This document shows positions 1-64,000 of a stretch of 64,000 nucleotides of DNA, in pieces. Made by a program: the position numbers and the translations under genes. The DNA comes from Pseudomonadota bacterium (GTDB lineage Bacteria; Pseudomonadota; Gammaproteobacteria; Steroidobacterales; Steroidobacteraceae): contig JAJZDX010000002.1 of the NCBI GenBank assembly GCA_021805865.1, positions 1 to 64,000 of the forward strand, given 5' to 3'. Under the pieces are notes generated by a model. It was not told the origin of the DNA, searched no databases, and saw only the letters and a program-made list of their open reading frames with translations. How positions within the stretch are numbered: position 1 is the first letter of the stretch; every line of letters starts with the position of its first letter.

Positions 1-186
1 GAGGCCGCCGCGTCCCGAGGCGGCCACCATGAACAGGATGAGGATCGACTGGATGCCGTAGTAGGTGAGCCGTTCCCACATCTCCGTAAAGAACAGCGTC
101 GCGAGGCCCCGCGGATGGCCGAACAGCGTCGGCCCCGCCTCGGCATCCACTGCGGGGGCCTGCAGGGTTTCCGGAGTTGAATTCAT
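1..186 (-). CDS. POT/PTR-family proton-dependent oligopeptide transporter, N-terminal fragment
   Basis: Only the first 62 codons are inside the window; the rest lies beyond position 1. Reading leftward from the ATG at 186–184, the protein has a short polar N-terminus and then [19 protein letters not shown] and TYYG. This is the family's ExxER(F)xYYG signature on the first transmembrane helix (E35, E38, R39, Y42, Y43, G44), with the usual Phe replaced by Leu. Family members are inner-membrane symporters that import di- and tripeptides with protons. The gene starts 48 bp after the tatC stop on the same strand, so it could be the last gene of the dtd–tatABC run. Substrate range cannot be judged from this fragment. 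Confidence 0.85.
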
Positions 187-234
187 GCCGGGTCGTCTTC
201 CTGTTGCGAGTGGATGGTCGCCCCCTCCGGGGCC

Positions 235-1008
235 TCAGGATGTCGCCGCCCGCTCCTCGTCTTTGGATGATCCCCGCTTGGAGCGCACCAGGACGCGGGC
301 CATCACGACGCCGCATTCGTACAGCAGGTACATCGGTACGGCCATCATGGATTGCGAGACCGCATCCGGCGGGGTGATGAAAGCGGCCACGATGAACACT
401 CCGAGCAGCACGTAGCCGCGAATGGATCTGAGTTTCTCGAGCGTCACCACGTTCATCACGACCAGCAGCACCACTGCTACCGGCAGCTCGAAGGCCGCGC
501 CGAAGGCGAAGAACATCACCAGGATGAAGTCCAGGTATTGCGTGATGTCGGTCATCATCGCCACCCCCTTGGGGGTGGTGGCGGCAAAGAAGTGGAACAT
601 CGCCGGGAAGACCGCCAAATACGCGAAGGTCATGCCGATGTAGAACAGAACGATCGCCGAGACGAGCAAGGGCAGAGCGAAGCGCTTCTCGTGCCGGTAC
701 AGGCCGGGCGCCACGAAGGCCCACACCTGGTAGAGCACGTAAGGCATCGCCGCAACCAGGGCGACGAAAAAGGCCAGCTTGAACGGGGTGGTGAACGGCG
801 CGGCCACGCCGGTGGCGATGAGGTGGCTGCCCCGGGGCAGCATCTTGATCAGCGGCCGGGCCACCAGAGTGAACAGATCATTGGCGTAGAAGGCGCAAGG
901 CGCGAACAGCACGCCCACCGCGAGCAGGGCGCGGATCAATCGCTCTCGCAGCTCCAACAGATGGGAGATGAGCGAGCCTTCGGCGAGGCTTTCAGGCTCT
1001 TCGCTCAT
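235..1008 (-). CDS. tatC: Sec-independent protein translocase subunit TatC
   Basis: TatC is the multi-spanning inner-membrane receptor that, with TatB, binds twin-arginine signal peptides of folded export substrates. The 257-residue reading has the usual length. It shows the cytoplasmic N-terminal [10 protein letters not shown] motif, the [17 protein letters not shown] loop with the conserved Phe and Glu, [11 protein letters not shown] with the membrane Glu, and TPPDAVSQ in the last third. Six hydrophobic stretches can be traced. An in-frame ATG two codons upstream (1014) is an alternative start. I chose 1008 because it begins MSEEPE, the usual acidic leader. The start overlaps the tatB 3' end by 17 bp, which implies translational coupling. 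Confidence 0.96.
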
Positions 1009-1378
1009 TCGCATCCGGCGTCGGGGGAGCCGCCGCCTCCGCCGCGTCGGGCCGGGGTGGTCCTTGGGAGCCCGCTCCGGCCGCATCGATCCCGGACCCC
1101 TCGGGGCTCTCCGCGGCGGCTGTCTCGGACTGCGCCGGCTCGAGCGGCTCGGTGTAGACCGGCGGGTCCGGAGGCAGCGGGGGAGATACCGGACGCGCAC
1201 GGGTGCCGTCGAGGTCGATCTCTTCTTCGATCTGCTCTTGGATCTGGCGCGCCATGGCGCGCGCTCGGCCCACCCACCGGCCGACCTTGCGGACCACGCC
1301 CGGCAGCCTCTCCGGTCCCAGCACGATCAGTGCCAGGACCAGAATGACCAGGATCTCGGAGAAGCCAAAGTCGAACAT
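992..1378 (-). CDS. tatB: Sec-independent protein translocase subunit TatB
   Basis: This 128-residue protein has one N-terminal membrane helix (about residues 5–20, [20 protein letters not shown]). The hinge motif LGPERLP and an amphipathic helix with [22 protein letters not shown] follow, then a Pro/Ala-rich, poorly conserved tail. The Glu in the membrane helix and the GPERLP hinge separate TatB from TatA. It forms the substrate-binding complex with TatC, whose gene overlaps its end. It is separated from tatA by 207 bp, wider than is usual in tat operons. Confidence 0.93.
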
Positions 1379-1585
1379 GGCGCTCGGGAGAGCCTCTGAT
1401 TAAGCCCCCGCGCACTCGCGGTGGGAGAGTCGCGAAGCGACGAGCGAGCGGGCACGAAGTCCGCGCCGGGCGCTCACGGAGCAAGAATAGCGCAGCGAGA
1501 TACTGATTTCGCCTGAAGCGAGATGCCGCAGCTTCCCGTGCACGGCCTGACAGGCCGCGCCGCTTTGGCATTCCGTCACGGGGCC

Positions 1586-1837
1586 TCAGGCGTTCCGATT
1601 GCTCTTTTCGGCCGGGTTGGCGGCTTTGACCTTCTCGGGGAACTCCGCATCCGTGCCTTCGGAACGGATCTGCCGGGTCGGGGCGGACGTCTCCTCCTGG
1701 TCCCCTTCGTTCATCGCCTTCTTGAAGCCCTTGACGGCATGGCCGAGGTCATCGCCGATCGAGCGCAGCTTCTTGCCCCCGAAAATGATCAACACCACGA
1801 CCAAAATGACCAGTAATGTCTTGAAATCGAAATCCAT
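1586..1837 (-). CDS. tatA: Sec-independent protein translocase subunit TatA
   Basis: This 83-residue protein has a single N-terminal membrane helix ([20 protein letters not shown]) followed by the [24 protein letters not shown] amphipathic helix typical of TatA, then a polar tail. TatA oligomerises around the TatBC–substrate complex to allow passage of folded proteins. The FGGKKL hinge, where TatB has GPERLP, identifies the paralogue. It sits between dtd (117 bp upstream) and tatB (207 bp downstream), all on minus. No second coding sequence is visible in the tatA–tatB spacer. Confidence 0.93.
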
Positions 1838-1954
1838 AAGCTCTGGACTCCGCTTATACGCACAATGTGAAAACGTAACGCATCATAGGCCAATTGAGGT
1901 CCGCCGGCCGAGAAAGTTTGGTGAAGCCGCATCGGGGAAATTACGGATCCCTGC

Positions 1955-2407
1955 TCAGCCGCAGTCTGCACGGGCCTCCAGCCAGAATGTCACCGGCCCG
2001 TCGTTGACCAGCTCGACCTGCATCTCCGCGCCGAATTCCCCCGCCGCCACGGGCTCGTGGCCGGCATGAGCCTGTTCCACGAGGTAGGCGAATAGTGCGC
2101 GCGCCTCCTCGGGGGCGGCGGCCGCGCTGAAGCCGGCCCGAGTGCCCTTGTGGGTATCCGCCGCCAGGGTGAACTGTGGCACCAGCAGCAATCCCCCACC
2201 GGCTTCACGCAGCGAGACATTCATGCGGCCGGCCTCGTCCGGGAAAATGCGATAGGCGAGCAGCCGCTCGAGCAGCCGGTCGGCCGACCGGCGCTCGTCC
2301 CCACGCCGCACACCGATCAGGGCCACGGTCCCGCGCTCGATGGCGCCCAAGCATCGTCCTCCGGAGGTCACTTTGGCCCGCGCCACGCGTTGAATGAGCC
2401 CGATCAC
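1955..2407 (-). CDS. dtd: D-aminoacyl-tRNA deacylase
   Basis: Dtd hydrolyses D-amino acids mischarged on tRNA. The 150-residue product begins (V/M)IGLIQRVARAKV and carries the active-site segments LLLVPQFTLAADT and NDGPVTFWLEA; the latter holds the Gly–cisPro element. The first motif has PQFTL rather than the common SQFTL, a variant I associate with Xanthomonadales-type sequences. The reading frame opens at a GTG eight codons upstream (2431). I preferred the GTG at 2407 because it restores the family's standard N-terminus and has a G-rich stretch upstream of it. It lies upstream of tatA and may share its transcript. Confidence 0.93.
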   Translation of the reverse strand: MIGLIQRVARAKVTSGGRCLGAIERGTVALIGVRRGDERRSADRLLERLLAYRIFPDEAGRMNVSLREAGGGLLLVPQFTLAADTHKGTRAGFSAAAAPEEARALFAYLVEQAHAGHEPVAAGEFGAEMQVELVNDGPVTFWLEARADCG

Positions 2408-2505
2408 CGGTCTAGGCCCCCATTTGTCCACTCGCCCCGCTGGCGCCCGAGGCGGCCTGTCCGATAAGATTCGACACTGCTTTGCGCACCTGGCCGGAGA
2501 TCACG

Positions 2506-3222
2506 ATGTCGGAACTTTGGCTGCGTTCATATGTGCGTTCGGGCGTGCGGGTCGCCTCGGCGGCCCTGCTGGCCATGGCCTGTGGGTCGCTCGGTGCCTC
2601 GGCATCGGCCCAGCCGTCGCCGGTGGCCAACGCCCGGCTGGGCAGGGTCATCGGATATACCTGTCTCGGGTGCCACGGCATTGTGGGCTATCGAAACGCC
2701 TACCCGAACTATGCCGTACCACGGCTGCGCGGTCAGCATGCGCAATATCTCATCGACGCCCTCAAGGAATACCGCAGCGGTGCGCGGGCCTATCCGACCA
2801 TGCATCTGCAGGCGCTGTCGCTGTCCCTGCAGCAGATCGTCGATGTGGCCACCTACCTGGCCGGCAAGCCGGTGACGAGCGCGACGCCGGTGGCCCTGTC
2901 GCAAGTGCCGAAAGCGGCACGCCTGTGCACCTCCTGTCACGGCAGCGACGGCATCGGAGTGTCGCCGATGTATCCGACGCTGGCCGGTCAGCACGAGAGC
3001 TACCTGATCCGTGCTCTGCGCGAATACCAGACGGGGTACCGTAAGAATCCCATCATGAACGCCATGGCCGCTTCCCTGACTGCGGCGGAAATCCGGACAG
3101 TGGCCACCTACTTCAGCCACCTGAGTCCGGGGCTGCACACCGTGCCGCGGCCCTACTTCAGCTGGACCGCCAAGCCACTGCACTTGAGCGAGCGATTCAT
3201 CCGGGACAGCACTGCGCGGTAG
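2506..3222 (+). CDS. Periplasmic dihaem c-type cytochrome (cytochrome c4-like)
   Basis: This 238-residue protein has an N-terminal export signal ending near ASASAQ and two class I cytochrome c modules. Haem-binding sites are CLGCH (C53, C56, H57) and CTSCH (C141, C144, H145). Likely axial methionines follow in PTM (M99) and NPIM (M184) or nearby. Each module has the GQHAQYLIDALKEYRSGAR / GQHESYLIRALREYQTGYR helix characteristic of cytochrome c4 and related two-domain carriers. It should shuttle electrons in the periplasm, perhaps to a terminal oxidase. I chose the ATG at 2506, which has GGAG upstream, over a TTG eight codons earlier. It is divergent from dtd. Confidence 0.9.
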   Translation: MSELWLRSYVRSGVRVASAALLAMACGSLGASASAQPSPVANARLGRVIGYTCLGCHGIVGYRNAYPNYAVPRLRGQHAQYLIDALKEYRSGARAYPTMHLQALSLSLQQIVDVATYLAGKPVTSATPVALSQVPKAARLCTSCHGSDGIGVSPMYPTLAGQHESYLIRALREYQTGYRKNPIMNAMAASLTAAEIRTVATYFSHLSPGLHTVPRPYFSWTAKPLHLSERFIRDSTAR

Positions 3223-3537
3223 GCCGCGAGCCTTCACTGCGGGCTGGTGAAACGCGGCCTGGGGAGCGAGCCGACACGGCGCCTTGTCGTCCGCCGGGCA
3301 GACCTTGCTGCGCCGCTCGCTTGTGGTCCGCCCATCTCTGAAGCGCACGCCCGGCCTCCTGCCTGACCATTCATCGCGATGCACGTTCCACCCTGGAACC
3401 ATCCGCTTGGCTGCCCTGCTTCTTCGCCCCGAGTCCGATGCGATCTTCCGGCCGCCCGTGCGTCGCATGCGGCTTGCTCCCCAGGCCCAGGCATGGGACC
3501 ACCCGCCGGGGCGGCGGATGGTCCCGCTCTCACTCGA
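3223..3537. other. Intergenic region between two convergent genes, no gene seen
   Basis: The 315 bp between the cytochrome gene (plus) and the protease gene (minus) contain no reading frame with recognisable protein character. The only clear structure is a hairpin at 3495–3525 next to the protease stop. Confidence 0.6.
3495..3525 (-). terminator. Stem-loop just downstream of the Do-like protease gene
   Basis: Arms 3495–3507 and 3513–3525 pair over 13 bp with one mismatch around a 5-nt loop. The hairpin lies 12 bp past the protease stop codon on the minus strand. No U-tract follows, so it is either an mRNA-stabilising hairpin or a weak terminator between convergent genes. Confidence 0.45.
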
Positions 3538-4992
3538 CTACTGGATCTGGATCGGCACGAAGGTCTGCACCCCATTGCGCTGTATCAACAGCGCGACATG
3601 GCCGTGGGACTTCGAGACCAGGTCATGCAGCTGCATCGCGCTGGAAACCGGCTGTCCGTTGGCTGACAGCACGATGTCTCCCGGCTCGATGCCGGCATCC
3701 TCCGCCGGACCGCTCACCTGCTGGACCAGCAATCCGCCCGGAACGCTGGCTTGCTGCCGCTCGTCCGGTGTCAGGGGCCGCACGACCAGCCCCAGGCGCC
3801 CGCCCGGATGCAGCGGGCTGCCCGCGGCGGCGAGGGTCCCGCTGCCCATGGCGCCCAGCTTGGCCTCGATGTCGTGCTCGGCACGGTTGCGCCAGATCGT
3901 CAGGTGTACCAGCGTACCGGGCAACAGGCTCGCGACCCGTACCGGCAGTTGCCGCGAGGTCTGCACTCTCTTGCCGTTCATGGCGAGGATGATGTCGCCC
4001 TGCTTGAGCCCGGCCTTGGCAGCCGCGCTGCCGGGATAGACCGTCGCGACCAGGGCGCCCTCCGGCTTGGGCAGGCCGAACGCGTCGGCCAGGTCCTGAT
4101 CGACGGGCTGGATGAGGATGCCGAGCTCGCCGCGGCGGACGTGACCGCTCGCCAACAGCTGATTCGCCACATGCATGGCCACGTTGATCGGGATGGAGAA
4201 CGACAGGCCCATATAGCCGCCCGAGCGGCTGTAGATCTGGGAGTTGATGCCGACCACCTGGCCGGCCATGTTGAACAGCGGCCCGCCGGAGTTGCCGGGA
4301 TTGATGGGCACGTCGGTCTGGATGAAGGGCACGTAATTCGAGTCCGGCAACAGGCGACCCTTGGCGCTGACGATGCCCGCCGTGGCGGTGTTGTCGAATC
4401 CGAACGGCGCGCCGATCGCGAGCACCCACTGGCCCACCTGCAGCGAATTGGAGTTGCCGAGCTGCACGGTGGGCAGATCTTTGGCGTCGATCTTGACCAC
4501 TGCCACGTCCGACACCTTGTCCATGCCGATCACCTTGCCGGGATACTCGCGCCGGTCGCGCAGCTCCACGGTCACCTTGCTGGCGCCGGCGACCACATGC
4601 GCGTTCGTGAGGATCACCCCGTCGGGACGGATGATGAAGCCCGAGCCTTCACCGCGCACCGGGGCCTCCTGCGGGCCCTGGAAGGGGAAGCCGTGGAAGA
4701 ACGGAGCAAACGGACTATTGGGCCCGAAGGGGTTCTGACTCTGTCCGGTGCTCGAGCCGGCGGCTTTCTCGATGACGCTGATCTTCACCACCGCCGGACC
4801 ATATCGCCTGATCAGGGGAGTGAAGTCGGGCAGCGCCACGGACACGCCGCCACGAGGCTGGGTCGCGGCCACGGCCATATCGGCCGCATTGGCAGGGCGC
4901 AAAGTGTAAATGGCCGTCAGCGGAGCGGCGCCGAGCAGCGCGCCGAACGCCGCCGCGACCAGCGGGTTTCGAAGTGCGGTCCTGAAGGTCAT
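3538..4992 (-). CDS. Do-family periplasmic serine endoprotease (DegP/DegQ-like)
   Basis: This trypsin-fold protease degrades or refolds misfolded envelope proteins. The 484-residue protein has an N-terminal hydrophobic signal (to about residue 37, ANA). The protease domain has catalytic H132 (TNAHVV), D162 (SDVAVVKID) and S235 (GNSGGPLF). Two PDZ domains follow (about 285–375 and 395–484, the second with GDIVLSANGQPV). A Pro/Phe-rich loop at residues 87–107 resembles the regulatory LA loop. The catalytic triad is intact. It could be the DegP, DegQ or MucD member of the family; sequence alone does not decide. A sigma-E-type promoter would be expected but I could not identify one with confidence. 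Confidence 0.93.
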   Translation of the reverse strand: MTFRTALRNPLVAAAFGALLGAAPLTAIYTLRPANAADMAVAATQPRGGVSVALPDFTPLIRRYGPAVVKISVIEKAAGSSTGQSQNPFGPNSPFAPFFHGFPFQGPQEAPVRGEGSGFIIRPDGVILTNAHVVAGASKVTVELRDRREYPGKVIGMDKVSDVAVVKIDAKDLPTVQLGNSNSLQVGQWVLAIGAPFGFDNTATAGIVSAKGRLLPDSNYVPFIQTDVPINPGNSGGPLFNMAGQVVGINSQIYSRSGGYMGLSFSIPINVAMHVANQLLASGHVRRGELGILIQPVDQDLADAFGLPKPEGALVATVYPGSAAAKAGLKQGDIILAMNGKRVQTSRQLPVRVASLLPGTLVHLTIWRNRAEHDIEAKLGAMGSGTLAAAGSPLHPGGRLGLVVRPLTPDERQQASVPGGLLVQQVSGPAEDAGIEPGDIVLSANGQPVSSAMQLHDLVSKSHGHVALLIQRNGVQTFVPIQIQ

Positions 4993-5109
4993 ATCAGCCT
5001 CTGGAAGTCCTGTCTTTGGATTATGGGTGGATTGGGGGCTCAGGATAGGGGAAGCAAGCTTAAGTGACGCTTAAATGGGCCAACGGTTCCTCGGCTCAGG
5101 GGTTCCCGA

Positions 5110-6078
5110 TCATGCACGCCGCTCGAGCCAGTGCGCCAGCCCCTGGGCGTTGAGCTCGAGATCGCCACGGAGAAGCTCCCGCAGCCGCTCATCGGAGACC
5201 GGACAGCCCTGCTGGTGCGCCAAGTCACGCCACAGCGCCCACATGCCCTGGAGGATCGCCCCCCGCGGGTCTTCCGCTGCGGCGCTGGCCCGCGTCAGGC
5301 GGGTCAGCTCACGGATCTGGCTCTTCAGCGACCCGGCAAGGCGGTCCACATCCGTTACGCGGCTGTAATGCATCAGGTACATCGCCTTCGGTGCGTACGA
5401 GAGCATGCGATCGATGGAGGCGCAGAGCTGGTCCGGATCGAACTGCGTCGGCGTGGTGGTCGGGATGATGAAGGCGCCTGCGGCCCCATCGAGCTCGCGA
5501 TAGGAGATGCCAAAGGTGTCGCCAGTGAAGATGTTGCCGGGGCCCAGGTCCACGAAGACATGATGGTGCAGGGCATGTCCTGGGGTGTGCAGGATCTCGA
5601 ATTCGCGTCCCGCCAGGCTCAGCCGCTCCCCGTCCCGCGTCACCCGCACCCGCTCGGCGGGGATGGGGACGATATCCCCGTACAGACGCCGGAAGCGCTC
5701 TTCTCCGTAGACGATCTTGGAGCCCGCAATGAGCTTCGCCGGGTCGATCATGTGAGGCGCGCCTCGCGGATGCAGCACCGCCACGGCGTTCGGGAGCCAG
5801 CGCATCAAAGCTCCCGCTCCGCCGGCATGATCCAGGTGCACGTGGGTCAGCAGCAGGTAATCGACCGCGGTGGGCGCAATGGCCAGCTCTCGCAGCGCCG
5901 AGAGCAGATACGGCACCGAGTCGTTGGTGCCGACGTCCACGATGGCGGCGCGGCCTGCGTGATGCACGATATGCGCGGCTGCGTGCCCGGGGTACAGATA
6001 CTCGGCGTCCACTGCCGTGATGCCGTCCGGATGGCGCGTCAATCTCGCAGGAGGCAGCGAAGAGACTTCGTTTCGCAT
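5110..6078 (-). CDS. Metallo-beta-lactamase-fold hydrolase
   Basis: This 322-residue soluble protein has the MBL-fold metal signature HVHLDH (H79, H81, D83, H84), a later LHTPGHALHHH histidine and FTGDTFG aspartate. It should therefore bind two zinc or iron ions and hydrolyse an ester, thioester or similar bond. An N-terminal beta-strand region (YLYPGHAAAHIV) precedes the motif. A helical C-terminal extension of about 90 residues follows the domain. No signal peptide is seen. The natural substrate is unknown. It is divergent from the S9-like gene that starts about 110 bp away. Confidence 0.88.
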   Translation of the reverse strand: MRNEVSSLPPARLTRHPDGITAVDAEYLYPGHAAAHIVHHAGRAAIVDVGTNDSVPYLLSALRELAIAPTAVDYLLLTHVHLDHAGGAGALMRWLPNAVAVLHPRGAPHMIDPAKLIAGSKIVYGEERFRRLYGDIVPIPAERVRVTRDGERLSLAGREFEILHTPGHALHHHVFVDLGPGNIFTGDTFGISYRELDGAAGAFIIPTTTPTQFDPDQLCASIDRMLSYAPKAMYLMHYSRVTDVDRLAGSLKSQIRELTRLTRASAAAEDPRGAILQGMWALWRDLAHQQGCPVSDERLRELLRGDLELNAQGLAHWLERRA

Positions 6079-6189
6079 GTACAGATGGTAGCGGGTTGCG
6101 ATAGCTTAACCCGCATTATTTCCGATGCCGCTCTGCGGTTGCATTCCTGATGCCAGGACGCTGAGTCTCCTCAATAGTTCGCGCTAAAT

Positions 6190-8139
6190 ATGACGTCGAC
6201 GAAGATTTTCGACCGCGAGCCCGTCGCCGCGGCGCTGGCGGCTGTTGTCCTCGCCTTGGGAATTGCTCCGGGCACACCGGCCCGGGCCCAGTCCGCCGAC
6301 TACCGTACGCTGGGCCCCCTGACCTTCGACGGCATCCCCCCTTTGAGCCCTGCGGTGCAAAAGCGCGCCGGTCGCTATATGCCGTGCCGGGGGACGAGAT
6401 TTCTCCAATGGCTGCCGCACGGAGGCATGCTGGTGGCCATCCGCTCGTGCCGGTCCGTGCGCCTCGCCCGGCTCAGCGGTGCGCATGCCAAGCCTCGGCC
6501 GCTCCTCTCTCTCAGGCGGCCGGCTCCTTGGATCCGCTCCCAGGGCGATCTGCTGGCCTTCGTGCGGCGCTCGGACGGACATCCGCAGCTTTACCTGGAC
6601 GCCGATTCCGCCCCGGCGCGGCGGGTGACGCGAGGCGATGAGCTGCGCGGTACCCCCCTCTGGTCGAGCAACGGCCCAAGCCTCGCGTTCTACGGCGCCG
6701 GCCCTGCCGATGGGCGGGGTGCGGTGTATATCGAGAACGTCGCGCACGGCGGGTTGCCGCGGCTGGTGGCCGGCGCCTTGAGCGGCCGTTGGCGGCTGCT
6801 CGACTGGTCGGCGCATGGCAGGCGGCTGCTGCTTGCCGATGTCACCCGCCCGGAAGCCAACGTCTTGTATCTTCTTGCGACGAGGAGCGGCTCGCTCGAG
6901 CGCCTGCCGGTGCCCCCCGCGCGCATCGCATCGGCCCGCTTCGCTCCCGGAGGCTCGGCAATCTATCTGCTTTCGGATCAGGGCGGGCAGTTCGAGCGGC
7001 TGTTCCGCTTCGACCTGCGCACGCACGTTCTTAAGCCCGTCTCCGCGAAGGCTTCCTGGGACATCGAGCAGCTCGCGGTCAGTCGCGACGGGCGCTATGT
7101 CGCCTATACCATGGATGAGGACGGCCGCAGCATCCTCACCGTCATCGACAATCGGTTGAAGCTCGCCCTGCCGATCCCGTGGCTGCGCGATGGGGTCATC
7201 GGGAACATCCGCTTCGACTCCAGGGATCGCCTGGCGTTCACCTACCAGTCGGCGCGCCACCCGCCCGGTGTCTATGTCTATGATCCCGGCCGCAGAGTGC
7301 TCGAGCGCTGGACCCCGCCCGTCGCCAAGCCCGGAGCCCGGCCTCTCGCCGCCGCGCGGCTGATCCACTACCCGACCTGGGACCGGGTCAACGGCAACTC
7401 GCGGATGATCTCGGCCTACGTGTATCTGCCGCCGACGCCCGGGCCCGCTCCGGTGTTGATCCTGCTGCACACCGGAGTGCACTCGCAGTTCCGCCCGCGC
7501 TGGCGTCCGTTCGTCCAGTTCGTGGTCAATGAGCTCGGCTACGTGGTGATCGCGCCCAATGTGCGCGGCTCCTCGGGATATGGCAGGGCCTTTCGCGCCC
7601 TCGCCGACGGCTGGCGGCGCCAGTACGCCGTCCGGGACATCGGCTCGCTGTTGGTGTGGATCGGATTGCAGCCGGGGTTCGATGTCCATCACGTCGTGCT
7701 CATGGGCCGTGGCTACGGGGGGTGGCTGGCGTTGGACTCGCTGGCGACATTCGACGGGCACCTGCGGGGCGCGATCGATGTGGCGGGAATCGCGAACCTG
7801 GCCGACTATGTGACCCACGCGCCCGCGGGCCGGATCGAGCGGCGCATGGCGGAGTTCGGCGATACCGATGACCCGCCGGTCGCGCGGTTTCTGCGGCACA
7901 TCTCACCGCTTGGCGAGGTGGAGCGCATCCGCAGTCCCGTGCTCATCGTGCAAGGCCTCGACGGGAGCGGCTCGCGGGCCGCGCAATCCCGCCAGCTCGC
8001 CTACCTGCTGCGCTTTCATCATGACAAGGTGTGGCTGCTCACCGCCGGCAATGCGGGCAATGACTTCAGCCCGCCCGCCGACCGCGTGGCTTTCTTTGCG
8101 ACCGCGGCGCAGTTTCTTACGCGTCTGGCAGGGAAATGA
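6190..8139 (+). CDS. Secreted S9 (prolyl-oligopeptidase)-like protein with degenerate active site
   Basis: This 649-residue protein has a predicted signal peptide ending near ARA–QS (about residue 35). A WD-like beta-propeller region (about 50–390) and a C-terminal alpha/beta-hydrolase domain (about 400–649) with PVLILLHTG, VVIAPNVRGSSGYG and PVLIVQG complete the S9 layout. The nucleophile elbow GxSxGG is replaced by G-R-G-Y-G-G, placing Gly508 where Ser is expected. The segment normally carrying His reads NAGNDF, with Asn624 at that place. The Asp region reads QGLDGSGS, so the Asp is lost or shifted. It is therefore probably a non-enzymatic binding protein or an altered enzyme. No strong Shine–Dalgarno precedes the ATG. 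Confidence 0.82.
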   Translation: MTSTKIFDREPVAAALAAVVLALGIAPGTPARAQSADYRTLGPLTFDGIPPLSPAVQKRAGRYMPCRGTRFLQWLPHGGMLVAIRSCRSVRLARLSGAHAKPRPLLSLRRPAPWIRSQGDLLAFVRRSDGHPQLYLDADSAPARRVTRGDELRGTPLWSSNGPSLAFYGAGPADGRGAVYIENVAHGGLPRLVAGALSGRWRLLDWSAHGRRLLLADVTRPEANVLYLLATRSGSLERLPVPPARIASARFAPGGSAIYLLSDQGGQFERLFRFDLRTHVLKPVSAKASWDIEQLAVSRDGRYVAYTMDEDGRSILTVIDNRLKLALPIPWLRDGVIGNIRFDSRDRLAFTYQSARHPPGVYVYDPGRRVLERWTPPVAKPGARPLAAARLIHYPTWDRVNGNSRMISAYVYLPPTPGPAPVLILLHTGVHSQFRPRWRPFVQFVVNELGYVVIAPNVRGSSGYGRAFRALADGWRRQYAVRDIGSLLVWIGLQPGFDVHHVVLMGRGYGGWLALDSLATFDGHLRGAIDVAGIANLADYVTHAPAGRIERRMAEFGDTDDPPVARFLRHISPLGEVERIRSPVLIVQGLDGSGSRAAQSRQLAYLLRFHHDKVWLLTAGNAGNDFSPPADRVAFFATAAQFLTRLAGK

Positions 8140-8328
8140 AGGCGGCTGAAGGAGCAGAGGCGATTGGACCGGAGCCGATGAATCGATGGCGTCGAGGAGC
8201 TGACTGAGCGCATTTGCGGGTAAAATTCAGCGTGGCGGATCCCGGTCCCGCCGCGCGATGCCCGCGGCTGCCAGCCGTCATTTCAGTTGGCGCCGGGTAC
8301 CGAAATGGATGCGGGGCCCCGTTCGCTC

Positions 8329-9651
8329 CTATCCTTCTGCCCTGAACTGCACCGTTACCGACAGTCCCCGTCCCCCCTCGCCTCCTCCCAGCTCGATGCG
8401 TGCCCCGTGCGCATCGGCGATGGCCTTGACGATGGCGAGCCCGAGGCCGCTGCCGGGTGCGGCCGTGCCGGGCCGGCGGTAGAACCGGTCGAACACGCGC
8501 GCACGCTCCTCGGGGGCGATGCCGGGGCCGTTGTCGGTGACCTTGAGCAGCACCTGGGAGGGCGTTGCCGCGGACCGCTCGACCGAGACATCCACCCGGC
8601 CGCCCGAGGGGGTATAGCGCGCCGCGTTGTCGACCAGGTTGCGGATCAGGGTCGCAAGCGCCTCCCGGTCGCCTTGCACGAACGCCGGCAGCGCTTCCGA
8701 GATTCCAAGATCGATTCCTCGCGCATCCGCAAGCGGCACCAGCTCGGCCACCACATCTCGGGCGAGCTCATCGAGAGCGATGCGGATGTGCGCGGGCTCG
8801 GCCCGCGGCTCCTGACGGGCGAGCGAGAGCATCTGCCCGACCAGGCGGATGGAGCGTTGCACGCCCTCCGACAGCTTGCTCATGGCCTCCGCGCGCTCCC
8901 CGTCCGTTCCCGCGCGCTCGAGCGCGCCCAACTGCAGGTGCAGCGCGGCGAGCGGCGTGCGCAGCTCATGGGCCGCATCCGCCATGAAGGCCCGCTCGCG
9001 GTCGAGCGCCACCGTCAGGCGCGCCAGCAGGTCGTTGAGGGCGCTCACCAGGGGCTGAACCTCCTCGGGCAGCCGCTCGCTCGAGAGCGGCTCCAATGCG
9101 CCGACGCGGCGCGCCTTGACCGAGGAGGCGAGCCGCTGCAGAGGCTGCAGCGCATGGCCCACGGCGAACCACACCAGCAATACGAGCACGGGCACGGCCA
9201 GCGCAAACGGCAGCAGCGTCCTGATCGCGAGCTGTATGGCCTGATGGCGGCGCACGCTTATCAGCTGCGCCACCTGAATCACCCGTGTCGGGGACTCCAC
9301 CGCATAGGCCCGCCAGCGGCCCTCGCTGGTCTTGACGGTGGAAAAGCCGATGGTGGTGAAGTTCGGCAGCACGGCGTGCGCCGGGGAGAGATAGATGCGC
9401 TGGCCGTCGATGGTCCAGACCTGCACCACGAAGCCATAGGCGGCGGCGCGCGAGGGAATGGACAGCGGCCAGAGGTATTCCACCGGCTGGTCGCGCAGCA
9501 CGAGGGCCATCTCTTTCAGGTGGTAGTCGAAGAACCTGTCGTACTGTCGCAGCGTATTGTGATAGACGACCAGGCTGCCCGTCAGGCCCACGATCGAAAT
9601 GCCGCCCAGGAGCCACGCGAGCAGCCGCGCCCGCAGAGAGCCCATCGTCAT
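8329..9651 (-). CDS. Sensor histidine kinase, QseC/PmrB-like
   Basis: This 440-residue inner-membrane kinase has a membrane helix at about 9–31 and a periplasmic sensor segment (about 32–143). A second membrane helix (about 144–166) is followed by a HAMP-like linker. The DHp helix carries phospho-accepting H228 in AHELRTPLAAL. The ATPase domain has N-box NLVDNAARYT, DNGPGIAP and GSGLGLAIVKAIA. The start overlaps the response-regulator stop by 4 bp, so the pair is co-translated. The sensor domain resembles the 2CSK-N type of QseC. The signal it detects is unknown. Confidence 0.92.
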   Translation of the reverse strand: MTMGSLRARLLAWLLGGISIVGLTGSLVVYHNTLRQYDRFFDYHLKEMALVLRDQPVEYLWPLSIPSRAAAYGFVVQVWTIDGQRIYLSPAHAVLPNFTTIGFSTVKTSEGRWRAYAVESPTRVIQVAQLISVRRHQAIQLAIRTLLPFALAVPVLVLLVWFAVGHALQPLQRLASSVKARRVGALEPLSSERLPEEVQPLVSALNDLLARLTVALDRERAFMADAAHELRTPLAALHLQLGALERAGTDGERAEAMSKLSEGVQRSIRLVGQMLSLARQEPRAEPAHIRIALDELARDVVAELVPLADARGIDLGISEALPAFVQGDREALATLIRNLVDNAARYTPSGGRVDVSVERSAATPSQVLLKVTDNGPGIAPEERARVFDRFYRRPGTAAPGSGLGLAIVKAIADAHGARIELGGGEGGRGLSVTVQFRAEG

Positions 9652-10307
9652 GCCGGCCGCACCCGGTAGCCGACGCCGCGCACGGTCAGGATGTAGTCCG
9701 CGCCCAGTTTGCGGCGAAGGCCGTGGACGTGCACCTCGACCGCATTGCTTTCCACCTCCTGGCCCCAGCCGTAGAGGCGCTCCTCGATCCGCGCCCGGGA
9801 GAGGATGGTTCCAGGGCGCTCCATCAGCAGCTGCAGCAGCGCGAATTCCTTGGGCGACACGGCGATGTCCTCGCCGTCGCGCCGCACGGTGTGGGCCGCG
9901 GGGTCGAGCACCACGCCCAGATGCTCGATGGCCGGTGCGCCGCGCCCTGACTTGCGGCGCAGCAGGGCGCGGATGCGCGCGGCCAGCTCGTTCAGGTCGA
10001 AAGGCTTCACCAGATAATCGTCGGCACCGGCATCGAGGCCCTGCACCCGGTCGGAGACTGCATCCCGCGCCGTCAGGATGATCACCGGCAGCGCCTCGTC
10101 CCGCTCCCGCAGGGCAGTGAGCACCCCGAGGCCTCCTTTTCGGGGCAGCCCCAGGTCAAGCAGCAGCAGGTCGAACGGCTCGGTGCGCAGCACCGCCTCG
10201 GCGGTCTCTCCGTCGTGCACCCAGTCCACGGTGAAGCCATCCTTCCTCAGGCCCGCACGGATGGCCTCGCCGATCATGGTGTCGTCTTCCACGAGAAGCA
10301 GTCTCAT
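9648..10307 (-). CDS. OmpR/PhoB-family response regulator, QseB/PmrA-like
   Basis: This 219-residue two-domain regulator has a receiver domain with the acidic pocket E7/D8/D9, phospho-acceptor D51 (LLLLDLGLP), T79-region LTAR and K101-region VKPF. A winged-helix DNA-binding domain follows (about 125–219) with the SNAVEVHVHGLRRKLG recognition helix. It is the first gene of a two-gene minus-strand operon with the histidine kinase. It is divergent from rsmG, whose start lies about 95 bp away, so the intergenic segment probably carries both promoters. Target genes cannot be predicted from this window. Confidence 0.94.
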   Translation of the reverse strand: MRLLLVEDDTMIGEAIRAGLRKDGFTVDWVHDGETAEAVLRTEPFDLLLLDLGLPRKGGLGVLTALRERDEALPVIILTARDAVSDRVQGLDAGADDYLVKPFDLNELAARIRALLRRKSGRGAPAIEHLGVVLDPAAHTVRRDGEDIAVSPKEFALLQLLMERPGTILSRARIEERLYGWGQEVESNAVEVHVHGLRRKLGADYILTVRGVGYRVRPA

Positions 10308-10402
10308 TTCAATTCAGTGCCTTGCGGGTCCGCGCGCCGGGCGGTGATTTTGTCGCTCCATCCCCCGCGGCCTCTGCCAAAATGCCTCTTCCGATCCGAC
10401 CC

Positions 10403-11062
10403 ATGAGCTGCTCTGCCGTGCCCGCGGCGACATCCGCACAACAGACCGCCGCACTCGTCCACGCCGCCGCCGCGCTGGGCGTCGCGTTGACGGAGCACGA
10501 TGCCCTGCGGCTGCTGCAACTGCTGGAAGAGCTGGCTCGTTGGAACCGCCGCTTCAATCTGACAGCGATCAGGCACGGTCCCGACATGGTAACGCACCAC
10601 CTGCTCGACAGTCTGGCCGTGAGCCGGTATCTGCAGGGGGACACCGTGGCCGATGTCGGCACCGGGGCGGGCTTCCCGGGGCTGCCGCTCGCGCTCGTCA
10701 ACCCTGAGCGGCGCTTCACCCTGATCGACTCCAACGGCAAGAAGATCCGCTTCGTGTCCCATGCGCTGCGGACCTTGGGGCTGGTGAACGTCGAGGCGCT
10801 CCAGACCCGAGTGGAGGCGCTGCGGCCGGACCGACCGTTCGATACCGTGGTCGCGCGCGCGTTCGCGCCGTTGCCCGAGATGCTGGAGCTCATCGCGCCG
10901 CTTTGCGGCCCGCACACCCGCGTGCTCGCCCTGAAGGGCAGGCGGCCGGCACAGGAGATCGCGGCCCTGCCCGATGGCTGGCAGGCGGAGTCGCTCCCGC
11001 TCACTGTCCCAGGCCTCGGCGAGGAGCGGTGTGTGATCGTCCTTAACGCGGCCCCGGTTTAG
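10403..11062 (+). CDS. rsmG: 16S rRNA (guanine527-N7)-methyltransferase RsmG
   Basis: RsmG methylates G527 of 16S rRNA using S-adenosylmethionine. The 219-residue reading contains WNRRFNLTAIR, HHLLDSLAV, the SAM motif VADVGTGAGFPGLPLAL, LIDSNGKKIRF and FDTVVARAFAPL, all family hallmarks. The frame stays open upstream to 10322, with another ATG at 10382. No clear Shine–Dalgarno distinguishes the starts, so 10403 was chosen because it gives the usual length. In many bacteria this gene sits between mnmG and parA near the origin. Here a divergent regulator/dehydrogenase pair has been placed between it and parA. Its 3' end overlaps the convergent lrp gene by 20 bp. Confidence 0.93.
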   Translation: MSCSAVPAATSAQQTAALVHAAAALGVALTEHDALRLLQLLEELARWNRRFNLTAIRHGPDMVTHHLLDSLAVSRYLQGDTVADVGTGAGFPGLPLALVNPERRFTLIDSNGKKIRFVSHALRTLGLVNVEALQTRVEALRPDRPFDTVVARAFAPLPEMLELIAPLCGPHTRVLALKGRRPAQEIAALPDGWQAESLPLTVPGLGEERCVIVLNAAPV

Positions 11063-11534
11063 TCCCCGCCGCCAACGGCAGCGCCGTGGTCTCCTTGATC
11101 ACCGACAGCGCAATGAAGGAGTGGACCGACTGCACGCCGGGAAAGCGCGACAGATGGTCGAGGAAGAACGCCTCATAGGCCTTGATGTCTCGACACACGA
11201 TGCGCAGCAGGAAATCGGTCTCGCCCATGAGCGTGTAGCAGCCCTGGATCTCGGGGTGCTCACGGACCGCCTCCTCGAACTTCAGCAGTGCATCGCGTCC
11301 GTGTCCGGTCAGCTTGACCTGTGAGAACACCAGCACGTTCAGGCCTACCTTCTCGCGGTCGAGCAGCGCGACCCGGTTGCGGATCACGCCCAGCTCCTGC
11401 AGGCGGCTCATGCGTCGCCAGCACGTGGAGGCCGTCATTCCCAGCCGCTCGGCAATCTCGGCCGCCGACAGGTCGCCATGGCTTTGGATCAAGTCCAGGA
11501 TGCGGACATCCCCCCGGTCGAAGTCTGCTTGCAT
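11043..11534 (-). CDS. Lrp/AsnC-family transcriptional regulator
   Basis: This 163-residue regulator has an N-terminal winged HTH (about residues 8–60, LSAAEIAERLGMTASTCWRRMSRLQELGVI) and a C-terminal RAM/ACT-like effector domain (about 70–150) with GHGRDALLKFEEAV and CYTLMGETDFLLRI. Such proteins sense amino acids and form octamers. It is divergent from the leucine-dehydrogenase gene, with a 150-bp shared control region, so it very likely regulates that gene. It resembles BkdR/LdhR-type local activators more than global Lrp. That is an inference from context only. Confidence 0.9.
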   Translation of the reverse strand: MQADFDRGDVRILDLIQSHGDLSAAEIAERLGMTASTCWRRMSRLQELGVIRNRVALLDREKVGLNVLVFSQVKLTGHGRDALLKFEEAVREHPEIQGCYTLMGETDFLLRIVCRDIKAYEAFFLDHLSRFPGVQSVHSFIALSVIKETTALPLAAGTKPGPR

Positions 11535-11684
11535 CGATCGTCTCGCTGACTAACGCTGATATGCAATGAATCATTCATCCTGGCGGCAAATAGAGCAAGC
11601 TTTGTGAGGCGCCTTGCGGGCCTGCCGGCGTAGGGTGCCCGTTTCCCGGGCGGGCATGCCCTGCACTGAAGCGGAGACACAGCG

Positions 11685-12731
11685 ATGGATTTGTACGAAA
11701 TGCCGGACTTCGACGGCCACGAACAGGTGGTCTTCGGCTTCGACGCGACCACGGGTCTGCGCGCGGTGATCGCCATTCATTCCACTGCGCTCGGGCCGGC
11801 CGCCGGCGGCTGCCGGATGTGGCCTTACGCTTCCACCGGGGAAGCGCTCACGGATGCGCTGCGCCTCTCGCGCGGCATGAGCTACAAGAACGCCATGGCC
11901 GAACTGCCGCTGGGCGGCGGCAAGGCCGTCATCCTGGGGGATTCGCGCCGGGACAAGACCCCACGCCTGTTCCAGGCGCTCGGCCGGCTGGTCGACTCGC
12001 TCGGTGGCCGCTACGTCACTGCCGAGGATGTCGGCACCAGCACCGTGGACATGGAACAGGTGGCGGGCGTGACCCGGTACGTGAGCGGCCTTTCACGCAA
12101 GGCGGGGGAGGTGGGCGGCGATCCGGGGCCGCAGACCGCTCTGGGGGTGTATCTCGGCATCCAGGCGGCCGTGAAGTTTCAACTGGACCGGGATCTTGCC
12201 GGGCTGACCGTGGCCGTGCAGGGTCTGGGAGGGGTCGGCGGGCCATTGTGCCGGCTCCTCGCGGGAGACGGGGTGCGTCTGAAGGTGGCTGATGTCCGCT
12301 CGGGCGCCGCCGAGCAGCTCAGAGAAGAGCTCGGCGCCGAAGTAGTCCCCGCCGACGCCATTGCCTCCGAGGCGGCGGACGTGTTCGCCCCTTGTGCCCT
12401 GGGAGCGGTGCTGAACAGCCGCTCCATCCCGACCCTGCGCACACGGGTCGTGGCCGGCGCGGCGAACAATCAGCTGGCGCGCGAGGAGGACGGCCTTGCA
12501 CTGATGAGAGCCGGTATTCTCTACGCGCCGGACTATGTCATCAATGCCGGCGGCATCATCAATGTGTCGCATGAGTACCGCGGAGGAGCCTCCGAGGCCC
12601 GAGTGCGTGCCGACATCGGCAAGATTCCCGGCCGGCTCACCGAGATCTTCGAGCGTGCGCGGCGCGAGGAGCGCCCGACCAGCGTGGTGGCCGACCAGAT
12701 GGCCCGCGAGCGGCTGAAGCGCGCCGCCTAG
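11685..12731 (+). CDS. Leucine dehydrogenase (Glu/Leu/Phe/Val dehydrogenase family)
   Basis: It catalyses NAD-dependent oxidative deamination of branched-chain amino acids. The 348-residue protein matches leucine dehydrogenases in length. It has substrate-binding and catalytic lysines in MSYKNAM (K68) and PLGGGKAVI (K80), the TAEDVGTS segment, and an NAD-binding Rossmann motif at VAVQGLGGVGGPL. Its C-terminal half includes AGAANNQLA and APDYVINAGGIINV. It is divergent from the Lrp-type gene. Together with the branched-chain aminotransferase at 40 kb it points to active Leu/Ile/Val turnover. Substrate preference among Leu, Val and Phe cannot be fixed by eye. Confidence 0.92.
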   Translation: MDLYEMPDFDGHEQVVFGFDATTGLRAVIAIHSTALGPAAGGCRMWPYASTGEALTDALRLSRGMSYKNAMAELPLGGGKAVILGDSRRDKTPRLFQALGRLVDSLGGRYVTAEDVGTSTVDMEQVAGVTRYVSGLSRKAGEVGGDPGPQTALGVYLGIQAAVKFQLDRDLAGLTVAVQGLGGVGGPLCRLLAGDGVRLKVADVRSGAAEQLREELGAEVVPADAIASEAADVFAPCALGAVLNSRSIPTLRTRVVAGAANNQLAREEDGLALMRAGILYAPDYVINAGGIINVSHEYRGGASEARVRADIGKIPGRLTEIFERARREERPTSVVADQMARERLKRAA

Positions 12732-12810
12732 GGAAAATCCGTTCTTCGGCCGAGGGCGTGTGTTCACGCAATAGCCACTCGGCCCGAGGCTCCTAGTACA
12801 CTGCGCGCCC

Positions 12811-13653
12811 ATGAAGCGCGTCATCGCCATTGCCAACCAGAAAGGCGGCGTCGGCAAGACCACCACCGCGGTCAATCTGGCCGCCTCGCTCGCCGCCACC
12901 AAGCGGCGCGTGCTGCTTCTGGACCTCGATCCCCAGGGCAATGCGACCATGGGCAGCGGCATCGACAAAATCGGGCTCGAGAGCGGCACCTGCGAGGTGC
13001 TGCTCGGCGAGGCCGGGCTCGCCGCGAGCCTTCGCTCCATCGAGCGTGGCGGCTACGCGCTGCTGCCGGCCAATCAGGACCTCACCGCCGCGGAAGTGCG
13101 CCTGCTCGGCATGAGCTCCGGGCGCGAGACGCAGCTGCGGGAAGTGCTGGTTCCGGTGCGCGAGGGCTACGACGTGATCCTCATCGACTGTCCCCCGGCG
13201 CTCAACATGCTCACCGTCAACGCGCTGGTCGCGGCCGACAGCGTGCTCATCCCCATGCAATGCGAATACTACGCCCTGGAGGGGCTGTCGGCGCTCATCG
13301 GCACCATCGAACAGATCCGCGCCACGGCCAATCCACCGCTCGAGATCGAGGGCATCCTGCGCACCATGTTCGATCCGCGCAACAACCTCGCCAACGAGGT
13401 GAGCGCCCAGCTCATCATGCATTTCAACGACAAAGTGTTTCGCACCATCATTCCGCGCAACATCCGCCTGGCCGAGGCGCCCTCCTTTGGCTGCCCGGTG
13501 CTGTTTCACGATAAGGAGTCGCGGGGCGCGCTCGCCTACCTGGCGCTCGCCGGGGAGATGATCCGGCGGGATGAGGAGGCGGGGCGGGGGCACGAGAGCG
13601 GATCGCCGGACGATTCGGACCTCGAGGCAACCGTGCCGGGGATCCCCTCATGA
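12811..13653 (+). CDS. parA: Chromosome-partitioning ATPase ParA (Soj)
   Basis: ParA is the DNA-binding, dimerising ATPase of the chromosomal ParABS system. The 280-residue protein begins [23 protein letters not shown] with the deviant Walker A (K11, GGVGKTT). It has Walker A' [15 protein letters not shown] and Walker [15 protein letters not shown]. No N-terminal HTH extension is present, which fits a chromosomal rather than plasmid ParA. A short acidic C-terminal tail ([16 protein letters not shown]) follows the domain. Its stop overlaps parB by 4 bp. Confidence 0.95.
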
Positions 13654-14567
13654 GCCAGAAAAAGCCGACCCTGGGCCGCGGGCTCGCCGATCTGCTCGGG
13701 CCGCGTGCTTCGCCGCCGAGCCCCGCTCCGCAGCAGGGCGCGGCTCCCCGGCCCTCCGATCCGGGCGAGCAGCTGACCCGGCTGCCGCTCGATGTGCTGC
13801 AGCGCGGCAAGTACCAGCCCAGGGTCGACATGCATCCCGAGACGCTCGAGGAGCTGGCCGGCTCGATCAAGGTCCAGGGCGTGGTGCAGCCCATCGTGGT
13901 GCGCCCGCTCGCTTCGAGCCCCGGACAGCCGCAGCGCTACGAGATCATCGCCGGCGAGCGCCGATGGCGCGCCGCGCAGATGGCGGGCCTCGACCAGATC
14001 CCTGCGATCGTGCGGCAGATCCCGGATGAGGCCGCGATCGCCGTGGCGCTCATCGAGAACATCCAGCGGGAAAACCTCAATCCCCTCGAGGAGGCGCGCG
14101 CGCTGCAGCGCCTCATCGGCGAATTCGAGCTGACCCACGCTCAGGCGGCCGACGCGGTCGGGCGTTCCCGCGCCGGCGTGAGCAATCTGCTGCGGCTGCT
14201 GGAGCTCGCCCCAGAGGTCTGCGAGCTCATCGAGCGGCGTCAGATCGAGATGGGACATGCGCGCGCGCTCCTGGGCCTTTCGCAGCGCCGCCAGCAGACC
14301 GAGAGCGCGCTGATCGTGGCAAAAAAGGGCCTGTCGGTCAGGGAAACCGAGGCGCTGGTGCGGCGAATGCAGCCGCACGGGGACGGAGACGGAGGCGCTC
14401 AGGCCCCTGCGCCGCGCAATGCGGATGTGCGCCACCTGGAGCAGGAGCTCGCGGAGAAGCTCGGCGCCCAGGTCGCCATCCATCACACCCAGGCGGGCAG
14501 GGGCAAGCTGGTGGTGAGCTACAACAGCCTGGACGAGCTCGACGGAATCCTCGCGCATATCAATTAG
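13650..14567 (+). CDS. parB: Chromosome-partitioning protein ParB (Spo0J)
   Basis: ParB binds parS sites and spreads as a CTP-dependent clamp. The 305-residue protein starts [17 protein letters not shown], the conserved ParA-interacting N-terminus. It has the CTP-binding fold with Box [12 protein letters not shown] (GERR at 102–105) and [14 protein letters not shown]. The HTH for parS recognition spans about 162–182. A C-terminal dimerisation domain ends in [15 protein letters not shown]. It is the second gene of a 4-bp-overlapping pair with parA. No canonical 16-bp parS palindrome was noticed nearby by eye. Confidence 0.95.
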
Positions 14568-14697
14568 TCATACTTACGGTGCCGAGCGACGCGGCCGCAA
14601 CTGCTCTGTTTCGGCACAAAAATCCGTGGCCTTCGCGCGGCTTCGAGGATAGGTAGAAATCCCCGGATTTCACACGGGATTTCACATGCTTATGCAG

Positions 14698-14726
14698 TAG
14701 ACTCCCCCGGGGCCGGTCAATATAAT
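14698..14726 (+). promoter_or_regulatory. Predicted sigma-70 promoter of the atp operon
   Basis: A perfect -10 hexamer TATAAT (14721–14726) is preceded after exactly 17 bp by TAGACT (14698–14703), matching 4 of 6 bases of TTGACA. It lies in the only AT-rich part of the parB–atpI spacer, about 200 bp upstream of atpI, so it would give a long GC-rich leader. Confidence 0.6.
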
Positions 14727-14892
14727 CGCGCGGCTTTTCGGCCTGTCGGGTGCTGGCGCTCGCGGGCCGGGCCGCGTTGCGGCGCGTAGCGCCATCAGCA
14801 CGGCATGGTGGGCGATGGGCCGTCCGTTTCCCGGGGCGCACGCTTCGGCGCGGACGGGTCTCGGAGGGCCCGCGGTAACTGTGTAGGGTCTT

Positions 14893-14918
14893 GTGGAAAT
14901 CGCCTCGGTGATTTCCAC
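14893..14918 (+). promoter_or_regulatory. Perfect 9-bp hairpin immediately upstream of atpI
   Basis: GTGGAAATC (14893–14901) and GATTTCCAC (14910–14918) form a perfect 9-bp stem with an 8-nt loop. It ends two bases before the first possible GTG start of atpI and covers the region where a ribosome-binding site should lie. It may lower atpI translation; this is an inference. Confidence 0.5.
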
Positions 14919-14929
14919 CAGTGAATGAG

Positions 14930-16278
<1,349 letters not shown>

Positions 16279-16322
16279 CCGGTTTGTCCCGTCCAAACTC
16301 TTTCCTACTCGAGGAGAATTAA

Positions 16323-16595
<273 letters not shown>

Positions 16596-16636
16596 TCCGG
16601 GCGCGCCGCTAGAGAGCTGTCCGGAAGGAGGCGACC

Positions 16637-17107
16637 GTGCACATCAATCTGACGCTCCTCGTCCAGATGCTGGCATTCGCCGCGCTCATCTGGTTCACGA
16701 TGAAGTTCGTCTGGCCGATGATTCTCGGCCCGATGCAGGAACGCGAGCGCAGGATCGCGCAAGGCCTGGCCGCGGCCGACAAGGGCGAGGAGGAGCTCAA
16801 ACAGGCGCGCTCCGGCGCCGAGAGCATCGTGCGGGAGGCGCGTGAGCGGGCCGGCGCCATCATCGACCAGGCGCAGCGCCGTGCCAACGAGATCATCGAG
16901 GAAGCAAGGACCGCCGCCAGTCACGAAGGCCAGCGCGCGCTGAACGCCGCGCAGCAGCAGATCGAGCTCGAGGCCACGCAGGCCCGCGAGCAGCTGCGCC
17001 GGCAGATCGGCGAGATCGCGGTTGCCGCGGCCTCCAAGCTCCTCGAGCGCGAGATCGATCCGCGTGCGCACGAGGCGCTGATCGATCAGTTCGCGGCGCA
17101 GATCTAG
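16637..17107 (+). CDS. atpF: F1Fo ATP synthase subunit b
   Basis: This is the peripheral stalk subunit. The 156-residue protein has one N-terminal membrane helix (LLVQMLAFAALIWFTMKFVWP) followed by a long charged coiled coil (about 32–130) and a C-terminal delta-binding region. The start is a GTG preceded by GGAAGGAGG at ideal spacing, which fixes it despite the rare codon. It lies between atpE and atpH in the standard order. Confidence 0.95.
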   Translation: MHINLTLLVQMLAFAALIWFTMKFVWPMILGPMQERERRIAQGLAAADKGEEELKQARSGAESIVREARERAGAIIDQAQRRANEIIEEARTAASHEGQRALNAAQQQIELEATQAREQLRRQIGEIAVAAASKLLEREIDPRAHEALIDQFAAQI

Positions 17108-17118
17108 CAGGGGACCCG

Positions 17119-17652
17119 ATGGCCGACAAAAACACCATCGCCCGGCCTTACGCGAAGGCCGCCTTCGAAGCCGCGGGCACCGCCCGCCTCGGCCCATGGG
17201 CCGGGGCACTGCGCGCGGCCGCGAGCGTCGTGACGGACCCGAGGGTCGGGTCGCTGATCGGCAACCCCCGGGTTCTGCCCGGGCAGCTCGCCGATCTGGT
17301 GATCGATGTGGCCGGCGGCGGGCTCGATGCGGACGGGCGCAACTTCATCCGCATGCTCGCGGACAATCGCCGCCTCGACTGCCTGCCGCAAATCGCCGCT
17401 CGCTTCGAGCAGCTCAAGGCCGAAGCCGAAGGGACCATCGAGGTCACGGTGACCTCCGCGGTGCCGCTCAGCGAGGCGCAGCGCAGCGAGCTCTCCAGCG
17501 CACTCGCGCGCAGGCTGAAGCGCACGGTGCGTCTGCAATGCGCTACCGACCCGCAGCTCATCGGCGGCGCCGTGCTGCGCGCCGGCGACCTGGTGATCGA
17601 TGGCTCGCTCCTTGCCCGGCTGCACCGTATCGCCTACGAGCTGATGGCATGA
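17119..17652 (+). CDS. atpH: F1Fo ATP synthase subunit delta
   Basis: This 177-residue protein links the peripheral stalk to the top of F1. It starts MADKNTIARPYAKAAFEAA, the helical N-domain that contacts alpha. It ends with the conserved DPQLIGGAVLRAGDLVIDGSLLARL region. Length and position are standard. A 113-bp spacer with two strong stem-loops separates it from atpA. Confidence 0.95.
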   Translation: MADKNTIARPYAKAAFEAAGTARLGPWAGALRAAASVVTDPRVGSLIGNPRVLPGQLADLVIDVAGGGLDADGRNFIRMLADNRRLDCLPQIAARFEQLKAEAEGTIEVTVTSAVPLSEAQRSELSSALARRLKRTVRLQCATDPQLIGGAVLRAGDLVIDGSLLARLHRIAYELMA

Positions 17653-17680
17653 GCAACGGCGGAAGAGATCTCTGTCTTTC

Positions 17681-17733
17681 CGGCGCGCCTTGCGCGCCGC
17701 CACATGGTCGGGGCTTGCGACAGCGCGAGCCCC
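17681..17733 (+). repeat. Two stem-loops in the atpH–atpA spacer
   Basis: Stem 1 is CGGCGCGC (17681–17688) with GCGCGCCG (17692–17699) around a 3-nt loop. Stem 2 pairs 17710–17719 with 17724–17733, about 10 bp including one G–U, around a 4-nt loop. They stand between the delta and alpha genes inside the operon, and may mark an mRNA processing or stability boundary between the Fo/delta part and the F1 part. Confidence 0.55.
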
Positions 17734-17765
17734 GTTGAAACCTGCGCGAAGCGCATGAGGCATAC

Positions 17766-19307
<1,542 letters not shown>

Positions 19308-19317
19308 AGGCAAATCC

Positions 19318-21632
<2,315 letters not shown>

Positions 21633-21643
21633 GAAAATTCCAG

Positions 21644-22072
21644 ATGGCCGAACGGCACACCCTTCAAGTCGATATCGTCAGCGCCGAGGGCGAGATCTTC
21701 TCCGGTCCGGCGACGATGGTGGTCGCGCCGGCCTCCCAAGGGGATATCGGCGTGGCGCCGAGGCACGCGCCGCTGCTCTCGATGCTCAAGCCGGGCGAGG
21801 TGCGGGTCCACCTGCCGGACGGGACCGAGCAGTTCTTCTTCGTCGGCGGCGGGGCCATCGAGGTGCAGCCGAGCAAGGTCACGGTGCTCGCCGACACCGC
21901 GCTGCGCGCCAAGGACATCGATGAGGCGGCGGCGCTCGCCGCCAAGCAGCGCGCCGAGGAGGCGCTCAAGGACCGCAGCGGGCACATCACGCAGGCCGAG
22001 GCGCTGGCGGAGCTGGCCCGAGCGGCGGCACAGTTGAAGATCATTGCGCGGCTGCGCAAGCAGCACAGCTAG
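21644..22072 (+). CDS. atpC: F1Fo ATP synthase subunit epsilon
   Basis: This 142-residue rotor subunit also inhibits ATP hydrolysis. An N-terminal beta-sandwich (about 1–88) contains QVDIVSAEGEIFSG and GDIGVAPRHAPLLSMLKPGEV. A C-terminal two-helix inhibitory domain (about 90–140) follows. It is the last gene of the atp operon, and glmU follows after about 30 bp. Confidence 0.96.
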   Translation: MAERHTLQVDIVSAEGEIFSGPATMVVAPASQGDIGVAPRHAPLLSMLKPGEVRVHLPDGTEQFFFVGGGAIEVQPSKVTVLADTALRAKDIDEAAALAAKQRAEEALKDRSGHITQAEALAELARAAAQLKIIARLRKQHS

Positions 22073-22104
22073 GCAGGGCGGCCATCGTGGACCGTGATGG
22101 CGCC

Positions 22105-23499
22105 ATGAGCCGACCGAGCTCCGCCCCTCCGCCTCTTTCGGCCGTGATCCTCGCGGCCGGCGAGGGCAAGCGGATGAAGTCCCGCCTGCCGAAAGTGCTG
22201 CAGCCGCTCGCCGGACGGCCACTCCTCAAGCACGTCATCGACACTGCCCGCGCGCTCTCCCCGCAGGCAATCCAAGTCGTATACGGCCATGGCGGCGAGC
22301 GGGTGCGGGAGGCGCTGTCCGCCGAGCCGGTGACGTGGGTGGAGCAGACTGAGCGCTTGGGCACCGGTCATGCGCTGCTGCAGGCGATGCCGCACGTGCC
22401 GGACGATCACCTGGTGCTCGTGCTCTACGGCGACGTGCCGCTTCTCGACCCGGGCACGCTCTCGCGCCTGGTCGCGCTCAGCCTCCCCGGCCAGTTGGCC
22501 CTGCTTACGATGCGACCGGAAAGCCCCGAGGGCTATGGCCGGATCGTCCGCGACCCGGCCGGCCATGTCGCGCGCGTCGTGGAGCAAAAGGACGCCTCCG
22601 CCGCCGAGCTCGCCCTGAGCGAGTGCAACACGGGGGTGTTGGCCGCGCCGGCCCGGCTACTCAAGGCTTGGCTCGCCGGCCTGGGCAACGATAATACCCA
22701 GGGGGAGTATTACCTGACCGACGTCATCGGGATGGCGGTCGGGCAGGGCGTCGCAGTCAATCCTCTCATGCTCGCCGATCCGATCGAGGCGCTGGGCGTC
22801 AACGACAAGGCGCAACTCGCCCTGCTGGAGGCGGTGTGCCGGCGCAACGCCGCGCGCGATCTGATGCTGGGCGGTGTGACTGTAGCGGATCCGGCGCGGC
22901 TCGATGTGCGCGGCCGGGTCACTCATGGCGCTGATGTCTTCATCGACGTCAATGTCGTGTTGGAAGGACACGTGAAACTCGGGGACCGCGTGCGCATCGG
23001 CCCCGGCTGTGTCATCCGCGACTGCGAGATCGGCGATGACACCGAAATCTTCCCCTTCTGCGTGCTCGACGGCGCGGCCATCGGCGCCTGCGCCCGGATC
23101 GGGCCCTTCGCGCGCATGCGGCCGACCGCCACTCTGGCCGATGGAGTGCATATCGGCAACTTCGTCGAGGTCAAGAATTCCTCGCTCGGGGAGGAGTCCA
23201 AGGCCAATCACCTCTCCTATGTCGGTGATGCCGAAGTCGGCGCGCATGTCAACATCGGCGCCGGCACCATCATCGCCAATTACGACGGGGCCAACAAGCA
23301 CCGCACCGTCATCCGTGACGATGTCCATACCGGATCAAACAGCGTGCTGGTCGCGCCGATCACCGTGGGCAAGGGGGCCACGATCGCCGCCGGCTCCACG
23401 GTGGCCGGGGAGGTCCCTGCCGGCAAGCTCACCGTCGCCCGCGCCCGCCAGACCACGATCGAGGGGTGGATCCGACCCGTGAAGCGGCCGAAAACCTGA
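22105..23499 (+). CDS. glmU: Bifunctional GlcNAc-1-P uridyltransferase / glucosamine-1-P acetyltransferase
   Basis: GlmU makes UDP-GlcNAc for peptidoglycan and LPS. The 464-residue protein has an N-terminal pyrophosphorylase domain with LAAGEGKRMKSRLPK and YGDVPLL. The C-terminal left-handed beta-helix has hexapeptide repeats (VRIGPGCVIRDCEIGDD, VNIGAGTIIANYDG, HTGSNSVLVAPITVG) and the catalytic-region EVKNSSLGEESKANHLSYVGD. A GTG six codons upstream (22087) is an alternative start. The standard atp–glmU–glmS order holds, with a convergent CHAD gene inserted before glmS. The last 71 bp overlap that gene. Confidence 0.96.
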   Translation: MSRPSSAPPPLSAVILAAGEGKRMKSRLPKVLQPLAGRPLLKHVIDTARALSPQAIQVVYGHGGERVREALSAEPVTWVEQTERLGTGHALLQAMPHVPDDHLVLVLYGDVPLLDPGTLSRLVALSLPGQLALLTMRPESPEGYGRIVRDPAGHVARVVEQKDASAAELALSECNTGVLAAPARLLKAWLAGLGNDNTQGEYYLTDVIGMAVGQGVAVNPLMLADPIEALGVNDKAQLALLEAVCRRNAARDLMLGGVTVADPARLDVRGRVTHGADVFIDVNVVLEGHVKLGDRVRIGPGCVIRDCEIGDDTEIFPFCVLDGAAIGACARIGPFARMRPTATLADGVHIGNFVEVKNSSLGEESKANHLSYVGDAEVGAHVNIGAGTIIANYDGANKHRTVIRDDVHTGSNSVLVAPITVGKGATIAAGSTVAGEVPAGKLTVARARQTTIEGWIRPVKRPKT

Positions 23500-24412
23500 C
23501 GGCTCCTCTCGCCGCCCGGCCGTGCGGCTTGCGCCTCCAGGCCCGCCAGAGCGCGTGCAGGCGCCGCTCGAAGGCCGGCCCGGGATCGGCATACAGCTGA
23601 CGCCCCAGGGCGAGGGCCTGCGCCCTGAGACGAGTCGAGCGTCGGTCGATCAGGGAGAGCAGTCTCCGGCGGTCCGCGCGTGCGGGTCCCCCGGTGGCGA
23701 TCCTGGCCCGCAGGACCCATAGGTCGTGATCCTCGCCGAGCGCGTCTGCGATGCCATGCGCCCTCTGGGCCAGCCCTGCGACCGAGGCGCCCAGTGGCTC
23801 GAGGACTTGCAGCTGGTGCCAGAGGTACTTGGTCTGCTTGCGCCACTCGTGCAGAGTCCCGGCGGCCGGATTGGACTCGGCGAGGCAGAGGGCCCGGCGC
23901 GCCTGACCGTAAACGCGCGCAAGACCTGCGCCCAATATGGACCAGCCCTTATGCCCCACGCGCCACCGGCTTGCGCGGCGTCGCGCCTCGCGCAGCGCCT
24001 TGAGCTCTCCGATGAGCGGCTTCGATCCCCTCAGCAGCTCCCGCCGCAAATCGGTGCGCTCACGGCACAGGATACGATGAAGCTCCTCCGCCGGCCGGGG
24101 GCTGCCGGGAGCCCGCAAGCGGTGCTCCAGGCGCTCGAGCGTCTGCAGGAGCACCTTGGCATCGCGGACCCCGCTGAGCGGACGGGCGGTGTCGCGCAGG
24201 AAGGCGTTTTCCCTGCGATAGGCTCGATCGCCGATCGAGGGGCGCAGCAGACGAAGCACGGCACGGGCCTTTTTCAGGCTCTTGCGGGCCGAATGGACAT
24301 CCTCGTCCGACAGGGGCCGGCGCTCGAGAGCGCGCAGCGCATCGGTCATCTGCGCACAGGCGATCCGCCGCGCGCCCTGCGTGCCCGCCTCGCTCCGGTG
24401 CAGCTTGATCAT
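23429..24412 (-). CDS. CHAD-domain protein (conserved histidine alpha-helical domain)
   Basis: This 327-residue, Arg-rich, mostly helical protein carries two CHAD repeats. The signature elements are DVHSARKSLKKARAVLRLLR (about residues 38–57) and LHEWRKQTKYLWHQLQVL (about 205–222), each with the His–Arg–Lys pattern thought to bind polyphosphate. No CYTH domain is attached, so it belongs to the stand-alone class. Its 3' end overlaps the glmU 3' end by 71 bp on the opposite strand. The Ser/Arg-rich C-terminus past about residue 295 lies in that overlap and may be a run-on. Polyphosphate binding is a family inference. Confidence 0.85.
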   Translation of the reverse strand: MIKLHRSEAGTQGARRIACAQMTDALRALERRPLSDEDVHSARKSLKKARAVLRLLRPSIGDRAYRRENAFLRDTARPLSGVRDAKVLLQTLERLEHRLRAPGSPRPAEELHRILCRERTDLRRELLRGSKPLIGELKALREARRRASRWRVGHKGWSILGAGLARVYGQARRALCLAESNPAAGTLHEWRKQTKYLWHQLQVLEPLGASVAGLAQRAHGIADALGEDHDLWVLRARIATGGPARADRRRLLSLIDRRSTRLRAQALALGRQLYADPGPAFERRLHALWRAWRRKPHGRAARGAVRFSAASRVGSTPRSWSGGRGRR

Positions 24413-24572
24413 ACGGGTAGGCTAAGTCGCTGCTTGTCCCCCGGTCCATCCGCAGCGACCGCAGCCCGCGTCGCCGGACGAGCACAGTCTCACGTTCCGC
24501 AGCGCGGCGCCTCGCCCTCCGGCCGGAGAATCAGGCAAACTGCGGGCTTTCGGGCGGTAAGAGCTGGCCAGT

Positions 24573-26405
24573 ATGTGTGGAATCGTCGGAGCGATCGCCG
24601 AGCGGAACATCGTCCCCATCCTGATGGAAGGCCTGCGGCGGCTGGAATACCGCGGCTATGACTCGGCGGGCCTGGCGGTCATCGAGTCCGGCAGGCTCGC
24701 CCGTCTGCGCACCCTCGGCAAGGTGAAGATGCTCGAGGAGGCGCTCGAGAGCACTCCGGTCGGCGGCCGGATCGGGATCGCTCACACCCGTTGGGCGACC
24801 CACGGAGTGCCCAGCGAGCGAAACGCCCATCCCCATGTCTCCCTCGGGGGCCTCGCCATCGTCCACAACGGCATCATCGAGAACCACGAGGAATTGCGTG
24901 AGGACCTGAAGCGCCGCGGCTACCGTTTCGATTCCGAGACCGACACCGAAGTCGTCGCGCACCGCATCCATTACCACCTCGACACGCTGGGCGATCTGTT
25001 CAAGGCCGTGCGCGCCACCGTGGCGGAGCTCGAAGGGGCCTACGCGCTGGCGGTGGTGAGCGAGCAGGACCCCGAGCGCCTGGTGACGGCGCGTGAAGGC
25101 TGTCCGGTGGTGATCGGCCTCGGGGTGGAAGAGAACTTCGTCGCCTCCGACGTCGCGGCGCTGCTGCCGGTGACGCGGCGATTCCAGTTCCTAGAGGAGG
25201 GCGATGTCGCCGAGATCCGCCGCAAGGCGGTGCGCGTCATCGACCGCGACGGCAACATCGCCGAGCGACCCGTGCGCGAGAGCGAGCTCAGCGCCGATGC
25301 CGCCGAGAAAGGACCTTTCCGCCATTTCATGCTGAAGGAGATCCACGAGCAGCCGCGGGCCGTTGCCGAAACCCTGGCCGAGCGCGTGGCCAACGGGAGG
25401 CTCTTCGAGGCCGCTTTCGGCCCGGCCGCGACCGATGTGTTCAAGCGGGTCGCCGCAGTGCACATCGTGGCCTGCGGGACCAGCTATCACGCGGCCTCCG
25501 TGGCCCGCTACTTCATCGAGCAGATCTGCCGCATCCCCTGCGCCGTCGACATCGCCAGCGAATATCGCTACCGCAATCCGCTGGTGCCGCCCAATTCGCT
25601 GTTCGTCACCATCTCCCAGTCCGGCGAGACCGCGGACACGCTGGCGGCGCTGCGCCTCGCCAGGCAGTCGGGCTATCTGTCGGCGCTCGCCATCTGCAAC
25701 GTGCCGGAAAGCTCGCTGGTGCGAGAGTCGGAGCTGGTCATGCTGACGCGCGCCGGCCCCGAGATCGGTGTGGCCTCGACCAAGGCGTTCACCACCCAGC
25801 TCGCCGCGCTGTCCATGCTGACCGTCGCGCTCGCCCGCCACCACGGTGCCGATGCCGAGCGCGAGCATGGCCTGGTGACGCGCCTCGTGGAGCTGCCCGG
25901 GCTCATCGAAAAAGCGCTCACCCTGGACCCGGTCATCCACCGGCTCGCCGAGCGATTCGCCGACAAGCACCATGCGCTGTTCCTCGGCCGCGGGGCGCTG
26001 TATCCCATCGCCATGGAGGGCGCGTTGAAGCTCAAGGAGATCTCCTACATCCACGCCGAGAGCTATCCCGCGGGCGAGCTCAAGCACGGGCCGCTGGCGT
26101 TGGTGGATGTCGACATGCCGGTGATCGCGGTGGCGCCAAACAACGACCTGCTGGAGAAGCTCAAATCCAACCTCATGGAGGTCCGTGCCCGCGGCGGCGA
26201 ACTCATCGTGTTCGCCGACCCGGAGTCGGGGATCCGGCCAAGCGACGGTGTCACCGTGATCGAGATGCCGAAGCACGTGACCTGGTTCCAGGCCCCCGCC
26301 ATCTATACCGTGCCGCTGCAGCTGCTCGCCTACCACGTCGCCGTGCTCAAGGGCACGGACGTCGATCAGCCCAGGAATCTCGCGAAGAGCGTCACGGTGG
26401 AGTGA
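24573..26405 (+). CDS. glmS: Glutamine–fructose-6-phosphate aminotransferase (isomerising)
   Basis: GlmS makes glucosamine-6-phosphate, the first step to UDP-GlcNAc. The 610-residue protein has the N-terminal glutaminase domain with nucleophile Cys2 (MCGIVGAI), HTRWATHG and HNGIIENH. Two SIS domains follow ([39 protein letters not shown]). The C-terminus ends [11 protein letters not shown], identical to the tail that encodes the TnsD recognition site of Tn7 in E. coli. A Tn7-like end lies 25 bp past the stop. No glmS ribozyme-like leader was recognised. Confidence 0.98.
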
Positions 26406-26430
26406 CGCGGGTCTAGAAAAGGACGATTGT
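26366..26430 (+). other. attTn7-type attachment site (glmS 3' end plus 25 bp)
   Basis: The last codons of glmS ([11 protein letters not shown]) form the conserved DNA segment read by TnsD-type target selectors. The 25 bp after the TGA (26406–26430) lead directly to a TGTG transposon terminus at 26431. In E. coli Tn7 inserts about 25 bp after the glmS stop, so the spacing matches. The bases just before 26431 would be one copy of a 5-bp target duplication (GATTGT neighbourhood). The partner copy was not found. Confidence 0.7.
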
Positions 26431-26520
26431 TGTGCGCCTGAATTAAAGTCGTTACCCCGAAATTAAAGACCTTACCTGGGAATTAAAGTCGTTACCTCGG
26501 AAACAAAGTCATTTCCCTGG
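26431..26520 (+). mobile_element. Tn7-like transposon end (glmS-proximal, right-end type)
   Basis: The end begins TGTGCGCCTGAATTAAAGTC. From memory, Tn7's right end begins TGTGGGCGGACAATAAAGTC: the same TGTG tip and the AAAGTC of the first TnsB site at the same offset. Four tandem 20-bp repeats follow, as expected for closely packed TnsB sites of a right end. Tn7 right ends lie nearest glmS, as here. No tnsABCDE genes and no opposite end are visible in the window, so this is either a remnant or one border of an element whose other border has decayed or moved. Confidence 0.7.
26441..26520 (+). repeat. Four tandem 20-bp repeats (putative TnsB-type binding sites)
   Basis: Units start exactly at 26441, 26461, 26481 and 26501. 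The consensus is AATTAAAGTCGTTACCTCGG. Units 1 and 3 are nearly identical, unit 2 has AAAGACC, and unit 4 is more diverged (AAACAAAGTCATTTCC). A fifth, barely recognisable unit may begin at 26521. The repeats are strikingly AT-rich against the GC-rich surroundings. Confidence 0.9.
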
Positions 26521-26697
26521 AACTCGTCATAAATCACCACAACAACGACAGCGAGCCCAGCATCCGCCCGCATATGGGACCTTTGCTGCATGAACACGGA
26601 ATAGCCGCCTATCTTCGGGTGACCACTCACACTCTGCGCAGGCGGATCCGCAGCGGAAAAATTTTCCCACCTATCGCTATTCGCGGGAAGCAGTACT
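26521..26697. other. Non-coding accessory DNA inside the Tn7-like end
   Basis: There is no convincing reading frame between the 20-bp repeats and the palindrome at 26698. A short AT-rich run (AAAAATTTTCCC at about 26657) and a GC-rich stretch alternate. Together with the repeats this makes a 330-bp gene-free interval after glmS. Confidence 0.5.
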
Positions 26698-26741
26698 GTT
26701 CGCGGTAGGGGCTGCTCGCAAGAGCAGTCCCTACCGCGAAC
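26698..26741. repeat. 44-bp near-perfect palindrome (REP-like) at a gene breakpoint
   Basis: The 20-bp arms 26698–26717 and 26722–26741 pair with one mismatch around the loop GCAA; the arm begins GTTCGCGGTAGGGG. The GTAGG...GCGAAC flavour resembles REP elements of Pseudomonas and Xanthomonadales. It ends exactly where homology to an EAL domain begins. No second copy was noticed in this window. Confidence 0.75.
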
Positions 26742-27228
26742 GATCATCGAGGCCGGCGGCAGGCAGAAGGAAATCCTTCCGGCGCTCTCGGTGCTGCGGG
26801 CCGCTGGCGTGAGGGTGGCGCTCGATGACTTCGGGATCGGCTACTCCTCCTTCGGGCGCCTCGCGGAGCTGCCGATCGATGTTCCGAAGGTCGGCAAATC
26901 GTTCATCTCTGCACTCACCCGCCCGCGCACGCCGGCGCACCTGGTGCGTATACGTCGTATCCTCGCGACCCTGGCGTCGCTCTCGCACATTTGCAACTTC
27001 ACCACCATCGCGGAAGGGGTGGAAACCCCGGCTGCACTCGAGGCAGTCCGCGAACTCGGCTTCGACCAGTCGCAGGGGTACCTGCACAGCCCCGCGGTTG
27101 ACGCGCAGGCCTTCGCTCGCTTCCTGCGGCCGCGCCCTGCGCCGGCTGGCGGCGCGCGTGCCGCCCCGTGCGTGAGCCGCGCGGAGCGCACCGTGGCTTC
27201 GGACGAGCAGCCTGTGGTGCATCCATGA
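26740..27228 (+). pseudogene. Truncated EAL-domain protein (C-terminal part of a c-di-GMP phosphodiesterase)
   Basis: The frame reads from TIIEAGGRQKEI through ALDDFGIGYSSFGRLAELPID to AEGVETPAALEAVRELGF and QSQGYLHSPA. This is the second half of an EAL domain. The N-terminal half, including the EAL motif, is absent, and homology begins at the edge of the 44-bp palindrome. The motif normally reading LKIDRSF is PKVGKSF, so a conserved Asp is Gly. It is therefore very unlikely to hydrolyse c-di-GMP. A GTG at 26791 could still start a 145-residue product. The TGA overlaps the next gene's ATG (27225). Confidence 0.75.
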
Positions 27229-27854
27229 ACGAGTCGCTGATCTCCCGTTGCGATGCGCTTGCGGAGCGAATCGTGCTGCCCGGATTCACCGTCTCGCGAG
27301 AGGACTTTCTCAACACGCCCCTGCCGCACCTGACGCGTACGCTCGATCAGGAGCCCCGTCTTGCGATCTCGATCCTCTCCGCCCTGATGCTCTTCGTAAC
27401 GCGCCACGAGCGAGCAGGGCCTCACGGTGCGGTCCAGGACCCGACCCTCAAGGGCGTATACCGGCTCATCGGCACCGGCGGGCTGCTGCGCCCAGAGCTT
27501 CCCTTTGAAGCCCGCACGGTCGACACAGAGGTGCCGCTTGCGATGTTCTCGCAGCTGCGCGAGATCGCACGGGCAGGCGCCTGTGGTGGCGAATCGCTCG
27601 AGCGTCAGGTCGAGTGGGGCCAGGTCGAGGCGACGATGAACGAGGCGATCGCGTTGCGGGACGATCAGCGCGCCATGGTGGTCTCGATCATCCGCTGCGT
27701 GCTCGAGCGGCGCGTCGAAGGCGGGCTCAGGGCGCCGGAGCGCTCGCAGGGGCCGTGCATGCCCGTAGGGATTTCTTGCCCCGCCGCAGGTCGGCAACCG
27801 CGCCGAAATAAACGCTCTGCGGGATTGAACAATGTCTCGGGAGTTTCTGGGTAA
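27225..27854 (+). CDS. Conserved-looking hypothetical protein downstream of the EAL remnant
   Basis: This 209-residue soluble protein is not recognised. It is helical in character, with ISILSALMLFVTRHERAG and AIALRDDQRAMVVSIIRCVLERR, and has no signal peptide or membrane segment. The ATG is coupled to the end of the EAL remnant by an ATGA overlap, suggesting the two were once an operon. The last 40 residues (after about 170) are Pro/Arg/Ser-rich and look like run-on sequence, so the original gene may have ended differently. Confidence 0.5.
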   Translation: MNESLISRCDALAERIVLPGFTVSREDFLNTPLPHLTRTLDQEPRLAISILSALMLFVTRHERAGPHGAVQDPTLKGVYRLIGTGGLLRPELPFEARTVDTEVPLAMFSQLREIARAGACGGESLERQVEWGQVEATMNEAIALRDDQRAMVVSIIRCVLERRVEGGLRAPERSQGPCMPVGISCPAAGRQPRRNKRSAGLNNVSGVSG

Positions 27855-27895
27855 CTTGCCCGTCAGTAGGCGGGAGTATAAAATATAATAACTGG

Positions 27896-28527
27896 ATGAA
27901 TGTGCGGAATGCGCGCAAAGAGGTGGACGCTGTGCTGTTGCTGATCGACCAGGACAACGTGCTCGCGGATTTCACCCGAGTGATCTACACGGAACTGTGC
28001 GCCCGCGGTCACAGGGAGCGCGCCCTGCCGCCGGCCAAGCAGACGACCTGCCCGCTCGAGGACCATATCCGCCGGAACTCCTCGAAGAGCTGAAGGCGAT
28101 CTACGCCGTCGAAGGGTTCTTTCGCAGTCTGCACCCGATCGAGGGGGGCGATTCAGGCGGTCAAGGAAATGGTGGCCGAGGGGATTGACGTGCGAATCTG
28201 CACGCACCCGACCAGGCCTATCGCAACTGCGTCGGAGAGAAGTACGAGTGGGTCGATCGCCACTTGGGCGCTGAGTTCACCACCCGCATGATCTTGACGC
28301 GTGACAAAACCATCATCGCGGATGCGCTGATCGATGACAATCCGGACATCACGGGATCGTGCACGCCATCGTGGCGGCACATCGTGTTCGATCAGCCCTA
28401 CAACCGCTCCATGGCCGGCGCGCGTCTTCGGAGATGGGAGGACTGGCGGGAGGTCCTCGAGCCGCCGAGAGTGGATCTGGCGCGTCTGGCCAGGGCGCCG
28501 CGAAGCATTGTCGGCATTGGCATCTAG
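27896..28527 (+). pseudogene. Frameshifted 5'(3')-deoxyribonucleotidase (NT5C/HAD family)
   Basis: Three frames together spell one HAD phosphatase that dephosphorylates deoxynucleoside monophosphates. The pieces are LLLIDQDNVLADFTRVIYTEL (HAD motif I, DxDxVLADF); then PELLEELKAIYAVEGFFRSL; then AVKEMVAEGIDVRICTHPT; then GEKYEWVDRHLGAEF, MILTRDKTIIADALIDDNPD and HIVFDQPYN. Frame changes fall near 28070, 28147 (beside a six-G run) and 28225. At least two of the three are not at homopolymers, so real decay is more likely than sequencing error alone. Such enzymes are common in phages. Confidence 0.8.
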
Positions 28528-28557
28528 GCGGAATCTGTGTCCCCAGTGGAGAACTGA

Positions 28558-29202
28558 ATGCGGATCCTTAAGCTCCTGATTGTGCTGTTGGCGGCCTCTT
28601 TATTGGGGGCTTGCAGTTCCAGAATGACGGCCAACGATGCGAATTTTGCGGCCGCAATCAATAAAAAGCTCGGCTGTTTCCCAGTCGCGGCCCCCTTAAC
28701 GGGGCCAAAAACTGTCGTGAGAGTGTCCGCAGGCAACCGCGCGGCCATTGCGCAACTGAATGCGCTTGCCAGCGCGGGGATGCTCAAGGCCTCGACGCGG
28801 ATAGTCAGGAAGCGCAATCAGCACAGCATGTGCAGCCCCTGCGATCCAAATCCGTACTGCAACCCACCTGGGAGCGGCCCCGGCAGGCCGACCGCGAAGA
28901 AGCCCGGGTGCTTTCACTCGGTTACCGAGCGCGTCTATTTGGTAACACGACGTGGCGCGGCTGCGATGAAACAAGCCCTGGGGCTCATGTGTGTCGGACA
29001 CGAGAAGGTAGCTGGCATCAAATCCTTTACGAAACCGACCGCTTTTGGGCCCGAGACCGTCTCAAGGGTAACGTATACCTATCGGGTCACGAAGCTGCCG
29101 GCATGGACGAAGTCGAAGGACGTGGAAACGGCGTTCGGGCTCGGTAAGGCCCATTCGGCGCGTACGACGCTTGTTCTGACAAATCACGGATGGGCGGATT
29201 AG
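28558..29202 (+). CDS. Putative lipoprotein of unknown function
   Basis: This 214-residue protein starts MRILKLLIVLLAASLLGACSS, a lipoprotein signal with lipobox LGAC (lipidated Cys19). A Cys-containing loop (CSPCDPNPYCNPPG, about 92–105) lies in the middle. The second half (RVYLVTRRGAAAMKQALGL and VTYTYRVTKLPAWTKSKDV) looks beta-rich. No family is recognised. Base composition is less GC-rich than the surrounding housekeeping genes, which fits acquisition. It lies between two broken phage-type nucleotide-metabolism genes. Confidence 0.7.
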   Translation: MRILKLLIVLLAASLLGACSSRMTANDANFAAAINKKLGCFPVAAPLTGPKTVVRVSAGNRAAIAQLNALASAGMLKASTRIVRKRNQHSMCSPCDPNPYCNPPGSGPGRPTAKKPGCFHSVTERVYLVTRRGAAAMKQALGLMCVGHEKVAGIKSFTKPTAFGPETVSRVTYTYRVTKLPAWTKSKDVETAFGLGKAHSARTTLVLTNHGWAD

Positions 29203-29440
29203 AGTCCTGCCCCGACTCGTCTACGCCCCGTTCCTGAGGGAGCTCGCCGCGTCTCGGTCCTTGCGGGCTTTTCAGCCCGCGCGGACCTTTGAGGTGGTTC
29301 GCGGTTCAACGTGGGGCGGCGCCTGCGCTCGGATCGAGATCGCTGAATTCGGGTCGGCAGATCTACCGCGGGGTTCCATCTGGAAAATCTGTCGAGCGGG
29401 TGCCTATAGGGACGCAGGTCCTTATTCAAACAGGCATTGC

Positions 29441-29990
29441 ATGCGACAGTACTTGGATACTTTACGCCTTGTGCTTGAGGAGGGCACCTGGCTCGAAAGC
29501 CGCACCGGCATCCGGCGGATCAGCTTCCCGGGGGTGTCCATGCGGTTCGATCTGGCGAAAGGCTTCCCGGCCGTCACGACGCGCAAGCTCGCCTTCAAGT
29601 CTGCGATCGGGGAATTGTGCGCGTTGGTCGCCGGCGCGACCAGTGCGCGGGACTTCCGGGAGAACGGGTCGCCCGTATGGGGCGCCAATGCGAACCAGAA
29701 TCAGGCCTGGCTCAACAACCCTTACCGGGCCGGCGAGGACGATCTCGGCCCGATCTACGGGGCGCAGTGGCGCGGATGGGACGCGTACAAGGTCCTGAGA
29801 ACGGTCGACAGCGCGAAAGTGGCGGAGAGATGCCCTCTTCGACGCGGCTACAAGAATCTGGCGTATTTCGACAACACCGCTAAGGTCGACCTCGAGGGTC
29901 CCCTGCTCACGGTCTTCGGAGTCTACCACCGCAAGGTGGACCAGCTTCGGGAATGCCTCGACATAAATCTGCGCGACCCTCCCGCGCTTC
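29441..29990 (+). pseudogene. Truncated thymidylate synthase / dCMP-hydroxymethylase-type gene
   Basis: MRQYLDTLRLVLEEGTW, RTGIRRISFPG, MRFDLAKGFPAVTTRKLAFKS, GELCALVAG, NPYRAGEDDLGPIYGAQWRGW and VDQLRECLD match the first half of ThyA-family enzymes. The NPYR...DLGPIYG spacing resembles phage and large-subfamily members more than E. coli ThyA. Homology ends at about 29990. The remaining open frame to 30355 is unrelated, and the catalytic Cys segment (PCH) and C-terminus are missing. The product cannot be active. The break lies at the edge of a large inverted-repeat structure (29998–30060). Confidence 0.8.
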
Positions 29991-29997
29991 CTACAAG

Positions 29998-30060
29998 AGC
30001 TTCGGCCCGGCCTGCGGCCGGTCAGGCCGCACGACCGCTTCGCGGTCGTGCGGACCGAAG
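29998..30060. repeat. Long inverted-repeat structure at the thyA breakpoint
   Basis: Inner arms 30027–30038 and 30042–30053 form a perfect 12-bp stem with a TTC loop. Outer arms CTTCGGCCC and GGACCGAAG pair with one mismatch, giving a branched hairpin of about 60 bp. Its position at the end of the ThyA homology parallels the palindrome at the EAL breakpoint. Confidence 0.65.
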
Positions 30061-30218
30061 ACGATATAGAGATCGAAAGGCGGAAAAGGCCGGAGGAACG
30101 GTCAACATCAGTGATGGACCTCGGGCCCTGTTCATCAGCGAACGTGAAAAAAAAGCCGTCCAGCCCCATCAAATACGATGGCCAGGCTCACAGGTGGTAT
30201 CAGAAGGCCAAATTTGGA

Positions 30219-31439
30219 CTAGATCGCCGCACGTTCAATCTGCCTGTCGATTGCTTCGCGGATTTCTGCGGGCAACAAGTCCTTGGCAACGTGATCACGC
30301 CAGGCATCCACGATGTGGGCCGATGTCTCCTGCGCAATCGTCCATAGCTGGTTGACCGGTAGATTGGCCTTTTCGGCGAAGCGGCGCACCTGATCGGGCA
30401 TGATATGGCCGATGTTATTCTCGCCACCGAAGTTGAGGGCCAGATTGTCTTTCGGGAGGTAGGGGACCGTCGCCACCAGATCATAGGCTGGTGACAGAAT
30501 GGGAACCCGGCTGTCCGGGTAAAGCACGGTCCAGTTCTTGAGGTGCATATCACCATTGCCGGTCAGCACCGTGAAGACCAACCGCCGCATGAATTCGTGA
30601 ACAGCGGCTTCACCCGCCTCGGCGGCGAGCACGGCGGCGATATTGGCGTAATTGCGCCCTCTATACTTGTCGTCGGGATAGATGCCGAACACTTGGGCGA
30701 AGTCTTCCATGTGCACGCGGGCTCCGTCTGCCTGGCGGTCGAAACGGCGGACGGCAAGCGCCTGACCTCCTACACGGTTTACGTCTTCAGGCAGGCCAGC
30801 GATCTCGTCGACCGGCAGCAGGCGGATTTCAGGCACATCGATACCGATGCTGCGTGCAAGCTCCATCATCGCGTATTCGTTTTCAGCGATGGCCGGATAA
30901 TGGGACGAGGGCAACTTAACGATCCAGGAACCGCCGATACCGCTGGCCGGTATCGTCAGATGTCCCTTGCCGTTCACAAGGGCGGAAAACTTCATCTGCA
31001 CGCCTGCCAGCGAGAATTTCAGCAGGGCGGGGGCACTATCCGTACCGCTATCTTTCTCGACCTCCGGCTTCGGCGCCCATTTGTCGTCGAGCGGCTCGAC
31101 CGTGACAGCGCCGGGCAGATCGGTGCCTAACTTCCAGAGGAGAATGAATTCCTGCCCGGGCTTCACGCCCGCTCTAGCAGCGAGGTAGTCGCGCAAGACA
31201 CCTTCCGGCAGCAGATTGGAAAAAAAGGCTGGCAGGCGCATCGCTGTCGGTTTGACCGTCGTCACCAAACCAGAGGCGCCCTTATAGGACAGGCTTAGCG
31301 TCGGGCGATGGGTGTCCTCGACATAGGCCTCATCGAAGACAAAGAGATATCTGTCACCGGAAAGGCGATTGATGACGCCGATCCGTTTGCCGTGAAGGAG
31401 AATGGCGAGCGCAGCCGGCTGATGGGCGGAGCCGGTCAT
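30219..31439 (-). CDS. hipA: HipA-family toxin kinase
   Basis: HipA toxins are serine/threonine kinases that inactivate a translation factor such as glutamyl-tRNA synthetase, causing growth arrest. This 406-residue protein has the N-terminal couple_hipA region (FFSNLLPEGVLRDYLAARAG). The nucleotide loop SLAGVQMKFS (143–152) and AVRRFDR follow. The catalytic GNGDMHLKNW has D297 and N302, and the metal-binding AYDL has D320. All key residues are intact, so it should be functional. It is encoded second in a 4-bp-overlapping operon with the antitoxin. GC content near its promoter drops sharply, consistent with acquisition. The 3' end lies about 160 bp from the inverted repeat at 30060. Confidence 0.92.
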   Translation of the reverse strand: MTGSAHQPAALAILLHGKRIGVINRLSGDRYLFVFDEAYVEDTHRPTLSLSYKGASGLVTTVKPTAMRLPAFFSNLLPEGVLRDYLAARAGVKPGQEFILLWKLGTDLPGAVTVEPLDDKWAPKPEVEKDSGTDSAPALLKFSLAGVQMKFSALVNGKGHLTIPASGIGGSWIVKLPSSHYPAIAENEYAMMELARSIGIDVPEIRLLPVDEIAGLPEDVNRVGGQALAVRRFDRQADGARVHMEDFAQVFGIYPDDKYRGRNYANIAAVLAAEAGEAAVHEFMRRLVFTVLTGNGDMHLKNWTVLYPDSRVPILSPAYDLVATVPYLPKDNLALNFGGENNIGHIMPDQVRRFAEKANLPVNQLWTIAQETSAHIVDAWRDHVAKDLLPAEIREAIDRQIERAAI

Positions 31440-31774
31440 GATGCGTCACCGTCATCATCGTCGTCGGCAGCATAGAGCGGGCGCTCGCTGGCTTTGCCCG
31501 TGTGGCTGTCACGCACTAGAGCGTTGACAGCAGGAACGAGGGACTGCGGCACCAGAACCAGATCCATGCCGAGCACCCGCACCAGATCAAGCAAGGTATC
31601 GAAGCGCGGCACAATGCGGCCAGTCTCGATACCGGAGATATGGGTCTGGGGAAGAGCTGCTTGCTTTCCGACCTCGGCCTGGCTCCAGCCACGGCGAAGG
31701 CGGGCCGCCTTAAGCTCTCGGCTGATGGTCTCAGGAAGGCGGTCCATTCGGACCGGCCTCATATGTGATTTCAT
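31436..31774 (-). CDS. hipB: HipB-family antitoxin, XRE HTH regulator
   Basis: This 112-residue protein has a Cro/CI-type HTH (about residues 15–70: LKAARLRRGWSQAEVGKQAALPQTHISGIETGR). An unstructured acidic C-terminal tail (YAADDDDDGDAS) follows, resembling the degradation-prone tails of antitoxins. It should bind HipA and repress its own operon. The ATG at 31774 has AAAGG at a reasonable distance. Downstream in-frame ATGs (31762, 31747) are alternatives. The stop overlaps the hipA start by 4 bp. Confidence 0.9.
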   Translation of the reverse strand: MKSHMRPVRMDRLPETISRELKAARLRRGWSQAEVGKQAALPQTHISGIETGRIVPRFDTLLDLVRVLGMDLVLVPQSLVPAVNALVRDSHTGKASERPLYAADDDDDGDAS

Positions 31775-31794
31775 CTATATCAACCTTTATAGAT
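31773..31794 (-). promoter_or_regulatory. Operator palindrome at the hipBA start
   Basis: ATCTATA–N8–TATAGAT is a perfect 7+7 bp palindrome covering the ribosome-binding site and first base of hipB, the spacing style of HipB operators. A further pair, CGCATATA (31800–31807) and TATATGCG (31840–31847), flanks an AT-rich promoter-like stretch just upstream. Autorepression by HipB is inferred. Confidence 0.6.
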
Positions 31795-31879
31795 AATATC
31801 GCATATAGATGATCGCGTTTCAATATGTGATTTTATATATATATGCGTGAAATAGCTAAATTTACATATAATGGCTGGC

Positions 31880-33045
31880 CAGCGGTCGCATAGCGCAGCG
31901 GTGGTCTCGCACGACGTGGCATTTCTCTAATGACCAGGGTGGGTTCTCTACCGATCCGTTTTGCGGGAAGGGTGGTTTCTCTAAGTAATTCCGCTGAAAT
32001 CGAACCTACACGCCCAAAATTGACCTGCCGAAACTGCGCCGTGTGAGTTTTTACACAGCCTCGGCCGCACCCCGCCGGTCAGCGCCCAACGGGTTCATCG
32101 CGATGGAGCGCTGAGCGCGCCGCGCGATGCTGAAGCGCCTGCGTCAAACAGCGACCGTTCGCACTAACGGAAGATCGGTTGAGGAAGAGGGCTACCCGAA
32201 GTCATGCACAGGCCTCGGGGCAGGGCGCCTGCATTGCCCGCGTGCTTCTTGGAGGCGCCCGAGTGCAGCTGCTCAAAACAGAACGCCCAATGCGACGCCA
32301 CCGCCGATCAGCTCGTCTGCGTAAAGGGTCTCTTCGACTCCATGCGCGGCAATGAAGGCCAGGGGACCACCCGCTTTCGAGTCTGGGTTCCCTCGAGGAA
32401 GCCGGCGGTACTGCGGACAGCGCCAGCCGCGCTTGCAGGGCTTGACCGTCCGGTGCAGCTCTCACCCAGGGTACAGGAACTCCAAGTCCCTGACCTTCGC
32501 GCCCGTCAGGCGCAGATCATGCTCGGAAAACCAGCGTTGCTCGCGGGTCTTGGCTCCGCTCCGCCGATTGCCAGTCAACGGAAGGGATGAGGCCCGTGCG
32601 CTCGAACGGAATCAACCCTCCGGGTTCGCCGCCCCCCTCCTGAGCTACGCCCGGCCAAAGGATTGACCATCCCGGGCCCGCGTGCCCTTCCGTCGCGCTC
32701 CCTGGCGCATCCATGTCAGAAGGCTGCACTGCGATGAAGGCCGAGCTGTCATTGGGAGATGCGGATAGTGCCGATTTTACCCGACGCAACCGGCGCTTCC
32801 GCAATCACCGCCGACACAGCAACGCACGAGCATGTCGAACTCGGGAAACCCTCCCCTTCCTTGGCCCGACCAATGAGAAAAGTCATCGCATCTGGTCATG
32901 AGTCCGGTGCCTTGTCTGCCGGTGTGGAAAGTGAGGAGTCGCGCATGGAAGGATGATCGCTGATCCAATAAAAAGCGCAGCCCCATGCGGATGGCGTCCG
33001 CAGCGGCTGATCATAGTCAATAAACAACCCCAATAAGGAGTAATC
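31880..33045. other. 1.2-kb gene-free stretch between hipBA and the GloVer protein
   Basis: No reading frame here shows protein character. The first 200 bp contain a repeated TTCTCTA motif and AT-rich sequence. The middle is GC-rich with short fragments of possible decayed coding sequence; on minus, about 32300–32370 reads AAHGVEETLYADELIGGGVA. The last 50 bp lead into the next gene with an AAGGAG site. Confidence 0.5.
31916..31983 (+). repeat. Three-copy GTGG..TTCTCTA motif
   Basis: GTGGCATTTCTCTA (31916–31929), GTGGGTTCTCTA (31939–31950) and GTGGTTTCTCTA (31972–31983) are three spaced direct copies. Spaced short repeats of this kind are found at ends of some insertion sequences, but no transposase lies nearby. 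Confidence 0.5.
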
Positions 33046-34890
33046 ATGGCGATACGCGGTCGACCCTGCAGGCGAATAGCAGTCGTTATCCTGAGCTGTA
33101 CGGCAGCCTTCGGGCTTACCGCGTGCGGAGGCGGCGGCTCGACGAGCGGCTCCGCAACGGGGTCCGGCAGCGGTTCAGCGGCTGCGACGTACAGCATATC
33201 CGCCAAAATCACGGGCTTGACGGCCAATGGACTGTCTATGGATGCGAATGGGTCGGATATCTCGATCTCCGGCGGTGCGACCAGCGCAACACTCACGTCA
33301 GGTCTTGCTGACAGCACTGCCTTCACGGTATCCGTTGCGACGCAGCCGAGCGGAGAGGACTGCGCGGTCACCAACGGCTCCGGAACCATCTCCTCCGCCA
33401 ACGTCACCGATGTTTCCGTAAATTGCGGCTACACCGTATCCGGAACGATCACCGGTCTCGGCGCGGCGACCGGTCTTTCCCTATTGGCAAACGGGGCCTA
33501 TGCAACTCCTGTTGCGGCGAACTCAACCACCTTTACCATCGATTCCAGTTTCGCATCCGGCACCGCGTACGACGTGACTGCCGGCGCGGACCCGGTCGGC
33601 CTGCTGTGCATGCTGAGTCACAATACCGGCACCATCTCCTCCGCGGGGGTTGCCGGTGTCGAGGTAAACTGCGGGGCGCCGGCGGAGAAGGTGCTGTACA
33701 GCTTCCAGGGAATCCAGTCGAGCGCCGGGATCGCGGACGGAGAGTTTCCGGCCGGCAGCCTCGCTCCGGGCGGCACCGGCATGTATTACGGCACCACCTA
33801 CCTCGGCGGACCGGACGACTCCAGCAGTGGCGGCAATGGAACGTTATTCGAATACGATGTAGGCACGAATACGGAAAAAATCCTGTATGGATTCCCGACA
33901 GGCACCGATCTGCCCATCGATCCCGCGGGAAGCCTGATCCAGGCGAGCGATGGAAACTATTATGGCCTCGCGAGCGGCGGCACCGACAACGCAGGAGTGA
34001 TCTATCGGTTCGACCCCAGTACGGACACGGTCAGTACCGTTTACACGTTCACGGACGGAGCCGATGGGGGAAATCCGGAGAACGAGCTCATACAAGCCGC
34101 TGACGGAAACCTGTACGGCATCGCCTCGTCGGGCGGCGAATACGGCTACGGCGTGATATTCAGCTACAATCTGAGCACCGCTCAGGAATCCGTGCTGTAC
34201 TCGTTTCAGGGCTCCACGGACGGGGATCCGTCCTCGGCGGGACCGGGTGGCGGACCGCTGCTGCAGGCGTCCGATGGGAATCTGTACGGAACGGCCGGGA
34301 TGGGAGGAAGCGCGAGCTGCGGATGCGGCGTTCTGTTCGAATATAATCTGAAGACAGACACGTACTCCGTGCTGCACACGTTCACCGGCGGAACCGACGG
34401 CGCGTTTCCCCAGGGAAATCTGATTCAGGATGCCGGTGGAAACATCTACGGCGAGACGACATCCGGCGGAGATTCGTCGTGTGTGTTCCCCGGAATGCAG
34501 CCTGGGTGCGGCACCATATTCGAGTATGATCCGGGAACGAAACAGGAATCGGTCGTTCACGTGTTCGGTAGCGTCTCCGGCGACGGCCTGTATCCGAATA
34601 CCGGCATGATGATTGCCAGCGACGGAAACTTCTACGGTATGACCGGCAACGGCGGATCGACCACCGACGTGGCAACCTCCTATCCTGGAGACGGAACTGT
34701 CTTCCAGTTCAACCCGACAAGCGGTCAGGAAACGGTGCTGCATTCGTTCTCCGGGCCGCCGGATGGAACGTTTAGCGAGGGCGAGGGGGACCTCGTGCAG
34801 ATGTCGACCGGCGACCTGATCGGACTGACGACGGGCGGCGGAGCCGCGCCCGCGCCCAACGGAACCATTTTCGAGCTCTACCTCAAGTAG
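33046..34890 (+). CDS. Secreted GloVer-repeat (beta-propeller-like) lipoprotein
   Basis: This 614-residue protein has a signal ending in lipobox LTAC (Cys27) and a Gly/Ser linker. Two short Ig-like/beta modules (about 45–120 and 125–200) end in VNCG. About seven GloVer repeats of roughly 55–60 residues then follow, each with LIQASDGNLYG-type and G(V/T)(I/L)FEYD...VLYSF-type motifs. These repeats (TIGR03803 family) are thought to build a propeller and occur in surface proteins of soil bacteria. The start has AAGGAG five bases upstream. The ligand is unknown. Confidence 0.82.
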   Translation: MAIRGRPCRRIAVVILSCTAAFGLTACGGGGSTSGSATGSGSGSAAATYSISAKITGLTANGLSMDANGSDISISGGATSATLTSGLADSTAFTVSVATQPSGEDCAVTNGSGTISSANVTDVSVNCGYTVSGTITGLGAATGLSLLANGAYATPVAANSTTFTIDSSFASGTAYDVTAGADPVGLLCMLSHNTGTISSAGVAGVEVNCGAPAEKVLYSFQGIQSSAGIADGEFPAGSLAPGGTGMYYGTTYLGGPDDSSSGGNGTLFEYDVGTNTEKILYGFPTGTDLPIDPAGSLIQASDGNYYGLASGGTDNAGVIYRFDPSTDTVSTVYTFTDGADGGNPENELIQAADGNLYGIASSGGEYGYGVIFSYNLSTAQESVLYSFQGSTDGDPSSAGPGGGPLLQASDGNLYGTAGMGGSASCGCGVLFEYNLKTDTYSVLHTFTGGTDGAFPQGNLIQDAGGNIYGETTSGGDSSCVFPGMQPGCGTIFEYDPGTKQESVVHVFGSVSGDGLYPNTGMMIASDGNFYGMTGNGGSTTDVATSYPGDGTVFQFNPTSGQETVLHSFSGPPDGTFSEGEGDLVQMSTGDLIGLTTGGGAAPAPNGTIFELYLK

Positions 34891-36059
34891 CGAGAGAAGG
34901 TGCGACCGGGCGTCTGAGCGGCGCCCGGTCGCCGGCGAAGGTCGGGGGGGGTGGAGGATTTAAGAGAGAATGAAGAGCAGGAATGGACATGCGGCCGGGA
35001 CATTGGCGGGCAAGACCGGGAAAAAAAGAGCAGGCGCGAAAGGCAACGCTCATTGAGGATGCCACGGGATCAAAGTGGTGGTGACACGATGAAAAAATCT
35101 CCCGATTCTTGCGCCTTTCCGACCGCTGTGTGGGCGCGCGGCGCCTGTGCCGGCTCACCCGGCACGGGCGGTGGATCCGGCAGCTTCGGCGGGGGAACCG
35201 CCGTCTTCAACGCAATCTTCGGCCCGAGCATTCCCGGTGTCCTGGTGTTGGCGCGAGCATCGCACTCCGGGATGCTTTCGGACGAATAGGCCGGGAGGTG
35301 CTCCGATGGAAGGGCGCGAAGGGGAATCGCTCACGAGCATGCCCCAGCCGCTCCTTCACGTGCGGTTGGGGCCATGCGGATGAAGCCGCGAGGCGTTTAC
35401 GCTTTCCGCAGGCCTTTCCCCGCGTAAACGGCGTGCCCGGAGCCATGTCGTCATGGGAGGCAGCGGACAGCGCTGCGGAAAAGTGCCCGAGCGGCGCCCG
35501 GCGTTTGCCGTCGCGCTGTCCGGTGGCTGCCCGATTCCCCATTTTCGGAATCTCCCTGACGCTGCCACAAGGCGGCCGCAGTCCGCAGTCCGCGTCCGTC
35601 GGCGCTCTATTCCCGGCTGACCGACGATACAGAGCGACGGCAGCTGCTCGCCTCCCGTCCCGAACTCCATGAAGCCGCGCGGCGCGTGAGTCGCTCCAGA
35701 CCCATCTGCGGTTGCTCACACACGGCTGGCGGGGGCGTTCGCCACATCATGGCGAAATGACTATACTTTCAGACGAGCATCCTGATGTCGAGCGCGCGTC
35801 CGTGGTTGGCCGGGATTCGGGTCACGACTGCGGATTGACCGTTCGGCGGCGGCGGAGCTCCGCGGTCGGCGCGCGCTCAGGAGGCGGCTTCGATTCATGC
35901 CCACAAATGAAGTCTTGATTTCGACAAATGGTGTTTCCGAGAGCCTGAAAGACCAATAGTCCTTCCCCGACCGGCAGGTAAGGGATTGACGCGGCGGTTC
36001 GGCCTTCCGGCAGCGGCCGGAGAGTCTGAGTCGCCGGCCACACGGAGATCACGATCGCC
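34891..36059. other. 1.2-kb stretch without a convincing gene
   Basis: The stretch is rich in G runs just after the GloVer gene. A possible 66-residue Gly-rich reading frame starts at 35089 (MKKSPDSCAF, weak ribosome site), and a 53-residue one at 35757 (MTILSDEHPD). Neither is recognisable. An inverted repeat CGTTTACGC (35394–35402) / GCGTAAACG (35422–35430) lies in the middle. The stretch is probably decayed accessory DNA marking the far side of the post-glmS region. Confidence 0.45.
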
Positions 36060-37109
36060 ATGACGGATTCGCCGTTCTACCGCCGGATGTTTGCGGTCGT
36101 GACCGCCGCGGCTCTCGGCTACCTGCTGCTCCGGGTGTTGATGCCCTTGGATGATGCGCTGGGGTGGGCGGTGGTGCTCGCGTTCATGCTCCATCCTCTG
36201 CACCAGCGCCTGACCCGTGGCCTGAGGGGGCGGCGCGCACTGTCGGCCGGCGCGCTCACCGTCGCAACGCCCTTCGTCGTCCTGGCGCCGCTGTCTGTGC
36301 TCGCGGTGATTTTCGCCGAGCAGGCCGTCGGCTTGCTCCATTACCTGCGGCGCCGCTCTTTCATCGGCTTTCCGGCCTTGGTCGACCGACTCGACCATCT
36401 GCCGCTGGTTGGAACGATCATAGGCTGGATTTCGCGCAACCTTCCGGTACAGGCGCTCGATGTCCACGCGTGGTTCACGGGAGCGACCACGGCGCTGCTG
36501 AAGTCGGCTGCGTCTGCGGGCGGCAATGTCGCTTTCGGCCTCTTCGGGACCGTGATCGGCTTTTTCATGACGCTGTTCCTGCTGTTCTTCCTGCTGCGGG
36601 ATGGCGAGACGTTTCTGCAGCAGACTGTCGGACTGATACCCCTTCCGGCCGCTCGGCGTGAGCGTCTGTTGAGGTATCTCGGGGATGTCACCCGGGCGGT
36701 CGTCTATGGCTGCACGATGACCGCCCTCATTCAGGGTTTGTTCGTGGCGGCGGGATTCGCGCTGGCAGGTCTTCCCTCTCCGCTCGTCTTCGGCGTCATG
36801 GCAATGATTGCGGCGCTATTGCCCGCAGGGGCGATGGTTGTTCTCGTGCCGGCGGTCGTGTATCTGGTGATCCTCGCTCATTGGGGCTGGGCCATATTCC
36901 TCGCCTTCTGGGGCGCCGGCCTCGCCCTGGTGGAAAATATCGTTCGGCCGCTCCTGACGTCCCATCGCGCCAAGGTGTCGACGCTTGCGGTATTCGTGGG
37001 CGCCATCGGCGGCGTGAGCGCATTTGGAATCCTGGGGCTGGTGCTTGGCCCGGTCCTGCTCAGTTTCGTGGTCGCCATTGTGCGCTTCCTGAATGAGCAA
37101 CCCGCGTGA
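36060..37109 (+). CDS. AI-2E-family (PerM-like) membrane transporter
   Basis: This 349-residue integral membrane protein has paired N-terminal helices ([29 protein letters not shown]), a central soluble-looking amphipathic stretch (about 95–160) and four or more C-terminal helices. [20 protein letters not shown] and the C-terminal GIGG-like [24 protein letters not shown] segment are hallmarks of this superfamily. Members export small molecules, with roles from autoinducer-2 to Na+/H+ antiport; the substrate is unknown. It overlaps no gene. Aquaporin follows after 163 bp. Confidence 0.9.
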
Positions 37110-37272
37110 TCCTGCGGATGCGGCCACGCCGGCGGATGTCGCGAGGGTGAGCGCTCGGGTCGCTCGGAAGCGGTGGCGCGGCCGGAGCGAGTTTGTTAGA
37201 ATACGACGGAGGATCCGGCTGCCGCCGGACCCCGGGGGAATCATTCCGAAACTCCTTCGCGAAGAGGTGCGT

Positions 37273-37977
37273 ATGCACAAGCGATTGCTGGCGGAATTCT
37301 TCGGGACCTTCTGGCTGGTGTTTGGCGGGTGCGGCAGTGCCGTGTTGGCCGCGGGTTTTCCTCACCTCGGGATCGGCTTCCTGGGGGTGGCGCTGGCCTT
37401 CGGTCTCTCGGTCCTCACCATGGTTTATGCTGTCGGGCACATCTCCGGCGGGCATTTCAACCCGGCGGTGACCCTGGGACTGTTTGCCGGAGGGCGCTTC
37501 GGGGCCCGGGACGTGATTCCCTATGTTCTGGCGCAGGTCATTGCGGCGATTGCCGCCGCCGCGACCCTGTATGCGATTGCCAGCGGCAAGCCGGGGTTCA
37601 ACGTCGTCGCGAGCGGCTTTGCCTGCAACGGCTACGGCGCGCATTCCCCCGGCGGCTATTCCATGCAGGCGGCGATGATCAGCGAGTTCGTGCTGACGGC
37701 GCTGTTCGTGTTCATCATCCAGGGCGCGACTGACCGGCGGGCACCGACTGGTTTCGCCGGAGTGGCCATCGGTCTCACTCTGACCCTGATTCACCTGATC
37801 AGCATTCCGATAGACAACACCTCGGTGAATCCGGCGCGCAGCACCGGCGTTGCGCTCTTTCACGGCGGCTGGGCAGTGCACCAGCTGTGGCTGTTCTGGG
37901 TCATGCCGCTTGCCGGCGGCGCCGTCGGCGGCCTTCTCTATCGGGTGCTGCTCGAGGATCGCGGCGCGCACGCCTAG
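37273..37977 (+). CDS. aqpZ: Aquaporin Z-like water channel
   Basis: This 234-residue, six-helix channel has both NPA boxes ([10 protein letters not shown] and [11 protein letters not shown]). The N-terminus [23 protein letters not shown] matches AqpZ closely. The selectivity filter appears to be of the water-specific type (His and Cys/Thr near the second NPA cannot be assigned fully by eye). The frame is open 60 codons upstream (37093). The ATG at 37273, preceded by GAAGAGG, gives the family start. The hydrophobic core is complete. Confidence 0.94.
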
Positions 37978-38518
37978 CCCGGTCCCGGTGGCGCGGGCCC
38001 GGACCGTCAGGCAGCGCGCCCTCCATGCGGCGCGCTTGACGCGGTGTCCGCAGCTTGCTCCGGCTCGGCGGCACACATGGCCGCGACATCCGCATCACCG
38101 CCTGGGCGGCAGCGGAGGCGGTCGCGACAGCCCCGAGCGCCAGATGTCTCCGGGGGAAATCGCCCAACAGGAGCCGGTGTCAATTCAGGCCTGCGGCTGA
38201 GGCGGGACGGCATCGGCGTCGTCATCCCGGAATCAAAGTCATCGCCGGACATCTGACATGACTCGAGAACAGCCGGAGAATCGAACGCGCGGGCGCGGCT
38301 CGTCATGCCGAGAATGCCCGCGGCTCATTTCTCCTTGCATTTCTCGACACGCGCCGCGGCCGCGCGCTCCGGGCCACGTGACTTTCGGAGCCACGGGCGG
38401 CATAATCCCCTCATGGTCCTCTTTCATCCGATCGGGCTGATTATCTGCCCGGCTTTCGCGGAAAGCCGGGGGTGTCTCGCGCTCGATTCAGGTGAAACAG
38501 AGATGAGGACCGGGTTCC
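37978..38518. other. Intergenic, no gene seen, with a hairpin near its end
   Basis: These 541 bp show only Arg/Pro-rich spurious frames. A perfect hairpin occurs at 38448–38470, 48 bp before the ACT-like gene. Confidence 0.5.
38448..38470 (+). terminator. Perfect 9-bp stem-loop upstream of the ACT-like gene
   Basis: CCCGGCTTT (38448–38456) pairs with AAAGCCGGG (38462–38470) around a 5-nt loop. Without a T-run it may be an attenuator-like leader structure or a terminator of an upstream transcript. Confidence 0.4.
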
Positions 38519-38788
38519 ATGGTGACCGAAGAAGAACTCCAAGAGGCCGTAGCGCCCTTGTGTCTGCGGGTTTGCGGCGAAGCTGATCCGGGCGCGCTCA
38601 CGCGCGTCGTGGCCTGTTTTCAGACCCTGAATATCACGCCACGTCGAGTCCTGGCCGAGTTCGGGACCGATGAAAGGCTGCACATCCGGGTCGACGTTGC
38701 CGGTCTCACGGAGCGTCACCTTTCCGTGATCGCCGCAAAGGTTGGGCAGATTCCCTGCATCGAGAATGCCTACTGGCACCGGCTTTGA
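38519..38788 (+). CDS. Small ACT-domain-like protein (IlvM-like)
   Basis: This 89-residue protein has the beta-alpha-beta-beta-alpha-beta pattern of an ACT domain: LCLRVCGEADPGALTRVVACFQTLNITPRRVLAEF, LHIRVDVAGL, IAAKVGQIPCIENAYW. It resembles the small regulatory subunit of acetolactate synthase (IlvM), which binds branched-chain amino acids. No large subunit gene is nearby, although a branched-chain aminotransferase lies 1.3 kb downstream. GAGG precedes the ATG. Function remains a guess. Confidence 0.6.
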   Translation: MVTEEELQEAVAPLCLRVCGEADPGALTRVVACFQTLNITPRRVLAEFGTDERLHIRVDVAGLTERHLSVIAAKVGQIPCIENAYWHRL

Positions 38789-39384
38789 CGGCGGCGTTAC
38801 TTCGCCCGATGCCGCGCCGTGACTCCCCGGCGGTCTTCGGAGGGCCGCCCCTGCGTTCCCGGGCGTGGCGGGATCGCGCTGGACCTGACCCGTGCTCATC
38901 GAGCGCTGCCGGGCTGTGGCGCCCGGCAGCGCTTCGCGCTCATCCTTCGGCAAGCGTGACCGTGACAGCGGACGAGCCCGACCGGGCGTGAACGTCAGTC
39001 CTCAAGGCCTGGGAAGTGCTCCAGGAGAGGCTTTCGACCGCTCGGCCCGTGCGTGGCCCGGAAACTCCTCGTGCTAAAGTCCGGGCCTGCCTGCACCTCG
39101 GCGATCCGCCATGCAGTCGGCCCCTCGCGCCGGGCCATCGCCGGCGCCGCCGCTTCTGCCTCGCTGATTGCTCCGGTGGCGGGGCGCATCCTAAACAGTC
39201 ATGCCGGTTCGCTGCGCGGGCGCGACTCAACCATATTCCCCGCCCGCGCCGGGATTTTGACCCCGGGCCGCACGGGGGGGAATGATCTCACGAAGCGACA
39301 TCAGGAGGGCGCGATGACTCGGACCTCGAGACTGCTCGGGCAATTTGGGCGATCAGGTGACGACTCTGATCGGATCTGGCAACA
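38789..39384. other. Intergenic, no gene seen
   Basis: These 596 bp hold no recognisable coding sequence. Apart from the perfect 13-bp hairpin at 38902–38933, only low-complexity GC-rich sequence is seen. Confidence 0.5.
38902..38933 (+). terminator. Perfect 13-bp hairpin downstream of the ACT-like gene
   Basis: AGCGCTGCCGGGC (38902–38914) pairs perfectly with 38921–38933 around a 6-nt loop. It is about 115 bp past the ACT-like stop and lacks a T-tract. It is a likely transcript 3'-end structure. Confidence 0.45.
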
Positions 39385-39888
39385 ATGAGCCCCGGGACGA
39401 GCAACGTGAAAAAAGCGATCTGTCCGTTGATTTCCATCGCACTCGCCATTTTTGCCGCCGCTCTCGGCTTTGAGCTGTGGATCGCGAAGCGGCCCGTCAA
39501 GCCTCCCACCTCGGACACCGTGCATGCAGTTGCGCGAATAGAGATTGCTCTAGGTCGGAAGGCGTGGGCGGCCTCATGCGGCGCCAGTAATCCGGATGTG
39601 CTGCGTGACATGGAGAGCCTGACCGGCGTCGAGATGCATTCGCTGCCGCGGAATCAACGCCAGCTGCTGCGCGAGGTCGCCTCGCGGTTGGCGGGAGCGG
39701 ACGCGGGGTACAATGCACTGTTTCTCGCCGATCATCACCCGATGGCCGACTATAGCGAGCGGACAATCCTCAAAGCCGCCGCGCAATCGACGACCCCGGC
39801 CGGCACCGGGCCGGCAGCGAGGGTGCTCAAGGAGATCTACTTCGGGCTGCCGGCCATCTCCGAGGAGCCGATGAACTGCACGGAATGA
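39385..39888 (+). CDS. Hypothetical membrane-anchored or secreted protein
   Basis: This 167-residue protein is not recognised. A hydrophobic N-terminal segment (ICPLISIALAIFAAALGFELWIA, about 12–34) looks like a membrane anchor. The rest is a soluble helical domain with DMESLTGVEMHSLPRNQRQLLREVASRLAGAD and a C-terminal Cys. The ATG at 39385 lacks a strong ribosome site; a GTG at residue 8 is possible. It precedes the aminotransferase by 183 bp. Confidence 0.55.
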   Translation: MSPGTSNVKKAICPLISIALAIFAAALGFELWIAKRPVKPPTSDTVHAVARIEIALGRKAWAASCGASNPDVLRDMESLTGVEMHSLPRNQRQLLREVASRLAGADAGYNALFLADHHPMADYSERTILKAAAQSTTPAGTGPAARVLKEIYFGLPAISEEPMNCTE

Positions 39889-40071
39889 TGCAACCCGACG
39901 GCGATTCGCCGAGACCTCGATCAGGTTCGTCAGGAGCAGCGCGCGGCCCGCCTGTCGGAGGCCGGCGTCTGAGACAACCACTGCTCCCGCCATCGCCCGA
40001 GCCTGCGCGACCTCGGTTGTGTGGCCACGACAATGATGCACGGCGGGCGCCGCCGGCTTAAACTGGCGGCC

Positions 40072-41094
40072 ATGAGCAGCATCCCGAAATCTTCGCAAGA
40101 GCCGCGCCCGGCGTTTGGAACCGTGCTGGCGCCGACGATGACCCTGGCCCGCTTCCAGAACGGCCAATGGGGGGTCTTCGATGTCCGCCCCTGTGCGCCG
40201 ATCGAGCTGCACCCGGCCGCGCACGTGCTGCACTATGCCAGCACGTGCTTCGAGGGCTTCAAGGCCTACCGCTGGGCCGACGGCAGCGTCAACGTGTTCC
40301 GGATGGACAGGCACATCGAGCGCATGCGCCAGAGCGCCCAGGCGCTCGTCCTGCCGGAGCCGGACCCGCAGCAGCTCGAGGAGATGATCCGCGCCACCAT
40401 CGACCGCAATCGCGACGCGGTGCCCGAGGCGCCGGGAGCGCTCTATCTGCGGCCGATACTCTTTGGCACCACGCCCAATATCGGCGCCGCCGGCGCCGCG
40501 GCCACCGAGGCGACTCTCATCGTGCTTGCGAGCCCGGTGTGGGACTACTTCGCTGGTGGCATGAAGCCGCTGCGCATCTACGTCGAGGACGTCAATGCGC
40601 GCACCGCTTCGCAGACCGGCAAGGTGAAGACGGGCGGCAACTACGCCGCGGCCCTCGGCCCCACCCTCGAGGCCCGGCGCCGGTACAACGTCGATCAAGT
40701 GTTGTTCTGTCCGGGCGGCTCGGTGCAGGAGACGGGCGCATCCAACTTTCTGTTGATCCGCGACGGTCGGTTGCTCACTCGCAGTCTCGACTCGACATTC
40801 CTCCATGGCGTGACCCGCGACTCGGTGCTCACTCTGGCGCGGGAGGAGGGCTATCACGTCGAGGAGCGGGTCTTCGATGTCGCCGAATTGCTGAAATGGG
40901 TCCCGGACGGAGAGGCCGCTCTTTCCGGTACCGCCGCCGTGCTCGCGGGTGTCGGCACTCTCGTCTGCCATGGCCGGGAGTACAGGGTCGGAAGCGGTGA
41001 AGTCGGACCTCACACGCGCAAGCTGCGGGAGCGTCTCGTGTCCATCCAGCGAGGTGAGTCGCCGGATACGCACGGGTGGACGAAGACGGTCTGA
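40072..41094 (+). CDS. ilvE: Branched-chain amino acid aminotransferase
   Basis: This PLP enzyme of fold type IV interconverts Leu/Ile/Val and their keto acids. The 341-residue reading has HYASTCFEGFKAYRW, LYLRPILFGT, and the PLP lysine in GKVKTGGNYAAAL (K186). QVLFCPGGSVQETGASNFLLI and TLDSTFLHGVTRDS-like segments complete the family pattern of the longer BCAT subgroup. The frame extends upstream to 40021. The ATG at 40072 (MSSIPKSS) was preferred because the upstream 17 residues are not family-like. It would work with the leucine dehydrogenase of this window in branched-chain amino-acid metabolism. Confidence 0.93.
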   Translation: MSSIPKSSQEPRPAFGTVLAPTMTLARFQNGQWGVFDVRPCAPIELHPAAHVLHYASTCFEGFKAYRWADGSVNVFRMDRHIERMRQSAQALVLPEPDPQQLEEMIRATIDRNRDAVPEAPGALYLRPILFGTTPNIGAAGAAATEATLIVLASPVWDYFAGGMKPLRIYVEDVNARTASQTGKVKTGGNYAAALGPTLEARRRYNVDQVLFCPGGSVQETGASNFLLIRDGRLLTRSLDSTFLHGVTRDSVLTLAREEGYHVEERVFDVAELLKWVPDGEAALSGTAAVLAGVGTLVCHGREYRVGSGEVGPHTRKLRERLVSIQRGESPDTHGWTKTV

Positions 41095-41582
41095 CAGGCG
41101 AGGAGGTGGACCGGCGCGTAGCCCGCCTCCGCCGTATCGAGCAGGCCGCCTGCCGCCGGCTGACCTCGGGCGCACCGCTCTCGCCGGAACCGCTCCCGAG
41201 TCCGCGAGGGGCTCGGGCGGGAGCAGCCGTTGCTCCAGGTCTTTATTTTCGCCGCGCCATCGCCACATCGGATATCCGTGCGTTCCTCAGCGGGGGATGC
41301 GGCCAGGACGCAGCGGCCGCGACTGAGTGCCCGCCTGAGGCTTGGCGGGTGCGCTCGCCGATGCCGCCCCGGGGCCCATCGCCCGGGGCTCGAGACGGAT
41401 CTCTCATAAGGGGCACGCGATGGCCTCCCGTCGGCAGAAATCGGCAGAAAAATGGGAACTGTTACGGCCATTGGCGGGTCGGGATGATATGGGAAAAAAC
41501 GCGAGCTACACTCTGGTGACGGTGGTGTCGGCCCCCGCCAGCGACGGCTCGATCACTGGCCGCCGTTGACGGAGTGCACGAG
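41095..41582. other. Intergenic, no gene seen
   Basis: The 488 bp between the aminotransferase and the CBS protein carry no convincing gene. The last 180 bp are less GC-rich, include a short direct repeat (CGGCAGAAA twice, about 41431–41450), and may hold the promoter of the CBS gene. Confidence 0.5.
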
Positions 41583-42155
41583 ATGTTCGACAGCCAATCC
41601 GAGGAAGCCGCTTGCAGCTCCATCGCCTTTCTGGACGGGGGGAGCCCCGCATCCGCGCATTCCACCGAAAGGCCGCGGCGGCCCTCGGGACCTGTCAGGC
41701 GGGTCGCGCCGGCGGACCCGGCGGTGCAGGTGATGACGGATTTCAGCGTGGCCCCGGCGGTGACCATCGCGCCAGACCGTCTCATCGACGACGCCCTGCG
41801 TGACATGATCGTCGCCGGCGTGCGCGCACTGCTGGTGGTGCGCGGTGAAGTCATCGTCGGCCTCATCACCTCGTACGACATCCAGGGAGAGCGTCCCTTG
41901 CAGTTCCTGAGGACCTCGGGCTTCACCCGCCACGACGAGATCCAGGTCGACCACATCATGACGCCCTGGGAGAAGGTCCCCACGCTCGATGCGCAATGGG
42001 TCAGTTCGGCGTGCGTCGCCGATGTCGTTCACAGCTTCAAGGCCAGCCTGGACTCCCATGTGGTGGTGGTCGAATATGCGAAGCTGGGCGGTGTCCTCGT
42101 GCGCGGCCTGTTTTCCCGCACGCAGCTCGAGCGGCACCTGGGGCAGTCGATTTAG
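41583..42155 (+). CDS. Tandem CBS-domain protein
   Basis: This 190-residue protein has a polar N-terminal region of about 45 residues. A first CBS module follows (VMTDFSVAPAVTIAPDRLIDDALRDMIVAGVRALLVV...VGLITSYDIQ), then a second, diverged one (DHIMTPWEKVPTLDAQWVSSA...VLVRGLFSRTQLERHL). CBS pairs bind adenine nucleotides and act as energy or ligand sensors. No effector domain is attached. GGAG lies ahead of the ATG; a GTG three codons earlier is possible. It is convergent with the DUF2007 gene. Confidence 0.85.
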   Translation: MFDSQSEEAACSSIAFLDGGSPASAHSTERPRRPSGPVRRVAPADPAVQVMTDFSVAPAVTIAPDRLIDDALRDMIVAGVRALLVVRGEVIVGLITSYDIQGERPLQFLRTSGFTRHDEIQVDHIMTPWEKVPTLDAQWVSSACVADVVHSFKASLDSHVVVVEYAKLGGVLVRGLFSRTQLERHLGQSI

Positions 42156-42159
42156 CCCG

Positions 42160-42438
42160 TCATGACCTCTCCGGAGGCTCCGGCAGCGTACGGGCCGCCA
42201 GCTCGGCCAGTTCCTCGTCAGAGGGCTCGCGGAGTGCGAGCACCCTTTGAGCACGGGGCAGCCAGGAGGCCGGCACCAGCACTTCCGCGCCTGGCTCGAG
42301 GCCCGGGATGGGACTGAGGTTGCGCACCACCGCGGGCACCGACTCCGACCTGAGGAGTCCGGCCAATACCTCGGCCGCGATGTGATCCGGGCAGAATTGA
42401 ACGAGCACCAGACTATCGTCCACCGAGTCAGTGTACAT
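42160..42438 (-). CDS. DUF2007-type small protein
   Basis: This 92-residue protein has the pattern of DUF2007 (putative signal-transducing) proteins: LVLVQFCPDHIAAEVLAGLLRSESVPAVVRNLSPIPG...AEVLVPASWLPRAQRVL. The family is small, soluble and of unknown function. A GTG four codons upstream (42450) is an alternative start. Its stop is 4 bp from the convergent CBS gene's stop. Confidence 0.75.
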   Translation of the reverse strand: MYTDSVDDSLVLVQFCPDHIAAEVLAGLLRSESVPAVVRNLSPIPGLEPGAEVLVPASWLPRAQRVLALREPSDEELAELAARTLPEPPERS

Positions 42439-42597
42439 CCGGGATGACACATGGGACAGCCCCAGCTGAAGCCATCACATGCGGCTTGATCGCACGGACC
42501 GGCTTGGCTACATTCGGTCTGGAGACACACGGCATCCGCTCGAGCGTGCCACCGCGCGGCTGTCGGGCTCAGCCGACACCGTAAATTGGCGGAGGAC

Positions 42598-43215
42598 ATG
42601 TCCAGAAATTTATCCGTAAATCCGCCGCTCGATATCCTGCTGTTTCTGCGCGCGGGATTGCGCAAGCCGCGTCGCCTCGGCGCCGTGGCGCCATCCGGGC
42701 GGGCGCTCGCGAAGCTCATCACCTCCGAGATCGTCGCGGACAGGGGCCCGATCATCGAGCTGGGGGCCGGCACGGGAGCTTTCACCCGCGCACTGCTCAC
42801 CCGTGGTGTGCCGGAGGCGAATCTCGTGCTGGTGGAGGCCGATCCTCATTTCGCGCGGCTGCTGCAGAAGCGGTTTCCGGCTGCGCAGGTGCTGGCCGTG
42901 CAGGCTCAGCGGCTGCGCCATTTGGATCCGCTCCAGGGGCATGCGGCTGGCGCGGTCGTCAGCGGCCTGCCACTGCTGTCGATGCGCCGCGGCGAAGTCC
43001 TGGGTGTGCTGAGCGCAGCCTTTCGCCGGCTACGCCGGGACGGGGCCTTCTACCAATTCACCTACGGTCCGCGTTGTCCGGTTCCCGCGGTGATCCTGAA
43101 GCGGCTCGGCCTGCGCGCCAGGCGGATCGGCTGGGTGGTGACCAATCTGCCCCCCGCGACTGTATACCGGATCGAGCGAGCCGCCACCCGCCCATCCCGC
43201 TCGCGCGAGGCGTGA
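42598..43215 (+). CDS. Class I SAM-dependent methyltransferase (phospholipid N-methyltransferase-like)
   Basis: This 205-residue protein has DILLFLRAGLRKPRRLGAVAPSGRALAKL and then SAM motif I PIIELGAGTGAFTRALL. VLVEADPHFARLLQKRFP and AVVSGLPLLSMRRGEVLGVLSAAFRRLRRDGAFYQFTYGPRCPVP follow. The KxxxxVGAVAPSS-like lead-in and QFTYG tail match PmtA/KsgA-related phosphatidylethanolamine methyltransferases. The ATG is only 2 nt after GGAGG, so a TTG four codons earlier (42586) is possible. It stands alone on plus. Confidence 0.8.
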   Translation: MSRNLSVNPPLDILLFLRAGLRKPRRLGAVAPSGRALAKLITSEIVADRGPIIELGAGTGAFTRALLTRGVPEANLVLVEADPHFARLLQKRFPAAQVLAVQAQRLRHLDPLQGHAAGAVVSGLPLLSMRRGEVLGVLSAAFRRLRRDGAFYQFTYGPRCPVPAVILKRLGLRARRIGWVVTNLPPATVYRIERAATRPSRSREA

Positions 43216-43253
43216 TCTTCGCCCCGGCCGCTCCGCCATCACCGATGGCGCGG

Positions 43254-44324
43254 TCAATGCTCGTGCCGGTGATGGATGTCGGGATAATGCGCGTGTGAGT
43301 GGGCCAGCGGCTGGTGCGTGTGCTCGTGGTAGTGGGGCTCGTGGCCGTCCCATTCGAAGTCATGGCCGTGCTGGTGATGCTCGTCGTGCGCGTGACTGTG
43401 CGCGTGGCGCATGTGCCCATGGGTGTGCAGATGAGCGTGCCTTTCGGTCAGGTGCAGCCATACGCCCGCTCCCATCAGCAGCGCCGCGATCCAGAAGATC
43501 ATCCCGGGCATCTGCCTGAACAGGAGCAATGAGGCCGCGGCGCCGATGAAGGGCGCGGTGGCGAAATAGGCGCCGGTCCGGGCGGCGCCCAGGTGGCGAA
43601 GCGCCAGCACGAACAAAGCCAAGCTCACGCCATAGCCGACCAGGCCGACCCACGCCGCGGCCAGGATTCGCGGACCGGCCGGCCAATGTGCGCCGAAACC
43701 TGCGGCGATGCCGAGGTCGACGGCCCCTGCAATCAGTCCTTTCAGCGCGGCGATCACCACCGGGTCACCCGCCGACACCTTGCGCGTCAAGTTGTTGTCC
43801 ATCGCCCAACAGGCGCAGGCCCCGGCGACCCAGACGGCGCCCTCGCCGCCGCCGAGCGCTGTGCGCTCGGGCCACGCGAGCACCACGCCGCCGGTAACAA
43901 TGGCCAGCATGCCGGCGAGGACTCGGCGATCGAGGTTTTCCCGGAAAACGAGCCACGCGAGCAGCGCGGTGAGCACCCCTTCCATGTTGAGCAGCAGCGA
44001 GGCATTGGCGGCCGCCATCCGCTCGAGTCCCGCCATCAGCATGACCGGACCCAGTATGCCGCCCGCCGCGATCGCCCCCGCGAGGCAGAGCGCCTCGTTC
44101 CTGCGCCACGCAACCCCGGTGTGCCGGCGGCGCGGACGAAGGACCAGCCACACGCCGAGGCCGATGCCGCTGCCGCCGTAGAGCAGGCCGGCCAGCAACA
44201 CCGGCGGCGTATCGGTCAGCAGCACCTTGGCAAATGGCGTACTGGCGCCGAACAGGACTGCGGCGAGCAGCGCGTAGAGCACGCCGCGCCGCATGTCGGT
44301 ACCAATGTCCGAGGGCCGCCCCAT
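43254..44324 (-). CDS. EamA/DMT-superfamily permease with histidine-rich C-terminus
   Basis: This 356-residue protein has ten hydrophobic helices in two EamA repeats (about 12–140 and 160–292; GVLYALLAAVLFGASTPFAK starts the first). A cytosolic or periplasmic tail of about 61 residues (296–356) contains 25 histidines in H-x-H runs. Such tails usually bind Ni, Co, Zn or Cu, so a metal efflux or metal-sensing role is possible. The DMT core itself suggests export of small metabolites. A downstream ATG at 44294 is an alternative start. Confidence 0.85.
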   Translation of the reverse strand: MGRPSDIGTDMRRGVLYALLAAVLFGASTPFAKVLLTDTPPVLLAGLLYGGSGIGLGVWLVLRPRRRHTGVAWRRNEALCLAGAIAAGGILGPVMLMAGLERMAAANASLLLNMEGVLTALLAWLVFRENLDRRVLAGMLAIVTGGVVLAWPERTALGGGEGAVWVAGACACWAMDNNLTRKVSAGDPVVIAALKGLIAGAVDLGIAAGFGAHWPAGPRILAAAWVGLVGYGVSLALFVLALRHLGAARTGAYFATAPFIGAAASLLLFRQMPGMIFWIAALLMGAGVWLHLTERHAHLHTHGHMRHAHSHAHDEHHQHGHDFEWDGHEPHYHEHTHQPLAHSHAHYPDIHHRHEH

Positions 44325-44445
44325 TTCAGCTCAGTATATCCACGAGCCTCCCGCCCCACCCGAGGCGCTCATCGTCCGCCGTCCGGGCCATGCGATGGCC
44401 TTGGGAGAGCGGTCCTTCTTGAGATTGGCTCCCTCTCATCGAGAA

Positions 44446-45822
44446 TCAGGCCCGCTTCGTCGCGCGATGCCCGGAGGCTTCTCGAGCCGTTCCGCCCGCC
44501 AGTCGGGCGTGCAGGTCGTACACATCGGAGGCTGTGATCTCGACGTCGGCCCATTCGCCGGCGCGCAGTCCCGTCCCACCCTGTATCCGCACCACACCGT
44601 CGATCTCGGGCGCATCGGCCTCACTGCGGGCGACGGCCCCGTGCTCATCGGCTGAATCCACGAGCACACGCAGCCGCTGCCCGATCCGCCGTTGCAGGCG
44701 CCGGGCGCTGATGCGGGCCGCGCGCTCCATGAAGCGCGTGTAGCGTTCTTCCTGGACTTCCGGGGGCACATGATCGGCCATGTCGTTGGCGGCGGCGCCT
44801 TCCACGGGCGAGTACTTGAAGCAGCCCACGCGATCGAGCTGCGCCTCATCGAGCCACTCGAGCAGTGCCTCGAACTCCGCTTCGGTCTCGCCGGGGAAAC
44901 CGACGATGAACGTGCTGCGCAGCGTCAGGTCGGGACACTGCTGCCGCCATGCGCGTATGCGTGCCAGCACGTCTTGCGCATGGGCCGGGCGGCGCATGCG
45001 CTTCAAAACGGCCGGGCTTGCATGCTGGAACGGGATGTCGAGGTAGGGCAGCACGCGCCGCTCGGCCATCAGCGCAATGACCTCGTCCACGTGGGGATAG
45101 GGATAGACGTAATGGAACCGTATCCAGATGCCCAGAGTGCCCAGGGCGCGCGCGAGGTCGATGAAGCGAGTCCGGTACTGGTTGTCGCGCCACGAGCCGA
45201 AGGCGTAGCGGATGTCCGCGCCGTAGGCACTGGTGTCTTGAGAGATGACCAGGATCTCCTTCACGCCTGCGGCCGCGAGCCGCTCGGCTTCCCCGAGCAC
45301 CTCGTCGATCCGGCGGCTCGAGAGCCTGCCGCGCAGCGCCGGAATGATGCAGAAGCTGCAGGAGTTGTTGCAGCCCTCGGAGATCTTGAGGTACGCGTAG
45401 TGGCGCGGCGTCAGGCGAACACCCTGTGGAGGCACCAGATCGAGGAACGGATCGTGTTGAGGCGGCAGGTGCTCGTGGATGGCCCCGATGACTTCGGCAT
45501 GGGTCTGAGGGCCGGTGACCTTCAGAACGCGCGGATGTCGCTCCAGGATGCGTTCGGGACGAGCGCCGAGACAGCCGGTCACAATGACACGCCCGTTGCG
45601 CTGCAGTGCCTCACCGATGGTCTCGAGCGATTCGTCGACCGCCGCATCGATGAAGCCGCAGGTGTTGACCACCACCAGATCGGCCTGCTCGTACGTGGCC
45701 GAGATCTCATACCCTTCGGCTCGCAGCGTGGTCAGGATGCGCTCGGAGTCCACCAGCGCCTTGGGGCAACCCAGGCTGGCGAAGCCGATTCTGGGGACGC
45801 GGCGCCGATTGGCAGGTGGCAT
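44446..45822 (-). CDS. rimO: Ribosomal protein S12 methylthiotransferase RimO
   Basis: This radical-SAM enzyme adds a methylthio group to Asp88 of ribosomal protein S12. The 458-residue product has the N-terminal UPF0004 cluster cysteines ([34 protein letters not shown]). The radical-SAM CxxxCxxC is in [17 protein letters not shown], and a C-terminal TRAM domain ends the protein. [12 protein letters not shown] and RTRFI-type features separate it from MiaB. The frame opens 26 codons upstream. [14 protein letters not shown] at 45822 is the sensible start. Confidence 0.95.
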
Positions 45823-45918
45823 GCAGCGGGTTCCGGGGTGGCGTGAGGAGCGGGGAGTGCAAAGGCGCGCAAGCCTACCTACGCGCCCTCGGCTCCGCAA
45901 TACAGGCGCTGCGGGCGC

Positions 45919-46509
45919 TCATCGGCCGTAGAGCACCGTCATCTCAGCCTTGGCGATGGCGGCACCGCGTACCCTCGAGTGCACTTCGCCCGGGCTGGCA
46001 TTGGCGCTCAAACCCACCCTGGCGATCCTCAGGGCGTACAGCATGAGATGGTAGTGATGGGGCGTTCCGGGCGGAGGGCATGGCCCTCCATAGCCCAGCG
46101 ATCCGTAATCGTTGCGGCTCTGGATCGCTCCCCCGGGCATCAGGTGCGTGGCCGGGTTGCCGGCGCCGGACGACAGTGAGCGGGTCTGGGCCGGGATATC
46201 GAAGACCAGCCAGTGCCACCAGCCTCCACCGGGCGCGTCAGAATCGAACATCAGCAGCGCGAAGCTGCGAGTGCCCGCGGGCGGGTGCTTCCACGTGAGC
46301 GCCGGAGACAGGTTGCTGCCCCGGCAGCCGTCCCGGTCGTAGACATGCTGCAGGCGGATCAGGTCGCCCTGCCTGAGATCGGCGCTTGCCAGCGTGAATC
46401 CCGGCGCCGTGGGCGTGCCGGCCCGGCTGCAGGCGGGCAGCGCCAAGCTCAGCACCACGGCCAGCGCTGTCATGGAGCGCCGCAAGCGGCTCAAAATACT
46501 CGGCTGCAT
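45919..46509 (-). CDS. YbhB/YbcL-family (PEBP-like) lipoprotein
   Basis: This 196-residue protein starts with a lipoprotein-type signal, SMTALAVVLSLALPACS (lipidated Cys27). A phosphatidylethanolamine-binding-protein fold follows: GSNLSPALTWKHPPAGTRSFALLMFDSDAPGGGWWHWLVFDIPA, GRNDYG-like SRNDYGSLGYGGPCPPPGTPHHYHLMLYAL. The DxDAP and GPCPP motifs of the ligand pocket are intact. Bacterial members are periplasmic and of unclear role, perhaps binding small anionic ligands. The reading frame is open far upstream, but only the ATG at 46509 gives a signal peptide. Confidence 0.88.
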   Translation of the reverse strand: MQPSILSRLRRSMTALAVVLSLALPACSRAGTPTAPGFTLASADLRQGDLIRLQHVYDRDGCRGSNLSPALTWKHPPAGTRSFALLMFDSDAPGGGWWHWLVFDIPAQTRSLSSGAGNPATHLMPGGAIQSRNDYGSLGYGGPCPPPGTPHHYHLMLYALRIARVGLSANASPGEVHSRVRGAAIAKAEMTVLYGR

Positions 46510-46694
46510 GATGATCTCCCGGGTTCGCCGACCACAAGCGGCCAGTGTGCAGCGGCTCGACTCATCCGGCAAACTAGCGCCCATGAGCCGAGGTGCATGG
46601 CCGCTCGGCCGGGTCAAGCGGCGCCCTGGGCGGGACCAGGGTGCGTGCGGGCTGGGTGACTTTGCCCTGCCTGTATAGAGGGGGGGGCGGCATC
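46510..46694. other. Intergenic DNA before the 65-bp repeats
   Basis: This is a non-coding stretch between the divergent PEBP and methyltransferase genes. A run of G (about 46680–46687) lies at the border of the first repeat. With the repeats, the gene-free interval is about 315 bp. Confidence 0.5.
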
Positions 46695-46850
46695 TTGCAA
46701 GCACGACGCGCCTTCGACCCGCTAGGCGATCTTTCCGGCCCGCGAGAGAGGGGCAACATTTGCAAGCACGACGCGCCTTCGACCCGCTAGGCGATCTTTC
46801 CGGCCCGCGAGAGAGGGGCAACATTTGCAAGCACGACGCGCCTTCGACCC
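46695..46850 (+). repeat. 65-bp tandem repeat, two full copies plus a partial third
   Basis: Copies 46696–46760 and 46761–46825 are identical. The first 25 nt recur at 46826–46850. The unit contains GAGAGGGG, TTG and the first eight codons (QARRAFDP) of the downstream methyltransferase, so its translation start region is present three times. The period is not a multiple of three, so the copies are in different frames. Confidence 0.95.
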
Positions 46851-47418
46851 AGAGTACTACCGGCGCTACTACTACGATCCACGCACCGCGGTCACCACTC
46901 GCCGGGAGATGCAGGCACGAGGGCGATTGATCGCGGCTTTCACCGAGCACGTCGGACTGCCGGTGCGCCGGGTGCTCGATGCGGGCTGCGGCACCGGGAT
47001 GCTGCGTGCGCCGCTCAGGCGGCTGCTGCCGAAGGCCGAATACGTCGGTCTGGAAACGAGCGAATACCTGTGCCGCCGATACGGCTGGGAGTCCGGTCGC
47101 CTCGAGGACTACCGTTCCGCGAAGCCGTTCGATCTGGTGATCTGCTATGACGTGCTGCAGTATCTCGATGCGCAGCGTGCGGCGCGGGCGGTTGCGAACT
47201 TCGCTCGCCTGTGCCGCGGAGTGTTGTATTTCAGCGCGCTCACCCGGCGCGACTGGCAATGGAACTGCGATCAGACGCGGACGGACCCGGACGTGCACCT
47301 GCGCGCGGGCCGCTGGTACCGGCTGCGCCTGCAGCGCAACTTTCGCGAGGTCGGCACGGGGTTCTGGCTGCGCCGCGGGGTGCCGCTCACCGTCTGGGAG
47401 CTGGAATCGCGCTTCTGA
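46825..47418 (+). CDS. Class I SAM-dependent methyltransferase
   Basis: This 197-residue protein has SAM motif I VLDAGCGTGML, VGLETSEYLCRRYGW and motif IV-like FDLVICYDVLQYLD, typical of class I methyltransferases. The N-terminus has an Arg/Tyr-rich leader (DPEYYRRYYYDPRTAV). The start used is a TTG at 46825 with GAGAGGGG about 7 nt upstream. The first eight codons fall in a tandem repeat, so a later start cannot be excluded. It precedes a small gene and faces a glycosyltransferase gene, suggesting a cell-surface or secondary product. The substrate is unknown. Confidence 0.82.
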   Translation: MQARRAFDPEYYRRYYYDPRTAVTTRREMQARGRLIAAFTEHVGLPVRRVLDAGCGTGMLRAPLRRLLPKAEYVGLETSEYLCRRYGWESGRLEDYRSAKPFDLVICYDVLQYLDAQRAARAVANFARLCRGVLYFSALTRRDWQWNCDQTRTDPDVHLRAGRWYRLRLQRNFREVGTGFWLRRGVPLTVWELESRF

Positions 47419-47433
47419 ACTCCGGAACGAGCA

Positions 47434-47847
47434 GTGAACGAGTCCCCGAGGCAACGTCTCATCGCGGTATTCCACGGTCCGGTGGTCTGCCGGCGGGAAG
47501 CCGGTCTTCGCGCCGGACTGACGCTCATCGGCGCGGCGGCCGACTGTCCGGCGGAGACGCTGATCCTGACTTTCATGGGTCCGGCGCCGGAGGATCTGCC
47601 GGAGACGCTGTCGGCGCCGAGCGTCGTCGAGCTCGATGGGCAGTGCTATCGCATCGCGAGCCCGCCGCGGGAATGGCTGCTGTGGGCGCACACGGTGTAC
47701 GTGCACCGCGATGTCGGCGCGGCGTTCTACCAAGCCGTTCCACCGCGGCCCGTGCCGCTCACAAAGCGTGTCTTCTGGTGGCTGGTATTGGCGCTGGCGC
47801 GCCGCCCTGCGGGGCGACGCGTGCTCATGGCGCTGCGCGGCCGTTGA
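47434..47847 (+). CDS. Hypothetical protein, small, after the methyltransferase
   Basis: This 137-residue protein starts at a GTG and is not recognised. It shows alternating strands and helices (RLIAVFHGPVVCRREAGLRAGLTLIGAAAD). A C-terminal hydrophobic helix, RVFWWLVLALARRPAGRRVLM, could be membrane-associated. It follows the methyltransferase by 15 bp and is probably cotranscribed. Confidence 0.55.
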   Translation: MNESPRQRLIAVFHGPVVCRREAGLRAGLTLIGAAADCPAETLILTFMGPAPEDLPETLSAPSVVELDGQCYRIASPPREWLLWAHTVYVHRDVGAAFYQAVPPRPVPLTKRVFWWLVLALARRPAGRRVLMALRGR

Positions 47848-47949
47848 ATTGCAGTCCTGGGTGCGGGCATCGCGCCGCGCTGTCCCGCCTCGCCCTGTGC
47901 GTGCCCGCGCTTCATGCTTCAGCGCCCCGTGATGAGTGCTGGGCGCCTG

Positions 47950-49095
47950 CTAGCCGGCTTCCACGATTTCCTCCCGCTGGGCCACGGCCGGAAGGCCCGC
48001 AAGCAGGGAGCCATACACGGCCATCTGCCGCTGGAACGTCTTCTGCCACGTGAATTGCCGCAAGACACGGGCGCGGGCGCTGGCGCCGACCGCTTCGAGA
48101 TCACGCTCATAGAGCGCCGCGATCGCTTCGGCCAGACTGTCCGCGCTGCCGGGCTCGGCCAGCATTCCCACGTGCTCGTCCACCAGCTCAGGCAGCGCCC
48201 CGGCGCGGGCGGCGACCACCGGTCGTCCGCAGGCCATCGCCTCCAGGATCACCAGTCCGAAGGTCTCGCGTGTCCCGGCGTGCACGAGCGCGTCGGCCGA
48301 GGCGATCCATCGGGCGAGCTCGATGCCGTCGCGCCGGTACGGCAGCAGAGTGACGTTGGTTGCCAGGCGTCCCTGGCGGGCGCCGCCGATCATCAACAGG
48401 TGAAAGGAGCGGCCCAATCTGGCGAAGGCACCCAGCAGGACCGGGACGTTCTTCTCGTCCGTGAAGCGGCCGGCATAGACGAGCACACGAGTCTCGGGTC
48501 CGAGACCGAGGTGCTCGCGCAGCCAATCGCCGCGACGCTCGGGCCGGAACATGTCGGCATCGACACCGAGGGGCTGGTGAACGGCGTGCCGGATGCCGAG
48601 ACCGGCGAGAAAATCCAGCACCTGGAGGCTGGGCGCAAATACCACATCGAAGCGCTCGTACAGCCAGCGCACGTATCGACAGACCAACTGCTCGGACAGC
48701 CGCCCGCCGAGACGGCGCCCGAGGATGCGTGGCAGGTCGGAATGACAGAATGCCGCGGCCGGTATGCCTCTGCGCTGCGCGACGCGCAGCGCCGCCCACG
48801 CCGGATGGAAGGCGTCGCCGGCCTCGATCAGGTCGGGCCGCAGCGCATCGAGCAGCCGCGTCCAGCGGCGCGGCGTAAGCGGCAGGCGGTAGTTGAACGA
48901 GCCGGGCACAGGCACGCCCCGGAGCGTGCAGATGCCGCCGCGCTCGATGCGATTTTCGCTTCCGGGAACGACCAGCGTGTGTCGCCAGCCGGGCTGGGCG
49001 GCGAGCCAGCCGTGCTTGGCGTTCACGTACCGTCGGACCCCGCCACTCGTCGGCGAATAGAACAGCGTCGTATCGACGAGATGGCACGGCCGCAT
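47950..49095 (-). CDS. Family-4 glycosyltransferase (GT-B fold)
   Basis: This 381-residue protein starts MRPCHLVDTTLFYSPTSGGVRRYV, the acceptor-side GGVRRY motif. The donor-binding C-terminal half has VLVYAGRFTDEKNVPVLLGAF, LLMIGG, ADALVHAGTRETFGLVILEAMACGRPVVA and ALPELVDE. The E-x7-E motif (ETFGLVILE) of retaining GT4 enzymes is present. It transfers a sugar from a nucleotide-sugar to an unknown acceptor in envelope polysaccharide or lipid synthesis. The frame opens 24 codons upstream (49167). The ATG at 49095 was preferred. Confidence 0.88.
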   Translation of the reverse strand: MRPCHLVDTTLFYSPTSGGVRRYVNAKHGWLAAQPGWRHTLVVPGSENRIERGGICTLRGVPVPGSFNYRLPLTPRRWTRLLDALRPDLIEAGDAFHPAWAALRVAQRRGIPAAAFCHSDLPRILGRRLGGRLSEQLVCRYVRWLYERFDVVFAPSLQVLDFLAGLGIRHAVHQPLGVDADMFRPERRGDWLREHLGLGPETRVLVYAGRFTDEKNVPVLLGAFARLGRSFHLLMIGGARQGRLATNVTLLPYRRDGIELARWIASADALVHAGTRETFGLVILEAMACGRPVVAARAGALPELVDEHVGMLAEPGSADSLAEAIAALYERDLEAVGASARARVLRQFTWQKTFQRQMAVYGSLLAGLPAVAQREEIVEAG

Positions 49096-49228
49096 GGACG
49101 TGGTCGAGATCCCCGGGACCTTGTCCCTCCAAACCGGGATTGCACCCCCCCGCCGCCGGGGTGTCAAGGCGCACGTGCGGCCGCCGGCCGGACCTGCGCT
49201 CAGGCCAGATGCAGACCCGGCAGACCGA

Positions 49229-50593
49229 TCAGGCCGCCGAGGGTGTCCGGCGCCGCCCGTTGCCCAGGGATACGGAGGCGGCGATGACTTCTTCGGCCGT
49301 GCCGAAGCGGTTTTCGCGCCGTTTGGAGAGCAGCTGTGCCACCAGGGAGGAATAGCGCGACAGGGATGCCGGCAGGCGCGGCGGGGGGGTGTTCACGTGT
49401 TGCTGCAGCACTTCCATGGCGCTGGCTCCTGTGAAAGGCTTCCGGCCGGTCAACATCTCGTGGAAGATCACCCCGAGGCTGTACAGGTCCGAGCGCGGGT
49501 CCAGCTTCTCGCCCAGCGCCTGCTCCGGGCTCATGTAATAGGGCGACCCGCGCAGCACGCCGGTGTAGGTGCTGTTGTGAGTGCCCTCCAGCAGCCGCGC
49601 CAGGCCGAAGTCGATCAACACCACGTTGTCGTTGTCGCGCAGCATGACGTTGGGCGGCTTGAGGTCGCGATGCAGCAATCCCGCGCGGTGCACGACCGAA
49701 AGCGCCGCCGCGATCTTGCCCAGGTACTTCAGCGCCTCCGACTCGGTCATGCCAACCTGCATGCGCGTCTTCAGGTCCCCGAGCGGGAAGTATTCCATGG
49801 CAAGGTATTCGTAGCCGCCCGCGGTGCCGTGATCGAAGATGCGCACCACGGCCGGATCGTGAACGGCCAGTATGGCCTGATACTCGCGCTCGAGCGCCTG
49901 CCTGGCGCGGCCTTCGCGCGGGATCTTGCTCACCTTCAGGGCGATCTCGGTCGCGAGGCGTTCGCTTTCGGCCAGATAGACGACGGCCTTTTCCGATTCG
50001 CCGATCTTGCGGGTGATCGTGTAGTCGGCGATGCGCGGCCGCTCCGGCGTCCGGGGCGGGGCCGCGGGCGGGGATGCCGCCTCCGGCAGCTGCGCAGTCG
50101 AGGGCGGCGGCTGGGCAATGACGGCTACGTTGCGGGTGGTCTGATCGGTATCCGAGACACCACCGGCATCCTCGGCGCCGCGCTGCCCGACCCCTCGCAG
50201 CACTTCATCGAGCGAGGCTTTCAGGCGCAGCGGCTTCAGCAGGCGCTTGGGCAAGTAATCGGCTGCGCCCGCGCGTATGGCCTGCACTGCGGCGAGCTCA
50301 TCGCCCCGCTCCGCCAGGACGATGATGGGGGGGGGCGCCTCGCCGGTCTGGAGCTTGCGCAGGAGCCTCAGACCCTCCGGTCGCGCCTCCTCGGGGCCGG
50401 AGCCGAAATCCGCACCCAGGATGAGCGTGTCGTGGGAACGGCCCTCCTCCCCGCCCCTGCCGGCATCCAGTTCCTCGGGGGCGAGCGTGCTTACCGCGGC
50501 CTCCGGGTACAGGATTCCAAGGTGCAGGCGCAACCACTCGCGATATTTCGGATCGCGATCGACCACGAGTATGCGTGCGGGAACGGCGGTCAT
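49229..50593 (-). CDS. Receiver-domain–serine/threonine protein kinase fusion
   Basis: This 454-residue protein begins with a CheY-like receiver (1–130): acidic VDRD (D12, D14), likely phospho-acceptor D62 in LILGADFGSG, and K116. A Pro/Ala-rich linker (about 155–188) leads to a Hanks-type kinase (about 190–440). The kinase has glycine loop IGESEKAVVYLA, K220 (ALK), catalytic HRD D310 in LLHRDLKPPN, DFG D328 and GSPYYMSPEQA. All kinase residues are intact. The layout implies that phosphorelay input drives Ser/Thr kinase output. There is no membrane or PASTA domain. GspA/GspB-type genes follow upstream on the same strand. The start at 50593 was chosen over one 24 codons earlier. Confidence 0.9.
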   Translation of the reverse strand: MTAVPARILVVDRDPKYREWLRLHLGILYPEAAVSTLAPEELDAGRGGEEGRSHDTLILGADFGSGPEEARPEGLRLLRKLQTGEAPPPIIVLAERGDELAAVQAIRAGAADYLPKRLLKPLRLKASLDEVLRGVGQRGAEDAGGVSDTDQTTRNVAVIAQPPPSTAQLPEAASPPAAPPRTPERPRIADYTITRKIGESEKAVVYLAESERLATEIALKVSKIPREGRARQALEREYQAILAVHDPAVVRIFDHGTAGGYEYLAMEYFPLGDLKTRMQVGMTESEALKYLGKIAAALSVVHRAGLLHRDLKPPNVMLRDNDNVVLIDFGLARLLEGTHNSTYTGVLRGSPYYMSPEQALGEKLDPRSDLYSLGVIFHEMLTGRKPFTGASAMEVLQQHVNTPPPRLPASLSRYSSLVAQLLSKRRENRFGTAEEVIAASVSLGNGRRRTPSAA

Positions 50594-50797
50594 ATGTCGG
50601 TTACACCATGGACTCGGTGAAATCGCTTGTCGCGGTACGGCCCGCGATTTTGTGAACTCCGTCAACCGGCGGGCGGGTTATGTCATGTGTGCCCGATGTC
50701 CGACGGTCATGGCGCCGCGTGATCCGTCGAGGCCGCACCTGCGCATCGCTCATGGGCATCGCTTGTGATGCGCCGGCCCGATCGTGACAGGGGGATT

Positions 50798-51481
50798 CTA
50801 ACGCGGCAGCAGGAATCGCCGGCCCGCGTACGACAGCACCACGCCATCCGGCCGGATCGAGATGACCTTCACTCCATCGGGCAGTGAGCCCCCTTGTTTC
50901 AGTCTGTGCATGTTGATCATGACAAAGCGCTTGCTCGGATCCGCATCATACACGTGCAGATCGAGATGCAGCCGCGGCAGGGCGTCGCCCGGCGCGGACT
51001 CGAGCTGCTTGTACAGCGGCAGATGTGCATCGGAGCGCGCGCGGGCGGCCGGAGCGTAACCGGCGGAGTCGGAGGCCATGGCGGGCGTATTCCCGACGCC
51101 GCCCGGCTGGGCGGCCGCCGGCGAGGCCGATGAAGGTCGGGGCTGTCCCGGGGCGGGCGGCGCGCCGGCGGCCCTCTCATCCGGCGACGGAGGATTGAGG
51201 AGGGCGGGCGACCCGGCGGGCACGCCGCCCGGAATCGGGCCTGCGTGCGCCGGGATCGGTGCGCCCGCAGGCCGGCTCGCCGCGGCGGTCCGGCGGGCCG
51301 GCCGCCCCAGCACCACCCAGCCGATCACCGCGGCGTTGATCGCCAGAAGCACGCCGAGAGCCACCGCCCATCCGGGCAGAGCGCGCCTGGGCGCGGCGAT
51401 TTTGACTTCGAACAGCGAAGGTCCGAGCTGCTTCTGCCGGGCTCTCTCCGATTTCTTCAGCGCATCCAGGATGAACGACAT
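50798..51481 (-). CDS. gspB: General secretion pathway protein B (GspB-like)
   Basis: This 227-residue protein starts MSFILDALKKSERARQ, the GspB N-terminal motif. A single membrane helix (about 37–58) and a Pro/Ala-rich periplasmic linker follow, then a GspB C-terminal domain (HVYDADPSKRFVMINMHRLKQGG...GVVLSYAGRRFLLPR). With GspA it helps insert the type II secretion secretin through peptidoglycan. GGGGGAGG precedes the ATG. The frame extends upstream. It follows gspA after 16 bp. Confidence 0.9.
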   Translation of the reverse strand: MSFILDALKKSERARQKQLGPSLFEVKIAAPRRALPGWAVALGVLLAINAAVIGWVVLGRPARRTAAASRPAGAPIPAHAGPIPGGVPAGSPALLNPPSPDERAAGAPPAPGQPRPSSASPAAAQPGGVGNTPAMASDSAGYAPAARARSDAHLPLYKQLESAPGDALPRLHLDLHVYDADPSKRFVMINMHRLKQGGSLPDGVKVISIRPDGVVLSYAGRRFLLPR

Positions 51482-51497
51482 GCTCGCGCCTCCCCCC

Positions 51498-53159
51498 TCA
51501 ACTGCCATGATCCGCGGACGTGAGCAAGGGGGTGCCGGGTGTCGCAATCGCGCCGGACAGCGCCGCCTGCGTCTCGATTCCGGCGACCCCGTCCGCGGTC
51601 AGGCGGTGCGTGCGTTGGAAGCGGCGCACCAACCGAGCCAGACCCGCATCGTACACGTCGCTCATCGGCCGGCCGGCGGGTGCCGGCGTGCCCGCGAGCT
51701 CCTGCAGGCTGTGGCGCAGCCAGAGCACATCCGCACCGCTCATCCCCGTGGACAAGGGCTTCACCGGATCCGCCCCCGGCCGCCACAGCACGAGGTAATC
51801 GCCCATCCACTCGCGCGAGAGCTCGCCGATGCCGACCTTGTGCGCCGATCGCCCCAGATCGACGGTGGCGCGCGATTTCCCGAGCCCGGTCAACACCACC
51901 CGATGTTCGTTGCCCGCGCTGTCGGTCAACAGCAGGATGGCCGGCCGATTGTACAGGCGCAGCTGGCCGAGGGAGCCGCGGTCCTTCAGGCACGCGAGCC
52001 CGTGCCGGGACGCCTGGGCGCAGGGATCCTCTCCCGGCGCATAGCGCAGGCCCCACAGGCTGAAGAGCCTCGCGTAGGCCGCATCGGCGGTGGTATCGCC
52101 GGCGTATCGGGTCAACAGAGCCGGCAGGGACGGCGGATCGCGCGCGTGCACGGCGGCGGCCGGCGGGCCGGCCGGGGCGTCATGCGCGGCCCGGGTCGGG
52201 TCGCGCGCCGGCGGCCTCGTGATGGGATGCGTGCGTGCCGGCGCGTCCAGCCGACCCGGCGCCAGCCGCCACAGCGCGGCGCCCCCGGCGCTCAGCAGGG
52301 CGAGCGCCGCGGCGCCTGCCGCCCAGGGCAGCCAGCGGGGCGGGAACCGCCGTCCGAAGACTTCCGAGGCCGCCTGCCGCACCAGCGCCGTCGTGATGCG
52401 ATGGCGATCGAGCGAGTAGCCCCCGAGCAGCGCGCGATCACAGATGACATTGATGACGCGCGGCACGCCGCCCGAGAGCCGGTGGATCTCACGCAGCCCG
52501 AAGCGGCCGAAGATCTCGGTCGTGGCGCCCGCCACGCGCAACCGGTGGCGCACGTAGGCCGCCGTCTCCGGTTCCGAGAGCGGATCGAGGTGATAGCGGC
52601 CCGTGATGCGTTGCGCGAGCTGGCGAAGCTCGTTGCGCGCGAGCAGCTCGCGCAGCTCCGGCTGGCCGATCAGGATGATCTGCAGGAGCTTGCGGGTGTT
52701 GGTTTCCAGGTTGGTGAGCAGACGAACCTGCTCGAGCACTTCGGGTGAGAGGTTCTGCGCCTCATCGACCACCAGTACCACGCGCCGGCCGGCGGCATGC
52801 GCACGCAGCAGGTATCCGCTGAGGATGTCGACCAGATCCTTCAAGCTGCGCTCCGCGGAGTCCGGCACGCCGATGCCGAGCTCCTCGCACAGGGTCAGGA
52901 GGAATTCCGGCGAGGTCATCCGCGGGTTGAGGATGAGGGCGATTTCGGCGTTCTCCGGCGCCTGTGCGAGGAGCGAGCGCACGATGGTGGTCTTGCCGGT
53001 GCCGACCTCGCCGGTGAGCTGGATGAATCCGCCGGCCTCGTTGATGCCGTACAGCAAGTGCGCCATCGCCTCGGCATGCCGCTCGCTCAGGAAGAGGTAG
53101 CGCGGGTCGGGGGTGATGGAAAAGGGCTTTTCGTTGAGGCCGAAGAATGTCAGGTACAT
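51498..53159 (-). CDS. gspA: General secretion pathway protein A (ExeA/GspA-like ATPase)
   Basis: This 553-residue protein starts MYLTFFGLNEKPFSITPDPRYLFLS. An AAA+ domain carries Walker A GEVGTGKTT (50–58) and Walker B VVLVVDEAQNL (about 126–136). A membrane helix (WLPWAAGAAALALLSAGGAAL, about 272–292), a Pro/Ala linker and a periplasmic region follow, ending in a peptidoglycan_binding_1 domain (GADVLWLRHSLQEL...DGVAGIETQAAL). That is the ExeA layout: a cytosolic ATPase linked to peptidoglycan remodelling for secretin assembly. No other type II secretion genes are in this window. Confidence 0.93.
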   Translation of the reverse strand: MYLTFFGLNEKPFSITPDPRYLFLSERHAEAMAHLLYGINEAGGFIQLTGEVGTGKTTIVRSLLAQAPENAEIALILNPRMTSPEFLLTLCEELGIGVPDSAERSLKDLVDILSGYLLRAHAAGRRVVLVVDEAQNLSPEVLEQVRLLTNLETNTRKLLQIILIGQPELRELLARNELRQLAQRITGRYHLDPLSEPETAAYVRHRLRVAGATTEIFGRFGLREIHRLSGGVPRVINVICDRALLGGYSLDRHRITTALVRQAASEVFGRRFPPRWLPWAAGAAALALLSAGGAALWRLAPGRLDAPARTHPITRPPARDPTRAAHDAPAGPPAAAVHARDPPSLPALLTRYAGDTTADAAYARLFSLWGLRYAPGEDPCAQASRHGLACLKDRGSLGQLRLYNRPAILLLTDSAGNEHRVVLTGLGKSRATVDLGRSAHKVGIGELSREWMGDYLVLWRPGADPVKPLSTGMSGADVLWLRHSLQELAGTPAPAGRPMSDVYDAGLARLVRRFQRTHRLTADGVAGIETQAALSGAIATPGTPLLTSADHGS

Positions 53160-53252
53160 GAGGAACGCTATCTCAACATGCTGCTGCACGGGCCATCTTC
53201 GGCCCCGCCCCTCTCGGGCCGGCCTGCGGCCGTCCAAATCGCTCCCAGGGAC

Positions 53253-54404
53253 TCAGTCCATGCTGTTCCCGCGTCGCAGTGCGTGGTCGCCGAAACGGGC
53301 GCGGACCTCATCGAGCGCGCGGTCGATGCCCGAGGTCCGCCGCCCGCCATCGAACAGACCGAGCTGCGAGGCCGGGGCCAGCTCCGTCAAGACCACCCCG
53401 AGCAGGCGCAGTTTCGCACCGCGATGCTCGGCAAGCCAGCGCCCCAGCAGCTCCCGGGCGACATCGCGTACCGCGCGTCCCTCCTGAGTGGGCGGGGCGA
53501 TGGCGCGTTGCCGGGTGAACGTCGAGAAGTCGTGACAGCGGATCTTCACCCCGACCCTCGCGGCCATCAATCCTTTGCCCCGCAGCCGCTCGCAGGCCTT
53601 TTCCGCGAGCCGGCAGATCTGCCGGTCGAGCTCCCGCGGGTCGGCGAGATCACGGGGAAAGGTGTCCTCGGCGCTCAGGGACTTCTCCTGCAGATCGGTG
53701 CGCACGGGACGATCGTCGATCCCCGCCGCACGCTCGCGCATCCGCGGCGTATCGCGTCCGAAGAGCGGCCAAAGCACCGCATCGGGGGCGCACCTGAGGT
53801 CCCGGAGAGTGCGCAGTCCCGCCGCCTCCACTTTGTCGCCGAGCTTACGTCCGAGTCCGGGCAGGCGGCGCACCGGCAGCGGATCGAGCACCTGGAGGAT
53901 GCGCCACTCCGGCACCACGGTGAGGCCATCGGGCTTGTCGAGATCGGAGGCGATCTTGGCCACCAGCTTATTGGTGGCCACCCCCACGGAGGCGGTGAGC
54001 CCGGTGCGGGCCCGGATGCGCTCCTTGATCTGCCCGGCGATGGCGGGCGGCTCGCCCAACAGGCGCACGCTGGCGGTGACATCGAGGTACGCCTCATCGA
54101 GCGACAGGCCCTGCACCAGCGGGGTGACCTCCTGAAAGACGGCGAACACCTGCCGAGAGACCTCCCGGTAGCGTCCCATGCGAGGGGGCACGCAGATGGC
54201 CGCCGGACAGAGCCGCAGTGCGGCACTCATGGGCATGGCCGAGCGCACGCCGAACCGGCGTACCTCGTAGCTGGCCGCCGCCACCACCCCGCGGCCGCCG
54301 TCGTGGCCGACCACGACCGGCTTGCCGGCGAGCTGCGGGCTATCGTGCTGTTCCACGGACGCGTAGAAGGCATCCATGTCAACGTGCAGAATGGAGCGGC
54401 TCAT
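53253..54404 (-). CDS. dinB: DNA polymerase IV (DinB)
   Basis: This 383-residue Y-family translesion polymerase has catalytic carboxylates D9/D11 in HVDMDAFYASVE and D103/E104 in LSLDEAYLDVT. The palm, finger, thumb and little-finger regions are of normal length, and a beta-clamp-binding QLGLF lies near the C-terminus. A LexA box was not recognised upstream. DUF3667 gene ends 12 bp upstream, so its transcription may be linked to fadE–DUF3667 rather than only to SOS. Confidence 0.95.
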   Translation of the reverse strand: MSRSILHVDMDAFYASVEQHDSPQLAGKPVVVGHDGGRGVVAAASYEVRRFGVRSAMPMSAALRLCPAAICVPPRMGRYREVSRQVFAVFQEVTPLVQGLSLDEAYLDVTASVRLLGEPPAIAGQIKERIRARTGLTASVGVATNKLVAKIASDLDKPDGLTVVPEWRILQVLDPLPVRRLPGLGRKLGDKVEAAGLRTLRDLRCAPDAVLWPLFGRDTPRMRERAAGIDDRPVRTDLQEKSLSAEDTFPRDLADPRELDRQICRLAEKACERLRGKGLMAARVGVKIRCHDFSTFTRQRAIAPPTQEGRAVRDVARELLGRWLAEHRGAKLRLLGVVLTELAPASQLGLFDGGRRTSGIDRALDEVRARFGDHALRRGNSMD

Positions 54405-54416
54405 GGCAGGTGGCGC

Positions 54417-55436
54417 TCAAAGCGCAAGGAAACCGTAGGTGAGAATCACCACGAGCATCAACAGCAGGACGCTGAAATAGCCTGCCGAGAGCACGGTGAG
54501 CTTGCCGATCGTGCGCCAGCGGGTCTCCCCGTACACCCGCCGCATCGACAGGTAAAAGTAGATCGACACATAGACCCAAAGCCCGGCGCTCACCGGCCCG
54601 ATGACCAGGCTCGAGGTCGTGATCATTCCGAGCAGCGTGTAAAGTCCCAGTACCACGAACAGGCACACCTGGTTGTGAAGGAGGAACAACAGGTGCTGCA
54701 CGTAGTGGCGGCGCGGCTTCAGATACAGCGGCTTCATCAACAGCGCGAGCAGCGGCAGAAACACGAACATCGCCCGCTCGAAGCTGTGGAGCCAGATCGC
54801 ATCCAGGCGCTCCATGCCGCCCTCGGCGTTGAGCATCCTCCAGCTGCGCTCGATGCGCGGCGCGAGGGCGGTGCACCAGGCTCCGAGCCTCGGGCTGTCC
54901 GCTCTCATGTTTTCGCACACCGGGCCCATCGATAGAGTTTCCGGGGCTGCGCCGACCACGGAATCGGTGCCGCTGCTGGGCGCCACCACGTTGTAGTGGA
55001 ACGATCCGCGTGACTCGTGGACGTTGATCGCGGGAGCGGAAAGCCGCTGCTGCAGACCGATGATCAGGAAGAAGATGACGCTCACCACCAGATACAGGCG
55101 CACCGGCGGCAGATAGCGCACGCGGCGCCCGGCGAGAAACTGCTCGGTCAGAAGGCCCGGGCGCAGCAACAGCGCATATATCGTCTGCCACAGGCGCGAA
55201 TCGGCGTGGGTCAGATCCTCGGTCGCTTCGCCGGCGAAGTGCCAGAAATGATGGACCGGGTGCTCGTGGTGGTGCTGGCCGCACTGGCTGCAGTACGGCC
55301 CGGCGAGCGCCGCGCCGCAGTTCTCGCAATGGCGGAGCTCGGCGGGCCGCTCGCCGGGCGCCGCGCTCCGCTCGATCTCCACCGTGTTCTCATCGAGCCC
55401 GCCGCCATCGGCGGTTGGTTCCGGGGTGGATCTCAC
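54417..55436 (-). CDS. DUF3667-type membrane protein with N-terminal zinc ribbon
   Basis: This 339-residue protein has an N-terminal CENCGAALAGPYCSQCGQ zinc ribbon (about residues 37–54). The ATEDLTHADSRLWQTIYALLLRPG element and GRRVRYLPPVRLYLVVSVIFFLI hallmarks of DUF3667 follow. Four or five membrane helices lie in the remainder. Its function is unknown. The start is a GTG overlapping the fadE TGA (GTGA), which implies translational coupling to FadE. Confidence 0.82.
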   Translation of the reverse strand: MRSTPEPTADGGGLDENTVEIERSAAPGERPAELRHCENCGAALAGPYCSQCGQHHHEHPVHHFWHFAGEATEDLTHADSRLWQTIYALLLRPGLLTEQFLAGRRVRYLPPVRLYLVVSVIFFLIIGLQQRLSAPAINVHESRGSFHYNVVAPSSGTDSVVGAAPETLSMGPVCENMRADSPRLGAWCTALAPRIERSWRMLNAEGGMERLDAIWLHSFERAMFVFLPLLALLMKPLYLKPRRHYVQHLLFLLHNQVCLFVVLGLYTLLGMITTSSLVIGPVSAGLWVYVSIYFYLSMRRVYGETRWRTIGKLTVLSAGYFSVLLLMLVVILTYGFLAL

Positions 55437-57976
55437 GCAAGGGCGCTCGAGACCCCTGTCTGCGCGAGGTCAGGCTGCGCCCGGGTGCCGAACTCGTCGG
55501 GGGCGAAGTCGTCGACGTGGATGAGATTCATCACCTTGCGATCATACTCGCGCAACTGCTCCGCCTCCTGCTCCGAGAGGATCCCCGCCGCGAGCGCCTG
55601 CTCGATCTGTCCCGGCAGGTCGAGCGCGGTGACTTTGCCGGCCTTGACACCCTCGATGCGGATGCGTTTCTCGAGCGGCTCCATGCGCTCGGCGAGCTCG
55701 AGCGCCTCCTGGAGCAGGCCGAGCGCATTGCCCGGCTCGGGTGTGCGGAAGATGTGCCGGCACAGTCGCTCGCGCGAATCCGACGTCCGGGTCACGAGCT
55801 CGGCAACCTGCCGGCCGAGCCGGTCGGAGGGCGCAGAGTAGTGCCGCCCCCGCGGGAACACGACAACCCGCATCAGGGCAGCGAGCGGCCGGTTGGGGAA
55901 GTTGCGCAGAAAGCCGTGCAGCTGCTCCTGGGCGTGATAGAGCAGGTTTCGGCAGGCCCACTCCACGATCGGCAGGTCCTCGGCGGGACGGCCCTGATTC
56001 TCGTGATGTTTGAGCACCATAGAGGCGAGGTACATGTCCGAGAGCACATCGCCGAGGCGCGCCGACAGGCTCTCCTTTTTCTTGAGGTACCCGCCGAGCG
56101 TCAGCATGGCCACGTCCACCGTGAAGGCGAACGAAGCGCTGAAGCGCACGATGTGCTGGTAATAGCGTGCGGTCGGTCCGCCGACCGGGGAGCGCGTGAA
56201 GCGGGCATGCGTCAGCGCCATGATGAGCGAGCGCACGGTGTTGGAGATCGTGAAGCCGATGTGACCGAACAGCGCCCGGTCGAACTCGTCCACCCCGCGG
56301 GCGCGGTCCGGGTTGCGCGCGGCGTTCATCTCGCGCAGAACGAATGGATGGCAGCGCACCGCGCCCTGGCCGAAGATGATCAGGTTGCGGGTCAGGAGGT
56401 TGGCTCCTTCGACCGTAATGGTGATCGGCACCGCCTGGTAGGCGCGCGCCAGGTAATTCTTCGGGCCCAGGCAGATGCCCTTGCCGCCGTGGACATCCAT
56501 GGCGTCGTTGGCGACCTGACGGCCCATTTCAGTGACGTGGTACTTCAGCATCGCCGATGGCACCGACGGTTTCTCCCCGCCGTCGATGGCGCCCGCGGTG
56601 ACCGAGCGCGCCGCGTCCATGGTGTAGGTGAGGCCGACCATGCGGGCAAGTACGGCTTCCACCCCTTCGAACCGCCCCACCGGCGTGTTGAACTGCCGCC
56701 GGATGCGGCTGTAGGCGCCGCTCGCCCAAACGCCGGCCTTGGCGCCGCCGGTGGCGTTCGATGGCAGCGAGATGCATCGCCCCACCGAGAGCTGCTCGAC
56801 CAGCATGCGCCAGCCGGCGCCGGCCATCTTCGGGCCGCCGATGATGAAATCGAGCGGCACGAACACATCCCGTCCCTGAATGGGGCCGTTCTGAAACGGG
56901 ATATTGACGGGGAAGTGCCGCCGGCCGATCGTGATCCCCGGGGTGTTGCGCGGGATGAGCGCGCAGGTGATGCCGATATCCGTGCGCTCGCCGAGGAGCC
57001 TGTCGGGATCGAACAGACGGAAGGCGAGCCCGATGACGGTGGCGATGGGCGCGAGCGTGATGTAGCGCTTGGAGAAGTTGAGCCGGATGCCGATGATCTC
57101 CCTGCCCTGCCATTGCCCGCGGCCCACCACGCCGGTGTCGGGGATGGCGGCGGCGTCCGATCCGGCCCGGGGCCCGGTGAGGGCGAAGCAGGGCACTTCC
57201 TCGCCGCGCGCGAGCCGCGGCAGGTAATGGCTCTTCTGCTCCTCGGTCCCGTAGTGGTTGAGCAGCTCCGCGGGCCCGAGCGAATTCGGCACCGCGACGG
57301 TGGAGGAGGCGGTGACGCAGCGACTGGAGATCTTTGCGAGCACGCACGAGTGCGCATACGCGGAGAACTCCAACCCTCCGTAGCGCTTGGGGATGATCAT
57401 CGCGAAGAAGCCGCGCGACTTGAGGTAATCCCAGGCGTGCGGCGGCAGGTCGCCGCGCTCGTGCGTGATGTTCCAGTCATCGAGCAGGCGGCAGAGCTCC
57501 TCGCACGGGCCGTCGAGAAACGCCTGCTCCTCGGCCGTCAGCTGCGGCGCCCGGGCCGACAGCAGCTTCGACCATTTGGGCGCCCCGGTGAACAGCTCCC
57601 CGTCCCACCACACCGTGCCGGCTTCGAGCGCCTCGCGCTCGGTCTGTGACATGGACGGCAGGAGCTTGCGGTACGCCTTCATGAAGGGGCGCGTGATCAG
57701 CGCCTTGCGCAGCGGCCGCACGTTGAGCAGCCACAGCCCGGCGAGCAACAGCCAGAGAAACCCCTTCCAGGTCTCGGCCGCGACGCCGGCGGCGCCGCAG
57801 TACGCGTACGCCGCCAGGAGGACCGTGAAGGTGGCGGTGAAGGCGAGGAGCGAGAGCCGCCGGTAGGCCAGGTACAGCACCGCGGCGATGAAGAGCAGCG
57901 TGATGATCCCGCCCGCCTGCGTCACGGCATAGGCGAGGGCCGCAAGGGCGACTAACGACAGGACTACGCCCAGCAT
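55433..57976 (-). CDS. fadE: Acyl-CoA dehydrogenase FadE, long form
   Basis: It catalyses the first step of fatty-acid beta-oxidation. The 847-residue product has two N-terminal membrane helices (about 1–80) and the acyl-CoA dehydrogenase core. Core segments include RGGEEVPCFALTGPRAGSDAA, WRMLVEQLSVGRCISLPSNATGGAK, and VHGGKGICLGPKNYLARAYQAVPI. A long helical C-terminal domain completes the gammaproteobacterial FadE type, close to E. coli's about 814 residues. The frame opens 39 codons upstream of the ATG at 57976, which follows GGAG. No FadR operator was identified by eye. Confidence 0.95.
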   Translation of the reverse strand: MLGVVLSLVALAALAYAVTQAGGIITLLFIAAVLYLAYRRLSLLAFTATFTVLLAAYAYCGAAGVAAETWKGFLWLLLAGLWLLNVRPLRKALITRPFMKAYRKLLPSMSQTEREALEAGTVWWDGELFTGAPKWSKLLSARAPQLTAEEQAFLDGPCEELCRLLDDWNITHERGDLPPHAWDYLKSRGFFAMIIPKRYGGLEFSAYAHSCVLAKISSRCVTASSTVAVPNSLGPAELLNHYGTEEQKSHYLPRLARGEEVPCFALTGPRAGSDAAAIPDTGVVGRGQWQGREIIGIRLNFSKRYITLAPIATVIGLAFRLFDPDRLLGERTDIGITCALIPRNTPGITIGRRHFPVNIPFQNGPIQGRDVFVPLDFIIGGPKMAGAGWRMLVEQLSVGRCISLPSNATGGAKAGVWASGAYSRIRRQFNTPVGRFEGVEAVLARMVGLTYTMDAARSVTAGAIDGGEKPSVPSAMLKYHVTEMGRQVANDAMDVHGGKGICLGPKNYLARAYQAVPITITVEGANLLTRNLIIFGQGAVRCHPFVLREMNAARNPDRARGVDEFDRALFGHIGFTISNTVRSLIMALTHARFTRSPVGGPTARYYQHIVRFSASFAFTVDVAMLTLGGYLKKKESLSARLGDVLSDMYLASMVLKHHENQGRPAEDLPIVEWACRNLLYHAQEQLHGFLRNFPNRPLAALMRVVVFPRGRHYSAPSDRLGRQVAELVTRTSDSRERLCRHIFRTPEPGNALGLLQEALELAERMEPLEKRIRIEGVKAGKVTALDLPGQIEQALAAGILSEQEAEQLREYDRKVMNLIHVDDFAPDEFGTRAQPDLAQTGVSSALA

Positions 57977-58109
57977 GAAAGCTCCTTCACGCCGACAGAG
58001 TGGCTGGATCCGGCGGGGGGAACTATAGCGGTTTTCCCGACGGAGGGGCGAGTCCGGAGGGGCTGCGGCCGCCGGCAGCGGCGGCAGCCCCACGATCAGC
58101 CTGGGAGGA

Positions 58110-59090
58110 TCAGCCGAGGAGCGCTTTCACCCCTTCGCGCTCCTCGCGCAGCTCCGCCAGCGAGACGTCCATGCGCTTGCGGCTCCCCTCGTCGATGGCA
58201 AGGCCCTGGACGATCTGATAGTCGCCGCCCCGGGTGGTCACCGGGTAGGAATAGATCACCCCTTCCGGGATGCCGTAGCTGCCGTCGGAGGGCACCGCCA
58301 TGCTGACCCAGTCGCCCTCCGGCGTGCCATGCACCCACGTGTGGATGTGGTCGATGGCGGCCGAGGCGGCCGAGGCGGCCGAGGAGGCGCCCCGGGCCTT
58401 GATGATGGCGGCCCCGCGCTGCTGGACCACGGGGATGAAGGTCTGCTCCACCCACGCCGAATCGACGAGGGAGCGGGCCGGCTTGCCGCCGACCAGGGCG
58501 TGGCTGATGTCCGGGTACTGCGTGGCGGAGTGGTTGCCCCACACCGTCATGCGGCGGATGTCACAAACGTGGCTGCCGGTCTTCTCGGCGAGCTGCGACA
58601 GCGCCCGATTGTGGTCGAGCCGCATCATGGCCGTGAAGTTGCGCGGATTGAGGTCCTTCGCGTTGGCGCGCGCGATCAGCGCGTTGGTGTTGGCCGGATT
58701 GCCGACGACCAACACCCTGACGTTGCGGTCGGCCGCCTCGTTGAGCGCCTTGCCCTGCGCGGAGAAGATCTGCGCATTGGCGAGCAGCAGGTCCTTGCGC
58801 TCCATGCCGGGGCCGCGCGGACGGGCGCCGACCAGCAGCGCCACGTGACAGTCGCGGAACGCGACCCGGGCATCGTCGGTGGCGATCACTCTGTTGAGTC
58901 CCGGGAAGGCGCAGTCGGCGAGCTCCATGACCACGCCATTGAGCGCCTGCAGCGCCGGCGTGACCTCCAGGAGGTGCAGGTTCACCGGCTGATCCGGGCC
59001 CAGGAGCGCTCCGGAGGCCGCGCGAAAGGCGAGTGCATAGCCGATCTGGCCGGCGGCGCCGGTGATCGCGACGTTCAAGGCGGGTTTCAT
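58110..59090 (-). CDS. mdh: Malate dehydrogenase (NAD-dependent)
   Basis: This 326-residue TCA-cycle enzyme has Rossmann motif [15 protein letters not shown] and substrate-binding [25 protein letters not shown] and the catalytic His segment [11 protein letters not shown] follow. It belongs to the LDH-like cytosolic MDH type common in Xanthomonadales and Burkholderiales rather than E. coli's. The alanine-rich [14 protein letters not shown] (about 230–243) is encoded by a short trinucleotide-like repeat. The start at 59090 ([11 protein letters not shown]) was chosen over one 11 codons upstream. Confidence 0.95.
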
Positions 59091-59311
59091 GGTGCTCGGG
59101 TCCTTGCGGGGAAAAGGACGCAAATTCTACCGCCGATAGACGGCCTTTATCACCCCGATTTGGTCAAACAATTGGTCCGGCACGCGCCGCCGGTGCTACA
59201 ACAGCGCCACCGGTCTCGGGGACGAGCAGCCCGCTCAGACGGCGAAAAAGCATACTTTTCGCCGGCGCGCCCACGGGGCCGCTGCCGCCGGATTCATACG
59301 AGGAGAACGCC

Positions 59312-59794
59312 ATGTTCGATACACGCAACGATCTTTCCGCCGACAGCCGCGCCAAGGCGATCCGTTTGCTCAATGCGCGGTTGGCGGATGCCATCGATCT
59401 CGGCTTGCAGGCCAAGCATGCGCATTGGAACGTCAAGGGGCCGCACTTCATCGCATTGCACGAGCTGTTCGACAAGCTCGCCGGAAAGATCGGCGAGCAC
59501 GTCGATACCATCGCGGAGCGCGTCACCGCTCTCGGTGGAACCGCGGGCGGCACCTTGGGCGCGGTGGTGCGCGCCACCAGCGTGCCGGCCTATCCCGAGA
59601 CCATTTCCGATGGTCTGGCGCACGTCGAGGCGCTGGCGGGAGCGGTCGCCGATTTCGGCCGCAAGGCACGCCTGGGGATTGACGAGGCGGAGGAGCTCGG
59701 GGACGCCGATACGGCTGACCTGCTCACCCAGGTATCCCGCGAGACCGACAAGCAGCTGTGGTTCCTCGAAGCCCATTTGCACGCCCAGCGGTGA
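59312..59794 (+). CDS. dps: Dps/ferritin-like DNA-starvation protein
   Basis: This 160-residue four-helix protein has the Dps ferroxidase-site pattern KHAHWNVKGPHFIALHELFDKLAGKIGEHVDTIAERV, plus ALGGTAGG and a second helix pair. Dps cages protect DNA and store iron. Its N-terminal tail (MFDTRNDLSADSR) is short and not Lys-rich, so DNA binding may be weak. AGGAG precedes the ATG. It is the only plus-strand gene of the last 16 kb and is divergent from mdh. Confidence 0.92.
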   Translation: MFDTRNDLSADSRAKAIRLLNARLADAIDLGLQAKHAHWNVKGPHFIALHELFDKLAGKIGEHVDTIAERVTALGGTAGGTLGAVVRATSVPAYPETISDGLAHVEALAGAVADFGRKARLGIDEAEELGDADTADLLTQVSRETDKQLWFLEAHLHAQR

Positions 59795-59897
59795 CCGTTG
59801 CGAGTCGCACAGCTGTCGCGTGAGCCGCAGGCCCGGCCCGCACATGCATCATGCGTGGCGGGCTGCGCGAGCCCCGGGGCGCTCGCGGCCAATTGGA

Positions 59898-61997
59898 TCA
59901 GGCCTGGCGGCCCGCCTCCGGCTGCCGCAGCAGGTGGGCGAAAGGCGCCCCCCCCGAGCTCTGGCGCTTGAGGAGCGCGAGCAGCTCCTCCGAAGCGCAC
60001 GGCTCCCCGAAGAGCCGTCCCTGCGCCTGGTGGCAGCCGTTGCGCCGCAGGAACTCGAGCTGGCTCTGGGACTCGACACCCTCGGCCACCACCACCATGC
60101 CGAGGCTGCGGCCCATCTCGATGATGGTGCGCACCAGGGTGGCGTTGCCGGCGTTCTCGCTCACGTCGCGCACGAAGGACTGGTCGATCTTCAGCGTGCC
60201 GATGGGAAACTGCTGCAGCGCCGAGAGGGATGAGTAGCCCGTGCCGAAGTCATCGATCGACAGGTGCAGCCCCATGGCATACAGCTCATCGAGCAGCGGC
60301 AGCGTGTTCTTGCTGTCCGCCATGAGGGTGGTCTCGGTGATCTCGAGCTCGAGCGCCGTGGGCGAGACGCCGTGACGGCGGAACACCGAGCGGCACCGCA
60401 GGATGAAGCTCGCCTGCCGGAGCTGCCGGAGCGAGAGGTTCAGCGAGATCCGTCCCGGGTCACCGCCCTCGGTTCTCAGGTGCCGGTAATCCATGCACAC
60501 CCGGTTCAGCACCCACTCGCCGATGTCGAGAATGAGGTTGGTTTCCTCGGCGAGCGGGATGAAGCGGGCCGGGGGGATGTCGCCGTGCCCCGGCAGGCGC
60601 CAGCGCAGCAGCGCCTCGGCGCCGATGACCCTCCCGGTGCCGACGTCCACCTTGGGCTGGTAGCGGATCACGAGCTCGTCGCGCTCGAGCGCGCGTCGCA
60701 GCTTGCTTTTCAAGATCAGCCGCTCGACCGCCGCGGCGTTCATCTCCGGGGAATAGAAGGTGAACGTGTTGCCGCCGTTCTGCTTGGCATGGTACATGGC
60801 CGCGTCGGCGTTGCGGATCAGGTCGATGACGTTCTCGGCGTCACGCGGGCAGAAGGCAATGCCGACGCTCGCGGTGAGGAACACCTCCTGTTGGTTTAGC
60901 TGGAAGGCCCGTGCCACCTCGTTGAGGATCGCGCGGGCGAGCTGCGCGACCGGTCCGCGGTTGTCGGCTTCCGCCGGCAGGCCGTGCAGGCAAAGCGCGA
61001 ACTCATCGCCCGCGAGGCGCCCCAGGATCGCATCCCGCGGCAGCGAGCGCGCCAGCCGCTCGGCGAGCACCTCCAGCACACGGTCGCCGGTGTCGTGGCC
61101 GAAGGTGTCGTTGACTTCCTTGAAGCGGTCCATGTCGAGGTACAGCAGCGCCACCGCGCTGCCGGCACGCAGCCCGCGCGAGAGGGTCTGCTGCAGCAGG
61201 TGCTGGAACTGCATGCGGTTCGGGACTTTGGTGAGCGTGTCGTAGCGGGCCAGGTAGCGGATGCGCCGCTCCGCGCGCTTGCGCTCGGTGATGTTGCGGG
61301 CGACGAAGATGATGCCCTGGAACTGCGGATCTTCGCTATCGATGCGCGAGCCGGCGAGCGACACCGGAATGGTCTGCCCGTCGCGTGTGCGCACGACTGT
61401 CTCGCGCGTCTCCTGCGCGGCCTGCAGCAGGTCGAACTCCTCCCGCACGTTCTCGGCGAGCGCCGCGATGATGCTGCGGCCGAGCAACTCCTCCTCGGGG
61501 AAGCCGAGGAGCCTGCCCGCGGCCAGGTTGGCCGTCTTCACCACTCCGTCGGGTGATGTGATGAGCACCGCGTCCGTCATGCTGTCGAGGACGCTGCGCA
61601 GGTAGTCCTTGTGAATGGTCGACTGGCGCAGCCTCGAGCGCATGTGCTCCATCGCCTGCTCGAGGTCGCCGAGGCTGTCGTGCCGATGAACCTGGAGCGG
61701 GCGGGTGTAGTCGCCCTGGCCGATGCGATGAGCGCCCCGGACGAGTGCGCCGGCGGTGGCATCGATGCCGCGATCTCTGCGCCACGCGCCCACGGCCGCC
61801 AGGAGGCTGCCTGCGATGGCCACTGCGCCTGCCACGGCCCACGTGATGCCGGCGGGCCAACGTCGCCAAAGCAGCACGATGCCGCTCGCCGCCGCGACGA
61901 GCAGCGTCATGGCAAACGTGCCGAGCGCGTGCTTGAATCTGAGTCTGCCGGCCACTGAGGCGGCTCTTGCTCTGGTTCCCTGGGTCGGAGGAGACAT
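59898..61997 (-). CDS. HAMP–PAS–GGDEF–EAL c-di-GMP signalling protein
   Basis: This protein of about 699 residues has two N-terminal membrane helices, a HAMP-like linker (DYTRPLQVHRHDSLGDLEQAMEHM) and a PAS domain (about 113–240, VLDSMTDAVLITSPDG). The GGDEF domain (about 240–410) has AGDEF in place of GGDEF. The EAL domain (about 420–680) has GAEALLRW, DDFGTGYSSL, IDQSFV and VVAEGVES. The altered GGDEF suggests reduced cyclase activity, while the EAL motifs look intact, favouring phosphodiesterase output. A TTG 13 codons upstream is an alternative start. Confidence 0.93.
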   Translation of the reverse strand: MSPPTQGTRARAASVAGRLRFKHALGTFAMTLLVAAASGIVLLWRRWPAGITWAVAGAVAIAGSLLAAVGAWRRDRGIDATAGALVRGAHRIGQGDYTRPLQVHRHDSLGDLEQAMEHMRSRLRQSTIHKDYLRSVLDSMTDAVLITSPDGVVKTANLAAGRLLGFPEEELLGRSIIAALAENVREEFDLLQAAQETRETVVRTRDGQTIPVSLAGSRIDSEDPQFQGIIFVARNITERKRAERRIRYLARYDTLTKVPNRMQFQHLLQQTLSRGLRAGSAVALLYLDMDRFKEVNDTFGHDTGDRVLEVLAERLARSLPRDAILGRLAGDEFALCLHGLPAEADNRGPVAQLARAILNEVARAFQLNQQEVFLTASVGIAFCPRDAENVIDLIRNADAAMYHAKQNGGNTFTFYSPEMNAAAVERLILKSKLRRALERDELVIRYQPKVDVGTGRVIGAEALLRWRLPGHGDIPPARFIPLAEETNLILDIGEWVLNRVCMDYRHLRTEGGDPGRISLNLSLRQLRQASFILRCRSVFRRHGVSPTALELEITETTLMADSKNTLPLLDELYAMGLHLSIDDFGTGYSSLSALQQFPIGTLKIDQSFVRDVSENAGNATLVRTIIEMGRSLGMVVVAEGVESQSQLEFLRRNGCHQAQGRLFGEPCASEELLALLKRQSSGGAPFAHLLRQPEAGRQA

Positions 61998-62058
61998 CGA
62001 CCGACCGAATATGAACTGCCGCCGGGCCCCCGTCAAATCGAGGCGGCAGGGGGACTTC

Positions 62059-63063
62059 TCAGCCGGACCAGACCCGCTTGAGGTAGTTGACCATCAGTGC
62101 GCGCATGGAGGACATGGGGTCGGCGGTTGCGGCGAAGATGGGCGGACGGCGCCTGAGCAGCCGCCAGTTCTCGCTGCGCAGCACTTGGCGCAGGAAGGCG
62201 ATATTGCGGTCGATGGCCTCCATGTAGGGATTGCGGCCGCCGTAGAGGATCTCCAGGTACCGATAGGCCGAGCGGAACTCCCCGTCCAGGCGCTTCCTGC
62301 GGGTTTCCGCGGCGAAACCCGGGGTCTGGCGCAGCAGATCGAGGCCCGAGGCGTATCGGACCTGCCGATCGCCGGTGGACGAGACCGGCAGCGCCACCCC
62401 GCCGAGGACGAACTCGGCATACAGCCGGTCGCGGCACTTCTCCAGGTAACAGCGGTCGGCCATCTGGGCGATCATGTCCGCCGTGCCGAGCAGGTGCCCG
62501 ACGGCGATGTCGCGTGGATCGCTGAGTCGTGCCTCGATCTGGGCGCCCGGCAGCTCGTAGCCTGTGAAGTGAATGATCTCCCGCGCCACCGCCACCCAGC
62601 GACCCAGGCCGACCACCGGCAGGAACTCCTCAAGGAAGCGCGCTCCTCTCGACACGTGCACGAGGGTGAATTCCGCGCCGTTGCGCGACTCGGGCTCGTC
62701 GGTGCGGCGCAGGTAGCCTACATCGTGAAAGAGCCCGGTGATGAGGCCCGCCACCGCCCGCTCCCCGCCCAGGCGATCACGCGGCTCGGCCTGGCGCTCG
62801 TAGCCCACCAGCAGCCGGGCCAGTGCGAGCGTGATGTCGAGCGTGTGCTGGCGGTCGTGGTAGACCGTGTCCACACCGTGATAGCCCGGGATCTTGCCGG
62901 CGAACAGCAGCTCGAAGTGCTCGAAAGAGCGTTGCAGCGGCGACAGCGAGGTTTGGGGCCACGTGGACCGGAACAGCGCTTCGACGGCCTCGCGTACCGC
63001 GGAGGGGGAGCTTACCTGGACGGTATCGGTGACGTCGTAATCACTACGCCGGTCATTGGTCAT
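62059..63063 (-). CDS. HD-domain (metal-dependent phosphohydrolase) protein
   Basis: This 334-residue protein has HD-superfamily metal motifs: YHDRQHTLDIT, GLFHDVGYLRRTDEPES, and later FTGYELPGAQ and TADMIAQMADRCYLEKC. There is no GYP motif, so it is not a classical HD-GYP c-di-GMP phosphodiesterase. It resembles cyclic-nucleotide phosphodiesterase-like HDc proteins. It sits beside the GGDEF–EAL gene on the same strand, and a signalling role is plausible. The start at 63063 (MTNDRRSDYDVTD) follows a rare-codon-free leader. The frame is open well upstream. Confidence 0.8.
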   Translation of the reverse strand: MTNDRRSDYDVTDTVQVSSPSAVREAVEALFRSTWPQTSLSPLQRSFEHFELLFAGKIPGYHGVDTVYHDRQHTLDITLALARLLVGYERQAEPRDRLGGERAVAGLITGLFHDVGYLRRTDEPESRNGAEFTLVHVSRGARFLEEFLPVVGLGRWVAVAREIIHFTGYELPGAQIEARLSDPRDIAVGHLLGTADMIAQMADRCYLEKCRDRLYAEFVLGGVALPVSSTGDRQVRYASGLDLLRQTPGFAAETRRKRLDGEFRSAYRYLEILYGGRNPYMEAIDRNIAFLRQVLRSENWRLLRRRPPIFAATADPMSSMRALMVNYLKRVWSG

Positions 63064-63181
63064 TCTGTCACGCGGAAGGCAGGGCGGGCGGTCCGCACCC
63101 CAGAGTGATTTGAAGCACTCTAATTGGAGCTCGATCCGAAATCCGAGAGCCGCCGCGCATTTTTCATGGGCTGCGTGCAGG

Positions 63182-63216
63182 ACATGCGGGGCTCGCCCAG
63201 GGCGAGCCCCGTATGT
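63182..63216. terminator. Strong hairpin between oligopeptidase A and HD genes
   Basis: Arms 63182–63197 and 63201–63216 pair over 16 bp with one mismatch around a 3-nt loop. A smaller CGGCGC–AAA–GCGCCG hairpin follows at about 63222. They stand between the oligopeptidase stop and the HD gene start on the minus strand, and likely end the upstream transcript. Confidence 0.65.
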
Positions 63217-63268
63217 CAAACGGCGCAAAGCGCCGGGAGAAGCTGAGATCGGAGGACGGGGGGGTGAA

Positions 63269-64000
63269 TCAAGTGGCGGGGTCGCCGGGGGTGGGAATGC
63301 CGTGTTGCGCGAGCAGTGCCTGAACCTGCGGCGGGCGGCCGCGAAAGTCCACGAACGCCTCCATCGCATCCCGGCTGCCGCCCCGGGACAGAATGGCGTC
63401 GAGGTACCGCCTCGCCGTGGTCCGATCGAACACGCCGTGCTCCTCGAACGCCGAGAAGGCGTCCGCCGCCAGCACTTCGGCCCACTTGTAGCTGTAATAG
63501 CCCGCCGCGTAGCCGCCCGCGAACACATGCCCGAAGCTCATGGGGAAGCGGTTCCACTGCGGCACCGGCACCACCGCGACCTGGCGCTGCACCTCCTGCA
63601 GGAGTGTCAGGACGCGGCCGCCCCGCTGCGGGTCGTATTCGGCGTGCAGCCGGAAGTCGAACAGCGCGAACTGCAGCTGGCGCACCATCTGCAATCCGGC
63701 ATGAAAGCTTCGCGTGGCGCGCAGGCGCCGCTGCACCTCGGGCGGCAGCGGCTCCCCGCTCTGGAAATGGCCCGAGATCCGGCCGAGCACTTCCGGGTGC
63801 CAGGCGTAGTTCTCCATGAATTGGCTCGGCAGCTCCACGGCATCCCAGGGCACGCCGTTGATGCCGGCCAGGCTGGGGTAGTCCACCTTCGTGAGCAGGT
63901 GATGCAGGCCATGGCCGAACTCATGGAACAGAGTGAGCACATCATCGTGCGTCAGCAGCGCCGGGCGATCCTCCCCGGGCGGCAGCACATTCAGCACCAG
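63269..64000 (-). CDS. prlC: Oligopeptidase A (M3 family zinc metallopeptidase), C-terminal part
   Basis: The gene continues beyond the window's right edge. The visible 244 residues contain the M3 zinc signature HEFGH in LTLFHEFGHGLHHLL and PSQFMENYAWHPEVL. The C-terminal GHVFAGGYAAGYYSYKWAEVLAADAFSAF with the substrate-side Tyr/Gly loop follows. The family (PrlC/OpdA) degrades signal peptides and short oligopeptides in the cytoplasm. Length and motifs of the visible part are normal. Confidence 0.93.
   Translation of the reverse strand: MVLNVLPPGEDRPALLTHDDVLTLFHEFGHGLHHLLTKVDYPSLAGINGVPWDAVELPSQFMENYAWHPEVLGRISGHFQSGEPLPPEVQRRLRATRSFHAGLQMVRQLQFALFDFRLHAEYDPQRGGRVLTLLQEVQRQVAVVPVPQWNRFPMSFGHVFAGGYAAGYYSYKWAEVLAADAFSAFEEHGVFDRTTARRYLDAILSRGGSRDAMEAFVDFRGRPPQVQALLAQHGIPTPGDPAT

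Follow-up and report, generated by a model that had tools for sequence, protein, structure and literature searches.

Transposons of the Tn7 type have termini of the form TGT...ACA, and in the laboratory mini-Tn7 system cargo placed between Tn7 ends is moved by TnsABCD acting in trans. According to the portions of the published reports available here, Tn7 has four TnsB sites in its right end and three in its left end (PMC8649781), packed at the right and spaced at the left (PMC11406308), and it inserts about 20 bp past the stop codon of glmS with 5-bp duplications (PMC2918618). Here, we examined a window of 64,000 nucleotides (the whole stretch analyzed, which is part of contig C29 in a draft genome of 4.68 Mb and 83 contigs) from a member of the Steroidobacteraceae (Gammaproteobacteria). 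Our best explanation of the region next to glmS, which we consider likely, is that positions 26431-35905 (9,475 bp, plus strand) represent a cargo-only Tn7-type element with both ends, the right one nearest glmS, and that it was most likely inserted by TnsABCD encoded elsewhere.

Like Tn7, this element lies past glmS with its right end nearest the gene, and has four packed sites at the right and three spaced sites at the left; a 5-bp duplication is also found in some of its relatives. It differs from Tn7 in that no tns genes were detected in it, in a site consensus close to AATTAAAGTCGTTACC with a 20-bp pitch, in the left sites being about 65 bp apart in its relatives, and in the stacking of elements at the site in some genomes. 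Unlike laboratory mini-Tn7, it is natural, has natural cargo and would depend on a putative helper. Boundaries marked by end arrays and defence genes in the cargo are features shared with the Tn7-like elements of a tnsB-anchored survey, at least as described in the available part of that report (PMC8649781).

Attachment site and ends of the element

The attachment gene glmS (24573-26405, plus strand) is a 610-aa ORF, and its 3' stretch was matched in 50 of the 58 genomes of the genus. A preliminary description of this DNA had placed a TGTG terminus 25 bp past the glmS stop, and this proved correct: the TGA occupies 26403-26405 and TGTGCGCC begins at 26431. In the Tn7 family, too, elements lie about 20-25 bp beyond the stop, oriented so that the right end is closest to glmS. 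The 5 bp just outside the right end are ATTGT (26426-26430). When the Tn7 position (attTn7 +23 to +58, in the accessible part of PMC2918618) is transferred to this locus, the TnsD-binding stretch is predicted at 26370-26405 (plus strand), at the 3' end of glmS. A rimO-like host gene (44446-45900, minus strand; Radical_SAM, UPF0004 and TRAM_2) lies on the far side of the variable region; such a gene is also found downstream of glmS in three other genomes (G001, G043 and G039) and, about 16 kb off, in G031.

The right end (26431-26530, plus strand) consists of a TGT terminus and four packed sites in the same orientation: R1 (AAAGTCGTTACC, 26445-26456), R2 (AAAGACCTTACC, 26465-26476), R3 (AAAGTCGTTACC, 26485-26496) and R4 (AAAGTCATTTCC, 26505-26516). 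These AAAGTC-type 12-mers at a 20-bp pitch (Tandem Repeats Finder score 93) agree with the four tandem 20-bp repeats noticed previously, and have the form AAAGTCNTTNCC, one of the four with a mismatch. Allowing one mismatch, AAAGTCNTTNCC had eight matches in the window, four of them in the right end, versus 1.22 expected, a number reached by none of 100 shuffles of the window. A group of about four closely packed sites, here putatively of TnsB type, is typical of right ends in the Tn7 family. The first AAAGTC lies 14 bp from the terminus, which we take to be the offset of the first TnsB site in the Tn7 right end. With a right-end profile the segment scored 127.8 bits, a non-independent value because the 11 training sequences include the window's own.

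Plain string searches of the window for a left end gave nothing real, because this end is decayed. An inverted partner was first obtained from G029 and G045: its sites are on the opposite strand at intervals of about 65 bp, and its terminus reads ...CCCACA. We used a left-end profile based on six ends (G045, G048, G006, G039, contig C27 of G029 and the MAG JOPF141), with the window excluded. At full sensitivity, this profile matched positions 35907-35736 of the window on the minus strand (50.3 bits, E 5.8e-15), and the terminus GCCCACA ends at 35905. The best null score was 5.2 bits (20 dinucleotide shuffles and the reversed window), and the match still reached at least 42.7 bits when the six training sequences were left out one at a time. 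The matching inverted end for which the preliminary description had proposed a search is therefore located within the window (35736-35905, minus strand). It contains three spaced sites on the minus strand: L1 (35880-35891) matches the consensus at 8 of 12 positions, and L2 (35820-35831) and L3 (35753-35764) at 9 of 12. The corresponding values for five further left ends are 11-12 of 12 positions at the first and second sites and 8-12 of 12 at the third. The site offsets are 14, 74 and 141 in the window versus about 14, 79 and 144 in four other genomes. Judged by its score against the null and by its site matches, the left end is real but decayed; an inverted left end with three spaced sites is again a Tn7-family trait, and the two termini are of the TGT...ACA type. 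The region had originally been described as the right border of an element or remnant. The right end stands, while a border without a partner is ruled out by the left-end profile match.

The difference between a decayed left end and well-kept right sites counts against our best explanation, since the two ends may stem from different insertions. The locus could be a composite, in which the right end of a younger element that had lost its left end was joined by deletion to an older left end at 35905. Besides the unequal preservation of the sites (8-9 of 12 positions at the left), the differing 5-mers outside the two ends (AATGA at 35906-35910, unlike ATTGT) and a breakpoint at about 26700 would agree with such an origin, which we nevertheless regard as unlikely: the ends are correctly oriented to each other, and there is just one right end before the left end at 35905. 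The scores of 127.8 and 50.3 bits are not fairly comparable in this respect, since the window's right end is in its training set and the left end is not.

The flank after the left end (35906-35967, plus strand) is a putative empty-site sequence, 82.5% identical over 63 bp to G034, where the counterpart begins about 20 bp past the glmS stop. G034 looks like an empty site, because the window's flank past the left end matches its post-glmS DNA; this flank in G034 carries weak site-like repeats. In G029, the DNA that follows the left end looks similar to the window's flank when aligned, with no BLAST match at E 0.01. Weak repeats of the form GACAAATAGTCTTTCC were also observed at 35911-35967 of the window and at about 2680-2741 of locus L198, and may be a far older right end, from a different Tn7-like lineage.

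Cargo, transposition genes and an autonomous relative

A segment of about 240 bp comprising right-end and subterminal sequence (26465-26703, plus strand) is common to an Acidiphilium-labelled contig of another MAG (L123; 88.8% DNA identity). The similarity ends at a breakpoint with a 44-bp inverted repeat (26698-26741), and this repeat has a single 22-bp partial match elsewhere in the genome. The interior is rearranged near 26700, which counts against our best explanation. An ORF at 26487-26708 was considered as an HTH gene and rejected (Pfam 0.0027, below the cut-off); it is not regarded as a gene because the shared DNA is 88.8% identical and the frame only 58.6% identical at the protein level.

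The cargo includes an EAL-domain gene without its front half (26745-27228, plus strand; Pfam EAL 1e-21, profile positions 132-235 of 236) and a thymidylate synthase-like ORF with a partial match (29261-30355, plus strand; Pfam 4.8e-27, positions 1-117 of 266). It also contains a HipA-like toxin gene (30219-31439, minus strand; HipA_C 2.4e-52, Couple_hipA 5.7e-22), adjoined by a HipB-like HTH antitoxin gene (31436-31774, minus strand; HTH_31 9.2e-14), for which the name HipB rests on the position beside HipA. The ORF at 33046-34890 (plus strand) had no Pfam match and by eye encodes a lipoprotein-like protein; partly similar proteins were found, with low-complexity masking off, on contigs of G048 (C43) and G028 (C293). 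Eight ORFs of the element were compared with Pfam, and no cas family was matched. The cargo of other elements and right-end contigs includes type I or type II restriction-modification genes, a STAND ATPase, an RmuC protein and a DUF5615 protein. Further along the window, a perfect 65-bp tandem repeat of 2.4 copies was observed at 46695-46850.

Queries with 14 Tns proteins, drawn from four element types, gave no match (E 0.01) inside seven elements of the genus, those of the window, G045, G029, G039, G036, G041 and G006. As neither tnsABC nor tnsD was matched in it, the window element does not show the gene content of an autonomous transposon. One possibility is that this Tn7-type element was once autonomous and lost the tns genes where it lies, leaving fossil ends, with no movement in trans. 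The decayed left end, the unequal flanking 5-mers, the rearrangement near 26700 and the partial EAL and thymidylate synthase genes are all compatible with such decay. On the other hand, the 14 queries detected no tns fragment in any of the seven two-ended elements of the genus, and an element shared by G029 and G045 is 99.1% identical versus 84% for the glmS ends, with a perfect 5-bp duplication at the flanks of one copy; we think in-place loss improbable.

Any absence of genes is provisional because the compared genomes are drafts. Neither TniQ nor a TnsB of the autonomous type was detected in the draft assembly that contains the window. A TnsA match in it fell below the cut-off and was rejected, the 922-aa ORF concerned reading by eye as a restriction-helicase protein. 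TnsB of the autonomous type was not found in any of the 58 genus genomes, which counts against our best explanation. A Mu-transpos_C search gave no match anywhere, and this proves little because the control genomes gave none either. Two short contigs of the window's genome (C56 and C61; L260 and L259) were seen to carry two copies of a weak rve-type integrase ORF of 611 aa, adjoined on C56 by an AAA_22 ATPase; these may be a source of transposase or helper.

TniQ was detected in 15 of the 58 genomes, in 14 of them over the cut-off. Eleven TniQ loci (L101-L106 and L108-L112) had no paired AAAGTC sites, only single scattered AAAGTC-like matches. Elements with TnsABC and an 802-aa TniQ (G041, G048 and G010; TnsABC in G005) were thought unlikely as helpers, because their tniQ-side end has different repeats by eye and they lie beside an nrdJ-like gene. 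In three of these genomes (G048, G041 and G010; L101, L102 and L103), the gene beside the element appears by eye to be an nrdJ-like ribonucleotide reductase gene, which is possibly a distinct attachment site; TniQ and Mu-transpos_C were confirmed at L101, and the terminal repeats at L101-L103 are unlike AAAGTC. A separate observation concerns L111 and L112 (G056 and G049), where a 929-aa TnsB-like ORF, which by eye resembles a TnsA-TnsB fusion, is followed by TnsC-like and TniQ ORFs; a TnsA family search had no match in these two genomes. A TnsB-like match on contig C190 of G039 was discarded, as it was gone once low-complexity masking was applied.

An autonomous element with the same right-end layout was identified at glmS in a Burkholderiales MAG (CAMFGY010000002.1; L285 and L286). 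It is 33.7 kb long, and its order is right end, restriction-modification genes, tnsA, tnsB, tnsC, tnsD, more cargo and left end. Pfam matches were obtained for TnsA (PF08722, 3.1e-6), TnsC (TniB, 4.9e-17) and TnsD (9.7e-38). TnsB had no Pfam match, and within a PDB set its best match was Tn7 TnsB (7pik, 3e-75; next best 7.5e-12); the best match of TnsD in this set was Tn7 TnsD (8glu, 6.1e-24). The window element resembles this relative in the AAAGTC right sites at 20 bp, the glmS position and the spaced left sites, which in the relative are 66 and 55 bp apart; the relative is flanked by the 5-bp duplication TTTGC. Unlike the window element, the relative is autonomous, with TnsABCD and restriction-modification cargo. 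Since the TnsB of this like-ended TnsABCD element is nearest to Tn7 TnsB among solved structures, the comparison suggests, via one element, that the AAAGTC end type belongs to the Tn7 clade; the repeat type, initially considered impossible to place in a named subfamily, can now be tentatively placed through it. When the TnsD of this element was searched against 369 genomes of the class at E <=1e-20, two matches were found (31-33% identical).

Distribution, movement and stacking

Of the 50 genus genomes with a glmS match, we dropped G019 and G011 (stop unreadable) and G037 (contig edge), which left 47 readable loci. Judged by eye from 12-mers with at most three mismatches, the right end is present at 17 of these loci and absent at 30, with G034 counted as element-free despite the weak site-like repeats in its flank. 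The distance from the glmS stop to the first site is 36-39 bp in the 17 carriers. A TGT terminus can be read in 16 of them, G031 having sites without TGT. The interiors differ between many carriers; shared ones were seen in G035 and G039 (87% over 901 bp) and in G006 and G041 (84% over 613 bp). This comparison identifies the right-end feature as inserted DNA and not as something native to glmS, since it occurs at some loci and not at others and the interiors vary among carriers. The earlier identification of a Tn7-type right end at attTn7 is thereby upheld; repeats and a TGTG terminus at the glmS of all relatives would have spoken against it, and the right end is missing at those 30 loci.

The paired-site pattern was found in 12 of the 58 genus genomes, and the same pattern reversed in none. 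Across 396 genomes of the order there were 12 carriers of the pattern, of which ten belong to the genus and two to a different genus within the family. A scan for two adjacent sites in the contigs of one genome per species (84,980 species) returned 64 matching stretches, among them the glmS locus of the Burkholderiales MAG described above. In the 21 that were examined, the matches in Chitinophagaceae and Marinomonas and most others outside glmS look like unrelated repeats or chance. Long 20-21-bp arrays with AAAGTC or AATGTC were observed in three Chitinophagaceae MAGs (L119, L121 and L164), probably minisatellites, and 32 of the 64 stretches come from one Prevotella MAG. The paired-site pattern was not found in viral contigs, and plasmids gave a single 29-bp match (E 3).

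Eight elements with both ends were available for inspection of target duplications, and the 5-bp duplication is perfect in three and the flanking 5-mers differ in five. Perfect duplications flank the elements of G029 (ATTAA, 3,193 bp), G039 (ATTGC, 12,552 bp) and the Burkholderiales MAG (TTTGC, 33,714 bp). The flanks are imperfect in G045 (ATTTT/ATTTG, 4 of 5 alike) and G036 (ATAAT/AAATT, 3 of 5 alike), and those of G041 and G006 have no clear duplication. The duplication suggested for the window itself was not found there (ATTGT/AATGA, 3 of 5 alike), as opposed to the three other elements. In G035 (contig C323, L020), a left end (122 bits) and not a right end faces glmS, apparently an inverted insertion; strain mixing is possible in this case, since G035 has three glmS-end contigs.

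Taken alone, the 20-bp repeats resemble those found close to the ends of other insertion sequences. It is nevertheless very improbable that they come from some unrelated insertion sequence or are native to the 3' region of glmS, considering their absence at 30 of 47 loci, the duplications delimited by both ends in G029 and G039, and the same kind of ends bounding a TnsABCD element.

Evidence of movement came from a 3.2-kb cargo-only element present in two diverged species, G029 and G045. The two copies are identical at 3,164 of 3,194 columns (99.1%), whereas the glmS 3' stretches are identical at only 360 of 428 positions (84.1%), and no adjoining homology was found beyond the left end. The arrival of this element in one or both species was probably recent, given the near-identity of the copies next to such different glmS ends, and such elements have probably moved recently with a helper in trans. 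The first 50 bp differ more (43 of 50 identical, 86%, versus 99.3% for the remainder), so recombination at the right-end tip has probably occurred too. It is conceivable that cargo-only elements spread altogether without transposition, by way of DNA uptake and subsequent homologous recombination of glmS loci, and the divergent tips, as if resident ends recombine, would suit this. However, the near-identity does not extend past the left terminus into the adjoining flanks, which are unrelated, and the duplications of G029 and G039 are perfect; we consider this route quite unlikely, and transposition in trans is the simplest reading of the near-identity.

Under our best explanation, the window element lost, or never had, transposition genes, and its cargo is the HipBA-like pair, the thymidylate synthase-like ORF and the lipoprotein-like ORF. 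TnsD would bind the 3' end of glmS and TnsC would bridge, and TnsA and TnsB, the latter presumably bound to the four packed right and three spaced left sites, would integrate the element about 25 bp beyond the stop, generating a 5-bp duplication. The helper would act in trans from a plasmid or a passing element, of which we favor an unbinned plasmid. The genus would hold a pool of cargo-only elements, and newcomers would enter at the same point; older elements would be pushed outward into stacks because new ones insert there.

Such stacks were observed. Another right end begins within about 5 bp of a left end in G045, G048, G039 and JOPF141; the right end that follows a left end in contig C27 of G029 lacks TGT. 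The window has a second, more decayed left-end match (39283-39377, minus strand, the same orientation; 24.1 bits, 12.7-30.3 bits in leave-one-out), likely the relic of an older element. Left-end scores fall with distance from glmS in the window (50.3 to 24.1 bits, neither in the training set) and in G045 (171.4 for a training sequence, then 35.3 and a non-significant 6.1 bits, E 0.11); in G039 the trend is reversed, the inner end scoring 55.9 bits and the outer one, a training sequence, 189.1 bits. Successive insertion at a fixed point with displacement of older elements fits these arrangements, and the score gradient is only suggestive. The stacks in G045, G048, G039 and JOPF141 suggest that target immunity is weak or evaded. 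One Tn7-like element inside or beside another, with multiple left and right ends, is already in print, according to the part of the survey available here (PMC8649781).

A broader reading is that natural mini-Tn7 satellites occur genus-wide: ends-only elements that carry toxin-antitoxin, restriction-modification and STAND ATPase cargo, depend on visiting TnsABCD of the Tn7 clade and leave an ordered insertion record beside glmS. They would pile up at one site because older ends no longer confer immunity. This generalization is tentative, and we place it slightly below an even chance.

Implications for cargo at the glmS site

No description of naturally non-autonomous glmS-targeting Tn7 elements was found in the open-access full text searched, and the accessible parts of PMC10969869, PMC3401170 and PMC10293859 have nothing on them. 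The novelty lies in the cargo-only Tn7-type element, in a genus where the matching transposase could not be found, the stacking as such being already known. Ends-only elements would be invisible to the tnsB-anchored survey because, in the part of that report available here, it scanned outward from tnsB (PMC8649781). If such elements are common, the defence and toxin-antitoxin cargo that moves through attTn7 is underestimated. The stacks are also a natural test of target immunity, with related ends lying side by side where Tn7 should exclude itself.
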